Shown here: positions 1 through 64,000 of the stretch, piece after piece
How positions within the stretch are numbered: position 1 is the first letter of the stretch
Layout of the letters: each line of letters begins with the position of its first letter
DNA from: Isoetes taiwanensis
Taxonomy: Eukaryota > Streptophyta > Lycopodiopsida > Isoetales > Isoetaceae
Assembly: GCA_021234155.1 (NCBI GenBank)
Contig: JAJEKV010000011.1
Coordinates: forward strand, 10,907,045 to 10,971,044
Length of the DNA: 64,000 nt
Direction of reading: 5' to 3'
Program-made: the position numbers and the translations under genes
The notes under the pieces: generated by a model
Databases searched by the model: none
The model's input: the letters and a program-made list of their open reading frames with translations, nothing else
Told to the model about the DNA's origin: nothing

Positions 1-19
1 TAATGCCTGCCCCAAGCAT

Positions 20-520
20 ATAGAATAGAATAGAATAGATTTTTTAACGTCCACGGAGACCAATAGGTCATGGGACCCATACAATGGGCTAGTACAATCA
101 TTACTACTAGGATTAAAAAACCCCTGCCTCGAAAGGTTTTCAAGGGAAAAACCTTTGCAGTAATGATGATACTAGACAAGCGGAGATAATGACTACCGAG
201 GGCTCGATGAATTGCGACGTTTATCTAGAACCTCAAGTATGTATAATGCCAAGTCATGCGATGATGGTGCTCACGAGAAGTTGTGGAGGCGTGGAATGGA
301 ATGCTAAGGTCAAAAAAATAATTCGGACTATCTCAAAAGCGTGGCAACTTTCGGAAGAGTATGGCTTTCATCTTCAATAACGTGAATGGCGGCAGCAGGT
401 ACATAGTTTCGCTTCTCGCGGCAATTGCGGCCGCTCCCATCTACTTGTCTCAATCCGTAGCCTGTGGGACCCCGTGCGAATTGATGCAATAGCTACAAGC
501 TTGTTCCTGGACAATGAAGC
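20..520 (-). mobile_element. Non-LTR retrotransposon 3' end, copy A
   Basis: Read on the minus strand, about 370-510 encodes degenerate text of the form IASIRTGSHRLRIE followed by IEDESHTL. This matches the C-terminal tail of the better preserved copy at 54468-55366. Positions 20-185 match the 3' untranslated end of that copy, including the conserved stretch with a TTCG-capped stem (about 121-142) and a run of ATTCT units that forms the 3' tail at 20-40 instead of poly(A). The coding part is broken by stops and is not functional. The element is 5' truncated; how far it reaches beyond about 520 cannot be decided by eye. Confidence 0.7.
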
Positions 521-619
521 AAGCAAATAAGCTTGGGGCTTGGGGCATAACACTTGAATCCGACTACCTTGAACCTGACTTTATTGTTCAAACAACAACC
601 CTATCTTTTTTTATATGAC

Positions 620-2840
620 TACCGATCATGTAGCCTTTGAATGCAAGAAGACCACAATTGGACAGGGCAATTTAGGTTAGCCAGAAACCTTAACAACTAC
701 CTTTGGGACAAAAGGCACAAGGAACCATCGAGTCCAGGTTGAGTTGTAGATAAGAAGAGTAAACTTTGTTTGTTTGTAATTGCATATATTTAACAGTAAG
801 ATATTAACACCAACCATCAATCTACAACAACTTATTTCATTGTAGGCTGTGAACATATTGTTTGCTCTTAAATAAGTCATGATCATTTTAACCTGCAGAA
901 AGAGCGAGATCAAGAATCTTTTGTAAAGTAGACAATTCACAAGCTAGAGCAAAAAGTTGATCATACCTTTTTTGTGTCACGGTCCAGAGATGAAAACATA
1001 CTGCAGTTATGGCAATCCTGCTTTGAACTAGTGGAGCTTATCTTTGTTTCATGCAGCCAAGGTAGCAAAATATCTGAACCAGGCTTGACCTCTTCTGGCA
1101 GAACCTGTAAATCTTCGTCATAGTGGATAGGAAGTGATCAAATGTATGCCCATCCAAGAGTGATCTTGACCGCCACTGCCAAATTACCTACAATAGTAGG
1201 CTTAGGCTGGTATGTGGGAATATTTGGGTAATTCCAATATATAGCTAGAATATACCCACCCACTAAGAGGAGCAAGGGTTTGCCCTTTAGGGGCAACCAA
1301 AAAAAGGTAAAAGCGGGCAATTTTAGATCCTATAACTTTTCCCCCATGTGGCAAAGAAGTAAAGGAAGGTTATGTTGTAGTTAACCACAAGTAATGCAAT
1401 GTTAGGGACATTGTTGACAGTTGATACCCACTAGATGAGGTGATATCAAAGAAATTCCTCATTGGAAGTTTCTTGGCCATGCAACTGTGGTAAGCATTAA
1501 TGGGTTTGGCACAGTGTGGGACAATAGTCGGGTTATGGGTTTGGCATGACGTGGGACAAATTCCAAGCCACTCTGGCATGCTACCTGTTAAATCGAGAAC
1601 TTCTAATAGCTAAAATATTTCTCGAGAAGTTTCTCGATGAAAATGAGGTCTGCTATACTTTTCTGGCTAGAAACCAGGTTTTACGGGGTAAAATGTAGGT
1701 TTTCATAGCCTGCAAGCTTAAATTACAGGACATACACTTAGGTTTTTAGAGTGTCCTACACTAGGTTTCCATTTGCTGACTTGCTTTAACATCCAAAGGT
1801 TAATCGAAAAACCGCCGTAGACCACCAAGAGTAAAAATTCCTGGATTTTTGATGCATTGTTTAAAATGTGTAATTTTTTGCCCTGTGGTTTCTGGCGGCG
1901 CCACTTAGAATGTCGCCACAAGTTTATAACAGAATTATGCTTAACAATCAAAGAATACAATAGACCTATTCAAAGTAAAAGCATTTCAAATCTCATGTAC
2001 AACTATGAACGTAACAGCTCATTCTCTTTGAAACCTCATATAAACCATGCATGTAACAACTTCTCGGCATCCATACCAGAGGCGCAGGCCCAAGCATTAG
2101 CTAAAACAGAAGCATAGACCCAAGCTCAGGCTCAGGTTAAAGGCACTGCAAATCAAGAAGCTCATCATTGTGCAAATCAAGAAGTTTAGCATTGTGCAGA
2201 TCGAGAAGCTCCGCAGCTCTGTAGATCTCTGCCCAGACAAAATCCAGCAATAAATAATCAGTTATATGCTTGCTTTCGTTGTTGATGCTGTAAGTAACCC
2301 TAAACACAGAAACAACGGCTTGTATGCCATTAAAAATAGTTCCGAGCCACATAATAATAGCTTCAACATCGCTCCAGCCATCATAACAACTTCTTCAACA
2401 TCATTAACTACAACGGCGCTCGAGGGCCGCTTCTTTCTTGTTTGATCAGCGGTGGGAACCTAGAAAATCCATGCTCTACTGCCACTGGAACTCAAAGAAC
2501 CTAAGAAATATTAAAAAAATCATTAGAAACTTCTCCATTTCAAGAAAAGGCAGCAAAGAAATGCATCAAGACCTCTACACAGAGAAATGAACTCGACAAA
2601 TAATAAAATATGCATCACAGCTCCGGAAGTGCATTTCAAATAAAAAATCGCCTGCCAGATAGCCCAAACTAGCAAGCTCTTCAAAGGCTCATCAAGAACT
2701 CAAGAGCCTCGACCCGGCATGGAGAGCATCTACGTGAGTTCGAGCTCGTCCATAGCCGTCGCGAAAAAAGAAGAAAAAAATTACAGTAAAAAGAATCAAC
2801 GAAATTTTCGACTACCCGTGATTTACGACCGCGAGCAGCG
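620..2840. other. Intergenic, no gene recognised
   Basis: AT-rich sequence with only short open frames, none with recognisable protein features or codon continuity. Nothing here could be tied to a known gene or element. The last 200 bases become GC-richer and lead into the hairpin and ferredoxin gene that follow, so part of 2700-3046 is probably the ferredoxin promoter and 5' leader. Confidence 0.5.
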
Positions 2841-2844
2841 TTTC

Positions 2845-2903
2845 GGGGTTTCCGGCTGGAAACCGGCGGGCGGCGGCGCTGCCAGTTTCCAGCCAGAAAC
2901 CCC
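2845..2903. repeat. Imperfect inverted repeat (hairpin) upstream of ferredoxin C1
   Basis: Two 23-base arms (2845-2867 and 2881-2903) are complementary at 21 of 23 positions. They flank a 13-base GC-only-plus-T loop rich in GGC. The arms begin GGGGTTTC and end GAAACCCC. The hairpin sits about 145 bp before the probable ferredoxin start codon, so it is either in its promoter or 5' leader or is a small foldback insertion. No target-site duplication is obvious. Confidence 0.7.
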
Positions 2904-3046
2904 TAAAGTAGGCAGTTCCCTAGCACAATAATGTCCATTGTGGCAAAGTAGCAGACGTGGCGGCCCTTAAAGTAAGTCGGTAAGACGTTAATAAAAGGAT
3001 GGAATGTGGGAAATCTGAGGGACATGCTATCCAAAATTTTGAGAAA

Positions 3047-3493
3047 ATGGCTATGGCTATGGCGATGGCGGGGCTGCCCTGTTATTCACAGATAACCGCA
3101 GTAGGGCAGCACCGTTATTCATACAGTGCTGCAAATCCAAGGGGCGGAATGGCGCAGAGAACCAGGCGGGTGCATACGCGAGCACACAAGGTGGAGATAA
3201 GGCATGGCGGAAAGACGCATACATTGGAGGTTGAAGACGGCGAAACCATTCTTGAGAAGGCGCTGGATGCCGGCCTCGATCTGCCGCACGATTGCAAGCT
3301 CGGTGTGTGCATGACTTGCCCGGCCAAGTTAGAAACAGGGCAGGTAAATCAGTCCATGGGTATGCTGAGTGATGATGTTATTGAAAAAGGGTATGCCCTT
3401 CTCTGCTCTTCTTACCCTTTGTCCGACTGCTCCATTCGCACCATTCCTGAGGACGAACTCCTCTCCTTGCAGCTTGTTACTTCTTCTGATTAG
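3047..3493 (+). CDS. FDC1: Ferredoxin C1 (plant-type [2Fe-2S] ferredoxin with C-terminal extension), plastid
   Basis: Predicted 148-residue stromal [2Fe-2S] electron carrier. Cluster ligands are Cys83, Cys88, Cys91 and Cys120, in the plant-type spacing CX4CX2C plus a distal Cys. The text around them (GVCMTCPAKL, then GMLSDDVIEKGYALLC) and the C-terminal extension ending DELLSLQL are diagnostic of ferredoxin C1 rather than photosynthetic Fd, which ends soon after the last Cys. FdC1 proteins are known to accept electrons from photosystem I but to reduce FNR poorly, so a specialised acceptor is likely. Residues 1 to about 45 are rich in Ala, Ser and Arg and lack acidic residues, as expected of a chloroplast transit peptide. 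The start at 3047 (MAMAMAMAG) is preferred; an in-frame ATG at 2999 would add 16 residues that do not look like a transit peptide. Single exon and intact, close to the 154 residues of the Arabidopsis protein. Confidence 0.93.
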   Translation: MAMAMAMAGLPCYSQITAVGQHRYSYSAANPRGGMAQRTRRVHTRAHKVEIRHGGKTHTLEVEDGETILEKALDAGLDLPHDCKLGVCMTCPAKLETGQVNQSMGMLSDDVIEKGYALLCSSYPLSDCSIRTIPEDELLSLQLVTSSD

Positions 3494-4324
3494 GTTAGTG
3501 CATTTGTTCTGTAAATTTCTTCTTCGCTTGTTTTCCATTTCCTCATTTCTGTGCTATCCAGACTGATGATGAAAAAATTACAATTTTTGCTATCTCAAAT
3601 TGAATGTTTTCTGACATTCATCTGAACCCTATAGATCTGACTCTTTTCTTTAAGGCCCATAACTATGATGTAAGTTTTTTTTCACATGCATATGTCTGAG
3701 CTATACATGGACCTACGCTATACGTGCATGAATCTGTGGATGAATCTATGGATGCTGAGGCCTCATTTATGGACTATCTATGCAGCAAGACCAAGATGAG
3801 CTTCTAGCAATTCATTTTGTACTTTCAAATTATGTACCATTTGCATTCTAGGAATGATCTCCTTGATTTTTTCCATGATATGTTGGGCGGTCCAGTAGGC
3901 TATCATATCCTGCTTCTCATCACTTACATGAGCACAAACACAAACATGAGCTCAAAATTGTCACTGTTTTTAACCGTCCAATGATATTACTTAGGGCATC
4001 TTCATCTTTTATTCTTCGCTCAGTGTTTCTTGGAGGCCAACCCAAGCGATTTAGAAATTTTGCTGCTTCTAGGGATCGTTCATGAAAGCAAAACCTTTGA
4101 GAATGTCTAGGTAAGGTTATCGGTTTGGCCGAGGTCGATAACCAAAAATGTGTGACCTAGGTTGTACGTCCGAGACCAGATATTTGGCACCATATTAAAA
4201 AAAAAAAAAAAAAAAAGAAAAAGAACGATTAAGCTCCATCTGTCTCGATCCACGTGCTTCTTAATGAGGACTCGGCCTCGGTGGTTGTGTAAATTAATTA
4301 TGCCTTTTTTTATAAATATTTTGT

Positions 4325-4410
4325 GGAAACCTCCCCAATTTTCCAAAGAAACCAGGGGAGGTTTCTATAAAATGTTCAAAGCTAATCGTTGAACCTCCAG
4401 AAGGTTCAAC
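4325..4410. repeat. Cluster of two inverted repeats
   Basis: The first pairs 4325-4336 (GGAAACCTCCCC) with 4355-4366, 11 of 12 bases complementary, around an 18-base loop. The second is a perfect 9-base stem, 4388-4396 (GTTGAACCT) with 4402-4410, around a 5-base loop. Their adjacency suggests a degraded foldback element or a structured transcript; neither has a T-run that would suggest termination. Confidence 0.6.
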
Positions 4411-5074
4411 AAAGTCCATCCGATTTTTCTATGGTTGAAACCCCAATAGATTCAACAAGGACGATTCGAGACATTGCATTGGCACTTGGGAGGAAGAGTG
4501 GATCGGGATGATGACGACACAACTTGCAAGTGTAGAAGTGGCAATTGAGGAGGAGCTCGAGCAGATTATCCAAGTAGTCTGATGAGATGCCAGACTCCTA
4601 GGTTTTGTAGACAACCCAGCACCGGTGAAGTTTAAGGGATCGTATACACAGTCACAAGCTACTGCTCATGCATCCCTTTTTCAAGTTAGGCAACCAGGTC
4701 CACTATGACAACAACCACCTTTGTAAATTGGCAGTAGGCCAGGGGTGGGTCTAGTGCACGCGTCCACTACCCAAACCATGAAGGGTTATGCTAGCTTATG
4801 GTAGTGTTGTTTATGTTTTACCTATGCGGCACTCTATGTGCGATGGTAAATTACTTTTTGTCAATAGAATATAAAGCTAATAATCTAAACATATATAAAC
4901 GCTATAGAAAAATTCCTTGGAATATTCGTGTCACCAGGGCACGTATCTTGGTCGTCGATTTTGCGTATCTTGGTCGTCGATTTTGCAAGGTGTTGATTTG
5001 GGCCGAGAAGCTTTAGTTTGAAGCAAGCATGGGATTCTTCTTGAGCGCCACTGGGATTAGGTAGATATTCAAAG

Positions 5075-5098
5075 TTGCTTGCCTTTCAAGGCAAGCAA
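5075..5098. repeat. Perfect short hairpin
   Basis: TTGCTTGCCTT (5075-5085) is followed after two bases by its exact reverse complement (5088-5098). No neighbouring gene explains it. Confidence 0.7.
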
Positions 5099-6323
5099 GC
5101 GGAACTGACGAGCAAACCTTCAGACAACAACGGGCATGCGATGCTTATATAAGCGATTCTTATATTTCCCTCGTTTTTTTTTTACTTTGGCAATTTTGGC
5201 AAGGTTGTTTTCGGGAAAGAACCAAGCACCGCCGGATCTGCGCCATATCTGCGGCTGGAGCTCAACTGTTGCCGGAGTAAGGCTCTCTTTCGTTTGGTAC
5301 ATTTTTCCTTTTCCCTGGTTCGTTAGTGCAAATTTGTTGGTTTCTTGGTGCAAATTCTTAAGCTAGGCAATTCCAGAGTAGGTAAAATCTTCTCTGACTC
5401 GATTCTTCCCTTCCTTCATTCTTTCTGATAGGAGACTTAATCTGTCAATAAGTCAGGTCTTTGCTTAGCTATGGCGATTTATTCATCACAGAAGCAACTA
5501 TGCCTGGTGTGGGATGCAAGATATAAGAACATGTAATGATCAGATTTGTGGTTGCATGAATACAGGAGCTTGGTGAGCTGGAGATAAAAGATGGCTTGCT
5601 GTAACTTGCTAAGACTCCTGGTTTCCTGCAACTCTTGGTTTTCTGCACAATAATGTGCAACTCATACATCGGGCAATATCACCAGAGGTATGTTCATTGG
5701 AGAGTTGCTTTTATTTCTTTGTTTTCTAAATTGTGTCTTTCCTACTGTTGCCAGTCTTTGTCCCTTCTTCTATAGCATAATAGCTAGCTTCATTTGGATA
5801 TGCATTAACGTTGCACAGGCTGTTGGCACATGCAAATCTAGCATATGTAAATCTTGCATAGTTATAATCTAAAATTGCAACTGTTTATGATATTATTTTG
5901 TCAGCGTCTACCTGTTTATATCATGGGCTGTGTCCTGGCCTTTAGGGAGGAACAGGTGAATCAAAACATAACATGTGAAAGTTAGATTAATAGGTTAGTT
6001 GTGAGATTCTTTGCAATCCATTTGTATTGTTTGAGCTCATTTTAATGATTGTCATTTTGGTTGCTGCTGATACTAGTGATTGTCAATCTTGGTAGGCATC
6101 TGTCACTATTACTACGCTTGCTAAGCTTCAAACTTTCATCCTTATTCCTTACAACTAGCCTGTGTCTCACAGAGTTATTGCAGATCAGACTGTATCTCCT
6201 TCAATCTTCAAACTCGGGCATATGCTAAGAGCCAAATGGTCAAAAGATGGAAGAAGATGGTGGTAATTATATGTCCATTGATCATTTCCTAAATTTTCAG
6301 AAACTCTACTACACTCTACTACA

Positions 6324-7520
6324 CATGAGTTAAACGGGGACGCCCATTGTCCCCGACACTATTCGGTATTTACATAGATGCACTACAGGGCTTCATCGTA
6401 GAAAGGCAAGGGGATGCGGACGCCCCCACCCTGGGGTATACTAGGGTACCTATCATGCTATATGCTAATGATTTAAGCATGATGGCTACAAAGAACAAGG
6501 GTATGACAGGTTATTAGGGCTATTAGAGGCCTTCTGCAACAGGACGTGGCTGACAGTGAACCTGTCGAAGACCAAAATAGTCATGTTCGTCACCAAGAGT
6601 AGACATAGACCCTTCAAGTATATGGGGACAGAACTAGAAGAATCGGTAGAATACAAATACCTAGGATACGATGCACACGGCACGGGCAAATAGTCTAAGG
6701 GAGCGGATGCCAGATTCCATTCAGCCATAGGAAGCTACTTCAATATGAAAACTTCTGCAACAAGAGCAGAATAATCGACTGGGAAATCAAACGCTACCTG
6801 TTTAATACAGTGGTTGCGTCGACACAACTATATGGATCAGAGGCATGGGGGCATGGTCTATCAGACAAGAAATGGTAAAGCAAGAAGGGATTTTCAGGCA
6901 ATGGCACAGACAGGAATTCAGAGTGCAGTCAAATACACCCTGGCAGTCATGGTATATGAGACAGGTCAGAGAGCAATGGAGGTAAGAGCCTGGAAAGGGA
7001 CCATCGGATACTTATTGAAGGACAACACGGGAGGCCACACTGGGAAGCTATCAACAACCGCAATCAGCGAATCGGCCAAGTCACATACCATCACAGGTAG
7101 CGGGTGGTTTAGGAAAGTAGCAGTATGGACTAGAGAGATGGGGTTGAATCTGAGCGATCTAGTAAATGAAGGGAAATGGAATGAAGACTGGGCTGACAGA
7201 GCGACAAAAGCATGGCTGCAAAAACACAGCGGTCCCAAAACACTCTGCTGACAAAAGTCTTCAACCTAGACCAACAGATAGGACAATATATGTACAGAGA
7301 CAATCTATTATGGAAGACAAGAAGGGACACCTTGGCAAGATTGATGGGGAGCTACGATCTAAGAATCGAAAAGGACAGGTGGAGGAAAGTGAAAAGGGAA
7401 AACCGGGTCTGTAGAATCTGTAACACAGGGAGAGTCTGTGACAATACACTACACAAGAGGCTTCACACAAGCTCCTATAAAATGCCCCACATTCTGACTG
7501 GTTTACAGCTTGTCTGATTT
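6324..7520 (+). mobile_element. Non-LTR reverse transcriptase remnant
   Basis: The start reads RPLSPTLFGIYIDALQGF, the RT block usually written QGCPLSPTLFGIYIDEL, followed by the active-site block MLYANDLSMMAT. Frame changes and stops then intervene before VNLSKTKIVMF and a YKYLGY thumb block, and later an open stretch at 6814-7251. The end at about 7400-7450 reads CRICNTGRVCD, a zinc-knuckle-like C-terminus typical of these polyproteins. Two changes disable it: the Cys of QGCPLSP is Arg, and YADD has become YAND, losing a catalytic Asp. It is a dead fragment, 5' truncated. Its relation to copies A and B (54468) is uncertain because the C-terminal motifs differ. Confidence 0.8.
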
Positions 7521-9300
7521 ACCTGCTCCCATGGTTTTCAATTAATTGTCCTGACCAAGAAGCCGAAATGAAGCATCGCAGATTGCTTCTGTGATGTTAA
7601 GAGAGAGACCTACCAGGGCTGCTGTTCCAAATATGTTGCAATTGTCCGAGTCCTTTCAGTACATTCAAGATTATGATGTTGCTCCTTACAATACCCAGAA
7701 AGGATAATAGGCAATGCACATGTTTTTGTGGTTTCAACTCAAGGTTATGAACATCCTTTTCATCTTGCTCTTCTAGGGAGGATACTAACATCTGATAAAG
7801 AAAGTAACGAGGACAAGAGCAAGCTACACATTAAAGCCAGGACTTTACCAGCCAGTTATCTAGGATGCAAATGGTCTCCAGTCTGTTCCTGCCAGCTTGT
7901 GGCTTCAAAAATACAAACCTCCAGATGTGGGATATGCAAAACAAATCTCGACCATGGAGAGAGCAACAAACAAAGTGAAGGCTGCTGCAATAAGCCAACC
8001 ATATACCTGGAAACTGGACCTCCATATGTTAATCCAGTATTATAGAGAGTTTAATGCCACTAAGAATGGAGATTACTGCAAAAGAGAATGCAAAATCTGA
8101 TAGGGCTCTGCACAAGGCAAGCACAATATGAGTAGGATAACATTTGAAAATGACATGGATATGAGAAACAAAAGAATTTATACATGATAGCTAGGAAGTT
8201 AGATCTATATACAAATGTTTAAGCTGACAGACAATCCATATTGGTAGATAGCAATTAAAAGTGTGCCTTGAAAGCTGTGAGAAATGGGACTGCGCTACCT
8301 TCATGTACTGCATTGACCCAAGGAAAACATGGAGCTAAGAGCATATACCCCTTACAAGTAGTCTGGTGGGACACCTTCGTTATTCGACCCCCCTCATCGG
8401 AAAATAGGCCAGCAAACAAAGAAACCGCAAAAAATAGTAAAAAATGCCAAGAATCCTGCCGGAAATCACTTCAACCATTGAAAACAGGAGCTAAAAATGA
8501 TTCCGACTGATTCGGATTGGGGAGGGATGAAGTGTGTCTTGTGTTTGATACCAGGAAAGTTGAAGATGTGCCCTCTCAATATAGTGCAGTATTACAAATG
8601 TTAAAGGGGAATCGTGTGCATATCATAGAGTTTCATGATGATGGAGGAGTATGCACATGGAAGTGATAAAGGAAGAGCTGGGATAGCGAGGGTGCAGAGC
8701 ATGCTGTCGTGAAACATGCATATTGGAACATGTTATTGGCTGTAGCAAATAGGCTTAGATTACAGGCATTTTGTGATATTTTATTACTGAAGCAGCTTTG
8801 ATGCAATTTTTGGAGTGGAGATGGAAGTTGGAGAATATCTCCGAGCATAGTGCAACAGCAATGTTGTTATACGATAGTATGATGCAGGCAAATTTTTGTC
8901 ATGTGATTGCAATTACATGTTTCTGATGCCAATTCTCTACGTATTGTATTTGACAATTCCATCATTCCAAGTATTCTAGCCTTCTTGGCATTGCAGGTGA
9001 GTTTCTTGATATTGTTGATGACGTGAAAGAGTATTGCCAAATGCTGAACCTTTTTATGCATGTTTCAAATACTGGCCTGATGTGACTCTACGGAGTAAAA
9101 TTAGATTGTGGCTTCATCAAGAGCGAGCTGATGTTGTGATGAAGAAGATAAGAATGCATTCATAATCGTTGCTAGTTATACTAATTCTAGATGTCTTTTT
9201 GGCTTGATAATGATATATCAGGAAAAGTAAGGTTGGGAGATATAAACGGCCAGTTTGGGATTATTTTAAAGCACATTGATGTGATTTGTGTTCTTTGGAA
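7521..9300. other. Intergenic, no gene recognised
   Basis: Only short open frames. At about 9230-9275 the plus strand reads RPVWDYFKAH, which faintly recalls transposon proteins, but nothing around it extends the match. Confidence 0.35.
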
Positions 9301-9304
9301 TATT

Positions 9305-9490
9305 AGAAGTTTGGAAAGTTTGCTACCATTGAGACTACTGAACTGTAGATCTTTGTTACAGGCTCGGATCTTTCCATCAGTCTATCTATAGTCTCAGTCA
9401 GCAGTAGAAATTTGAAAAGTTTGCTACCATCGAGACTGCTGAACTGTAGATCTTTATTACAATCCCAAATCTCTCCATCAGTCTACCTTG
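9305..9490 (+). repeat. Tandem duplication, period about 105 bp
   Basis: The block beginning AGTTTGGAAAGTTTGCTACC near 9309 recurs near 9412 with a few substitutions. Both copies contain GAACTGTAGATCTTT and end in CCATCAGTCTA. Non-coding. Confidence 0.85.
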
Positions 9491-10453
9491 CTTCAATTTG
9501 CTTAAGTACCTGGTCATGTGTAGTTGGAGGGTTTATGCATTAAAAATATAAGGTAATATTCCACCTCAGGAGTCTATAAATTGTGTCGTTGTTTTTGCTT
9601 ATCTTTCTGTACAGAGTGAAGCGTGATAACATTGACTGCTACATTTCTTGATTCATTGAATAGACATCATTGCATGGGAGAAAGGGACTCCAACATTGCC
9701 AAATACTATGAAGATCCCACATATATAATGCTCATTCACATTGCAATTGACAACCATGTCATTACCATCTTGGATACCGGGGAATAAACGTACCTAGAAA
9801 TATGCACAACAGTATTAAGCATGCAGTAATAAATAAAATAAGATTCGGATTATTGCAAAGGTAGCTCCAAATTGTGACTTTATAACACTAGTGCCAATAG
9901 TAAAAATGATTTTGCCAGATAATTGAGAGAGGGAAATAGTTTTCTTGCTAACTAACTGCCATAAATGATTCAATTTGTTGAACTGCAAGTGTATTATGGT
10001 CAATATGGAGCTATCTTTAAGCGCACGTCTAGCCAGGTTCCCTCGAAGTAGACGGAACGTGTATCTGAAACTTATATGAAAGGTATCATACTTATGTGTT
10101 GAGACATGAGATAGATGGAGAAAATTATAGTAGTAGGTTAAATTGTATCACGAGAGAGGATTTGATTGCCATAAAATCAATAAAGTTCAGTGCGTTATAA
10201 AATTTAATGATCAAACTTTTAGAGCTCTTGAAAGCATCATTACATGATCAAATTTATAAATACCTTTAAACTTTTATAATGTTCTTATTTCATAAAAATA
10301 TGTTCTATGCATATCATACAAATCCTCGGGGAAGACAAATTTATTGCGGCAACCCACATGAATTTTCTTTTGCAGTGGCTACATTTTGCACTATTTCTTC
10401 TTTCACACCGAGTATCTTTTACACCCAATATCTTTTGCGCCGAGTCGAACAAA

Positions 10454-10499
10454 AGAAATGTTCGTGGCTGCCTTGGCCGCCGCGATAAATTTCTTGTAT
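10454..10499 (+). repeat. GC-rich palindromic foldback, copy 1
   Basis: An AGAAATGTTCG arm is followed by a GC-rich stem (GCTGCC, TT, GGCCGCCGC; one substitution relative to copy 3) and a GATAAATTTCT arm, then TTGTAT. The same unit occurs at 38225-38270 and, inverted and partly deleted, at 15704-15741. The sequences outside the 46-bp unit are unrelated, so it behaves as a dispersed element. Confidence 0.8.
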
Positions 10500-10720
10500 C
10501 TAATAACAATAGATCAAAATAGGTCTTGTGAGGCACAAAGTCACGTCAGTCAGCCATGGGCAGTATGACGTCACTAAGCCCGACGTTCGCTATGACGAAG
10601 ACACAACGCATACAACAAAATAGCACACGATGTCAGTCTGGAACCAATCGTCTCCAACCTAGCGAGAAAAATATATGACAATGTCAAACATGGCATTCTT
10701 AAACCAAATCGGGCGGTTAT

Positions 10721-11390
10721 TCATTCTACCTGAAGCGCTCTGCCACTTGCATGTCGACATGGACCTGAACAGAAGAGAGCATCCGTCAACACATGCATCA
10801 ACAAAGCTATGTGCACACCACAACTATCCGAATCCCTCTGACGTGGCGCGTCCGTATCACGAATGAATAGCGGGGCACAACCCCCTCTCACATCCCTTTG
10901 TGCTCCGCTAATTTGCATGTAAAGCCTATACATCCTGTATATTGAGCGAGCACTAAGAACCCCCTTAACTATTCAAGTGCATGCGGATAGCAATGATGGT
11001 CAACTTACCTGTTCAACTCCACCATGCTAGGGCGCTCGTCACGGGCCCTCTCATCCATGGAATCAAAATATAACCAAGATGTGCTCACGTCCTCCTCGAT
11101 CCCAAGGTGTTGAGCAATATCCATGTCCAGCAAAAGGAGGTACAACCACCAATGTCCACTGTAATAATTCAGAGGGTTAAAATATATAACAATAAAAATA
11201 GACAGTGCGTGTGAACATCCCATGGCATCACCCACTTGTGCACAAGGGGCCAGAACACCGCACGTACTTCGCTCCACCGGACTCTGGGTCCATAATCGTC
11301 CCGAAATATGGGAGTCAACTGTGATGCCGCATCACTCCCTGGAGAGCATGTACAAAAGGAATGGGCTTGCACGTAATAAGTGGGGTCCAC
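10721..11390 (-). pseudogene. Ulp1-like C48 cysteine peptidase domain, fragmented
   Basis: Three pieces on the minus strand make up one catalytic domain. First RWSEVRAVFWPLVHKW (about 11310-11260), then SGHWWLYLLLLD with YFDSM (about 11160-11050), then QRDSDSCGVHIALLMHVL (about 10840-10780). His of GHWW, Asp of FDSM, the oxyanion Gln and the Cys of SCGVH are all in the family order and spacing (Gln six residues before Cys). Frame breaks between the pieces may be introns or decay. Ulp1 enzymes cleave SUMO-type isopeptide bonds; the role in transposons is unknown. Confidence 0.75.
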
Positions 11391-12137
11391 AAAAACAACA
11401 CGCCCTCGGTCCTCTTTAGATAATATGTGCCTGATAATCCTTTATGGGGAAGCAAATTATATGAAACATTAGGCAAGAGTATAATACGCTATAAAGGATT
11501 TCCAAGAGACTCACATAATGTAGATGCGTATGTGCTAGTCTCCCCATCTTCCATTATAGGCATCGTCTAGGAAATCACTCTGATCTCAACCGATGACTGC
11601 GGGCAGAGGCTAGATCTAATATGCACTCCTATCTTATCCAACACAACTCTTTGCACGACATGGTACAAATACCCATGTGCCTTCCATTGGTATCACGAAG
11701 ATATTTCGTCTGCAACCCTCCAGAACCAATCCTCGAGCCTGATATCTGTCAGAATGTTCAACCGAAGCAGTGCACGGACTTCTCGCCCTCTCTCACTTGC
11801 CCATCCGTGCAAGGAAACAAAAGTCTCGCTGGTAAAGAAAACACCTCATATATAAGGAAAGATGAAGCCATGCCCTTGGACCCAGTCAAACACCCACTCC
11901 TCTTCCGTGAGCTCTGCCCAATCCTTTGCCGAGGGGAGGTATGGCATGACAAGTCCACCCATGCTCAGATGATGCTCCATATCACCTGGGTCTGCATGCA
12001 TCTCTGCTTCTGCCTCTGCTTCTCTCGCTCGTGACCTGCTCCTACTCCTGCCCCCACCTCGGCCCCTGCCCCTTCTTGTGGCCCTGCCCTTAACCCTGCC
12101 TCTACCCCTATCATCATATCTAGACACGGAAACTCTT

Positions 12138-12460
12138 GGCTCCATCTGACAGGATGCGGCAATTCGGCGCTGTGTCTCATGAAACATGGTCTGGAGAGAA
12201 ACTGTATGATTATGAAGGTGACTGAAAGATGGTATAGACGCAATCACATCTGGCGGATCGAGGGTATCACTAGAAACACTAACATCTGGTGACAACGATG
12301 GCTCCATCTGACGGGTGCGGCAATCCGGCGTTGTGGCTCATGAAACATGGTCTGGAGAGAAACTGTATGATCATGAGGGTGACTGGAAGATGATATAGAC
12401 GCAATCACATCTGGTGAATCGAGAGTATCACTAGAAACACTAACATCTGGTGACAACGAG
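12138..12460 (-). repeat. Tandem duplication, 162 bp, inside the Ulp1 element
   Basis: 12138-12299 is repeated at 12300-12460 with a small indel. On the minus strand the unit encodes a segment like SPDVSVSSDTLDPPDVIAS followed by QTMFHETQRRIA. The first unit is 54 codons long and keeps frame; the second is one base shorter and does not. Confidence 0.9.
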
Positions 12461-12728
12461 CATGTCTGCAGTGGTATCTCTCAATATAGAGGCCATCTCG
12501 CCAAATGTCAATCTGGTGCGCCGTACATAGGTAGATAGTGCACCAAGGAAGGGTACGACATCTGGGTATGGCAACGAGGCAAAAGGTAGCATAGTGCAAG
12601 GAGACAATGGTGTAGGAGAGAGACCATGAGAATAGATAGGGGACGTGGAAGATGCGGACGCTAGAGGGACTGGAATGTCACACTTAAGACTAGATAGTGT
12701 ATGGCCAGATGAATTAGCTTGGGGGGGT

Positions 12729-12978
12729 CGTGGAAGGTGGCAGGACATATGATGACATAGAAAGGGATGGTGGTCTAGCAGAAAAGTTAGGAAAGAGGCG
12801 CGACTAAGGGTGAATGTAAGATCAGAGGACAGGAAGGTGGACTAGCTAGGGGTTGTGGAAGGTGGACGGACATGTGAAGACGTAGAAAGAAGTGGTGATC
12901 TAGGAGGCAAGTCGGGAAGGAAGGTGGTACGAAGGGTGAATGGTAGAATGGAAATATGAGAAGTGGGTAGTGAAGGGC
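12729..12978 (-). repeat. Tandem duplication, period 125 bp, inside the Ulp1 element
   Basis: The block starting GTGGAAGGTGG at 12730 recurs at 12855. Both contain GACATAGAAAG/GACGTAGAAAG and GGGTGAATG. Translation of the minus strand is Ser/Thr/Pro-rich and of low complexity, consistent with a disordered linker. Confidence 0.8.
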
Positions 12979-13495
12979 CCTCGACCTCAATGGGTAGCGT
13001 CCCAATGTAGAGGTCTACATCAACAGATGGAGGTGGGACAGTGGAGGTGCAAGAAGCAAAGGAATGTGTCTCAAACCCTATCCCTACATGTGATGCATGA
13101 TCCACTGTGGCTCCTAAAATCAATCCCACCAACATCTACTGCATTGACTGCTGCTTCAATTACTACTCCATCTCTTCTGTGGACATCCCCACCCTACATT
13201 GCATGTCTGTCATGTGGAGCCTCTCCCTCCTCTGCATCGATATGGTCATCACGGGCCAAGAGTCTAGTCTACTCTGTATCTCACAGAAACGAGCCTCTGT
13301 ATCTTCGTCTCGTATCTGCATCAGATCCACTATGGGCCCCCGCTGTAGATATCTCTGAGCTAACTCCTGAGGAGAGTACACCCTCGTGTTCCTCTCCCAC
13401 TCGGCCATGATGTGTCTCAGCAGCCTCGCCCTATAATGAGTATCCTGCTGGCCGACAAGAAACTCTGGCCTAGCGCACCTCGCCTGTCTGCAAGC

Positions 13496-13828
13496 TCAAC
13501 TCCTCTCCCTCTCCCTCTTCTGTATGGCCTCGTCCTCAAGATCAACTAGCCGTGTTTTGAGTGCACCTGGTCGTCGAGCAACCCAAGATACCTCAGGATG
13601 CTTGTTCTTCTGGTGTTTCTGTGCACCATTCAGCAACAAGTCCATATAATCCTCTCCATGGTCGAGGGCATGTGAACAACCCTCATAAATACAAAACGAC
13701 CTATCCTTTGATCTAGTTGGCAATCCCATAGTTGCCAACAACCGTTTGATCCTCCAACACCCATGGAGCTCGTCCCTAAACCAATAAACTTGAACCCTAA
13801 GTCTATGCACTCCAAAGATGACGGTCAT
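13496..13828 (-). pseudogene. N-terminal open frame of the Ulp1 element
   Basis: A 110-codon frame on the minus strand, highly charged in its second half (ending in a KRERER run). It contains no domain that can be recognised by eye. It lies directly upstream of the frames leading to the protease domain in the same orientation, so it is probably the first exon or N-terminus of that element protein. Confidence 0.4.
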
Positions 13829-14299
13829 TGCTATATTATATTATCATCATTATATTATAAGACACTATCGTAATAATTATGTAGACTATTTTTATACTAA
13901 GATTTACATTTCATGCATTCTTCTTTTATAGCTTCGGATTACAAGTGCAAATTCTTTTCCAAATTTTTGGTTTGGAAAAAAAAAAGGTTTTAATAAAAAA
14001 ATAAGATTTGTATGAGAGATCCTTTTTTTACCAAATCATTGTATATAATATCTAAGTCACTACAAATAGATAAAGAAGAAAAGCGCTAGAGAGAGAATGT
14101 CAATTGTTTCTGCACTCATAACTTGAGCTACAGAGGTCAGATTCAAGGACAAAAATAGTGGCCGATGCAGGCTCAGTAGGAAGGATATACTCAGAGATAG
14201 ATGGTGGCAGTTCATAGGTATTCCCCCAGCGAGCAACTCTTTTCATATGGGAGATGGACCAATCTGCCGATGAGGCCTCCAACGTTCTTGTTTACATGC

Positions 14300-15170
14300 A
14301 ATCTATGCTAGTTTCTCATGCGATTCAACAGAAAAGTTGATAGAAGATGTGATGGCAGGAGATGAAGGAGGAGCTAGAGGAGCTGAGGTAGGAGATACAG
14401 TGCTAAGAACAGAGGTTGGATCGGAGGAAGACACATGATTTGGGACAAATAAAGCAATGGGAAAGGAGGGAGTAGAGCACCTAGTGCGATAAGGTGAGGA
14501 AACTTTTACATTTGGTAAAATATTAGCAAGCTCAGGACCATTAAGCAAAGACAATTTATATATGAAAAAAATTAGCAACAACAAATTTTAGAAGAGAAAC
14601 ATCATCAAGATGTGAGATACAAACATGTGGACCATTGGCAACTGAATGAGCAAGGTGAAGACCTAAGCCATTAGCAATTGCAATCATAAAATCCAGACTC
14701 GTATTTCAATTGGAAAATCCTTCAATCCAAACCAACATGACATTCGGAGTGCATCATATTTGTTAAGCAAGAAGTTAGGGGTATATATCTGATACAAAAG
14801 ATACTGTCCCCACAAAGGATCCACACCACGTTTTACCAACTTATCAACATCTACAGGTGAATCAAACAAGATTAAAAAATAATTATTCTACTTGTCAAGA
14901 ATCTTCAGAGACTCATGTGAGGCAATTCCAATTTAAGGCATTGATTCGGCCAAAAACCCATCCTTTTGTGATCAAGAAATTGACTAGTGAAGTGGCAGAC
15001 AACAGATGAGAGACTAGATTTTGAACACACTGCAAATGTGCATCATGATTGATTTCAACAACTGGAACTCCACTTGGGTAAAGGCATTAGAGCGCCTCAT
15101 AAAAAACATCCTCATGAGGAAGTTGAATATCCACCAGTTCTTTTGTAGCTTACGGCCTTTTTTAAGTATG
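14300..15170 (-). mobile_element. DUF4283-like gag/ORF1 remnant
   Basis: Minus-strand frames contain NFLITKGWVFGRINALNW, then VDKLVKRGVDPLWGQYLLYQ, then CWFGLKDFPIEI. These resemble the gag-like DUF4283 domain of plant LINE ORF1 and related proteins, whose core has a W-x-R-L-P-LP-E block. The frame is interrupted repeatedly and no RT follows, so it is an isolated decayed fragment. Confidence is limited because the match is to a loose consensus. Confidence 0.45.
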
Positions 15171-15703
15171 TTGGAACCTCTTTAAAACTTTTCTGTTTTA
15201 GGGAAGGATCTAAACCCTGGTCTGTGGGCCCCCAACCACACGTCCTAACCAAGGGTCTGTGTCCAAGAGTTTAATTTGCAATTATAGAATTACGTGTGCA
15301 AGCTTACAATGAATATAATGAAAAACAAAGTTTTGCTCATCAAGGTATGACGACGATCCATTCAAACAAAGAAATTGTCATTCTCAGACGAGCAAGCGAT
15401 AGTCATTGACATGCTAAACTTGAAAATATTTTAGAGATAAGTTTTTTTTTTTTTTTTTTTTTTAAAGAAGCAAAATTTGAAGTTTTGGTTTCTAAAACCA
15501 TAGTTTGAGTTTTCGCAAATCCTATGGCAACCTTGCCAAGCCTTTACGTGGCCTTTTACTCTCCTGTCGTTTCCTAGATCACAACTGCAATTTAGGTAAG
15601 CACTTCAGTAAGAATTTACTTGTGGTTTTCTTGTTGAAATATTCTGCTTTTAATGGTTTGTTATGCCTTTAATGGCACAGTTTATAAACATCTATGTTTA
15701 TAA

Positions 15704-15741
15704 ATACAAGAAATTTATCGTTGGCCGCCGCGAACATTTCT
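15704..15741 (-). repeat. GC-rich palindromic foldback, copy 2 (inverted, deleted)
   Basis: Read on the minus strand it gives AGAAATGTTCGCGGCGGCC and then GATAAATTTCTTGTAT, identical to the flanks of the other copies. Most of the right GC arm (GGCCGCCG) is missing, which would be expected if a hairpin were deleted during replication. Confidence 0.75.
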
Positions 15742-16932
15742 CTTTCCAGGCTTCTTGTTTGTAAGAAAGTGAATCACAACATCCATAATAATGATACCAA
15801 ATATGAGATAACTGGGGGACCCATAGAGTGATGCTCGTGTTTGTGTATTTCCTATAAACCAACTAGTCTGTCGTAAATGTTAAAAATTTATCCTTCTTCT
15901 CTTCTTCTCTTTGCATCATATTAGAGCAGACTTTGCATCCAATATATGAAAATTAAGCTCTTCAATATGTTTGCCATACAACCAAGGCAACATGCATCTC
16001 ACTACGTGGCCCCTTAAACTTGCTTTTCCAATATTTCAATGGCTTTTTGTTGATGAGAAAATCGGTAATATACTCTCTTTGAAAACAAAGGTGTTGAGAT
16101 TTGAGATCGTAAACCAATATAAAGGTTAGGTGTATGTTAGGGGGAATATAAAGGTTAGGTGTGTGTTAGCTTATTGATGATATGGCACCACCCTAGTTCT
16201 AAAGGAAAATAACATTAAAAGACACATGGCAGTCAAATTATGGTGTGTAACAATAATCCAGATCTTACATCCAAATATTACAACCTTTAGGGACAAATGC
16301 AATTAAATGCCAATATGAAGGGCAACTTTAAAAATTTTAGATGGTAACTTCAAATGTTTTGAGTACCACTTGAAAAAAACATTGTGGGATCGATTATAGT
16401 TATTAGGCCGATTATCCCCAAGTGAGCGCACCTAAAATTAGGCATGATCATCCTTATAGAATGGCAAAATGTGGGTATTTTCTTAGGAATACATCGGATT
16501 CAAGTAAAGTTTTTCTCAACAATATTATTTTTCATGCAGATTCGCTTCAAAGGCATAATGGGCATCTTCAACAATCCATTTGAAGATAAACAATAGTGTC
16601 TATCTGCCAAAACACGAGGGCAATCAATAAGAAAACACAGTCTAGAACATGATTGTATGATCTATCTTATAACTTGAGACAGTTTACCTTTCGACGTTTC
16701 CTTCTAGCATCATCTTCTAATTTGCAATTTTAATAGGGAAAAAAAATACAGAATCAATGCTCCAGATTAAATGGACTAAAATACCATCATTCTTACTCAT
16801 TTCCTCTTTCTTTTTGTGGCAACCTTAAGCTGTTCCTGAGTGTCCTTCACGCATAAAAGGTTGTAAATACCTATGACCATCACAGAAAAAAATAGCCATA
16901 AGCTTGTCTGCGACCAGGATACTCTTCTTATA

Positions 16933-16965
16933 CTTCCTTCCTTCCTTCCTTCCTTTCTTCCTTCT
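16933..16965 (+). repeat. TTCC microsatellite
   Basis: About seven TTCC units with one interruption, embedded in non-coding sequence. Confidence 0.9.
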
Positions 16966-18449
16966 TATTTTCAACGTCATTCCAAGGCAGCTTATACTCT
17001 GTTAGAGACATCGTCAAATATCCTGATAAAAAACGGTAAGGAGAGTGAGGGCGATAACACAGCTCAGGATTTTCCAATAATGCAGAAGTCGATGGAATGG
17101 ACCCGGAAAACTCATTAAACCAGAAAATGTGCATGTTTTCTACAGATGGAAAAAGGCCGGATGCATCGAATTTGAGGCATCTGGGTGTTCTTGGTGGCAT
17201 TCTTAAGCATCCCTGAACCGGCATCCTGCATCAGATTGAACCTATTTCAAGATTTTCGCCTTACCATTACTTCAATGAAAGAAGGAAAAATGCTTGCCAT
17301 CTATTTTTGGGAATCAAAATTCGTCTTTGGCCCAATGAGCAGAAAGCTAGTTAGGGTATAGGTGCCTCCAAGACAGAGCTAAAGCTAATGCGAAATGGGT
17401 CCGTTGGTGGCATCTAGTTCTTCCAATCCTGCTATGGCGTTGCAAGTTTTTCCCTCTTCTCAATCCGGCGATGGCGATGCAAGATAGACGCCAAATTTTT
17501 CTGGCCTTTCCTAGTTACCTGATGTTAATCAAGTTGCCGGATTTGTTCTACAAGAAAAGGTTCACACAACTTACCTTGATATTTTTAAATCTAATGAGAG
17601 TATCCAACGTTGAAGCTCTATCTACATTAATGTAGGGAGGAGAACCAATTCGTGGATTGTCATGGACAAAACAGTAAATAGGTAATGTTTTATGCCTTTT
17701 ACTTACAACTTTCAATGTTTGTAAAAGAGCTTTCGTATATGCCTTTGGTACGTATGTGAACTTGTGTTGGCTTTTGATTTATACAAAAGTGTGATTTAGT
17801 AGAGGGAAAATAATGATTACTTTTGAGTGCTCATATTTTCCCTAGGGTAAAAACTAGTGCAAAGTTTGTAGAATGCCATTCTCTGATTAATTTTAGTGGC
17901 TTGGCCGTGTATACGATGGCACATCATACTCATCTTGATCCTTTGCAAATTTGGCAAGGATTTGAAAATGGCACAAAATTTAATTTTGATGAAGTGTCTT
18001 AGTGGCAATATGACAATAACGGCAAAAATATAACGCAAACGTTTAAAATTTTCATAGCCATTTGAGAAATTAATTTAGGGTTTCAAAACATGGGGAATGC
18101 CTGTGGCGTCAAAACGGCCGCCCATTAGAGCATAGCCAGATCGGCTTGCCCTAAAAACAACCGGATTTTTGCAAATATGCCCTAAAATTTGTGCAAAAAT
18201 GGGATTTTCCACTGCATTTTTATGCTGGTCGATTTGCAATAATTGATAGTTTGCTGTTGGCCGCCACAGTTACTCAGAGAATCGATGCTGCTCTGATATT
18301 CAATGGCCTAATAGAATACATTGTCTCCAAGATTATGCTACTCTTTGGTAGGCTACGAAAGATGGAAATTTTCAGTGCAAATGCTAACTTCGTGCTATTC
18401 TTGAAGAAAAGGTCTATTCCTTGCTAAAATGTTCTTTCATTTTAACGTT

Positions 18450-18712
18450 TTTTTTTTTTTTTTTTTTTTTTGTTGAAGGACGTCAGACTTTATTCAATCA
18501 AAGAGTCAAATACAAGTATAAATGCAGAGACAGGAATAAAATCTCAGCGGATAAGCGGAGACCCACCGAGTGAAGCAACCTGCCTAAGCATAAGAGTGCA
18601 CATCCAAAAACTCCTCAAAAATCAATCGCCTCTTGACGAATTTGGCATGGTCGAATTTGTGCTGGCCACAGTTTTGTGGCAGGGCATCATATGCTTAGGA
18701 TGTCCATTAACC
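18450..18712 (-). mobile_element. 5'-truncated L1-type LINE 3' end
   Basis: A poly(T) run at 18448-18471 is the poly(A) tail of a minus-strand insertion. The adjacent sequence reads, on the minus strand, GATTGAATAAAGTCTGACG then TCCTTCAAC and the tail, the same type of end as the full-length LINE at 24188. A possible 9-bp target duplication is TTTAACGTT (18441-18449) against TTTAATGTT (18713-18721), with one mismatch. Only about 260 bp, no coding capacity. Confidence 0.6.
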
Positions 18713-19285
18713 TTTAATGTTACAGGAGAAGCGATGGCATCATGGCATTTTCACGTTTAGAATCTAGAGAGCACAAGCGCAGATGCTGCAGTGTCGGACG
18801 TGTAGCCAGCAAATTTTTTTCATATCTAATGCAACGTGTGAAAAAATTTACAATAGAAGTGTTGCGCACAAAAATAGCTAATGTGTCGTAATTATAGAGA
18901 GGAATCTTAAAGTAATATGCCAAAAGAGTCATCTTATAACAATTATATATGTTACGATAGAAGGTGGACATGCAACATCTACCTGGTTCTTCTTAGTTCG
19001 TGTGGTGCACCTAGTTTCTTGGTGTTCTATTTCGTGTTTTCTAGAATCAGGGCCGTAAGGCTATAGAGATAAAGGAATTCAGAGGAAGACATTCTTTGGT
19101 GATTTGAAGAAGATGGTGAAGCATCAAATGGATCTTAAAAACCTAGAGAAGTTGGATGTCAAATGCAACAGTCTGGTTCTGAAAAATGTAGGCTATTTTT
19201 GAGGAAAGGAAGGTATGGAATGTCATGAGTGGGGTAGACCAATATCCACTGAGAATGTGGGAGAAAATGATGGAGTGGTAGCTCA

Positions 19286-19462
19286 TGTTGAAAAATGAGC
19301 CTCCTATAATTGGGTGGACAAGCTGGGAATCAAACCTAGGACCTCTTGCTTGCAAGCCAAGTACTCTACCACTGAGCTACTGGCCCTTTGATGGGCTTTT
19401 GGCACTCCTCAACTGAGTCATTCTTCATGTGTGCCCATTACACATACTTCAACATTCCAACA
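19286..19462 (-). repeat. TRIM 3' LTR, 177 bp, complete
   Basis: Starts TGTTGGAATGTTGAAG on the minus strand directly after the purine tract and ends TTTTTCAACA at 19286. It contains the whole tRNA-like segment (19316-19386), unlike the other LTR, which has lost about 35 bp of it. Confidence 0.85.
19316..19386 (-). tRNA. tRNA-Ala(UGC)-like sequence inside the TRIM LTR
   Basis: On the minus strand this 71-base segment divides exactly as a tRNA. Acceptor GGGCCAG, TA, D stem GCTC, D loop AGTGGTA, GAGT, A, anticodon stem CTTGG, loop CTTGCAA, GCAAG, variable AGGTC, T stem CTAGG, loop TTTGATT, CCCAG, acceptor CTTGTCC, then discriminator A. Acceptor pairing holds at 6 of 7 positions including one G-T; the anticodon and T stems have one mismatch each. 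The anticodon is TGC. Box A (TAGCTCAGTGG) and box B (GGTTTGATTCC) of a Pol III promoter are present. It is part of an LTR, so it is probably not a working tRNA gene. Confidence 0.7.
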
Positions 19463-19623
19463 TTCCTCCTTAATGGGCACACCAATCCAGTCCAATCTTC
19501 ACTCCTCGGGCAACTCCACTATTGCAGGAGTTGGGCTTCCACTGGCCAAGCTTTGCTCATTCTCACCTTTACATCACTGGGAACTATCCTAATGTAGTTA
19601 AGCACTCTCTACTTGGGACCATG

Positions 19624-19635
19624 GCTCTGATACCA
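19624..19635 (-). other. TRIM primer-binding site
   Basis: TGGTATCAGAGC on the minus strand, directly after the 5' LTR. It is complementary to the 3' end of initiator tRNA-Met, the primer used by most plant copia-type and TRIM elements. Confidence 0.9.
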
Positions 19636-19775
19636 GGTTGAGAAATGAGCCTTCTATGATTGGGTGGACAGGCTGGGGATCGAACCCACGACCTTACCGG
19701 CCCTTTGATGGGATTTTGGCACTCCTCCACTGATTCTTCATGTGTGCCCATTACACATACTCCAACATTCCAACA
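19636..19775 (-). repeat. TRIM 5' LTR, 140 bp, internally deleted
   Basis: Matches the other LTR at both ends but lacks the D-arm and anticodon-arm part of the tRNA-like segment. The remaining 3' part has a better box B (GGTTCGATCCC) than the complete LTR. Acceptor position 6 is G paired with C here, against A paired with T in the other LTR. Confidence 0.85.
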
Positions 19776-21033
19776 GCTCCATCAGGCAAATAGATATTCG
19801 AGCTAAAACTACCATGATGTTTGGCTTGAAGGACGGACAGATTCCTTTGGTGAACTCAAGGAAACAACAAAGGATGGGTGGAATTGCTTGAAGAAGAACT
19901 TCAAGACACACAACACCTCCCAAAAGCTGCTCTTGTAACAGGAATTTTTCAGTACAAAAAGACGAAAGCTGATGATGATTCGACTGATCATATCGGCCAC
20001 ATGGAGAGCCTGTCAGATCAATTAGCTGCCATGAATCATGCCACATGCAATGAAGATCTGGCTATAGCCTTGTTGGCAAGCCTCCCAAGATCTTATGATT
20101 CCATCAAGCAAATAGCTGTCAGAAAGGAAAGTTGAAAGGTGAGATGGTAATTGGAGCAGTGTTACAGGCTTCTAACCTGTTCAAACACGAAGAAGAAGGA
20201 TCAGCCTATGTAGCTAGTGCAAATCTAAAATGGGTGATTTTGAATGCTGTACGTGTAGAAAAAAGGGACTTATTTCTAGAAACTGTAACCTCGGAAGCTC
20301 AAAGAAAGACGAGGTTAAGGAAAGGCAAAAGAATAATAAGAATGGAAAAGATCGATTCAAGTCTCTGTCAACAGGAAAGAGATGGAGTAATGGAAGATTT
20401 GGTGGGTTATCTCGTGCATATATTGCTGAAGAAAAATCATCTGGAAGTGGAAATGAAGATGACAGTGAGAGTGAAGCCAATATAGCAGTGTTTGATGATG
20501 CAGATCAAGAAACGACGAAAGAATGAGCGTATAAGTTTTTGAGGCAAAGATTGACAGCAATCCAGAGGAAAGAAAGAAAGCAGATCTGACTGAGGGTCAT
20601 GGTTTTTTCGCAAAGGTACAAGTCACAGATATAATAGCACTAACTGCAAAAGTGGATCCAAAGTGAAATTGGATTCTTGATTCTGCAGCAACACATGCCA
20701 TGACCAACAATAAAGATTGCCTCAAATTTTTACAGAAGAAAGAGAAGAATGAAGTGTGAATGGAATAGCAGCTGATTTGAAAATTGAAGGCTATGGAACT
20801 ATGACATATAAATTTGCAGATAATACCTGAGATCTGAAACAGCTCTTGCATGTACCACGACTATCCAAAAATTTGATGTTGTTAGCAAGGCTCACTGATG
20901 CAGGGATTTCAGCATGCATTAACAAAGATGAATTGCTTCTCTTAAATTTAAGAGGGCAAGTTATAGCCAAAGCCAACAGACAAGAACATCTCTACAAGGT
21001 AATTGAAGTTGAGCAAGAAGGTTGACCCTTCTT

Positions 21034-21700
21034 CCTCGTGTTTGAACATGTTAGAAGCCTGCAACACTGTTCCAATTCATCAAATATACCACAATTGATG
21101 ATCTTGGATCTGGTCCACTGTATTTGATGAATCTAGAATGGCACATGGAGACTTTTCTCGTTTTAATGTTCCTGAATTTTTGAAAAATAATCCCTTTAAG
21201 CATAAACATTATTTATAAAATCAGTTCATATGGAACAAGATTCGCCAAGAAGAACAGGCTTCAACACAGTCTCCAAATTTAGGTGCTTTTTCTTTGTCAT
21301 TTTTTATATTGTATGTGAGTTACAGGCTTTATAAATCCAGAGCAAGAAGAGGACATTGTATCCTCTCAGGAAAGATATGCAGTCCTTGTTAACATATGCG
21401 TTCTATTGACATTTATGTTTTTCAGCGTCAAAGAAAAAGAAGCCATTTGTATGTTTCTATTGAAGATCTTAACCATCAATGAGATGTATACTCAAATTCC
21501 AAAATTTATGGCAGAACAAAACAAGTCTAGACAAAGGACTTTTAAAGGTACTCGAAACCTCAGTCAATTAGAGAAGCTAGATCTAGTAGTGAAGCACTTA
21601 CTAGAGCAAAATTCTGAGTTTGCTGCCAAATAAGATACTCACCAAGTAAGGTTTTGTCTATCTGATTTATCCTTTGATGTCAGCTCCTAGTTGACAAGCT
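21034..21700. other. No gene recognised
   Basis: An open frame of 75 codons at 21406-21633 (+) is charged but matches nothing recognisable. It could belong to the decayed retroelement upstream or be chance. Confidence 0.3.
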
Positions 21701-21741
21701 AATATCTTCTTTTTTATTTTGGGATGGTGTTGGTAGTTGTG

Positions 21742-22460
21742 CCGGGAATGCCGCATGTAAGGCCGCATGCGGCGTTCCTTCATACTTCAGACAGGATGAA
21801 GGTTGTGGCTATGGCGTCTGGCCGCATTCCATCCTGATTTTTTGGGTTTTCGGCCAAAATGTTTCTTTCACTCTATGTTTTGAGTTAAATTTTTTAGGCA
21901 AAGAGAAACGTTTTTTCGATGATGGCAGGCGGTATTCTCCCCGCCTTCCATGATTAGGCAAACGGAGTTTAAATCTGACATATTTTTGTGCCTAAAGATG
22001 CTTCAAGGATCTCCAGTTTTCTGGATTTCGCCACAAGCAGGTTTATTATTGTTCTCCCCTCAGGCTCCATAGGTGGAGCTTGAAGCCTATTACATAACTT
22101 ATCTCTTTTTTTTTTCGTTACAGCTTAAAGAGTTCTTGGCAGTACAAAGACAAGTGTTCTTTGAAGTTTCAGATCAAAGGCAAGAGCACCATTTTTGGAG
22201 CCAGCAACATTTTGTTTCTTTTACGGCAAAAGAAGAGGGAACAAATCAATGGCGTTAGCTATAGGAGCATAGAGGACGACCTTATAATAGAGTCGTTTTT
22301 CAATGACTCCGGTTGAATACGGGTACACAGCCTTGCTTATTTCATTTCCTATAGAGCTCGGCCTTATGACAGAGCCGTTTCTATTTCTTCAATGACTCCG
22401 GTTGAATAATGGTACAAAGCCTTGCTTTAGAATTCCTGAACTCTTGCTTCGCCAGTTTTC
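21742..22460. repeat. Hairpins and tandemly duplicated blocks
   Basis: A hairpin with arms GGAATGCCGCATG and CATGCGGCGTTCC spans about 21742-21777. Another, ATGATGG-AGGCGG type (about 21921-21955), pairs 12 of 14 bases. A block of about 85 bp containing CAATGACTCCGGTTGAATA at about 22290 recurs at about 22392. A phrase with ATTTCGCCACAAGCAGGT occurs at about 22025 and 22465, both ending in a splice-donor-like CAG/GT. No coding capacity. Confidence 0.7.
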
Positions 22461-22638
22461 TGAATTTCGCCACAAGCAGGTAAATTTTGTCTTCAGACGC
22501 ATCCTCTGTTTCTTCCAGCATTTTTTTCAGAGGTCTTCATTTATCTAGAGAAGAACGTTTTATTAATCTCTTTCTATTTGTGCAGTTTCAAGATTTCGGC
22601 AAAGGACTTAGGCTACAAAAAAACGTCCAGGTAAATTC

Positions 22639-22818
22639 TTAGGTGTTTGTTTCTTCTGACAACTTTTCTTTAAGATGTTCTTCAAAGAAGCGATAAGGAA
22701 TAGCCAAATCGACCTTTTGCTTCCAAGCTGCTTCGTAGAAGCCTTGAAAATCTAACAATCTATGCCCAGTTGAATCCATGTCTCCTTCTTCCGGCCCCCT
22801 TACTTCAAAAGCCTGCAT
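22639..22818 (-). CDS. Small unrecognised open frame
   Basis: A 59-codon frame from ATG at 22818 to TAA at 22639. It has a plausible, non-repetitive composition, including LLDFQGFYEAAWKQKVDL and RFFEEHLKEKL, and looks more protein-like than neighbouring frames. It might be an exon of a larger gene or a mobile-element remnant. No family recognised and no function proposed. Confidence 0.25.
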   Translation of the reverse strand: MQAFEVRGPEEGDMDSTGHRLLDFQGFYEAAWKQKVDLAIPYRFFEEHLKEKLSEETNT

Positions 22819-22819
22819 A

Positions 22820-24165
22820 GCTCAAAAATCCCGATAAATCTTGCTTTATCTTTCAAATTGTTTGCTTTGTCTACTTTATTTCATCTGATGCTATAATATT
22901 TCTTGATTTTCACTTTTTTAAGCCTAAACCCTTGCAAAACTGTCTGTGAAAGTTAATACTGCCATGGTTTTAGCTTAAGTATGTGCCAGCTTTATACATT
23001 CATGTGGCTTGCATTGGTATTAAGTTCTGCCAGCGAAAAAATCCAGCCAACATCCTTCCAGTTCAATCATTATTGCCTTGCTATGTTTCAGTGGCTATGG
23101 TGACAAACATCTAACAGGAGATCTTTTCAACAGCAACAAACAATCGTGACAACAAACAAGCAGACAACAAGTTAAGAAGCAATTATCTGAAGGTTTATTT
23201 ATTTCTTGCATCTGTAAGGTTGATTTAAAACTGGAATCTGGATTTATCTCATATCATTTGTACTCCATTCTTTGCATCAATTCAAGCTTGATTTTTTTCT
23301 ACCAGAATAATGTTTATTAATATATCTACTTTTGCTGAATATGCTTTTACATTGCCATTGTTTTTGAAGGTCTTGATAAAACGATCTTTAGTATCACCTC
23401 TTAAGTGTCGTAGAGATGGATTTCATTGCTGAGGTACTTCAAAATGTTTGTTTTATATATGCTGTCTATTTTATTTATATTCTATCTTAGCTAAGCTTAA
23501 GAATACAACTGTGTTGCAGGTACTTGATCCAATCTTGCAGCTGTATTGGTGAAAACTCTGTATTGAAGAAAAAAAAATGTCTTTTCAGCATTGGTGCAAA
23601 ATGTTTTGCTGGTGGTCCTCCAGAGTCTCCTTCTTAAGTAAGAGTATTTTTCATGTCTTCATGTATTTTGTATGTTATAAAGCAATCAAGCAAGGCAATA
23701 TGTCTGAGAAAACATTATTATTCCAAGCCCTTCCTTTCAATTGCTCATACAATGGATGACTTATGTATGTGCGGAGATACTTTTCCAAATGATGAGCACA
23801 TGCTTATGTAAAGATGCCTAAACTTATGATCACAGATTTAACAGTGCTAAAAAAAATTCAATTTTAACTTTCTGAATTTATTAGAACAAATGTTTTATCA
23901 TTCTTAAGATCTTTTGGAGGTTGTGCGCAACTTTTTTCCCATGTACATTAATGTTTGTGCATCTTTCCTGTTGAAGAACCCTTATCAGATTACTATGATT
24001 CAACAAGATATTTGGAACTACAATTTCCCATACCAAGTTTCAGATTTCATTGGTAGAATGTGAAATTTAATCAAATATGTGGCTATTTAGATTGGATTGC
24101 TTCGTGACATTCTTCATGTGCTGCTTCTCTGCTCCAGGTGAAATAACCTTTGTCCATTTTTACAA
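22820..24165. other. Intergenic, nothing recognised
   Basis: T-rich non-coding sequence up to the target site of the LINE at 24188. No exon, RNA gene or mobile element supported. Confidence 0.45.
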
Positions 24166-24168
24166 GCA

Positions 24169-24187
24169 CATGGCATGCATTTGTTTT
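24169..24187. repeat. Target-site duplication of the LINE, 3' side
   Basis: CACATGGCATGCATTTGTT, identical to 31030-31048. The last one or two T cannot be separated from the tail, so the duplication is 17-19 bp. Confidence 0.9.
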
Positions 24188-24723
24188 TTTTTTTTTTTGA
24201 TTGAAGGCTTATATATGTATTAATAAAAAGTTATAAGATTAACAAAAATTACTTTTTAACAGGGAAGTATAACCCTTTAGGTAAGCATAAAAAGTAAAAG
24301 TAGTAAGTAGAAAACTTAGAGATAATTGAGATATGGAGATCCGAGTCTGATATGGAATGTCAGCCTGCCTAAAAGTATGATCTGAGATTGGAGTTGCTTG
24401 ATTTTCTCCCTCTGCCTCTAACCATGACCGTGAGGGTGCAGAATACACATAGACATGCTTCTGCCATGGCCATATTGAAACGCCCTTTACTATCCTTAGC
24501 TTGGCAAAGCATGTCTCTTCTTGCGTCCGCGTTCTGATCACAGCAGCATCCACAGAAGCATGGTTCTTCATGGCTATATAGGTCTGGTGGTCCAAAGACC
24601 TTGATCCATTGCTGATTGACAGTCGGGTCAATCTTCTTCCACTTAAGCTTGCGCACCAGAACGAAAATAATTCCTGAAATAGCACCAGAGGAACTGTAAG
24701 AATCGAAAGAATCAAAACGAGTT

Positions 24724-27700
24724 TTAAGTAGCAGCAATGATCCATTTAATGTCATATTCAATTTGCTTGATTACGGCCTCCGGATGAGTGATTTCACAGT
24801 TGAAGATAAAATTGTTCCTGCCCTTCCAAATTCTCCATAAAACAATGTACAGCCTCCAATCATTTGGGTTAATGGGCCAGAAGAAGTCCGACGAATTGAG
24901 GGCGTTGAGGTCCAAACCGAGGAGGTTGGAAGCAAGTTCGAGAACCCATTCCGACCACATACAAGATCGAAATAAATGCTCCTCATCTTCCTTATGACTG
25001 AGACATCTTGAGCATACATCAGAATCTGTCATATTAAGCCTGTGCCTTTTAGAATTGGTGGCTAAAGCCTTATGTCAGAGCTGCCACATAAAGGACTTCA
25101 CTTTAGGAGGAATTGGGCAAGCCCACATGAATTTGAGATTACTGATACATCTATCCTCCCCTATCTGCCACTTGGTATGGATAGATATCCTCTGGTTCCT
25201 CATTAAGTATTTATATGCTGCCCTGACTGTAAATCTGGTCGAATCATTATAGTTCCAGTTACAGTTGTCTTCTGACCAGATGCCTTGAGAGAGCGCCATA
25301 CAAATATTGTTGTACAATATCTCTGAGTTCCCATCCTCATTGGCAATCACTGATCTCCTGAAAGGAATTATTCCCTGCTCATCAAAGAAGTCTCTAATGT
25401 AGAAAAGTCCCTTGCTGTTCCAAAGCTTAGCCTGTTCCGGAAAGTGGCATGCTAAACAGAGAGAAGAATCATTAGTAAGCAGACCTGGATTCCAAAAAAT
25501 AGATTGGTCCATGGATAGCCCCTCTTTCCATGTAAACATACCTTTGACTAAATTCCATGCCCTGATCCATTTCTTGATTAAGCCAGGGACCGAATTGGGG
25601 ACAGAGAAGGGAAAATAAATTGAGTGAGGGAGATTGAGATAGAGCTTCTTCCATCCATAGGATAAGCATTTGGTTAAATAATGCCTAATGATAATAGAAA
25701 GTGGATGGTTAATATTATTGTATGCTGCTTTGTAAAAATATTTGGCAGCCAGGGCTATACCCTGTTTCTCAATGTTGATGACTCCCAGACCCCCAATGCT
25801 TTTACTTTTACAGCATTCCTCCATTGCAACCGGGGTCCAACATCTCTTGTTTTGGCCACTAGAGATGAATCTGCCAATGATACTCTGTAACTTGGAGGAG
25901 ACTTTCTTTGGGGCTAAAATGACCGAGGATTGATAGACATGGGAGGAGGATATGACAAAATTAGCTATAATAGCTCTGCCTTGCTTGGAGATATATTTAG
26001 AGTTTAAACTATCCACCTTTTTCTGGAACTTTTCTATAATATCCAACCAAATATCAGAAGGGCTACCTCTAAGAACAAGGGGTATTCCTAAGATTTTTGA
26101 TGAGCTAGTGGGAAGAATATACTTACAGCCCATGAGAGCAGCTGTTTGCTCTCCTTTTACCTGATCTCTAGCTACTACTTTGGATTTGACCGGGTTGATT
26201 TTGCATCCCGAGGCGACCCCGAAATCCTCCAGAATTGTTTGGGTGTTGGAGAGGGACCTGTTATCCATGGAGACTAAAAGAAATGTGTCATCTGCAAAAT
26301 GTCCGTTTAAAATTTGATCCATCACTTCGTTTTCCGGGAGGGAGAGACCTTGGATCAAGTTAGTATTTTTGGCCTCTTCCAGCTTGCTGTGAAGAGCCTC
26401 CATTATGATCAAAAACAGGAAAGGAGCGAATGGGCACCCTTGTTTAACACCTCTTTGCAGAGGAAAGAAGGGGCTACATTCACCATTAATAAGAACTGAA
26501 GATCTGGAGTTTGAGAGAATACCTTTAAAAAGAAGAATTACCTCATTGGAGAAGCCGAGAGCAGTACAGCATTTGAATAAGAAATTCCAGCTGACTGTAT
26601 CGAAGACTTTGGTAATATCTAGCTTTATGAGAGCTATGTCCTGATTGGAGTCTTTTGCCCAGTTCAGCCCAAGCATTGCAGTTACCACGTTGTCAAGGAT
26701 AAATCTATCCTTCAAGTAGGCGGCCTGTGAGGTGCTAATGATTTTCTCCAAAACACTCTTTAGCCTCTTAGCAATGGTCCCTGAAATAATCTTATATATC
26801 ACATTAGTTAAAGAGATGGAACTGTAATCCGAGAGGGTGGCAGGCATATCAGTCTTAGGAATAAGAGTGATCAGACTGGTATTGACTCTTGCATCCAAGT
26901 ATTTAATTTCCCTGAACTCATTAGCTAGCTTAGTTAGGCAAACACCAATTACAGGCCAAGCTTTGATGAAGAACTCTATCGGGAGCCCGTCAGGCCCAGG
27001 GCTTTTACCGTTTTCCATTTCCATGGCAAATTTGAGGAGTTCCTCGTTGGAGAAAGGCTTTATAATATTAAGATTATCCTCAGCACTTACCTTAGCTTGG
27101 AGGTTGATGAAGTCATCCATAGAAGCCAGAGGGCAGTCCTGATTTGTGCCCATTATACCTGTAAAGTGAGTGGCTGCAGCAAGCTTGATTTGATCCTCAT
27201 CCGAAATGTCTTCATCCCCTACTTTTATTTCAAAAATATGATTTTTCTTTTGCCTACCCTTGGCTTTAACAAAGAAGAATTTAGAGCTACTTCTTTCATC
27301 ATTTTTAATTTCAGTGATTTTGGCTTTGAGTCTCCAGCCATCAGCTATCCTTATTTCCTCTTTTTCAATTTCTGCTCTAATATCCTCCTTTTCTTCATCA
27401 GGGGCATTGGGGAGAATATCTCTCAGATTTCGGAGGTGAGCAAGCTTATTATAGTGTATAGATTTTTCCCACTCTTTAAGCCATTTCTTAATGGCCTTGG
27501 CCACTGTAATCCACTAGAACATCCAACCTGACTTTCCAGTAGGCTGGGGGAAATTGGCTATCAGCTCCTTCAATTTGTCCATGAATTCCTCATGCTCGAG
27601 AAGACTGGTATTAAGTTTGAAGTATGTCTTCCTCTTTTTGCTGTCAGAATTGCAAGCCTTGATTCTCAACTATTGGGGGTAGTGGTCAGACAGAGTATAA

Positions 27701-28377
27701 CCTTCCATATTGTTAACTCTGCAACTTTCATTCCAAAGATTTTCTGATAGATAAAATCTGTCATGTAGACACAATGTAGGATCCAACCTTTTATCGGTCC
27801 AACTGTAAGAATTGGGTTTGGTTCTAGCAAGAATGAGATTATGGCTCTTAGTTAGATCCATCCAAGCTTCCTTTTCAAGTTTCCCGAGGGGCCTATAATT
27901 TTTGTTCTTCATGAAGCTGTTGGTCACCATATTTAAATCTCCACCCAGAATGCATTCATTGAAATCAAGGCTATCAAGGCTACTTTTAACCTTTTTCCAA
28001 ACCTTCACCCTTTCTGTGGGGCTGTTGTAAGCATAAATGTTCACAAGAGCCAATTTAATTCTGTGAATAGTGCAAAGGAGGATCTGCCACCTGCCATTTC
28101 TGTCATTAACCATATACTTATTAGAAATATTCAGACTATGCCTCCACGCAATAGCTATTCCTGCAGAAGAGTCATTAGCGGGGATAGACCAGATATAATA
28201 ATTAGGAGGGAGAGTTCTACTAATAATGATCTCATGATCTAAACTATGAATTTTATGCTCTTGAAGAAACAATACATCAGGGTTAAGGGAGGAGAGACAA
28301 ACCTTTAATCTATCCCTTTTAATTATACTATTAATACCCTGGCGATTCCAGGTAACACAGCAAATGTCCTTGTCCAT
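24724..28377 (-). pseudogene. LINE ORF2: endonuclease-reverse transcriptase, three stops
   Basis: The APE-type endonuclease covers 28377-27670, with QEHK, GGDLNM and LSDHYP blocks; LSDHYP carries the catalytic Asp and His. A TAG at 27670-27672 follows, then a linker and a second TAG at about 27531, both in the frame shared by the whole ORF. The RT domain (27504-25078) has SPGPDGLPIEFF, LITLIPK, RGVKQGCPFAPFLF and HFADDTFLL, the last being the F/YxDD active site. A TGA at 25075-25077 interrupts the C-terminal zinc-binding region (CPIPPKVKSFMWQL before it, CSRCLSHKEDEEHLFRSC after it). The frame then stays open to 24724. About 1,217 codons in one frame, with no frameshift, only stops. Confidence 0.9.
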
Positions 28378-28478
28378 CAGTACCTATACTTACCCCAAGC
28401 CATCCCAGCTTGAACAGTTTGCTTCCTTGGGCTTGATGCCAAAGTAAATCTTCTTTTTGCCCCTACCTTTCTTCTTCT

Positions 28479-30302
28479 CTACAACATTCCATCCTGTATC
28501 CTCAATAACAGGAGCATCTTCACCATTTTCCTGGGGGGGGGTGGCACTTCCCTTTGTTGACAAAATTCAAACTTTCTGGGAAGGGTAAAGATGAGGTTTC
28601 CAGAATCAATCCTAACGAACTGACTCAGTTTTTTAATCAGGATGACCATGTCTTTCTGTAATTCAATACTGGGATCTTTTTTTATCTCAGATAAGACAAT
28701 CTCTTTATTGTGGTTCTTGTCCTGAAAGGCAGCCTGGTTCTGTTGGGGATGATTTTCAACATTTCTGTTAGTCACTTTATCCACATCAATTTTAACTTTA
28801 GGCTGCCAGACCTGTTTTTGCTTGGTTTGCTGAGGGAAGCCTGTTTGTACCTGGATAGGCCACTTCGAGTAACTGACACTTAAATCCAAAAACTCCTCAG
28901 GCTTAACCCTTATTTTGATCTTCCTTTTCCAGTCTGACTCAATTTTTTTGGAGATGCAGACCGAGGGGAAGTTTGTTTGGGGGATATTCACCTCTAGCAC
29001 ATCCCCTAAAGATCCTGACAGGGCCATAAGGTGGGACCGTGTCCAGAAAGCCGGAGGTAAGTTGGGAAAGGAAATCCAAGTGGTGGTTTGAATTTCGCCA
29101 GTCATGCCAGGGATGAAATTTGGAGACCACTTCATAATATAGAAGGGGCAGTTGCTAACGAAGTCGAGCTTTCTTCTGAGGATCTGATTGACACAGAGCT
29201 CGTCCCTACAGACAATTTGAAAGGTGTACTTATCCAGCCTAAGGATAGAAAGAATCGGTATATGCTGGTTTTTGGTAATCCAATTCTTGATTTCCTCTTG
29301 AGATGGGCAATTTCTAGGGAAATGGATAAGAATAGCATATTTAGAAAACCTGTCAGTAGCCGAAGCATCTGAAACACCAAAGAGATCAATGAAATCACTA
29401 TTGAATACATTCTGACCCTCTGAATCAGTTACCTTCTCTGAGACAGTTGGTTGAGCAGAAGGAGAAACATTCATGAGCACATTTTTATAAGAAGGGGAAG
29501 AAAGAGAACCTTTGTTTTTGTCGTTCTTGCCGATGATTGGGATGGAGTTGCTAATCTTGCTCTCACCTATTTTTGTCTTCGTTACATTCAGAGCAGAAAG
29601 CTTCACCTCCACGCAATTCTCGCAGTCACAAAAGTTCACCTCTTCCGGATTGAAGAAGCCGTTTGAGTCCTTGATTTTGCATTGTTTAGCGTTCTTCTTG
29701 CTTCTCACTTGGTAGACCTCCAGGGAGGTAGAAATACCTTCTAATGCTTCATTCAGGGCTAACCCTGACTTAAAGGCTTTCCTGTGCCTTTCTATTACAT
29801 GATCTTCGGCCTCCTTCCATCTTTTGATAAGCCTGATGCTTGCATTGGAATTTTCTCGAAGCCCGTCCCATTGTATAATCAAATTCTTCACCTTCGACAG
29901 TAATTCATCCATGAAGGCTCTGAAAACGCTGTCCTTGAGGCTACAGCAATCCTTCTCAATATGCCCTTGTTTGACGGTGATGAGCTTATACAAAGTATTA
30001 TCCAATTCCTGAACAAACCCATAAGTGTTCCACACCCAGTCTCTGTCGTTCGCTCTCCCTTCCAAATAATCTCTGTCTATGGAAGCCATCTTGTCCCTGC
30101 ATGCTAAGATTCCTACCTCCTCTTGCACCCCCATACAGACCGCTGCAGCCTTCTGTTGATCTGTGATTATTTCGAGGCCTGTGTAAATTTCCTTCAGAAT
30201 CCCCCATGCTTTGTCCCTCCTGTCTTCCAGCCAAAAGATTTGACTCCACTCCTCATCCTCAACACTCCAAGGTTTGTTCGAAGTGCTCGCTTTGTTCCTC
30301 AT
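28479..30302 (-). CDS. LINE ORF1: DUF4283-type nucleic-acid-binding protein
   Basis: Open for about 607 codons from the first ATG (30302); the frame itself begins upstream without ATG. The N-terminal part is predicted helical and charged (WSVEDEEWSQIFWLEDRRDK). A DUF4283-like core lies in the middle, with WITKNQHIPILSILRLDKY and IMKWSPNFIPGM then TTTWISFPNLPPAFWT, the RRM-like gag fold of plant L1 ORF1 proteins. No CCHC knuckle is seen. Expected role: RNA binding and chaperoning in the retrotransposition particle. A C8 run near 28535 just before the stop is a likely frameshift hot spot, so the C-terminus may be altered. Confidence 0.85.
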   Translation of the reverse strand: MRNKASTSNKPWSVEDEEWSQIFWLEDRRDKAWGILKEIYTGLEIITDQQKAAAVCMGVQEEVGILACRDKMASIDRDYLEGRANDRDWVWNTYGFVQELDNTLYKLITVKQGHIEKDCCSLKDSVFRAFMDELLSKVKNLIIQWDGLRENSNASIRLIKRWKEAEDHVIERHRKAFKSGLALNEALEGISTSLEVYQVRSKKNAKQCKIKDSNGFFNPEEVNFCDCENCVEVKLSALNVTKTKIGESKISNSIPIIGKNDKNKGSLSSPSYKNVLMNVSPSAQPTVSEKVTDSEGQNVFNSDFIDLFGVSDASATDRFSKYAILIHFPRNCPSQEEIKNWITKNQHIPILSILRLDKYTFQIVCRDELCVNQILRRKLDFVSNCPFYIMKWSPNFIPGMTGEIQTTTWISFPNLPPAFWTRSHLMALSGSLGDVLEVNIPQTNFPSVCISKKIESDWKRKIKIRVKPEEFLDLSVSYSKWPIQVQTGFPQQTKQKQVWQPKVKIDVDKVTNRNVENHPQQNQAAFQDKNHNKEIVLSEIKKDPSIELQKDMVILIKKLSQFVRIDSGNLIFTLPRKFEFCQQREVPPPPRKMVKMLLLLRIQDGML

Positions 30303-31029
30303 CCTTGATCGAACGGAATTGGGCCGCAGAGCACCAAGCAACGAACCGGGCAACCGTTATCAGAATACAGCGGGACTTTTCTCCAAATTCTTTTTTCCTT
30401 TTTCCCCCCCAGTACGAGGTTAACAGCCAATGATGAATGTTTCCTTCACCCAAGAAAAGCCTTCAAGGAGAGGCAGGCCCGTACTGGGAAAGACAGAGAG
30501 CTAAAATCTAAGACTCTTAACCTGACCCTACCCTGACAGCCCCCAGATCTGCCACGGGGCCCAAGAACGGAACTAATTAGATACCAAAAATCTCCATACC
30601 ACCACGTCAAGGTCCCTGATGTGATAAGATGGTTGGAGATCGAAGAATGCAGCCCAATGGTAGATCGGTTCTATCCCTTCCAGGGGGGCACTCATCATAA
30701 ACAGATTGCGTTCAAATCTATTTCCCAAAAAGGGTTGGGAATTGTGGGCTGCCACCCTCAAGGATCCTGATCTGTCAAAACAGAGAATACAAAGAAAGAA
30801 CGAGTTGAAAGCAAACCTACAGAAACCTATTCTAGACTGAGATTGAATTGCATTGGAGATCAAATTGTCTATTGCTACTATGGAGTCCTGGACTTCCAAG
30901 GGGACATTCATGATTCCCAGCCCCTGGAGAACAGCTTCAAGCAAAGCCTCATCCATCGGGGCTTGGGAGGTGTCCCTCGGGCTAGGCGGTGTGGCGAAGG
31001 CGCTCAACGTTCATCTTCCGACCCAACTC

Positions 31030-31048
31030 CACATGGCATGCATTTGTT
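31030..31048. repeat. Target-site duplication of the LINE, 5' side
   Basis: Identical to 24169-24187. The element's first base is at 31029 on the minus strand. Confidence 0.9.
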
Positions 31049-31210
31049 GGTCATACCATTTAGCACTATTTCACTTTTCAGGTTCCTAAATTTATTGTTA
31101 TTTTCTGTGCTTTACGAGGGGATTTTAACATTTATGCATTGCATTACATGCAGCATCTAGCCATTAGTCTCTAAGGGATTTTAGGTTGTCACATATCTAC
31201 ATGTCGTCAC

Positions 31211-31340
31211 TTCTCCACCATAATGAATTTACACTGGATGTAGTTTTGCATATTTTGCTCTTGCAATGAAATGCTGCCAATTCTCCACCATAATAAATTG
31301 ACACTGGATGCAGTTTTGCATATCTCGCTCTTGCAATGAA
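31211..31340 (+). repeat. Tandem duplication, period 70 bp
   Basis: 31211-31270 and 31281-31340 match over 60 bases, starting TTCTCCACCATAAT and ending CTCTTGCAATGAA, with a few substitutions. Non-coding. Confidence 0.9.
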
Positions 31341-32889
31341 TGCAGTGAAATCATTTTCTTGGCGACGCAGCTGAGGAATGATCGAACATGTTAGGAGTTA
31401 AAACTTGGAAGTATGCAAGCGATCATTACTGTTGCAGATTGCTTCATTTCAATCATGTGCACTAAACAAATTATTTGAAATAATAGCTGAAGGAACATCG
31501 TGGTTAAGCTGGTGAGAAGTTTCTTTCTTGCTTGACATTTTGTCCATAGAACATTCATAATGGTACAAATGAAGGATGATAAGATTATTTTTGGGGTTGA
31601 TGTTTATTATAGCCGAGGAGTAATATTTGCATAGAAAGATCTTTAACAAATGAGGTCAGATAACATTCAATTTCAAAAAATGGATGGCAATGATGGCGTT
31701 CATTGATGTGGTCCCGCAATATTTTCGTGGAAAATATTAACAATACAATCACAATTTTCTTGGCCCTATTAAATCATAGAATTGATAGAACTTTTATGTA
31801 CACAATAGCAACATCCCTACTTATGCACACACGAAACTATAAGAAGTTTTTAAGGGACTATAACAAGTTTTTAAGGGAATAAGAACAAAAACAAAAAGTA
31901 TATTACAAAACATATTTTTCGTCAGATAATAGTCTAGATTTTTTATTTCCTTAGATGATTAGGTCTTCATACTATCTTTGATAATTTGCTCTGATATGAA
32001 TGCATGCCCCTATTTATGCGCAACAAACTTATGCGCGGCAATGCTGGGCACACGATGTTGTGAAATTAAGTGGCTGGATCATGGCTGAAATTAAGTAGTC
32101 ATGTCAATGCATGCATTCCTAGACATGTTTTAGTGTTTGTAACAATGCAATATTTTTTAACTATTATTGCATGCCATGGATTTGAGGCCATGAAAGATTT
32201 TACGCTTTTCACCTCTTAGAAACAGTGTATTTTACTACAGTGCACTACAAAACCATCAAATCTATTGGTTGACATATATAAATGGATGAGAAGCACTTAT
32301 TATTTTTTTTTCTTTTACACTTATCAAAGCAATCTACATGTCTAATGTGTTAGGACACGCTAGAAACCATTGTCCGAGTGTGCATCAAGAATATCATGAC
32401 TATGGTTTTAGGATTTGTGTAGTTAGATATCATGACTATGGTTTTATCTTTTACTGATGGAAAATGTGGGGTGGAGATAATTTCAAAGAATTTGGTTTAG
32501 GGTTTAGGGGCTATAAATTTACCATATTCTGAAGTCTCACATGCATAGGAGCTTTAAGGACACGATGTATTTGTTGCAATTCCTTACACTACTGCAATAA
32601 GATGCGTCTACGTTGCTGATATCGAATTTTTTCACTGCACTCCAATTGAATACGTATTAGATTTATCATCTTCCACAAAATTCTAAATCACCTTAGGCAT
32701 CAACTAATAGATAGATAGTCTTTTAATACCCTGGACTCTATGAACTCCACCATGCACCCTACTCATTCCACTATATTATTATGTCTGCCTATTCCATGTG
32801 CTCATGACCTATTACGTCTATTATCCCATTATATATATGGATTTTATTTGACATCTCATTCCATTTATGAACATACGATCTCCCCCTCC
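31341..32889. other. Intergenic, nothing recognised
   Basis: AT-rich, no supported gene. A phrase ATCATGACTATGGTTTTA occurs twice at about 32392-32445, another local duplication. Confidence 0.45.
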
Positions 32890-32896
32890 CTATTTT

Positions 32897-33200
32897 TTTG
32901 AAGGAAGACAAACTTTACTTATCAAAAATTGTAACAAAATAAAATGAAAAAACAAGACTACTCCCAGTGGACAAAATGATCCAACTGAGCCCAATCACAT
33001 GTGTAGTCTGAAGGTAAACTTCCCAAATCAGTACCTTCTTCTCTTGCTATAAAAATTTTATCATGTATCCACCGAAGAATCTCATCTACAATGTTGACGC
33101 CCTTAAAGATATAGAGGCTCCTACAAACTCTTTATTCACCTACAAACTCCACACAAACACCCATTCCGCATGTCCGCTATTAATGGCCAGCATCGCCGGG
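32897..33200 (-). mobile_element. Probable 5'-truncated LINE 3' end
   Basis: On the minus strand the left boundary reads TTTTTGATAAGTAAAG then TTGTCTTCCTTCAA and a short A-run, like the 3' ends of the LINE insertions at 18450 and 24188. The A-run is only seven bases, the 5' limit is unclear and no target duplication was found. Confidence 0.4.
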
Positions 33201-33224
33201 CACAGGTTCCTAGTCTAGCGTTAT

Positions 33225-33345
33225 AAGAGGGGGTTACTTTTATATTTTTATACGTTTTTTCTCATGGTTTTCCTATGATTTCGTTGCTGTATTCGTGCAG
33301 ATGTACTAAACAGTATTTCAAGAGTGCGCTCTTTCTGAGCCGTTG
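33225..33345 (+). repeat. Dispersed repeat, copy 1 (partner 62465-62590)
   Basis: Shares with 62465-62590 the order: AGGGGGTT, a T-rich stretch, TTTTTATACG/TTTTTGTACG, TTTTCCTATGATTTCG, a TGTACTAAA phrase, CAGTATTTC/TAGTATTTC, AGAGTGCGC and a CCGTTGATTTT/CCTTGATTTTT phrase. Same orientation in both places. No coding capacity; identity of the element unknown. Confidence 0.8.
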
Positions 33346-33724
33346 ATTTTAAATCAAAATTGTAATCGTGTGGTTGTGATCTCTCAAAGTTTTGAATGGT
33401 TGATGTGGTTATGGTTTTGCAACCTTTGGTTATAGCCCCGAAAAAACCCTAAAAGAAAAAGTTATCGGCCAAAGCATTCTTAGGGCAACGCCCTTGTAGA
33501 TTTTTTTTTTCAGAGCTCAGTTGCAACCACACATCTCGGGCCAGGAAGTAGGTTTTCCAATGACTATTTGGAATAACAGTTAGCAAAAAACAGTTAGGAA
33601 ATATTATGTGTCCTGATTTGGTGTTTCATGAAACTACTAGACCGGGGATTTCTATTGAATCAGGAAAGAATACCATGTTTTGGTGTCATCCTATGTTTTG
33701 TATCATCCTATATATTTTACATCT

Positions 33725-35337
33725 TTAACACTAGAGTTGTCCACTGGACCATCTGTAGTCCATGGGCCAGAATTGGTCCATCATACCTCTGCCACTTAAA
33801 CCCATATATCTAGAGGCAAACTTCTCCATTTTGCAATCTACCACCACCTTTTGAATATTCACTTGATTCTTTATGATCTAGAAGAATTTCATGACCAATG
33901 AATTCACCCATATCTTGTGGTAATTGTCCAAACCTCATACAATTTAGCAGTTTTTGTACTAGTCCAGAACTGCATTCTTCATATTTTCTAGCACAAAGGG
34001 GTCCAAACCTTGCTAAAATCAAAAGCAAATGATTTTTTATGATAAAACATATTGATTTGTATGTTCCCAAGTTTTTTTTACTATTATATGACATTAGATG
34101 AAGTCGCCATATCCAATTTTGCTCGAAAGAGCTATTTGAGGGTATGAATTATTTCTCTCTTACTGTTATAGGTTTTGGCCTAATTCTTGTGGTCATAAGT
34201 TGTTCATTCTAAGAGCTATAGTTTGATGTTTTTTTGAAGCATTCATATGTTATGATGATTTCAATATTGACTAAAGAATCTCTTGTATAGAATTCAGAAC
34301 AAAAAGAAATCTAAAATGATTTAATAAAACTCGTATATCGTCTTTAAGAGGGTAATAAAAGATGCAGGCTATGCACTACACTTATATCTACGTAGATTAT
34401 AATTTTATCAACCTATATGTAGTAGTTAATCATGCATTCTCTACATTTGGTTGCGTTTGTTACCACATGATATTGGAGTTTAAGTATGCTAATTGTTCAT
34501 ATAGTCCATCTTTTAGGGGATGCTATATTTTTTATGAATGCAAGGCTTCATTGGCAACATGGATCTCAAATTTGATGTGAAAGTGACATAGTAGTTGCAA
34601 GATTTAAATATAAATATCTATGGACCATTAATGGTCAATACTTAGACTTCTCAAAATTTGAATCATTTAATCAAGATAACACTCTTTTTCAACTCACATA
34701 TAATAATACATGTGCATAGAGGTTCTTGATGTTATATATTGCAAAAAATACAAAGAAACCTATTCTCTTGCTATCATAAACTTATTAATGTGTTTGCTAC
34801 CAGAAGTATTGTAGGTTAAGTATGACAATTGTGCATGTAGATCATCTTTCATGATGAGCTATATTTTTTATTATGGATGCAAGCCTTCCTTGGTAATATA
34901 GATCTCTAATTTCATGTTAAAATAATTATTGGTCCACAGAAGACAGAAAACAGTTTTGACACTGTCATGTTCGATGAACCCTATCTTCCTTCTCATACCT
35001 TTAAATGAGGTGCAGTTTTTTATGTTGTACTCTCTAACTCGCATAGATAAATAAGAAAATACTGAAAAAAATCAAAAAAATCATTTCATTAAGACAGTTT
35101 TACCTTATGTAAATATAAGGTAGTCTTGGCATGACCCCCTTGGATTCAACTAAGCATAAGTTCCAAGAATGGAGGTAGATAGATTTTTAGATATTTTTCA
35201 TATGGAATATGACTGCCACATATGAAGTTCTAGGAAGGATTTTATTGAATTTTGAGCCATTGATTTTATATGAATTTTGAAGTGAACAGTGCAAATGCAC
35301 CATTTTTTGGTCCATCGCCTGACAACTCTAGTGTTAA
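33725..35337. mobile_element. 1.6-kb element with inverted termini and TTAA flanks
   Basis: 33729 starts CACTAGAGTTGTC and 35333 ends with its exact reverse complement. Both ends are flanked by TTAA (33725-33728 and 35334-35337). Inside each end a TGGACCA/TGGTCCA motif recurs. This is the layout of a DNA transposon: TTAA targets are used by piggyBac-type elements, CACTA termini by CACTA elements (3-bp duplication), and a TA duplication with a one-base-longer terminus is also possible. No transposase is visible. The 94-codon minus frame 33810-34094 is unrecognised and may be captured sequence. The interior has two copies (about 34440-34590 and 34780-34925) of a related 145-bp block. Confidence 0.6.
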
Positions 35338-35639
35338 TAATTTCCAGAAGCCCTGGCACTTGGAGATGAGCTTGTTTATATAAGTGATTCCAATAATGTG
35401 TAATGTCTTTTATCTAGTTTATCATTATCTGACATTAAGATCATTTGATAGTAATGAATGGCAGATTTAGAAGCCCACAATTGAACTTTCAAAAGTATTT
35501 GCAAAATTTCCACTGGATTTGCAACTGCATTTGTAATTGATGGTAATGAATGGCGGATATAGCAGCGCACAGTTGAACTTTTAAAAGTATCTCACAGGTT
35601 AAAGAGTTAACATTAACAACAAACCATGATAAGAGGATA

Positions 35640-35990
35640 TTAGTCTATAAAATACAAGGGGGATTGTTGCGAGAAATGAGGGAACACATGGCATATGGAA
35701 ACAGGGTACAACATTGCATATGGAAATGGGGGATTGTTGCATATGGAAATGGGGAAGGGGGATTGTTGTCAGAATGGGGTATGAACATTGTATATGACAA
35801 AATGGGGTAACTGAAGTAATTTTCAAATGATAGGGGTATTAAACTACAAAATCACAAAGGGGGTGTTTGCTAGAAAGGGGTCATAATGAACATTAGTTGT
35901 GAGAAATGGGATATGAACATTGCATATGGCATTGGAGAATATACAAAAAAATTCAATCCAGGGATATTAATCTACGAAATCATAAGGGGA
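35640..35990. repeat. Degenerate minisatellite-like G-rich repeats
   Basis: Phrases GGGGGATTGTTG, GCATATGGAAATGGGG and ATGAACATTGCATATG recur irregularly for about 350 bp. Non-coding. Confidence 0.65.
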
Positions 35991-36167
35991 ATTGTGGCCA
36001 AATACCCCGTTTCTTATAAATCATTTTCATTCCATAAAAAAGGGAGATTTTGAGGGGTTATTCATGGGGGATTTTAAGGAGGATATGGGCATCGTCTTTT
36101 ATGTGTAATACCCCTTATCAACATGAATCTCATTTCCTAGGAGGAGGGACGTTAAGGCACAAATGAC

Positions 36168-36220
36168 AATAGAATAGAATAGTTTTTTTATCGTCCACTG
36201 AGACAAGTGACATCATGTAT
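36168..36220 (-). mobile_element. Non-LTR retrotransposon 3' terminus, copy C
   Basis: A tail of AATAG/ATTCT units (36168-36182) is joined to TTTTTTTATCGTCCACTGAGAC, which matches the extreme 3' ends of copies A and B. Severely 5' truncated: about 40 bp of element remain. Confidence 0.6.
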
Positions 36221-38224
36221 AGGGGAAGGGAAACATGGGCTCCCCTTTCGCAAATTTGCCAGGGGCCCCGAGACCAGTGGCAGCTAGGACCGGATCTGCC
36301 AAATTTGCAGAAGGGGAGCCCCTGCTTCCCTTTCCCTACAAAATGGAGTTTGGGGAGCGAAGAAAATTACCTGTTGCGCTTGAATCAATCGTTTGAATCA
36401 GCTTGAATTTACATGTTCTTCACCAGTTCAATGGAATCCATGCCCTCGACCTCCATTCCGCAGTATTGGCTGATGCCAGATGTCAGCACCAGAAGCATCT
36501 TCCAGGTCTAACAGCGACCCAATTTCCATTTTCACAACATATATAAGTATACATCAACGTTATTTATGGTGTACGTGTCGAATCCAGCAATGCTCTAACG
36601 TTTGGTTTCCGGCTTCGTGAAGGACTCGTGAATTAAAAAAAAAGGCAGGAAAAACGGGTGTGTCGTCTCCATTTGCTCCGATCTCTGTTGCTATGGCCTG
36701 GCGGCGAGACTGTAAACCACGTCCAGAGAATCTGGCGCTGTAAGCGATGGTAACAGAATCTGATTCAGGCTCATCCGATCCGCCACATCCGCCATAGCCG
36801 TGTTGAGCCCTGTTTATTCTTCGATTTTTCCTTCAATTCCAGCCCCCACAGAATCCCGGTTCAATTCAAGCTCCTGGGCTGTGTATTTGGCCCTCGAATT
36901 TCTCTGCCTCTATTCAAATTCTTCTTGCCCTGTTTTTCGAGCCAAGCATGGCCGGAATTGGCTATGGCTAGACGCTGCTCGCATTGTGCAATTTTCCTTC
37001 AGCAAGTTCTTTGAACATGCCGGATTTGAATCTTCGTGCAACGCATCCAGATCTGCATCATCGGCTGTCAAGGTACGTACCCAAATCGCTGTATATGCTC
37101 TGGGTCTGCGAACTAGACGAAGCTCCTGTTTAGAATTTAGAGGGTCAGATCTGGGAAGCCACTAACTACTGCTGCAAGTAATAACAACCAAAGCTGGATC
37201 TTATAAGCAAAACACTGGTTAGAAAAGAGAAGGTCGAATCTCATAAGAGAGCGAATATACAGAGCTGGGCTGGCACTTCTTGCACAAGTCCGATTTGGGC
37301 AACAGTGCCAGAAAAGAGAACAAAGGCGGCTTCCAAAAATGGTTTCAAGGCATACAGCAATTGGAAGCATGGAAAATAGATCAAGAAGGCAAATTCAGAG
37401 CATGAAAACGGATCATGAAAGCGGTACTGAAGGCTCAGCTATTCCTTGTGATCCATTCCAAAGTTTCAACAAAAGCCCCAATTTGTTTCAATTCGACTTG
37501 GTGTGCACTTCCTTTTTGCATGCTATGCTGGATCGCGGCATACAACCACGAACCAGATTCACCCGATTTAAGGGTGCTCACACTTTTTGTTTTATTAATT
37601 AAGATTTAAATAACCCTTATATAATGCCTTAACTATAAAATGTTACCACTAACTTATACCCCGTGGAACATACCATGACACCAAGGTTGAGGCCCATTGC
37701 TCCCTAGTTCATCATCTTAGGTCTCTCTACATCATAGTTTCGGGGGCAGCGACCCTGAAGTGGCCCACTTAAAATAATATTCCAAGTGGCCTTTAGACAT
37801 AGAACAACTAAGTTAAATAGATTTTAATGTTGATTCATGTGTTAAGCATTGCCATTTGAAGTTATTGGATGTGCCAAGAAAATGGAAAGTCAATTTGTTT
37901 TTCAACTCTGGATGCATTATATTTTGCGAAGGCACTAGGCTATAAGTTAATGTATGGTTAGCATTACTAGGTCCAATACTTAACTGTTAAAATGGCATTT
38001 TCCCTTGGTTAATGAGGTTTTATTTAAATGTTTGCTTTTAAACACACTTCTAACTAATGCGAGCAAAGTGAATCACAAAATTTGAACCTCATTTTGAGAG
38101 CCTTGAAATAACATTATTATCTTCAATATGAGGGCAAAGCATCATGGCTTGAGATATGCTTGAAGATGTGTCTTCATGTTGGTTCCAAGTTGACACAAAT
38201 CCCCTCTAATGGATTTGGAAGAAG

Positions 38225-38270
38225 AGAAATGTTCGCGGCGGCCTTGGCCGCCGCGATAAATTTCTTGTAT
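38225..38270 (+). repeat. GC-rich palindromic foldback, copy 3 (most regular)
   Basis: Stem GCGGCGGCC and GGCCGCCGC around a TT loop, extended by AGAAATGTTC and GATAAATTTCT arms that pair partially, then TTGTAT. Shares its unit with 10454-10499 and 15704-15741 while flanks differ. Confidence 0.85.
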
Positions 38271-38904
38271 ATATAATGATAGTACAGGGTACGACAAATT
38301 AGTTAGATAATAGATACAATGTGATTATGAAAGCTCCATTATCACAAAAAAATACCTACAACGTTTTATAACTCGTAAGGGTGGCTCTTCATAGCCTTTG
38401 AAGGATGATATTGGAAATCGAGACAAGTGACTCAGTTATTAATTATTTAGATAGATTCTATGGGACATGCACACTTGTGACAAGCTTGTACCACCCAGAC
38501 GTCACTAGCCAAGTTTCTTGCCACAATAAATAATAAAAAGTCTAATGACGTTGAGATAGTTAAGATAGCGGTCACGAGAAAGTACAACATATTCAATTTC
38601 AAAACAAAGGAATTAACACTAGAATATCATTTCACGGAGACATGATTGCAACCATGGCAGAGAGATTAGGATTGAGGAAGACAGATTGGGTTCAGATAGG
38701 GAACCGACCAACCTGCAGGGTCAATTGGAGAAGAAAGTGGATTTGTGGGATAGAATGCAGAGAAGAAAGTGGATTTGTGGCATAGGCTGTGGGTGGGATC
38801 AAGCATTATACATTGCGTGAACACTAGAAAGGAACATGAGAACAGATAGATCATATTAGTGCTTAGCGATAAGCGAAGTCTGGGAAACACTAGAAACCAA
38901 CTGG

Positions 38905-39004
38905 TTGAAATTGAATTTTTTTTTATTCAGTTTGTGTATCATACCAACAAACGACTCTTGAAATTGAATTTTTTTATATTCCGTTTGTGTATCATAACCA
39001 ACAA
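38905..39004 (+). repeat. Tandem duplication, period about 53 bp
   Basis: TTGAAATTGAATTTTTTT followed by CGTTTGTGTATCATA (or CAGTTTGTGT) and ACCAACAA occurs at 38905-38950 and 38958-39004. Confidence 0.9.
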
Positions 39005-39953
39005 CCCGAATGAAAACACAAGATACCCCAATGTCCAAAGTAACCATAAGAAATTTTTCAATGGACCTAAAAAGACTGGATCATATGCCAACTAGGCTTG
39101 AAGAAAAACAAACAAAAAAGAAAAAGGGGAGATATAATGATTGACGGAAAAAAAGAAAAAGTAGATGAATGGGGTCCTTTTTAAAACGTGGCATAAAAGA
39201 AGCTTCCTCAAACTTCCCTTGGCCAAAAACATGCTTCGGCACCGAACCTAACACCAAGCCAGATAGGTGGCGCGCAAGAAGAGGCCTGTCAGCTATGGCG
39301 GCAGCTTCGGCAAAGAGGATAAGATCCTATTCCTGCTGGATTACTCTGAAATTTGGTCTTTTCAGCTGGGGTTATCGCTCTAAAAAAATTAGTCCCTCTG
39401 CGCTCTATTTGTTATTTCAAGCAGCGAATTTGCAGGTTGCAAGCTTCCGGCGCTCGCTTTTAGCGTGTGAAATTCCTGATCTTAGCTGTACCGCGAGAAA
39501 CGAGTTTAGCTTCCTCCTCCTCGCGTATTTAAGCATCCCAGCAGGTTTGCGCCTCTGTTTTTGCATCCAGGCAGATGTTTCCCTTGAAGTGTTTGCATAA
39601 AACCTTTGTCAATTCTTTTCGTGAGCTGAATTCAACTTCTGGCGATGTCAATTGCTGTATAATTGCTTGAAAACCGTGCCCTGGGTTTGGACTTGCCGGA
39701 AGTCGTGCTTCATCGACGATTATTGACAAGGTAGCATCGAAATTTGGGTTGTCTAGTCAAAGGTAGGAAAACCCCATATTTGCCCTTGATAAAATTTCGG
39801 GGGTTTTCTTCAATTATTGTCTAGATTTAGCTTTTTCGGGGGTTTTCTTCAATTCTGGTCAAGCGCAGATATTTGATTTAGCTTTCGCCCAATTTTTATC
39901 ACGGCGCTTTTAACAATCTCGGCGCTATAGTTCACAATCAATTTGTATACGTT

Positions 39954-41637
39954 ATGGAGGCCTCATCACAAGAGGCGCGTTTACTGCAGGCTTCTGCAGA
40001 TAATCTTGCAACTACTACAGAGTCTTGCTGGTCCCATGAACAAGACAAACTTTTCGAGTCTTTCTTATGTGAAGCTTATAGCAAGAATGGCTCTGAAATT
40101 GCATGGGAGAAGCTTGAACCTAAAGTTTTTGGAAAAGACAAGGCTGAAATTCGGAAGCACTATGAGATCTTGATTGAGGATATAAAGAGGATTGAGTCTG
40201 ATCTGGTACCATTGCCAAACTATGCTATGCCTTCTGTTTCCTCTGATGGGACTTCAGATGCTGCTATTAGTGGTTCAGAGAGTCCTACCTCAAGAAGGGG
40301 TGGTTCTTTTCTTTCCTCAACCACTAGCACAGTCTCCAGTATGTTGACAAAGAGTGGCTCTGGAAAGGCATCTGAGCAGGAGCGACGTAAGGGCATTCCC
40401 TGGACAGAGGAAGAGCACAGGTTGGTTCAACTTTGCTTTTCAGGAATGAAGCATAGGTCTGTTTATTCATTTTTACTGTCAGTGAACTTTGAAAAGCATA
40501 TTTTCTTTGTTGAAAGCTATATATGGATGTCAGTGCATGGCGTCCTACCGTTCTGATGGTCTCCAAAATAGACTTTTCTTTATCTCCTTTCTGATGGTCT
40601 CTAAAATAGTCCCTTTTTTTTTTCTCCTTTCAATACCCACCTTGCATATGGTATGAGAGAGCCACATTTTGCATTGGCGAGCCAAGAATGGGGAACTTCT
40701 TGGGGGTTTTTGCTCAGTAGTATTTGTTGATATATCATCTATATCATCTGAACATTAGTCATTCATCCTTAAGGAGACCATATGCGCAGGTGTGTAATTT
40801 ATAAAGGATAACTGTCTATAGATTTGGAAGTTAAAGGTCCATTTAGATCAGACATAGCTGTTGGCTTGCACAGACCATATATTATTTATAGTTCCGTAGA
40901 GTTGATGTATATTTTGGATGGAAGCTAAAGGTCCATTTGGATCACCATGACATAGCTGTGGGCTTGCACAGAAGCATAAATTATTTGTAGTTCTTTAGGG
41001 TTGAGACACATTTTAGATGTTCATTTTATAAGTTATGGAAATGCAATTGTTGCAGCTCGGCAAAGCACGGTCATGTAACTAGCCCACTGTAGGAGTGGGG
41101 ATGATTAGTCTCAAATTTCACTGCAAAGCCATCTTCCTGTAATTCATCTGATCTAACTTTATACTTGTTTTGCTGGCTTTGTACAGGTTATTTTTACTGG
41201 GCTTGGAGAAATTTGGCAAGGGCGATTGGCGGAGTATTTCCAGGAATTTTGTGATTTCTCGAACCCCAACACAAGTAGCCAGTCATGCACAGAAATATTT
41301 TATTCGGCTAAACTCCATCAACAAGGATAAGAGACGGACTAGCATCCATGACATAACTAGTGTTAACAACAATGGGGAGGCCAGGCAACAGAGCCACCCA
41401 CCCATTACAGGTCAAGCAAATAATATGTCATCACCTATGAGTTCTCCAGGTGTGGGTATGTACATGAACCCTATGATGCAGCCCATTGCACCAACAGTGA
41501 CTTCTTCAGGGCCCATTCCTTCAGCTATTCACAATTCCCAGTTTGTACATTTTGCAAGAGCAATGCCTAACCATGGTGCGAATATGCCGCCACCAATTTC
41601 TTATTCTGTGCCACAGCAAGCAATGCACCATGGCTGA
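39954..41637 (+). CDS. DIVARICATA/SRM1-type MYB transcription factor, two exons
   Basis: Nuclear DNA-binding regulator of 305 residues. Exon 1 is 39954-40420, exon 2 is 41187-41637; the intron begins GTTGGT and ends TACAG and splits an Arg codon, and the joined frame is open to TGA. An N-terminal SANT/MYB domain (residues about 24-82, starting [11 protein letters not shown]) is followed by a Ser/Thr-rich linker. The second MYB repeat (about 146-200) reads [16 protein letters not shown] and ends in SHAQKYF (188-194), the signature of the I-box-binding R-R-type family including DIV and SRM1. The C-terminus is Met/Pro/Ser-rich. Family members control floral asymmetry, salt and ABA responses or starch genes; which applies here cannot be told. 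The start is chosen because MEASS directly precedes the first domain and fits family length. Confidence 0.93.
40551..40630 (+). repeat. Tandem duplication in the MYB intron, period 38 bp
   Basis: TTCTGATGGTCTC, AAAATAG and a T-rich tail ending CTCCTTTC repeat twice. Confidence 0.85.
40826..41017 (+). repeat. Tandem duplication in the MYB intron, period 94 bp
   Basis: Both units contain TAAAGGTCCATTT, GACATAGCTGT, GGCTTGCACAGA and GTAGTTC/ATAGTTC blocks with scattered differences. Confidence 0.85.
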
Positions 41638-43312
41638 GCCTGTGTCTCATACTCGACCAGCTCTATTCTTTCCCTTGATCCCTCTGGCCTACATCTATGG
41701 TGTCTGTAAATTTTTATTCATGTTATAAGGGTCTAGCAGACCATTATACAGCATGGACTGGTTGCTTCATTCGTGTATAGTATATGGGTTGAGAGAGCCT
41801 TATTAATCATTTTTCCTCCTTACTTCTGTACATTGTTGGAGAGTTGATGAGACCAATTACAGTCTTTGCAACTAATTCAATCCAGGGTAATGTGATTTGG
41901 TGGTAGTCTTACCTGGTGAATGTTTTGTCTAAAAGCACCTTGGTTGCAAATTTTTGAGTAATTGCAACTGTGTTTGGATGTGGGAGACTCATTGATGTGT
42001 ATAGATTTCTAAAATCTATGCCAATTGTTTCTTCTTATAATAAAATGTATCCGTTTGATTGTTAAGATCCCGAGGATTGATTGTTAAGATCCTGAGGATT
42101 GCTAGTTATGTATTCTATGATTCCCATCAAATTCACATGCCATAGATAGGTAGGTGGAGAACATAATCTGTTTTACAAGGAATCCTCCAAATCATTTACA
42201 TCTTCAAATATCATGGAATATTATAGAAGGCCACTCAAGGTCTCCAATGAATTTATCCGAAATAAAATTTTTATCGAAGTTGTTTTTGTTGTCAACGTAA
42301 CAAAGTACTTCGCAATCAACTTTGCAATGCGAAAGTTGACTTTTCCAATGCACGAAAGTTGAACCATCCTGTATTGTCGTACCTTAGTTGATCATCATGA
42401 AACTTGTCTTGTTCACTCTGAGACGCCCTATGTTCGCCATGTCCATCTTTTTGAACCATGCTGTCAATGTATATAAACAGTTTTTATCCTTTTTATCCTA
42501 TGTTAGTATGTTGATTTTGGGTGGTTAATAGGCAGATGTGTTATGTTTATTGAATGTCAACATAAAGATTTTGGGGAGGTTGACTGAACTTATTGAACTT
42601 GCTCCTGGTTTTTATGCATGAAGGGCGAATACCAATGCAGTTTTTAACTCCTGTACAAAGCTGTCATCATCTGTTACATCAATGATCCCATTTTCATTAG
42701 TGCACCATTCATTACTAGTGCTTATATTTATGCCATACAAATGCCCTTAAAAATTTTCTTTCTAATATCACATTACCCAAAGTCTGGACAATCCTTGGTT
42801 CTTCAATTGTTTAGAGACCATTTCCAGGCATTAAACACAACCCTTGTGTATTAGCTGCATAGGCAAAAGATCAAATTCCAGACAGACAATCTGTGGTTTT
42901 TCAACTGTTTAGAGGCCATTTCCAAGCATTAAACACAACCCTTGTGTATTAGCTGCATAGGCAAAAGAACAAATTCCAGACCTTTTAAAATTAATTCTTG
43001 CAGAAGCTTGCTTGGCATTATAAAACTAACTATCTTCTCATCCTCATCATCAAGTTCAATTCACATCATAGCATCCAGTCTCCAAATATTCCTTCAAGTA
43101 GTTACTCCCAAATATTCCTTCAAGTAGTTACTCAGTTATTCTGTAGCTTCGACACCTGCATATGACTCGGCATATGACTCGGTTTGAAGATATTTTCTCA
43201 TTAGAGCCAGACATTATGTATTTCCTATGAAAACCATCACAGATTTTGTTGTTTTGCTTCTGGGGCTGCTGACATGGTGGAAAGTTTATGCATCAGGAAA
43301 AGTAGAATTGCT
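41638..43312. other. MYB-THUMPD1 intergenic region with short duplications
   Basis: Convergent genes: MYB (+) ends at 41637 and the THUMP gene (-) ends at 43313, so this holds two 3' untranslated regions. Tandem duplications lie at 42057-42101 (period 22), 42795-42985 (period 98) and 43083-43134 (period 26). Confidence 0.6.
42795..42985 (+). repeat. Tandem duplication, period 98 bp
   Basis: GTTTAGAGACCATTTCCAGG and the following 60 bases to CAAATTCCAGAC recur with few changes. The second copy has GTTTAGAGGCCATTTCCAAG. Confidence 0.92.
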
Positions 43313-45297
43313 CTAATCATCATCATCTGTAAACACAATCTTAGTAGCGACTTGAGTTTTGTTAGTGGCTGCTTCATCCTGGTTTTTGGCTGCCTGGTTC
43401 TGGCTTGTAAGCTGTCTGATGTTGTACTTTGCTAGCTCCTTGAATCCACGTACTACTCCAATAGCACAGCATGTCTGAATGAGAGATGACACTAAGTATG
43501 AGTTCACATAGTTAAAACCCACACATAAAAGGGAAAGAGATTTGAAATTAGGTTTACCTTCATGACCTGTACAATGATTGTTTTATCAGGAGTCTTAAGG
43601 TCCACAGAATGTGGTTTAGGAATCAGTTTTGCCACAGCATCAATCATATTCATCCGGTCAAGGCCACTGTTTGCCCGTGCCTCATACATTACTGCAAACT
43701 GCACAGGCATTTTGAATCTTATGCATGGCCTCAAAATATAGGGCGAAACAGGCTAAAGAAAATCACAATAAAAATACACTATACAACCATAACGTGTAAT
43801 ACCCACAACAGTATGTGATTTGAATGCATTGGTGGGAAAATGTTTTGATGAATCCTACTATTCAAACCTCATGAAAAAAACCAACATGTTCAATAACTAC
43901 CACAACCTTCAGCCCATCTTGATTTGGTTGCGATGGAAAGTGACGTAGAAGATGGGTCTCAGCGTTTGTTTTAACTTCAGCAGGAGATGCATAGCATGTT
44001 ACATCAACTGGCAACAGTTTCAAACAGTACCTGTTTCATACTGCATTGTTAGAAGATTGTATTAGATTGGATCAGAACAACAGGACTCTTGGCTAGGAAT
44101 AACAGCAGTTTCAAAACCTTTTACTTATGGTTCTATGCAATTGCCACTTGACACCAAATAATCAATATAGAAAGGAATATATCTTAAGCATTCCATATGG
44201 AAAAATAAAATGAGGTATAGTCAAAATATCTTGACAAAAGTCTCATGCAGTTTACTATATTCTTATGCAATTTCCTATATTCCATCTCGGATGCATACAA
44301 TAAAAGACTAACTTTGAAACAAATAAATTTAAGAACACCTGGACATGCATTTCTTTGAAGTGGCAATTGTCCGTACGACATATTCTGCGAGCTCAACAGG
44401 ACCCACAGTACCTTCTTTCAGCATCTTAATAAATATGACTCCAGCACAACCAGTGTCGGCACTCATAAAACGGGCCTGCATGTGTACACTCATATAAATT
44501 ATTGGCTGTAGGTGCAACAAAACCTAGTATTGCTCACTTCCATGCGTAAGCCAAGAAAGACACTAACAAACCTTTTTTTTATCCTGCAGCTCATGTATTT
44601 CCTCCTCTAGCAGTTCATCGATATTTTTCGAACGTACTTTTTCTACTGTATTCTGCTTACTGGTTTCCTGGTTTGCATCCTCATGCTTTGGTTTTTTAGC
44701 TTCTTTTCCTGCTTCATCATCACTGCCAGTACTGGTTTCTTGGCTGGCACTATTATTACCATCAATTATCGAAGCAACATCAACCTTATCATCCCTGGTA
44801 GAACCATCCTAAAAAAGGGACTTGGTTTTCAATGCATACTATGAATTTCCTTCACTTGTCAAAGAAATAATACATACCTTAACATCCTTGATATCAGCCT
44901 GTTCAATCTTTTCCTTCAGCAACCGCCCATAAAACTAACCAATGCATAAATCAAGCAGTCAATACAATACCATAAAGGACGAAGATAAAAACAACAGGAC
45001 AAATTCCAAAACCCTAAACCTGAGTTATTTATTAACCAAAACCCACTTCATCGAGAAGATTGATTGCCTCCTTGGAGGCGGAACTTTCTCTGCCTCCATC
45101 GCAAGTTATTACAAAACCTTGGATTCCGAATGGAACACTGCCACTGCTTTTACGTTTCCCGTCCTAATTCAATGCTTATAAGTAAGATCTTTGCAAAGTA
45201 TGGAGAAAGAAAACTACGGAGGTAGAGGAAAGTAGCATACATGAGAAATGTATTTGCCACGACGTCGCTTCCGTCCATCACCTCCTTCAGCAGCCAT
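43313..45297 (-). CDS. THUMPD1/TAN1-like tRNA acetylation adaptor, eight exons
   Basis: Predicted 343-residue nucleolar/nuclear protein. Exons (minus strand): 45297-45241, 45163-45047, 44934-44878, 44808-44572, 44475-44339, 44030-43907, 43698-43558, 43474-43313, all with GT-AG borders; phases agree throughout and total 1032 nt. The N-terminus is basic (GRKRRRGKYI) and reads on into VPFGIQGFVITCDGGRE, typical of the family. An acidic, Lys-rich linker fills exon 4. The THUMP domain spans exons 5-8: GCAGVIFIKMLKEG, LKLLPVDVTCYAS, FAVMYEARANSGLDRM, VDLKTPDKTIIVQV and GFKELAKYNIRQLTS. Yeast Tan1 and human THUMPD1 bind tRNA and bring in the Kre33/NAT10 acetyltransferase to make ac4C12 in tRNA-Ser and tRNA-Leu; the same role is inferred here. 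The tail ends FTDDDD. Confidence 0.93.
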
Positions 45298-45632
45298 TAG
45301 CCGACGCCCACAGGCACTGGAAAATTACTTCTTATTTCAAATTTCCCGAGTTCAGGGTTCAAATAACAAGCTTTTAGGGTCTTCGTTTAGGAGTGACAAT
45401 CTTGGCAGTTTAAAAAACCCTTTAAACTAATAAGGTACTAGGCTCGCGCGCTCTTGGGCAACTAAGGCCTACAATAGGCAGAGGTACAACGTGGAAATAG
45501 GGTCGCTTTTTTCGTCGGGAGATGATTTATATGCCGCCACGTGTCCTATCACTACATTACATAATGGATAGGGGGAAGACAATTCCGCACCTACTAAAAA
45601 TTATAGCTTACTCCCAGTTACAACAACTTTTA

Positions 45633-45732
45633 ACAAAATGGCAATTGCCTCGCTGATTCTGCCTCCGGAATGGAGACAGCATGATTCCGCTCAACAGGTC
45701 ACGCGCAGGTAAGCTCGCAGTTGCCATTTTGT
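45633..45732. repeat. Inverted repeat with 17-base arms
   Basis: ACAAAATGGCAATTGCC (45633-45649) pairs with 45716-45732, 15 of 17 bases, around a 66-base GC-rich loop. Possible remnant of a foldback element. Confidence 0.6.
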
Positions 45733-46080
45733 GGCAGATGGAAAATGGGTCGACGATTCCAGGACCCACTCCCAGCTCCCACCGGTCGCGGACCCCCTGG
45801 AATCCTCTCCCCACTTTCCATGCCACCATACAGATTTACAGAGATGTTATAGCTAATCATGGGATTTGAACCCCCCAAACCAAGAAGCCAAAAGTTGACT
45901 GGAAGAAGCTTCAAAGTTTTCAAGCTATGGCAATAAGTCCCGATGCAAAACATAGCATATGAACAGAGTAATATGAAAACCTGGTGAGGCTAGGAACAGT
46001 GAGCAATATACCTAGGATATTCTTATGCTCCATATACCTCTGCCCTATTTCTTCTGCAGTGCTTTGCGGAGATTAGAAGC

Positions 46081-46167
46081 AAGAATGTTAAAGAAAACAC
46101 AGTTCTGAAAAGAATGTTATAGAAAATACAGTTCTGAAAAGAATGTTAAAAAAACACAGTTCTGAAG
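46081..46167 (+). repeat. Three tandem 29-bp units
   Basis: AGAATGTTA, an A-rich stretch and ACAGTTCTGAAA repeat three times. A degraded fourth unit lies at about 46196-46230. Confidence 0.92.
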
Positions 46168-46650
46168 TATAGTAGGAAAACATAATAGAAGCAACAATGT
46201 TAAAAAAAAAAACCACAGTTTTGAAGCTCGTATATCGGAGTAGAAAGAAAAAAGAAGAGCCAGAGTATGCCAAAAGAAGGTGGACGAAAGGGTCTAATAA
46301 TTTAAGCAAATGAGTGAGCAAAAGCAAAGGATCCTTTAATATAAACTGTTCAGAGAAGAAACATACAATTATGGGCATTTAAAACCGAAGATATTAAAGG
46401 CAAGAAACATGTATTAGATACGCAATGCGTATAGGAACATCATCTTCAGTTATGAGTAATTTATGTTCTTGTTCTTAACTTCTTTTTTTTTTGTTTCTCA
46501 GGTTTTACAAGGTTATGCCACAAATAGAAGATCCAGTTCCAAGTTATTAAACATTGTCACACTACACTTTATGATGCAAAATAAAAAATAAACTGTATTA
46601 AAGGAGGACATATGATCTTGTGTTCACTTTTCTTTAAATAATAGATCTAT

Positions 46651-46651
<1 letters not shown>

Positions 46652-46692
<41 letters not shown>
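46652..46692 (+). repeat. TATC microsatellite
   Basis: About ten uninterrupted TATC units, flanked on both sides by the phrase CTTTAAATAATAG, itself a short direct repeat. Confidence 0.97.
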
Positions 46693-46694
<2 letters not shown>

Positions 46695-47639
46695 AAATAA
46701 TAGTAAGGATTCGATCATATTGTCTCTTTGTGTATAATTAAGAATGTATGTTCATAAGGCAGAGGCATCAAATGAAAATGCCGCACCAAGAAATATGTAA
46801 CAAAATTTGCAGCGAGAAGAATACAATACTAAGAACACATGTGCAAAGCAAAACAATACACTTTTTCCAAACAGCATTTAATAACATCACGTGCTTTTAA
46901 ATAAAAACATTAGAAACTAAAATGTTTTTTATTTGTAGCATTGTTTCTCCACATGTAGTATGGCTTTGTTAAATTTTTCAACGTGTATGGTGTTTCAAAT
47001 TTTATTTTAAAAACAATACAAGAAATGAAAGTCCATGTGTGTTTTTAATTTTTTTTGGCAAAAACAATACTTGGAAATAATAACTACTTTAAAGGAATGA
47101 TGTGTCTATTTTCTAATAACTACATATCGTATTGAGGAAAACAACATTTGAAAACAACAAATATCTTTTAAATAATATATGTGGATTCATGAAAACTACA
47201 TATTATTTTTTAGGAAAACAACGTCAACTTAGAAAAGCTACAAGTAGAGGAAATAAACAATACACATAGAAAAGGTAAAAAGAACTGCCTTTTTCAGTTT
47301 TTCACGTGTACTAGTATTCAAATCTACATGTGTTATTTAGAAGACAAACAACGTGTAGCTCCTCCAAAAAACAACAGTCAAGAAAAAACCACATGTTGAC
47401 AAAAGTTCACTAAAAATAATAGTGAAAAAAAGGACACGTTGACCAAAAACAAGAGGGTGCCAGAAAAACCACGGTGGGATTTTTTTGCCAAAAACCATCC
47501 ACTGTCTTTTTGTGCAAATTCGGATAAATGGGCCACGTGGACTTTTGGGGCCATTTTAGTGTTGTTTTTAGCATAAAACAACAGATAAAAATAATTGTGG
47601 ACCAAAAATTGGGGTGAGTGTGATCGTCAGTATATATGA

Positions 47640-48010
47640 GTTGCCGGATTGTGTGATGCATGAGATTGGCGCCCGCACCTCCGTGCTCAGAAAGCCAGTC
47701 TTCCAACTGATCAATGAATAGGCCAAAGACTGTGGGGGACAAGGGGCAACCCTGACGCACTCCAATACTACTGACTTCCGACTGTCCTGATGATGTGATA
47801 CGTCTTGAGCATGCCTCCTATAGCATGTATATTGCATTCTGCAAGTCAACAGGGGTCCCCAGCCGCAATCTGTCCCATGTATGGGGGACAGGGGGCAACC
47901 CTGACGTACTCCAATACTACTGGTAAATTTCTGTGTGGCTGGTAACTCGCTCCCAGCTCTGCCGGTCGCAGGGCCCACCAATCCGCACCGGAAAGGGCTT
48001 TCGATGGGCA
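47640..48010 (-). mobile_element. Non-LTR reverse transcriptase remnant with internal duplication
   Basis: On the minus strand the block VRQGCPLSPTVFGLFIDQLE lies at about 47760-47700, followed by a degenerate active-site region LIYTDD. A second copy of the SSIGVRQGCPLSP sequence sits about 155 bp further upstream (about 47930-47885), so the RT core block is tandemly duplicated. Frames change between pieces. The block is the same RT type as 6324-7520. A dead fragment. Confidence 0.8.
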
Positions 48011-48189
48011 TCCCCCTATACAAAGAGTTAGCATGCATTGACCATGACAACACAAATCATAAACATATAGAGGTATCAATGCATATTTATTGCCTCGTTG
48101 AGCTGCGATAACTTTCTTCTGTATATAGAAAGGGTAATGTCGACTATCTACTGGAAAGTAAGGATGTGCCAAATTGCCCAAAGAAAAAA

Positions 48190-49675
48190 AAAACTTTTTG
48201 TAAGATCACAGAGGATATCTAATAAGAACGCAAACAATTATCACTTTGACTAGATGTTGTTGCTTATCATGTAAGAACCCAAGATATCTTTGGTTGATGA
48301 ATAAGCATTTGCACAGCTTTATTCATTTGGCTTTCTACTCAATGTCCATTTAAATATTTGTAGACATCTGGTTTGGAGAACAAGGCAAAATCGAGGGGAC
48401 TTAATCATGAAGGATCATTACTTTAGATGGGGAAGCGACTCATTCTTTCGAACGTTTTCATCAGTACAATTTCGTCGTTTGTGTCCATTTTCTTAATGGA
48501 CTGATATGTAGCAAATTATATTAGCCAATGTCTTACCTAAGGAACTATATAGAACAAAATGATGCCATAGAGGTCAATGTAAGAATGCAGAATTTAGTTT
48601 TCCTCTCCTCAAAAACCTGAGAAAAGCTACATAAATGTTCAGGATTAAAATGTCATGAAGCCAGTGCACCAGTGATGATTAACCTGAGTATAGTGATTGC
48701 ATCAGATGTGCTGATGCCTTATGTGCATCATTAGAATCTTCTATTACATTTGCTAAGTCAGATGTTTATAGAATCAAAACAAGATAAACAAGAATAGAAG
48801 TAAATGTGCTTATCAAGACCTATGAACAATAATACCATTGAGGATGACAAACAAAATAAAAAGGATGTCCACTATCATAAACAGGAAGAAAAAAAAATCC
48901 AGCAAGAAGGCATGCCAGAGGCTTTGTAAAGAAAGGGAAAGGTGAGAGTTGTTTTCTAGATTTTATTTAAAGATAGGCATTCATCTATGGTCATGTTGTA
49001 ACCAATGTGAAGTATGGAAGCTTCATAGGTGTTGATATATTGTAGCTTTTTTGTTGTCATATTGTAATTGTCATGAAACTACAACGATGTAACTGGTCCT
49101 ATAAAAATACCTGCACGATCATAGAGGTCTAGGATGTGATGTGGGCGCTTTGGAAATGTGGCAACTCTAAGACAATACAAGAAAGTTGCATCTATTTCTA
49201 GAATGCCTTAGATTAGTTGAATGAACTGACTGCATGCAAACATGATGGTTTTGTGTATTCAGTGCAGGACATCTGTAGGATTCATGCACTTGAACCTATT
49301 GTTCAATGTGGATTGATCAACTAGGCCTTGTACAGCTTGTCAACTTTTCCATGTGCTATGTGATTGATTTACAAGTTTGATAGAAACATCTTAAAACTGT
49401 TGTAGTACATTGGCAGCAGCACTTGATATTACTGCACAAGCCAAATATGAGTAGTTCCGGATAGTGTGGTACAAATCCATGTATCATACTGCTTATAACT
49501 ATAAAAGTTTAGACAAATCATTCTATACAGGATAAGTAGCATATGAAGCATATTCTTATATTCAATAAGCAATTTGTATAGACTATAACCTTATGAAGAG
49601 ATCCTTCCAGCAATCGTCTCCACTCCTCGAAAGAATCAATTATAGCTAACAACTGTTATAAATTGGATAGTTAAT
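48190..49675. other. Intergenic, nothing recognised
   Basis: AT-rich, short frames only. It may include LTR sequence of the gypsy remnant next to it, but no TG...CA repeat pair was found. Confidence 0.4.
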
Positions 49676-49679
49676 TTCA

Positions 49680-52210
49680 ACAGGCTGGAACTTTCGCGAG
49701 TGATAAGCGATCAGATGTAGCCCATGGTCATCCCCCTCCTATGACGGGATACCATCAAGACCAAAATCAGAAGCATTTGCTTCGACAATATATGGGCATG
49801 AAGGATCTGCATGAGCAAGAATTCGAGCCATGGTAAATGCATGCTTCAGGGTAACGAAAGCAGTTTCTGCTTTCATGCTCCATTTAAATGGTATATCTTT
49901 TGCCGTGAGGCATGTCAAAGGAAGGGCAATCTCTGAATAATCTCAAATAAAATGTCGATAGAAGTTGGCAAATCCAAGAAAACATTGAATATCTCAGATG
50001 GAATAAGGTGTTTGTATCTCAGATGGAATAAGGTGTTTTCCACTCCAAAATAGTGCTGACCTTTTTGAGATCCATAGAGACTCCATGAGGAGTGACGATA
50101 GCCAAGAAACTCCATAGCATCCTGATCGAATTGACCCATACCGAATATGAAATGTTGTCTTTCATCCTCTCGGATTCAAATGAGATCGTAGGCATCCCGA
50201 AGGTCAGGGTCTTCGTAAAATAGCACGTAGCTCTGGAACTGGATAGCGATTCGGGACTGTGATCTTGTTAAGGTCATGATAATCGTCTTTTTTTTGACAA
50301 AGAATATGGATGCTCCAGTAGGGAACTGAGAATGTTGAATAAATTCTCGTAGCTAGATTTTCTTCAATATACTCCCGTAAAACCTTCAACTATGTGGGGG
50401 AGAGATCGTATATGGTTCTATATGATAGCATCATCCTGGGCTGCAAATCAATAGGACAATCATATGGACGGTGCTCTGGAAGCTTGATGGCCTTAACTTT
50501 GTCGAAAACATCAGAAAAGTCGTCATATTTGTCTGGGAGCATTGGAGCAGAGTTTGTTCGAGCAGAACTAGTCGATGGATGATTTTAGATTGCAAATACT
50601 GAGCCTAGATATTGTCTTCCAGATTTAATAGACTCATGAAGAAAGATTTTTGAGATACGGAACTGGGGACGTGAAGAAGGCTTTACTGAAACAATGGCCT
50701 GGACAGGAGCAGGATCAAGAACAGAAACAAGAGCAAGAAATGAAGTAGGAACAGGAGCAGGAACAGGAACTGGAGCTGGGGCAAAAACAGGGGCATCGTC
50801 TAGAACATAAAGTGAGGCAATGATAGGAACTAGAACAGACACGGAACAAAAGCATAAACTGGAATATGAATAAGAGAAGAATCAGGAGCTCACGATACTG
50901 TACGTACTGAAATCAATGCGGATACAGAGACAAGAACTGTAGATAGATCAGAACTGGGGCAAGAGCCACAAATCGAAGCGATCTAAAGCGCCAATCAATC
51001 TATGGGTTATGCAACTTGAGCCAAGGAAACCCACGACTACTAATGCATGAGGCTAGTGATTAGACTGAAAGAAATACTACAAGACGCTCCCTAGATCAGA
51101 ACCCGAAGGGGCGTAGTACATTTTGTGACTGCGTTCCACACGTCCATCAATCACACCAATAGAGCTGGGGTGCTTAACCCTGCTTCTAGGGATGCATGCT
51201 TAGATGCACTATCCATGAAGCAAGCATTTGCACCACTATTAAGTTGCACCAATGCTTCTAATGTCTCGACCTCTGACTCCAATGATATAGAAATGAAAAA
51301 CTCCTTACTAACCTTGTTAGAAGGGATAAGCTCTTCACTACTTGTGGGGAGGAGTTTGAGGGATGGTGGCCAGTCGTCAAAAGATCCAACTATTCGAACC
51401 ATCCCTTGGAGTTTTCCAACTGATTTGGGCACTAACGGGACACTCACAAGCGATATGGCCAGCCCCACCACAATAGAGGCAGAGGTTAGCCTCTCTTTGA
51501 TGCTGTTTCTTGACCGCAGACAAGGGCCCTCGAACTGCACGGTCAATCTGCGTAGGTACTGGGCCATCTGATTTAGAGAGCGTGGGCAGGTGTAGAAGTT
51601 GTTGTGACTATTGGAGCTTGCAAAATTACAGAAGCAAACTAATTCTGTCTTTATTATCTATGTTTAAAAAAAAATGATTATATCACAATGAACCTCAAAC
51701 CTGATAGTTTCATCTAGAACTCTGGGATCCTCCATGGTCAGCAACATATCCTTCACATCCTTGCGGAGCTCTCTTCGAAAACAATCTCGAAGGGTTACAT
51801 CATTCCAGATCGTATCTATGGCAATCTGTCGAAACTCAAAGGCGTAAACTGAAGTTGGACGAGAACCTTGCCTGAGGTTGCCAAGCTTGGTAACTGTTGT
51901 GTACTGTCGATCGGTGTCTCCAAAACATGCCTCAAGTTCAACAGTGAATGCGACAAAATTCTGCAATTCATGAGCCTCCCTCTCCAGCAAGGGGGAAAAC
52001 CAACTCAATGTTGGCCCAGAAAGCAGGGAGCCAACTAGCCTGGCATGTTCACGATCTGTTGGATACTTGTGAGGGTGGAACCAAATAACAAGCCGAATCT
52101 GATTCAAAAAATCCGGAAGCTTGGATCTAGTACCATCAAATTTCTTCGGCAACCAAATATTAGGCTCGATGCTCCCCCTCCTCTTCCCAGAGCTAGAGGT
52201 TGATTCACGA
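49680..52210 (-). mobile_element. Ty3/gypsy retrotransposon remnant (gag, protease, RT, RNase H pieces)
   Basis: Minus-strand order matches the element. Gag (52152-51664) has PKKFDGTRSKLPDFLNQIRL and an LEACFGD block. A CCHC knuckle CLYCGGAGHIACEC at about 51480-51430 is intact. The protease reads VQLNSGANACFMD at about 51240, where the catalytic Asp of DSG is Asn. The RT begins at 50389 with LREYIEENLA and DYHDLNKITVPNRYPVPEL. After an internal loss, a connection region with FDQDAMEFLGY (50139) and RNase H-like AFTMARILAHADPSCPYIVE (about 49860-49740) follow. Frames shift between parts and most of the RT core is missing. Long terminal repeats were not identified. Confidence 0.85.
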
Positions 52211-53039
52211 GATGCAATGCATTATCTGAGCTCTTTATTGTCCAATTGCAACTGTTGACGCATTTTATTGTCTTCAAATCTGCAGCAAGATGCCATTCAA
52301 TCTAGTACACATCATATCCAAGAACTGCAAGCTTTTCTCCAAATCTTTTAGTATGCTGTGATTTTCTTATGGTACCTGAAATAGACCAACCTATCAAATG
52401 TGATCTAGACTAGACGAAAAACTTACTGTCTTTATTTGAGTCTTCATCGATCCTGTATTCACCAAATCTCTATTCATTAGACTTAGTGAAACCCTCTCGT
52501 ACTTCTCACCTTTCACCAATTCCATTTCATCTTACTTCAAAATAGCACTCTTCTCCCTTCATGTCATAGAATCGAACCAAAAGCAGAAGCATTTTACTTA
52601 AGTCTATCCGACAATTGTTATTTTTATTACGAGACAAAATCACCGAATGGAGCAAAAAAATTGGCAAGGACCTGTAAGGGATTCCAGTACAAACTATCAT
52701 GAACCTACGCAAAACAAGAAAAATACGCGAAGAATACGCAAGAAGTACGGAAGAAATATGCTAAGATTGGCAAAGAATCCGATATATGATGAACAAACAA
52801 GAATACAATGGCCCGAAGGCAAGCAGAAACACGAGAGAGATGCCTAGAAGGCTCAAGACTGGCATTGAACCGGAATGGTTCGACAAGAAGGAGGCGCCTC
52901 TATATATGTCTAGGCCAATGTCGGGATCGCACCACTCCACTGGACAAGATCGTGCCATACTTCTCCTACTCTCTTCATCGTTGACTATTTCTCAACTAAG
53001 CCATTAGCTCCAACTATGTGGCCTTCATGTTTGATACTG

Positions 53040-53830
53040 TAAATGAGCAATTGCTCTACATAAAGCTTGTTCTTTCTTAGAACGTCAAATGCTTACCTCA
53101 AGTCCGTACGTGCTGATCTAGGGATTTAGAATATGTTAGGACATCATCAAAGAATGCAATTATGGATCTGTTGAAGTAGTCACAAAAGATGTCTTTCATT
53201 AGCCACAGGCGTTGTGGGCACATTGCATAAGCCAAAAGGCATGACCGTGAAATTATATGTCATACCACATTCTGAAAATAGTCTTATACATGTTTTTCTT
53301 TTTTATGTTGATTGCTGGATCGAAGGCCGATCTTTGAGAATACTTTGGCAACTTGTAGTTGGTCGAAGAGGCCATCCACTCGAACAGAGGTAACTTATTC
53401 TTTATGGTGAACCTAACCTTTGATAATCAACGAACATCCTTTGTACCTTTTTCTTTACAAATAAGTTTGGTGCTCCAAAAAATGAGATGATTGGCCTAAT
53501 AAAACCTGCTTCCAATAAGTCCGTTAGCTAAGCTTCAAGCTCAAACAGTTCATAGTTTGTGAGTCTGTATAATGGCTTCATCATTGGTTTGGCATCGGCA
53601 GACAAGCTTTATCTCACACTCAACTTCTCGCTGGAGGTTAATGGAGATCTTTTCTGAGAAAAGATTATCACTCTAGAAGGAGGTCCTTTGTCTGCTATGG
53701 AGGCTCCTTTGTCTACTTAAGGATTACTATAGTTAGCTCAACATGGTTATCTATAGCATCATTTAACTTCTCAAAAGACATTAACTTAAGCTCCCAGGTT
53801 AGATGACTACTTTATAAGTTCATTGGTTGG
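53040..53830 (-). mobile_element. Second Ty3/gypsy RT remnant
   Basis: Minus-strand translation, with many stops, gives an ordered set of weak gypsy RT blocks: LICKEKGTKDVR, then FTIKNKLPLFEWMASSTNYKLPKYSQRSAFD, then FHGHAFWLMQCAHNA, where functional elements have the MPFGLxNAPATF block. Much more decayed than the neighbouring remnant and a separate copy. Confidence 0.55.
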
Positions 53831-54004
53831 GCAGAAATACAAAAATGATGTTTCTATCCTTGCATATGCAATAGGCGTCTTTGGTTGTATTGGCTTTGCT
53901 TAGGTTTCAAGCTACCCGATGGTGCACATCCTGAGCCATGTTGGTGATGCTACTTGTATAAGTATTTCTTGTGAGAGAAACTTTTGTATTGAATATATAA
54001 CAAT

Positions 54005-54090
54005 GTTATTTACTGTATTCAACTCAACAAACTTGAAGATCTATAATGCATTTGACAATGTATATAACTTTATACAAACCACAAGAAGGA
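54005..54090 (+). repeat. Direct repeat, copy 1 (partner 62195-62280), possible LTR part
   Basis: The phrase GAAGATCTATAATGCAT, a TGACAATGTATATAAC block and CTTTATACAAA are shared with 62195-62280 in the same orientation 8.2 kb away. Flanking similarity fades quickly. Confidence 0.7.
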
Positions 54091-54295
54091 TTTTTTCTCG
54101 AGTCACTTGGAAAATGTGTTGAGCTGAATGAAAAATGAGTACAATGACGGGAACAAACTGATGAACCCCAAATGAGTGAAGAAGGAAATAAAATGATGAA
54201 CTCCAAATGAGTGAAACAACACACACAAGCCTGAGTTAGACAAACCGATATTTAAGATTAAATTGTGTACAATGAGTTTAGGCCCCCATATAGAA

Positions 54296-54415
54296 GGTCC
54301 CAAAGATCGTTGTACTGTAATTCTCCCAAACTGCAATAACTGCAATAGTCAGGTCGCGCCATCCGTCCAAGTAGCGACTCAAATCCGTCCTAGTAGGGTA
54401 CCGTTCCATGTGCCT
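54296..54415 (+). repeat. Direct repeat, copy 1 (partner 55366-55478)
   Basis: AAAGATCGTTGTACTGTAAT to about GGTACCG recurs at 55366-55478 with about a dozen differences. The two copies bracket the non-LTR fragment at 54468-55366. A linked phrase CAGCCCCATG...GAGCTCCAAA also recurs (54440 and 55655), so a larger unit was duplicated. Confidence 0.85.
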
Positions 54416-54467
54416 CTCTTGGCTGCTCGTATAAAAAAACAGCCCCATGCACATCAATGAGCTCCAA

Positions 54468-55366
54468 AATAGAATGAGAATGAGAATGATATTTTATCGT
54501 CCACTAAGGCCAATCGGCCTATGGGACCCATAAGGAGCGCATCAAACTTATTACTGTCCGGGTTAAAAAACCCCCGCCCCGAAGGGTTTTCGAGGGAAAA
54601 ACCGTGGCAGTAATAAGAATGTTGTCAAACTGTACAAGTATACATCAATGTATATATACATGTCAAGTGTGTGCCCGAGGACATAGCCGATCTCGCATGT
54701 CCATAACCTCTCGAAGGTATGATCCCAAAGACCGTCTGGATCTGCGTGCTCAATGTCACATGTAACGGTTGGCGGGGCGACCAACTTCGGCATAGCGTCG
54801 TCGAATTTGATCATATTTGGGCAACTTTGAAGGGTATGAGATTCATCCTCAATGACTCCCATTTGGCAACATTGTGAGCATCTGGCGTGGCTCACCAATC
54901 CATCCGCCGTCTCAATTCGAAGATGATGTGCCCCCGTGCGAATGGAGGCAATGAGTCTGCGCCTTTTCATGGGCAAGTGGGTACGCAGGTAGCATTGCGG
55001 GCCTCGTTCCAATGTGGGATTTATGTGGTGCTGGTAATGTGCTGTCTTGACATGTTCAAGAGCATTGGCATCCCAAAGCTTGCTGAGGAAGCAGGCGTCA
55101 AGATATTGCCTCAAGCTATGGCGATCTGCCTCTGTTTGCACCTGCATGCACCTGTGCTCCTGCACATTCTATCTAGCCATCCATTGAGCTCTCTTTTCCC
55201 TCCAGCAGGCCTTGAGGCGCTGCGGCCCCATTGCCATGATATAAGCTAGTTTAGGGAGACGAGCATCGTCCATATTGACCACCTTCTGAAAATAGACAAT
55301 GTGGCGATCAAGGGCCGCCCTCTGAAGAGGCAAGAATCCTGTCTCCTGCAGTAGAATTTGATATGG
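54468..55366 (-). mobile_element. Non-LTR retrotransposon 3' end, copy B (best preserved)
   Basis: A 5'-truncated insertion on the minus strand. Coding text begins QILLQETGFLPLQRAALDRH near 55362, has one TAG near 55175, then stays open (55165-54563) through RRRLIASIRTGAHHLRIE, ARCSQC and VIEDESHTLQSCP, a zinc-knuckle-like C-terminus typical of this polyprotein group. The 3' region has the TTCG-capped stem (about 54571-54592) and ends in three ATTCTC-type units (54468-54490), not poly(A). The same 3' region is found in copies A and C. No clear target duplication was found. Confidence 0.8.
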
Positions 55367-55478
55367 TCAAAAGATCGTTGTACTGTAATGCTCCCGAACT
55401 GCAACAACTGCAATAGTCGGGTCGCACCACCCGTCCAAGTAGCGACTCAAATCCGTCACGGTAAGGTACCGCTCCTTG
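55366..55478 (+). repeat. Direct repeat, copy 2 (partner 54296-54415)
   Basis: Same sequence as 54296-54415, lying directly at the 5' boundary of the non-LTR fragment. Confidence 0.85.
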
Positions 55479-55492
55479 TCAACTGCGTGAGG

Positions 55493-55880
55493 AGCCATCT
55501 ACGGGCCAAGAGTCAGCAAGCACTAAAGTTGGACTAGAAATATAAGCGCACAACATCAAAAGTTGAAAAGACGATCCACGAGGATCCTCAGAAGCCATGG
55601 AGCTACGCCGAGAAAGGAAAATATAGGCTCGGCCCGGGAGCACATAAAAAGCAGCCCCATGCTCATCGGTGAGCTCCAAACTATAAGATCAAACTACATG
55701 GGACTGTCAAGTATGTCAGAAGCCATCTACGGGCTAAGAATCAGCAAGCTATAAAGTTGGACTAGAAATACATGAGCACAATATCAAAAATTTGAAAAGA
55801 CAATCCACGAGAATCCGCGGAAGCCATGGGGCTATGCCAAGATAGGAAAATGTAGGCTCGACCCAAGGGGAGTTTCCCTT
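55493..55880 (+). repeat. Tandem duplication, period about 228 bp
   Basis: AGCCATCTACGGGC at 55493 recurs at 55721. Both copies continue through AAAGTTGGACTAGAAATA, GACAATCCACGAG (or GACGATCCACGAG) and an AGCCATGG-GCTA/CG block. The second unit is incomplete. Confidence 0.9.
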
Positions 55881-56268
55881 GGTGCCCTCCAGAAGTGCCA
55901 TGTGCTACGCTAGGAAAAACGTAGAAGCCGACGAGGCAGGATGCCAATGCAAATAGAAGGGAAGGGGCCCAAGAAACTCTAGGATAACTAGAATGCATAA
56001 AGCAAAGAAATCAAAACTGTAGAATCAACGTACCAATAAGCTATGGAGAATACTTAACGCAAGATGCTACAAAAGCAAAAACAAAAAATACCTAATCTAT
56101 ATCATTCATATATACCATAGAATGAATAAAATAGAAGACATGAAGATCAGACATAGTCAACAAGCTAACAAAGAGCACCTAAGAACAAAACCGAAGAATC
56201 AATGTACCAGCAAACTACAATGAATAATATAACAATAAAACACTACGACAAACAAGGACTAAAACCTA

Positions 56269-57090
56269 AACATATACCCTACATGCATAACCGGTTCAAG
56301 TGAACTTTCAAAAGTAGAAACAACCTAACCTAAAGGAACAAGACGATAGGGAACCCGAGACTCAAGAACAAAGGACCCATTAAGGTGGCAGAAACCTGGA
56401 GCCTGAAACAATGAATCCAAGGAACTTAAAGGGGACCATATGACATAGTCGGAAGATGACACCAAGGGACTAATAAACTCAAGAGAACAACTTGATAAAT
56501 AACTTGATGTTCTTTTGGAACCACCCCCAAAGGGGAACAAAAGAAAGTGTGAGAGGGCATGATGGAGGCGGCATCGGGAAGAGGAGAGCCAGAGATGGCG
56601 AGAGCAAAAACAATGTGGACAGATAGGGATGAATGATTGAAGTTACTGAGAACATATGAGAACATATGGAGTAAAAGAACAAAAGAGCAATAACAACAAA
56701 TATCAAGAACTAAAATTCATGAACATATACCCATACGCATAACAGATCCAAGCGAACTTTCAAATGTAGAAACAACATAATCTAGAACAAAACGATAGGA
56801 ACCCCAAGACTCAAGAACAATCTACAGGACTGAATTAAAGAACCCATTATGGTGAGAGAAAGATGGCCACTGGAACACTGAATCCAAGGGACTTAAAAGG
56901 TACTATATAACATCGTCGGAAGAAGCAGATTTAAGAGAACAACTCGATGAACAACTGGATGACCTTTTGGGACCACCCCCAAAAAGGAACAGAAGAACGG
57001 GCGAGAGAGCACGATGGAGGCGGCACCCGTAAGAAGGAGGTCCAAGATGGCAAAACGAGCAAAAATGAAGTGAGCAGATAGGACGAATAA
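56269..57090 (+). repeat. Tandem duplication, period about 450 bp
   Basis: ACATATACCC and AACTTTCAAA near 56269-56310 recur near 56721-56765. Later shared blocks include ACTCAAGAACAA, TGAATCCAAGG, ACCACCCCCAAA and GCACGATGGAGGCGGCA. The unit is non-coding and A/G-rich on the plus strand. Confidence 0.88.
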
Positions 57091-60000
57091 TTGTTAGCAA
57101 AAGAAGGGGTTGGCAGAGCTATTGTCGAGCCAGGGTTAATGATAGCCAGATTAATTCCAACGTAGCACTTGTGGGGAGGAACAGAAAGACTGCCAAAAAG
57201 GTAAGGCGAAGAGGAGGCGATTGAGAAAGCAAGTAGACTATGCAACAGAGTCAGCGAGGATGGGGTCAATGCTAAGATGAGAAATCCATGAAAAAATGGA
57301 GTGCACTCTGAAACGAGAACAAAACCATATAAGAATGCAAGACAATTGAAGATATGAACAACTACACATGTACAAATGCAAAACGATGCAACAACGTTTG
57401 AAAATTCAAAACGTCGGCTGAAAAGGAGAATGTCGTGTGAACATCATGCAGAGAACAACAAACGAAGTCTTTTCCACTTGGGTAAAGAAATAAAAAACAT
57501 GAGAGCATGATGGAAAGGAATGCACAAAGTATGAGAAAAAGGACTCTATCTCAAAAGGATTGGGAAAAACGAGAACCACTAGGAGAATAGGGCAAAACAG
57601 ACCGAATAGAGGAAAGTGCAAATTTAGTTGACAATGTAAATCTGATAACTGAGACCAACAAGAATTAAAATGGCTAAGCAAGGTGGATGAAACAACTGGA
57701 GTCAACATAGTAAAACGGCATGATGACTGGACACCACCATGGCAAAAAAGAGCTACGATGAGTCAAGAGGCGGGCAAAGGAGGGAGTCAAGACAATAGAA
57801 GAGCAAAGATGTTTCAAGGGATAAAATGAACGAATGAGGAAAATGACAAGACGCAAGATGAAAAAAGAGAGGAATAGGAGATTATAATAAAATGGATAGA
57901 ATAAGGGATCCATGATAGAGGAACTGAGCAAATTGGAACAAAGGAGCTAAGGTCACAAATGCAAATGTTTAAAAAGCATTCACGAGATACTAAGAATCTA
58001 TGATAAAAGAGAGAGTATAGGCTCTCATAAGGGCATCCATGAGAACAACTAAGAACACATGAGAAAGAAGCATGCACTTACCTACCTACGCATATGCCTA
58101 AAAACAAAGCTCAAGAATTTTAGAGCAAAAAAGGAAACAAAAGCAAATGAAATGGATGGATAAATAGGATTAAGACAAGAGGACCAAAGCACAACAAATC
58201 GGAAGATATCGAGGAATGAAAAACAAACGAAGGGGACATCATGAGATACATGGAGTAAGAACAAATAGAGCAATTGGTACCACTGATGCAGCAAAGGTTG
58301 AATAGGACGAGACATTTATGCAAAAGGGAAGGAAGAAGGAGGGAAAGTCACGAGGCAAAAGAAATAGAGCAAGCATAAGGAGTACCAAATGAAACTACAG
58401 GCAGGAGAGAATGGAGAGAAACGAGCACTTCTAACTAAATCAACGAACCATGTAGCTGCAGAAATAAATTAGCAACGACTGGGAACCCCATAACCTAAAG
58501 AACACGATCAACAAATTCCAAGAAGAAAACAATATGAAATGGACAAACAAATGAGCATTCCTCAATTAAGAAACCTATGGTGCCAAGGACGCTACCATAG
58601 ACTGCAAAGATAGAAATATATGGAAGGGCCAAGCAAAGAATTAGACATTGGACTGAAGTTACTTTATGCCTAAATGGATGCTCCCACCCTAATGGATGCA
58701 TGTACATATGTACTTTACAAACGAACTATTTTACCCCATAAAATATAAAATAGGATATGCACTTTAAAAAAAGAGCCATGTAATTACCGGATAAATGCCA
58801 AGGCGTAGCAGAAGATGCATGTACACGTGAACTATAGAGCTAACAATAGAATATGTAATCTAAAATAAACTGTATAGATAATGACATAAAACATGGCAAA
58901 GATGAGACTATAGTGCATGCATGGACTACAATTTCGAGCGTAATATCCGATACCAAGCCAACTTAAGTAGAATACATCTTAAAAAAAAACACTATATTAA
59001 CAGAAAAACCATTGTATTATAAGACAAAAAAAAAAAAAAAAAAAAACAAAGCTAAAAGACTGATCCAGCATAAATCCAATCTATCTTAGAATCGGGTAGA
59101 TGCTTATAGTACATGTATAGATGCACTACTGGAGAATAGAGAATACTCAAGGAACAAGGAAATCGTAAAGGACCTAAAGGATGTATCCATGGAATACAAT
59201 TTCAAGGAAAAGAAATATACAAACAAATATGAGCTCAATTTAGGCCATTACGATAGCAAAAAAGCTCGAACCTATACAAGTGGTCGAGGCACACTATATA
59301 CTAGCCGTCGGACCGAGACTAAGATATCAAACAACAACGAAATCTTAAAAATATAAAAGCTTACAAGAAATGAAGCTTGAAGCAGTTGAGCCGACATTAT
59401 AAGCACCAAACACTATGTAAACCATACTTGCCTAATCCAAGATGCATAACCATATCTCGTTCTTCAATAAACATCGAGCTTATTGATGCCTGGGCCTTAA
59501 GCAACCTCTCGTTGAAGGGAAAAGCCAAGGCCAGAACAATGATATCCAGTGGAAAATAACCAAGAAAACCATTAAGAAAAGCATGCAACACGGAAAAATT
59601 GGGTGGAATATCGGCATCCAAAAACCCTTAGAACCAACAACCTTTATAGGAATTCCCTCAGATGAAGCCTGCCTCAAAGTGAAACACAAGCAAACCAAAA
59701 TGCTCTTCACACCAAAAAAACCTAACCTTTATGACCTAATAACCCAACAAAATTCATGAAACCATGTCCAAACAAACCAACCTATGCAACAAACTAAAAA
59801 AAACAAGAAAACATGGTATAAGAACAAGGACCGATTGTACATAAAAAATATAAAAAAGCATCTAAGCTATGTTGTACTAGACCCATGAAGCATGTCAACA
59901 GACCCTAGACTCAAAACGCCTCAAAACCCAACAAAGCCTTATAAAACCAAACCAAACAACACAATCTAAAGGACACCTAAAGCATCTAGGCTGTGCTTTT

Positions 60001-60505
60001 AATCTAGGAACATAAGACCCAAGATCTTATAATCCAACCTTATCTAACTTAAAGGACAAACTGAAAGCAAGACCTCCTTTCCAACAAAACAAGATAACAT
60101 GTTTGAAATACTAAATTAAGGGACACGCATCCCAACCTATGAAGATCCAGCAAAAACATGGGATTGACGGAGCAAGGCCCCAGGCCAACAAGCCAACCCT
60201 ACAAGCATAAAACAAGAAGGGCAACCAAAAAGCAATATGATATAAAAGACCCATCTCTTAGCTACCAACTACAAACCTAACAAACAAACCTAAGAAACAT
60301 ATCTTAACATGACCTACGCAAGCGCCAGACATCCAAGGAATTGATGGTGTAAGATCCAAGACTGACCCTAGACTCCAAGCTCATGCACATTAATGACAAC
60401 TGATCAAAGGAGGACCATCAAACAAGAACATTGTCATTGAAATGAATTTAATAAAAGGGGGCACATATTCCAACCCGACCTATGCACAATCTCCAAAAAA
60501 CAATG
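57091..60505. other. Non-coding region with strong A-over-T skew
   Basis: The plus strand is markedly A-rich and T-poor for several kilobases, with G exceeding C up to about 58.7 kb and C exceeding G after about 59.4 kb. The long minus-strand frames here are Phe/Ser/Leu/Cys-rich by-products of that skew. No gene, RNA or retroelement protein recognised. It may be the internal region of a large non-autonomous LTR element. Confidence 0.5.
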
Positions 60506-60769
60506 CAGCCTCTCTGATTCCTCGACTCAGGTACAAGCTATTTCAAAGCTTTTTGGTGTTCCCGGGATTAGTAGAGCGGAAGTTTTCCATTTGGCGGGAC
60601 TTCTTGGGTGTGGTAGATGGTGATGGCCAGTTTGTACAGCAGTAGAGTTGCAGTTGTTGTGGAGTGTCGAGGTATCACTGTCTCTTTGGGGCAGTTCTCC
60701 TTCCTCCTCACTTGCTTTGTAACATTATCATTCTTTTAATATATTGCTGACACAGTTCTTCAAAAAAAA
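60506..60769 (+). mobile_element. 5'-truncated LINE insertion with poly(A)
   Basis: About 264 bp ending ATATATTGCTGACACAG, TTCTTCAA and a 13-base A-run. The duplication AAAAAACAATG at 60495-60505 and about 60770-60780 flanks it. Base composition (G/T-rich) contrasts with the A-rich surroundings, marking it as a foreign insertion. The start encodes the final residues of an L1 zinc/RNase region at most. Confidence 0.8.
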
Positions 60770-60780
60770 AAAAAACAATG

Positions 60781-62190
60781 GATTGATGGGCAAAAACCCC
60801 GACCGACCACTCCAAGATAGAAAAGTTGAGGTGCTCAAATATTTACAACATAAAAAATGGGTACTAGAGTTGTGAAAGTATGGGTAAACACAACTATACC
60901 TGGATGGACGAAACTAAGAAGGCACAAAAACAACCCTAGACCAACAAAGCATCTAAAGACCTAAGAAAGACATCTCTAACAACCAAGTCTGGCTCAAAGC
61001 AAGACGTACAAGCAGAAAAGTGCACCCCACAAAACAACTTGACAAGATAAACAAGGCCCAAACATAATAATTTATGCAACAATTTTGCAGACTACAAGTG
61101 CAACAAAAACCTTCAAGGCATCTAGGAGAAGGTGCATCCACAACAAAAAGTTTCCAAGGCATCCAAGGTCCAAAAAGATTAACAAACTTCCTCTCGATTC
61201 CAAGGTCCAAAAACATTATCAAGAATTCACAACTTTCTCATCCATGAGTTGATTCCCACAAGACCCAAAGCTGCATCTCCACAATAAGAGACCAACGGCA
61301 CAACCAATGCATCCATGCAATAAGACATTAGTTTTACAAGCTAAATGTTTATCTTATCGTGTTTATTCCTGTAGAAACCTAGCAAAAAGTGTAAACTTGT
61401 ACACAAATGCAGCCACTGCCCATGGATTCGATCTGCTCGAGGACGACGGCCCACTTGCCCGAAGCAGTTTGAAAAACCAGGAAAGTCGTCCATATCCATC
61501 CATTTTCAAAATGGCATGACAAGAAACTCCGGTTCCAACACCAGTTGCAAGGGGGTCCGAAACCCTGCATGAGCAAAGAAAAGGCATCCACTTCAAGAGG
61601 AGCTCAAACATAAACCAGGCTCCAACTCAAAAACCGCCCTATTTCAGGTTGCAGGTAAATGCAAGCAAACAAAGATGGGTCTCGATTCATATGGCAAAAG
61701 CAGGAGATCATGCCAGGACCAACTGGATACACTAATGTTGGACCCCCAACTCCAACGCAGCCGAACCTAAGCAACTACCAAACGAGGAAGGGATTTAGAA
61801 TTTTAAAACATTGCTCAACAAAGGTTATGAATCCGGTAGAAGTGAGGATTGCAGACTGTTTGAATGCCATAAAAGCTTGTGAAATCATGTAGAATTAAGA
61901 GGGAGATGATATAATACTAAGCAGAAACTAAAGAAACTGCATAGAGAAGATGGAGAAATCTAGCTGATGAAAATGGCTGACATAGAAAAACTCCATACAA
62001 CAACAAGATTCAGCCCAGAGGAAACGTCGATGAGGAATGCAGGAAGACACAAGGCTTTTATGGGAGAAAAGGGCCAAAGAAAGCCTATGCTATAGCACGC
62101 TCGTACCAAAGGAAGCATGGGTCCAAAAGGAGAGCTGGCGCCAAAACTAACGTCCCTTTTCCTATCATGATAAAGAAGAGAACCATAGTA
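60781..62190. other. Non-coding, continuation of the A-rich region
   Basis: A/C-rich sequence with only short frames (for example 61307-61519 and 61659-61892), none recognisable. Probably the end of the same non-coding element that begins near 55.5 kb. Confidence 0.4.
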
Positions 62191-62194
62191 TCTA

Positions 62195-62280
62195 TTTTAC
62201 TGTATATTCAACTCAAACAACTGAAGATCTATAATGCATGTGACAATGTATATAACTTTATACAAAGTACAACACGGGTT
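62195..62280 (+). repeat. Direct repeat, copy 2 (partner 54005-54090)
   Basis: Same orientation as its partner. A TATA-like CTTATATATG lies at about 62393. If both are LTR parts, the 8.2 kb between them would be one large element. Confidence 0.7.
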
Positions 62281-62464
62281 TCTTGGGAAGGAACTCGTGT
62301 GTCTTTACCTGATCTTTGGCATCCGTTATCCTCCTTGGTTGGGTGAAGAATGAGAGGTAGCCTCTATAGCTGATGGCGGATCATCTCTTATATATGCAGT
62401 TGTTAAGAGGATCATCCATGTTCCTTTTCGTGGTCCGTAGAAGGTTAGAATATGTAGCATAATA

Positions 62465-62590
62465 ACAGGGGTTTTTTTTTATGTTTTTGTACGACTTTTA
62501 CTAAGGTTTTTCTATGATTTCGGTGTTGTATTCGATGAGGTGTACTAAATAGTATTTCTAGAGTGCGCCCATTCTGGACCCTTGATTTTT
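62465..62590 (+). repeat. Dispersed repeat, copy 2 (partner 33225-33345)
   Basis: See the partner entry for the shared blocks. This copy ends about 165 bp before the heat-shock protein start codon. Confidence 0.8.
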
Positions 62591-62756
62591 GTGCCACTTT
62601 CCAGTGGTCAGCCATGAATGTTCAATATTATTCCAAATTGAACATGCAAGGCTCTGAGTAATATATTTTAGGGTTCTAAGCATCTGTGCCTCTGTTTAGG
62701 GTCTATGGCGGTCTGGCCCGGATCTGTGCCAGGAGGTCTGCAAAGAAACCAAGGAG

Positions 62757-63086
62757 ATGCCAAGGAGGTGTGAAACCAAGGATAATAACTTCATCGACAC
62801 CTTTTGGGATCCATTTGGTTACACAAATTTTGACAACTCTGATCTGGCCAGAATAACCGCTCGGAATGCTCAGAATGGTGCAAATACTTGCGCAGACTGG
62901 TTAGAAACCTCCAGATCTCATGTCTTCAACGTCGACATGCCAGGAGTGAAAAAAGAGGACATGAAAGTGGAGATTGAGGATGGAAAGACTTTGCAGATTA
63001 GTGGAGAGCGAGAACAAGCGCAAAACAACAAGATGGATAAGTGGCACTGGCTGGAACAGGCATTTGGCAGTTTCTTAAGAATGTAA
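62757..63086 (+). pseudogene. Truncated cytosolic small heat-shock protein (HSP20 family)
   Basis: 109 residues. Residues about 11-25 (NFIDTFWDPFGYTNF) recall the class I N-terminal WDPF region. The alpha-crystallin domain starts ADWLETSRSHVFNVDMPGV and runs through KKEDMKVEIEDGKTLQISG and DKWHWLEQAFGSFLR, then stops at TAA. Intact family members continue for 40-50 residues, including the consensus with GVL and the C-terminal IxI motif that lets dimers form large oligomers. That part is absent in all frames downstream. The conserved Arg-Val-Glu-Arg after KWH is Trp-Leu-Glu-Gln here. A chaperone role is therefore unlikely; it reads as a recent pseudogene, although expression of a short protein cannot be excluded. 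Confidence 0.8.
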
Positions 63087-64000
63087 CTTTGTACCTGTTG
63101 AGTCTCTAATTTATAAGTAAGGGGAGTGTATTCTTAAGGAGCAGGGACAGAAATTCGGCTACAGCTTTCTTTTGTTCCATTTTCCAATATGCATTAACAA
63201 GAAGGACATCCGAGAGTTTGCACGCAGGCAACCAGGCTGGCTTGTTGCAAGCTAAGGGTTTTGCAGGCATCCAGGCTTTGCAGGTTTAGGAGACTGGGCT
63301 TGGGCTATTGTGGACAATGATGGATGTCTTTTAACTTGCAAATCTAGTATATACGAACTCTTGCAAGCAGCTTAGGACAGGGCAACAGCAGCCATTGTGC
63401 ACATTTTCAGCTTAGGACAAGACAACAGCAGCATGTATACAGTGTGCAGCACAGGGAAAGATAATAAGAAATATTTTCTTTTGTTCGAACTGCTTTCGTT
63501 CAGTTGCTTCTTATATTGGCTCCATTGTTGGCACAATTTTCCTTGTCCTCTTCATGATCTGCATCATTCAACTTCGATTTGGATCAGTGCATTGTGAAGA
63601 TACTTGGCTACTTATTGCACAAACATTCTATTTATCCATGACCAGGAGGGTCCAAGAGCATTTTTCCTGCACAAGGATTCTATTTATCCATGCTCAGGAG
63701 CATTTTTCCTGCGCCTATGTCTTGCTTCAATGCTACAACAAAACGAATTCTCACCAGGGTAAGGCTTTCACTATTGGAAGATGCATATTTCTCTTTTTCT
63801 TTTTAAAAGTTCTTAATGCTTGCATCCCAGCATAGCATACCTTTGCCCATCCTTATTGTAGGTCTGCTATTTTGGATAATAATATATTTCTAATTTGGAT
63901 GGTAATGTATGGCAGTCATCAACAGATCAAGTCATCAACAGATCATGTCGCCCTGATTTCACTTTGCCATTCTTATATGCCAACTACATTGCAGCTGATT
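63087..64000. other. Non-coding, three short tandem duplications
   Basis: CAGCTTAGGACA...CAACAGCAGC repeats at 63368 and 63408 (period 40). ATTCTATTTATCCATG...CATTTTTCCTGC repeats at 63626 and 63678 (period 52). GTCATCAACAGATCA repeats at about 63916 and 63933 (period 17). No gene supported. Confidence 0.75.

Follow-up and report, generated by a model that had tools for sequence, protein, structure and literature searches.

A TRIM family of Isoetes taiwanensis with a tRNA-Ala-like segment in its long terminal repeats

A family of short, non-coding LTR retrotransposons (TRIMs) in the lycophyte Isoetes taiwanensis carries in its LTRs a tRNA-Ala(UGC)-like segment that includes boxes A and B of an RNA polymerase III (Pol III) promoter. 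One copy lies in the stretch of 64,000 nucleotides that was analyzed here (the window), and the copies recovered from the host genome show that the tRNA segment is a trait of the family. The family is a further one of the Helenus type of TRIMs, probably from a second lycophyte, and larger than that of Selaginella. As judged from sequence features, the tRNA boxes in the end repeats quite likely drive the element through Pol III, with the proteins supplied by a helper.

The element in the window and its copies in the host genome

The initial annotation described an LTR element of 490 bp with a primer-binding site (PBS) for initiator tRNA-Met, a purine tract and TGTTG...CAACA LTRs, and this element is confirmed on the minus strand, where it reads, from 19775 to 19286, LTR, PBS, internal region, polypurine tract (PPT) and LTR (Table 1). 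The fold and the LTRs reported there stand as well, and two details had to be amended, namely that the tRNA in the 5' LTR has a central deletion of 33 nt and that the TTTTT run is rare in the family. No reading frame of 150 or more amino acids was found to overlap the element. The 5' LTR ends in C at a base that is A in other copies. The two LTRs align in three repeat blocks with 85, 90 and 98% identity and diverge by a K2P distance of 0.092; this copy is an old insertion. The perfect inverted repeat around the junction of the PPT and the 3' LTR is also predicted in the copies L005, L010, L019 and L022, with a shorter stem in L041, and would place the junction in the loop of a hairpin, in RNA or in single-stranded DNA.

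Table 1. Features of the TRIM copy in the window
Feature	Positions	Strand	Remarks
Whole TRIM copy, 490 bp, non-coding	19286..19775	minus	5' end at 19775
5' LTR, 140 bp	19636..19775	minus	33-nt deletion within the tRNA segment
tRNA remnant in the 5' LTR, 39 of 72 nt	19665..19703	minus	both tRNA ends kept
PBS TGGTATCAGAGCC, initiator tRNA-Met	19623..19635 (19635-19623)	minus	complementarity to host iMet gene L078
Internal region, 173 bp in this copy	19463..19635	minus	typically ~193 bp elsewhere
Polypurine tract TAAGGAGGAA	19463..19472	minus	adjoins the 3' LTR
Perfect inverted repeat, 12 bp, around the PPT/3'-LTR junction	19429..19482	minus	arms 19429-19440 and 19471-19482
3' LTR, 177 bp, TGTTG...CAACA	19286..19462	minus	intact LTR
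tRNA-Ala(UGC)-like segment	19315..19386	minus	ARAGORN; Rfam RF00005, 56.7 bits; genome copies
Target-site duplication, one side, gctca	19281..19285		flank of the element
Target-site duplication, other side, gctcc	19776..19780		4 of 5 bases match gctca

Several other features were identified in the window. About 150 bp past the 5' end of the TRIM, at 19929-20132, there is a Copia-type gag fragment (PF14223, E 7e-9), and another retrotransposon gag fragment (PF03732, with a weak match to Ty3 capsid) is located at 51664-52221 on the minus strand. A LINE-like element (25075-28383, minus strand) has frames for a reverse transcriptase (PF00078) and an endonuclease (PF03372). The host genes include one for a 2Fe-2S ferredoxin-like protein (PF00111) at 2984-3493 and one for a Myb-like protein (PF00249) with a SHAQKYF motif, read by eye, at 41152-41637, both on the plus strand.

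The host genome (1,658,258,908 bases in 1,110 contigs) was searched with the whole LTR (502 first-look candidates), the internal region (229 candidates) and a U3 query that consists of the 76 nt of the LTR upstream of the tRNA (421 candidates); 40 candidates from each search were scored. The internal-region search is independent of the tRNA and was therefore used as the fair sample. A tRNA match that reaches the Rfam gathering score lies, within the fetched stretch, beside 37 of these 40 places (the window copy; L002, L003, L005, L006, L009, L016, L018 and L019; and 28 of the 31 loci L021-L051), and in the three places that have no such match (L031, L042 and L048) the LTRs are truncated or deleted. 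The U3 query contributed 16 further loci, 13 of them with a tRNA match and three (L083, L088 and L093) under the gathering score. The tRNA is often present in both LTRs of a copy. The genome of 1.66 Gb contains 132 exact occurrences of the 40-nt core of the tRNA (0 for the reversed control), and a looser pattern that combines box B, a spacer of 35-65 nt and the LTR end with the PBS identifies 70 junctions (control 0), all of which resemble one family by eye.

The structure of the family was derived from 18 LTR pairs, hand-chosen among the loci in which both LTRs were recovered. The LTRs of these pairs are mostly 177 bp long, begin with TGTTGG and end with CAACA, usually with TGGTATCAGAGCC directly after, and the usual PPT is aagggggaa. 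The window copy apart, the 17 elements are about 530-557 bp long, as measured with a 176-nt query that makes the totals 1 bp short. Target-site duplications (TSDs) match at 4-5 of the 5 bases in 16 of the 18 pairs, and the remaining two, L015 and L028, start at the PPT of another unit. The LTRs are identical in 7 of the 18 pairs, so that some copies are recent and the family has been active recently. Tandem TRIM units (internal-LTR-internal-LTR) are found at L015, L028 and L034, and duplicated pieces of the LTR or the internal region at L002, L008 and L012. Tandem units are also familiar from Cassandra and from further TRIMs of plants.

The tRNA segment of the LTR

In the entire 64-kb window, ARAGORN predicts a single tRNA, tRNA-Ala(tgc), at 19386-19313 on the minus strand, and the Rfam search at the gathering score likewise yields a single match, to the tRNA family RF00005 (19386-19315, 56.7 bits vs 29). 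The tRNA fold with a UGC anticodon that had been noticed in the intact LTR is thus recovered by both programs. The covariance model also accepts the segment in other copies; the highest score in the fetched loci is 62.3 bits, and a copy on C938 reaches 63.4 bits. The 63 tRNA matches listed for the host genome, family copies included, range from 43.7 to 72.6 bits.

Box A is TAGCTCAGTGG both in the window copy and in the commonest form of the family. Box B is GGTTTGATTCC in the window copy and GGTTCGATCCC in the commonest form, with GGTTT in the former where the latter has GGTTC. The commonest form contains TRGCY and YGG in box A and GGTTC in box B, the motifs by which Helenus and TRIMp3 elements are recognized. 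Among the 84 gapless tRNA segments drawn from 95 aligned LTRs, the commonest string is present in 68 for box A and in 57 for box B; G3:U70 is found in 83 of these segments, A73 in 83 and the UGC anticodon in 81. The G3:U70 pair is the identity pair of alanine tRNAs. In the commonest form, 19 of the 21 cloverleaf pairs are standard, and C5-U68 and G31-G39 are mismatched. Judged by these sequence features, the LTR segment is tRNA-derived, with the alanine features UGC, G3:U70 and A73.

A search for the donor of the segment found no parent among 29 distinct tRNA sequences sampled from host loci. Three of these 29 are copies of the element itself (L072, L075 and L076), and the closest of the others is a tRNA-Ala(AGC) with 76% identity. 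An origin from tRNA-Cys was also considered and was dropped after a pattern for it gave no match. The minimum-energy fold of the LTR tRNA is not a cloverleaf, and an equal or better fold was obtained for 176 and 114 of 200 shuffles; given that two real host tRNAs similarly fail to give a cloverleaf as the minimum-energy fold, thermodynamic folding is uninformative for or against this structure. The host tRNA genes occur in dense clusters, with 151 tRNA-Ala pattern matches and 45 for initiator tRNA-Met, and the cluster contigs include C66, C232 and C926 for tRNA-Ala and C534, C971 and C1021 for initiator tRNA-Met. Contig C1101 contains many tRNA matches as well, and its fetched part encodes tRNA-Ile.

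Proposed transcription and mobilization of the family

In the mechanism proposed here, Pol III would be recruited by boxes A and B of the tRNA-derived segment in the 5' LTR, start near LTR position 77, read through U5, the internal region of ~193 bp and the 3' LTR, where the sense strand rarely contains a T4 terminator, and stop at a T-run in the flank. The two copies of the tRNA would then serve as the repeated R region in strand transfer. The first strand would be primed at the PBS by initiator tRNA-Met and the second strand by the purine tract, both of which are present in the sequence, and gag, reverse transcriptase and integrase would come from an autonomous element, probably of the Copia type, whose PBS placement and CAACA end match those of the TRIM. 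Integration occurs with 5-bp duplications, as seen in the genome copies.

On the sense strand, from the tRNA of the 5' LTR to the end of the 3' LTR, no run of four or more T residues was found in 17 of the 18 elements, the exception being the window copy. Between the tRNA start and the LTR end, such a run is present in 2 of the 95 aligned LTRs (the window and L082) and missing from 93. The TTTTT near the LTR end of the window copy also appears in at least one of the 70 junctions (C245:29575). A built-in terminator was considered and rejected given the rarity of this TTTTT among the copies: any T4 run after the tRNA start is confined to 2 of the 95 LTRs, with at least one further copy elsewhere in the genome. 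Dinucleotide shuffles of the 17 elements are also T4-free in about 50-68% of cases, so that the scarcity of T4 runs, which would permit a full-length Pol III transcript, is weak evidence.

The PBS together with the next base comprises 14 nt that are complementary to the 3' end of the host initiator tRNA-Met (gene L078) with CCA added. Self-priming by the LTR tRNA was rejected, its longest complement to the PBS being 5 nt vs 14 nt for the initiator tRNA. The genome has 126 sites at which CAACA, preceded by a base that is not T, stands directly before TGGTATCAGAGC; among the first 100 sites listed, one is a TRIM copy, L022. Ten of these loci were fetched, and four of them (L095, L097, L099 and L102) belong to one family, 92-95% alike. 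A domain scan of L097 and L099 identifies a Copia-type gag and a GAG-pre-integrase domain in both, and a zinc knuckle in L097. No leader shared with the TRIM internal region beyond the PBS region was found in the ten fetched candidate-helper loci. These domains and the common PBS placement suggest that the autonomous helper is likely a Copia element.

A different reading, which appears unlikely, is that the TRIM is transcribed by RNA polymerase II and that the tRNA is a passenger, acquired from a tRNA gene or a SINE and hitch-hiking in the LTR. Against it, TATAAA is present in only 1 of the 95 aligned LTRs, with TATATA and AATAAA in 0 of 95, and boxes A and B retain their commonest strings in most of the gapless segments (68 and 57 of 84, respectively). 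The pattern of substitutions bears on this question in both directions. In the first alignment (77 LTRs), the ratio of non-deamination rates in the tRNA relative to the flanks is 0.285 (95% interval 0.11-0.57), and in the internal-ascertained subset (60 LTRs) it is 0.348 (0.14-0.69); furthermore, non-deamination changes common to at least three loci are found in the first alignment at 0 tRNA columns vs 8 of 87 flank columns (p 0.0096), which argues against a passenger. In the larger alignment (95 LTRs), with events counted once per locus and stratified by base, the tRNA block shows no clear deficit of changes, as a passenger would predict: the stratified odds ratio is 0.73, a value that 31 of 161 shifted blocks equal or undercut, and it becomes 0.81, equalled or undercut by 40 of 161 blocks, when loci retrieved by the whole-LTR query alone are left out. 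In this larger set, the common changes are about as frequent in the tRNA (7 of 68 columns) as in the flanks (10 of 87 columns), so the contrast seen in the first alignment is not repeated, and many differences in the tRNA are C-to-T and G-to-A, as in the flanks, which also fits a passenger. Divergent LTRs, few in number, supply much of the difference. Given that the treatments disagree in strength, the extra conservation of the tRNA segment is rated as suggestive only.

It is very improbable that the LTR supplies a functional tRNA-Ala, excised from the transcript and entering the translation pool, and that the family thereby spreads tRNA genes. The alanine features of the gapless segments (UGC in 81, G3:U70 in 83 and A73 in 83 of 84) are compatible with such a function, as are the Rfam scores (62.3 bits in many copies and 63.4 in the copy on C938), which fall within the range listed for the genome. 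However, the commonest form contains the two mismatched pairs C5-U68 and G31-G39, RNase P and RNase Z would be expected to cut the template RNA during processing, none of the tests made points to selection acting on single copies, and a functional tRNA from Helenus was judged unlikely by Kojima 2024 (PMC10886601). Little credence can likewise be given to the broader proposition that the LTRs of this lycophyte retrotransposon family carry an alanine-chargeable tRNA, such that one RNA is both the template for reverse transcription and a tRNA precursor. If this were true, the tRNA-Ala genes of the host would increase by hundreds as the family amplifies, and the supply of template for the element would compete with tRNA processing by the host RNase P and RNase Z.

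The last alternative, a chance insertion of a SINE or a tRNA pseudogene into one LTR of the window copy, would account for the full tRNA being present in only one LTR within the window, but the genome copies refute it (the tRNA accompanies 37 of 40 internal-ascertained places and 13 of 16 U3-query loci, often in both LTRs), and in the window copy both ends of this tRNA survive in the other LTR.

Relationship to Helenus, Cassandra and SINEs

The initial annotation suspected that TRIMs of this kind were new, which is not the case: TRIMs with tRNA-like LTRs were published by Kojima 2024 (PMC10886601) under the name Helenus, and the same paper proposes the term TRIMp3 for Helenus, Cassandra and Ajax together. 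The only plant given for Helenus in that description is Selaginella moellendorffii, with an LTR of 120 bp and an internal region of 85 bp. TRIMs in Selaginella were also reported by Gao et al. 2016 (PMC4717578), in whose main text the word tRNA does not appear. Similarly to Helenus, including Helenus-1_SMo, the Isoetes elements are shorter than 1000 bp, have two LTRs and no coding capacity, carry in these LTRs a tRNA segment that includes boxes A and B, and possess a PBS and a PPT. The 5-bp TSDs are common to the Isoetes family and to plant Helenus as published, fungal Helenus having TSDs of the same length, and the probable dependence on Copia elements is also stated for fungal Helenus (PMC10886601). 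The two lycophyte families, compared by description, differ in size (an LTR of 177 bp and an internal region of ~193 bp in Isoetes vs 120 and 85 bp in Selaginella). In the Isoetes family, the anticodon and the G3:U70 pair both indicate alanine, whereas many Helenus families show disagreement of isotype (PMC10886601). Among the papers listed in a literature search, which did not extend to Repbase, no title dealt with this family in Isoetes.

Cassandra is a plant TRIM that bears 5S rRNA. The likeness to Cassandra noted at the outset holds, in that both are non-coding TRIMs of the same architecture, whose LTRs hold a small-RNA gene with its internal Pol III promoter and which also occur in tandem arrays, the tRNA taking the place of the 5S rRNA. 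The Isoetes family was not assigned to Cassandra, which has 5S rRNA in the LTR, because Rfam detected only tRNA in the scanned element loci, that is, in the window and the fetched copies. The family also resembles tRNA-derived SINEs, which have Pol III boxes derived from a tRNA and no coding capacity. SINEs, however, lack LTRs, are mobilized by LINEs and have TSDs of variable length, whereas the Isoetes family has LTR pairs, a PBS, a PPT and 5-bp TSDs and therefore moves by the LTR route rather than by target-primed reverse transcription.

The Isoetes family probably adds a second lycophyte to a kind of element known in plants from one species in the 2024 description. The Pol III transcription of Helenus is described as unproven by its author (Kojima 2024, PMC10886601), and lycophytes would then be a place for an experimental test of whether Pol III drives tRNA-bearing TRIMs. 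Many retrotransposon copies can be counted among the predicted tRNA genes of such genomes; in Table 2 of Kojima 2024 (PMC10886601), 133 of the 137 predicted tRNA-Ala-TGC genes of the rust fungus Puccinia triticina are attributed to a Helenus family.
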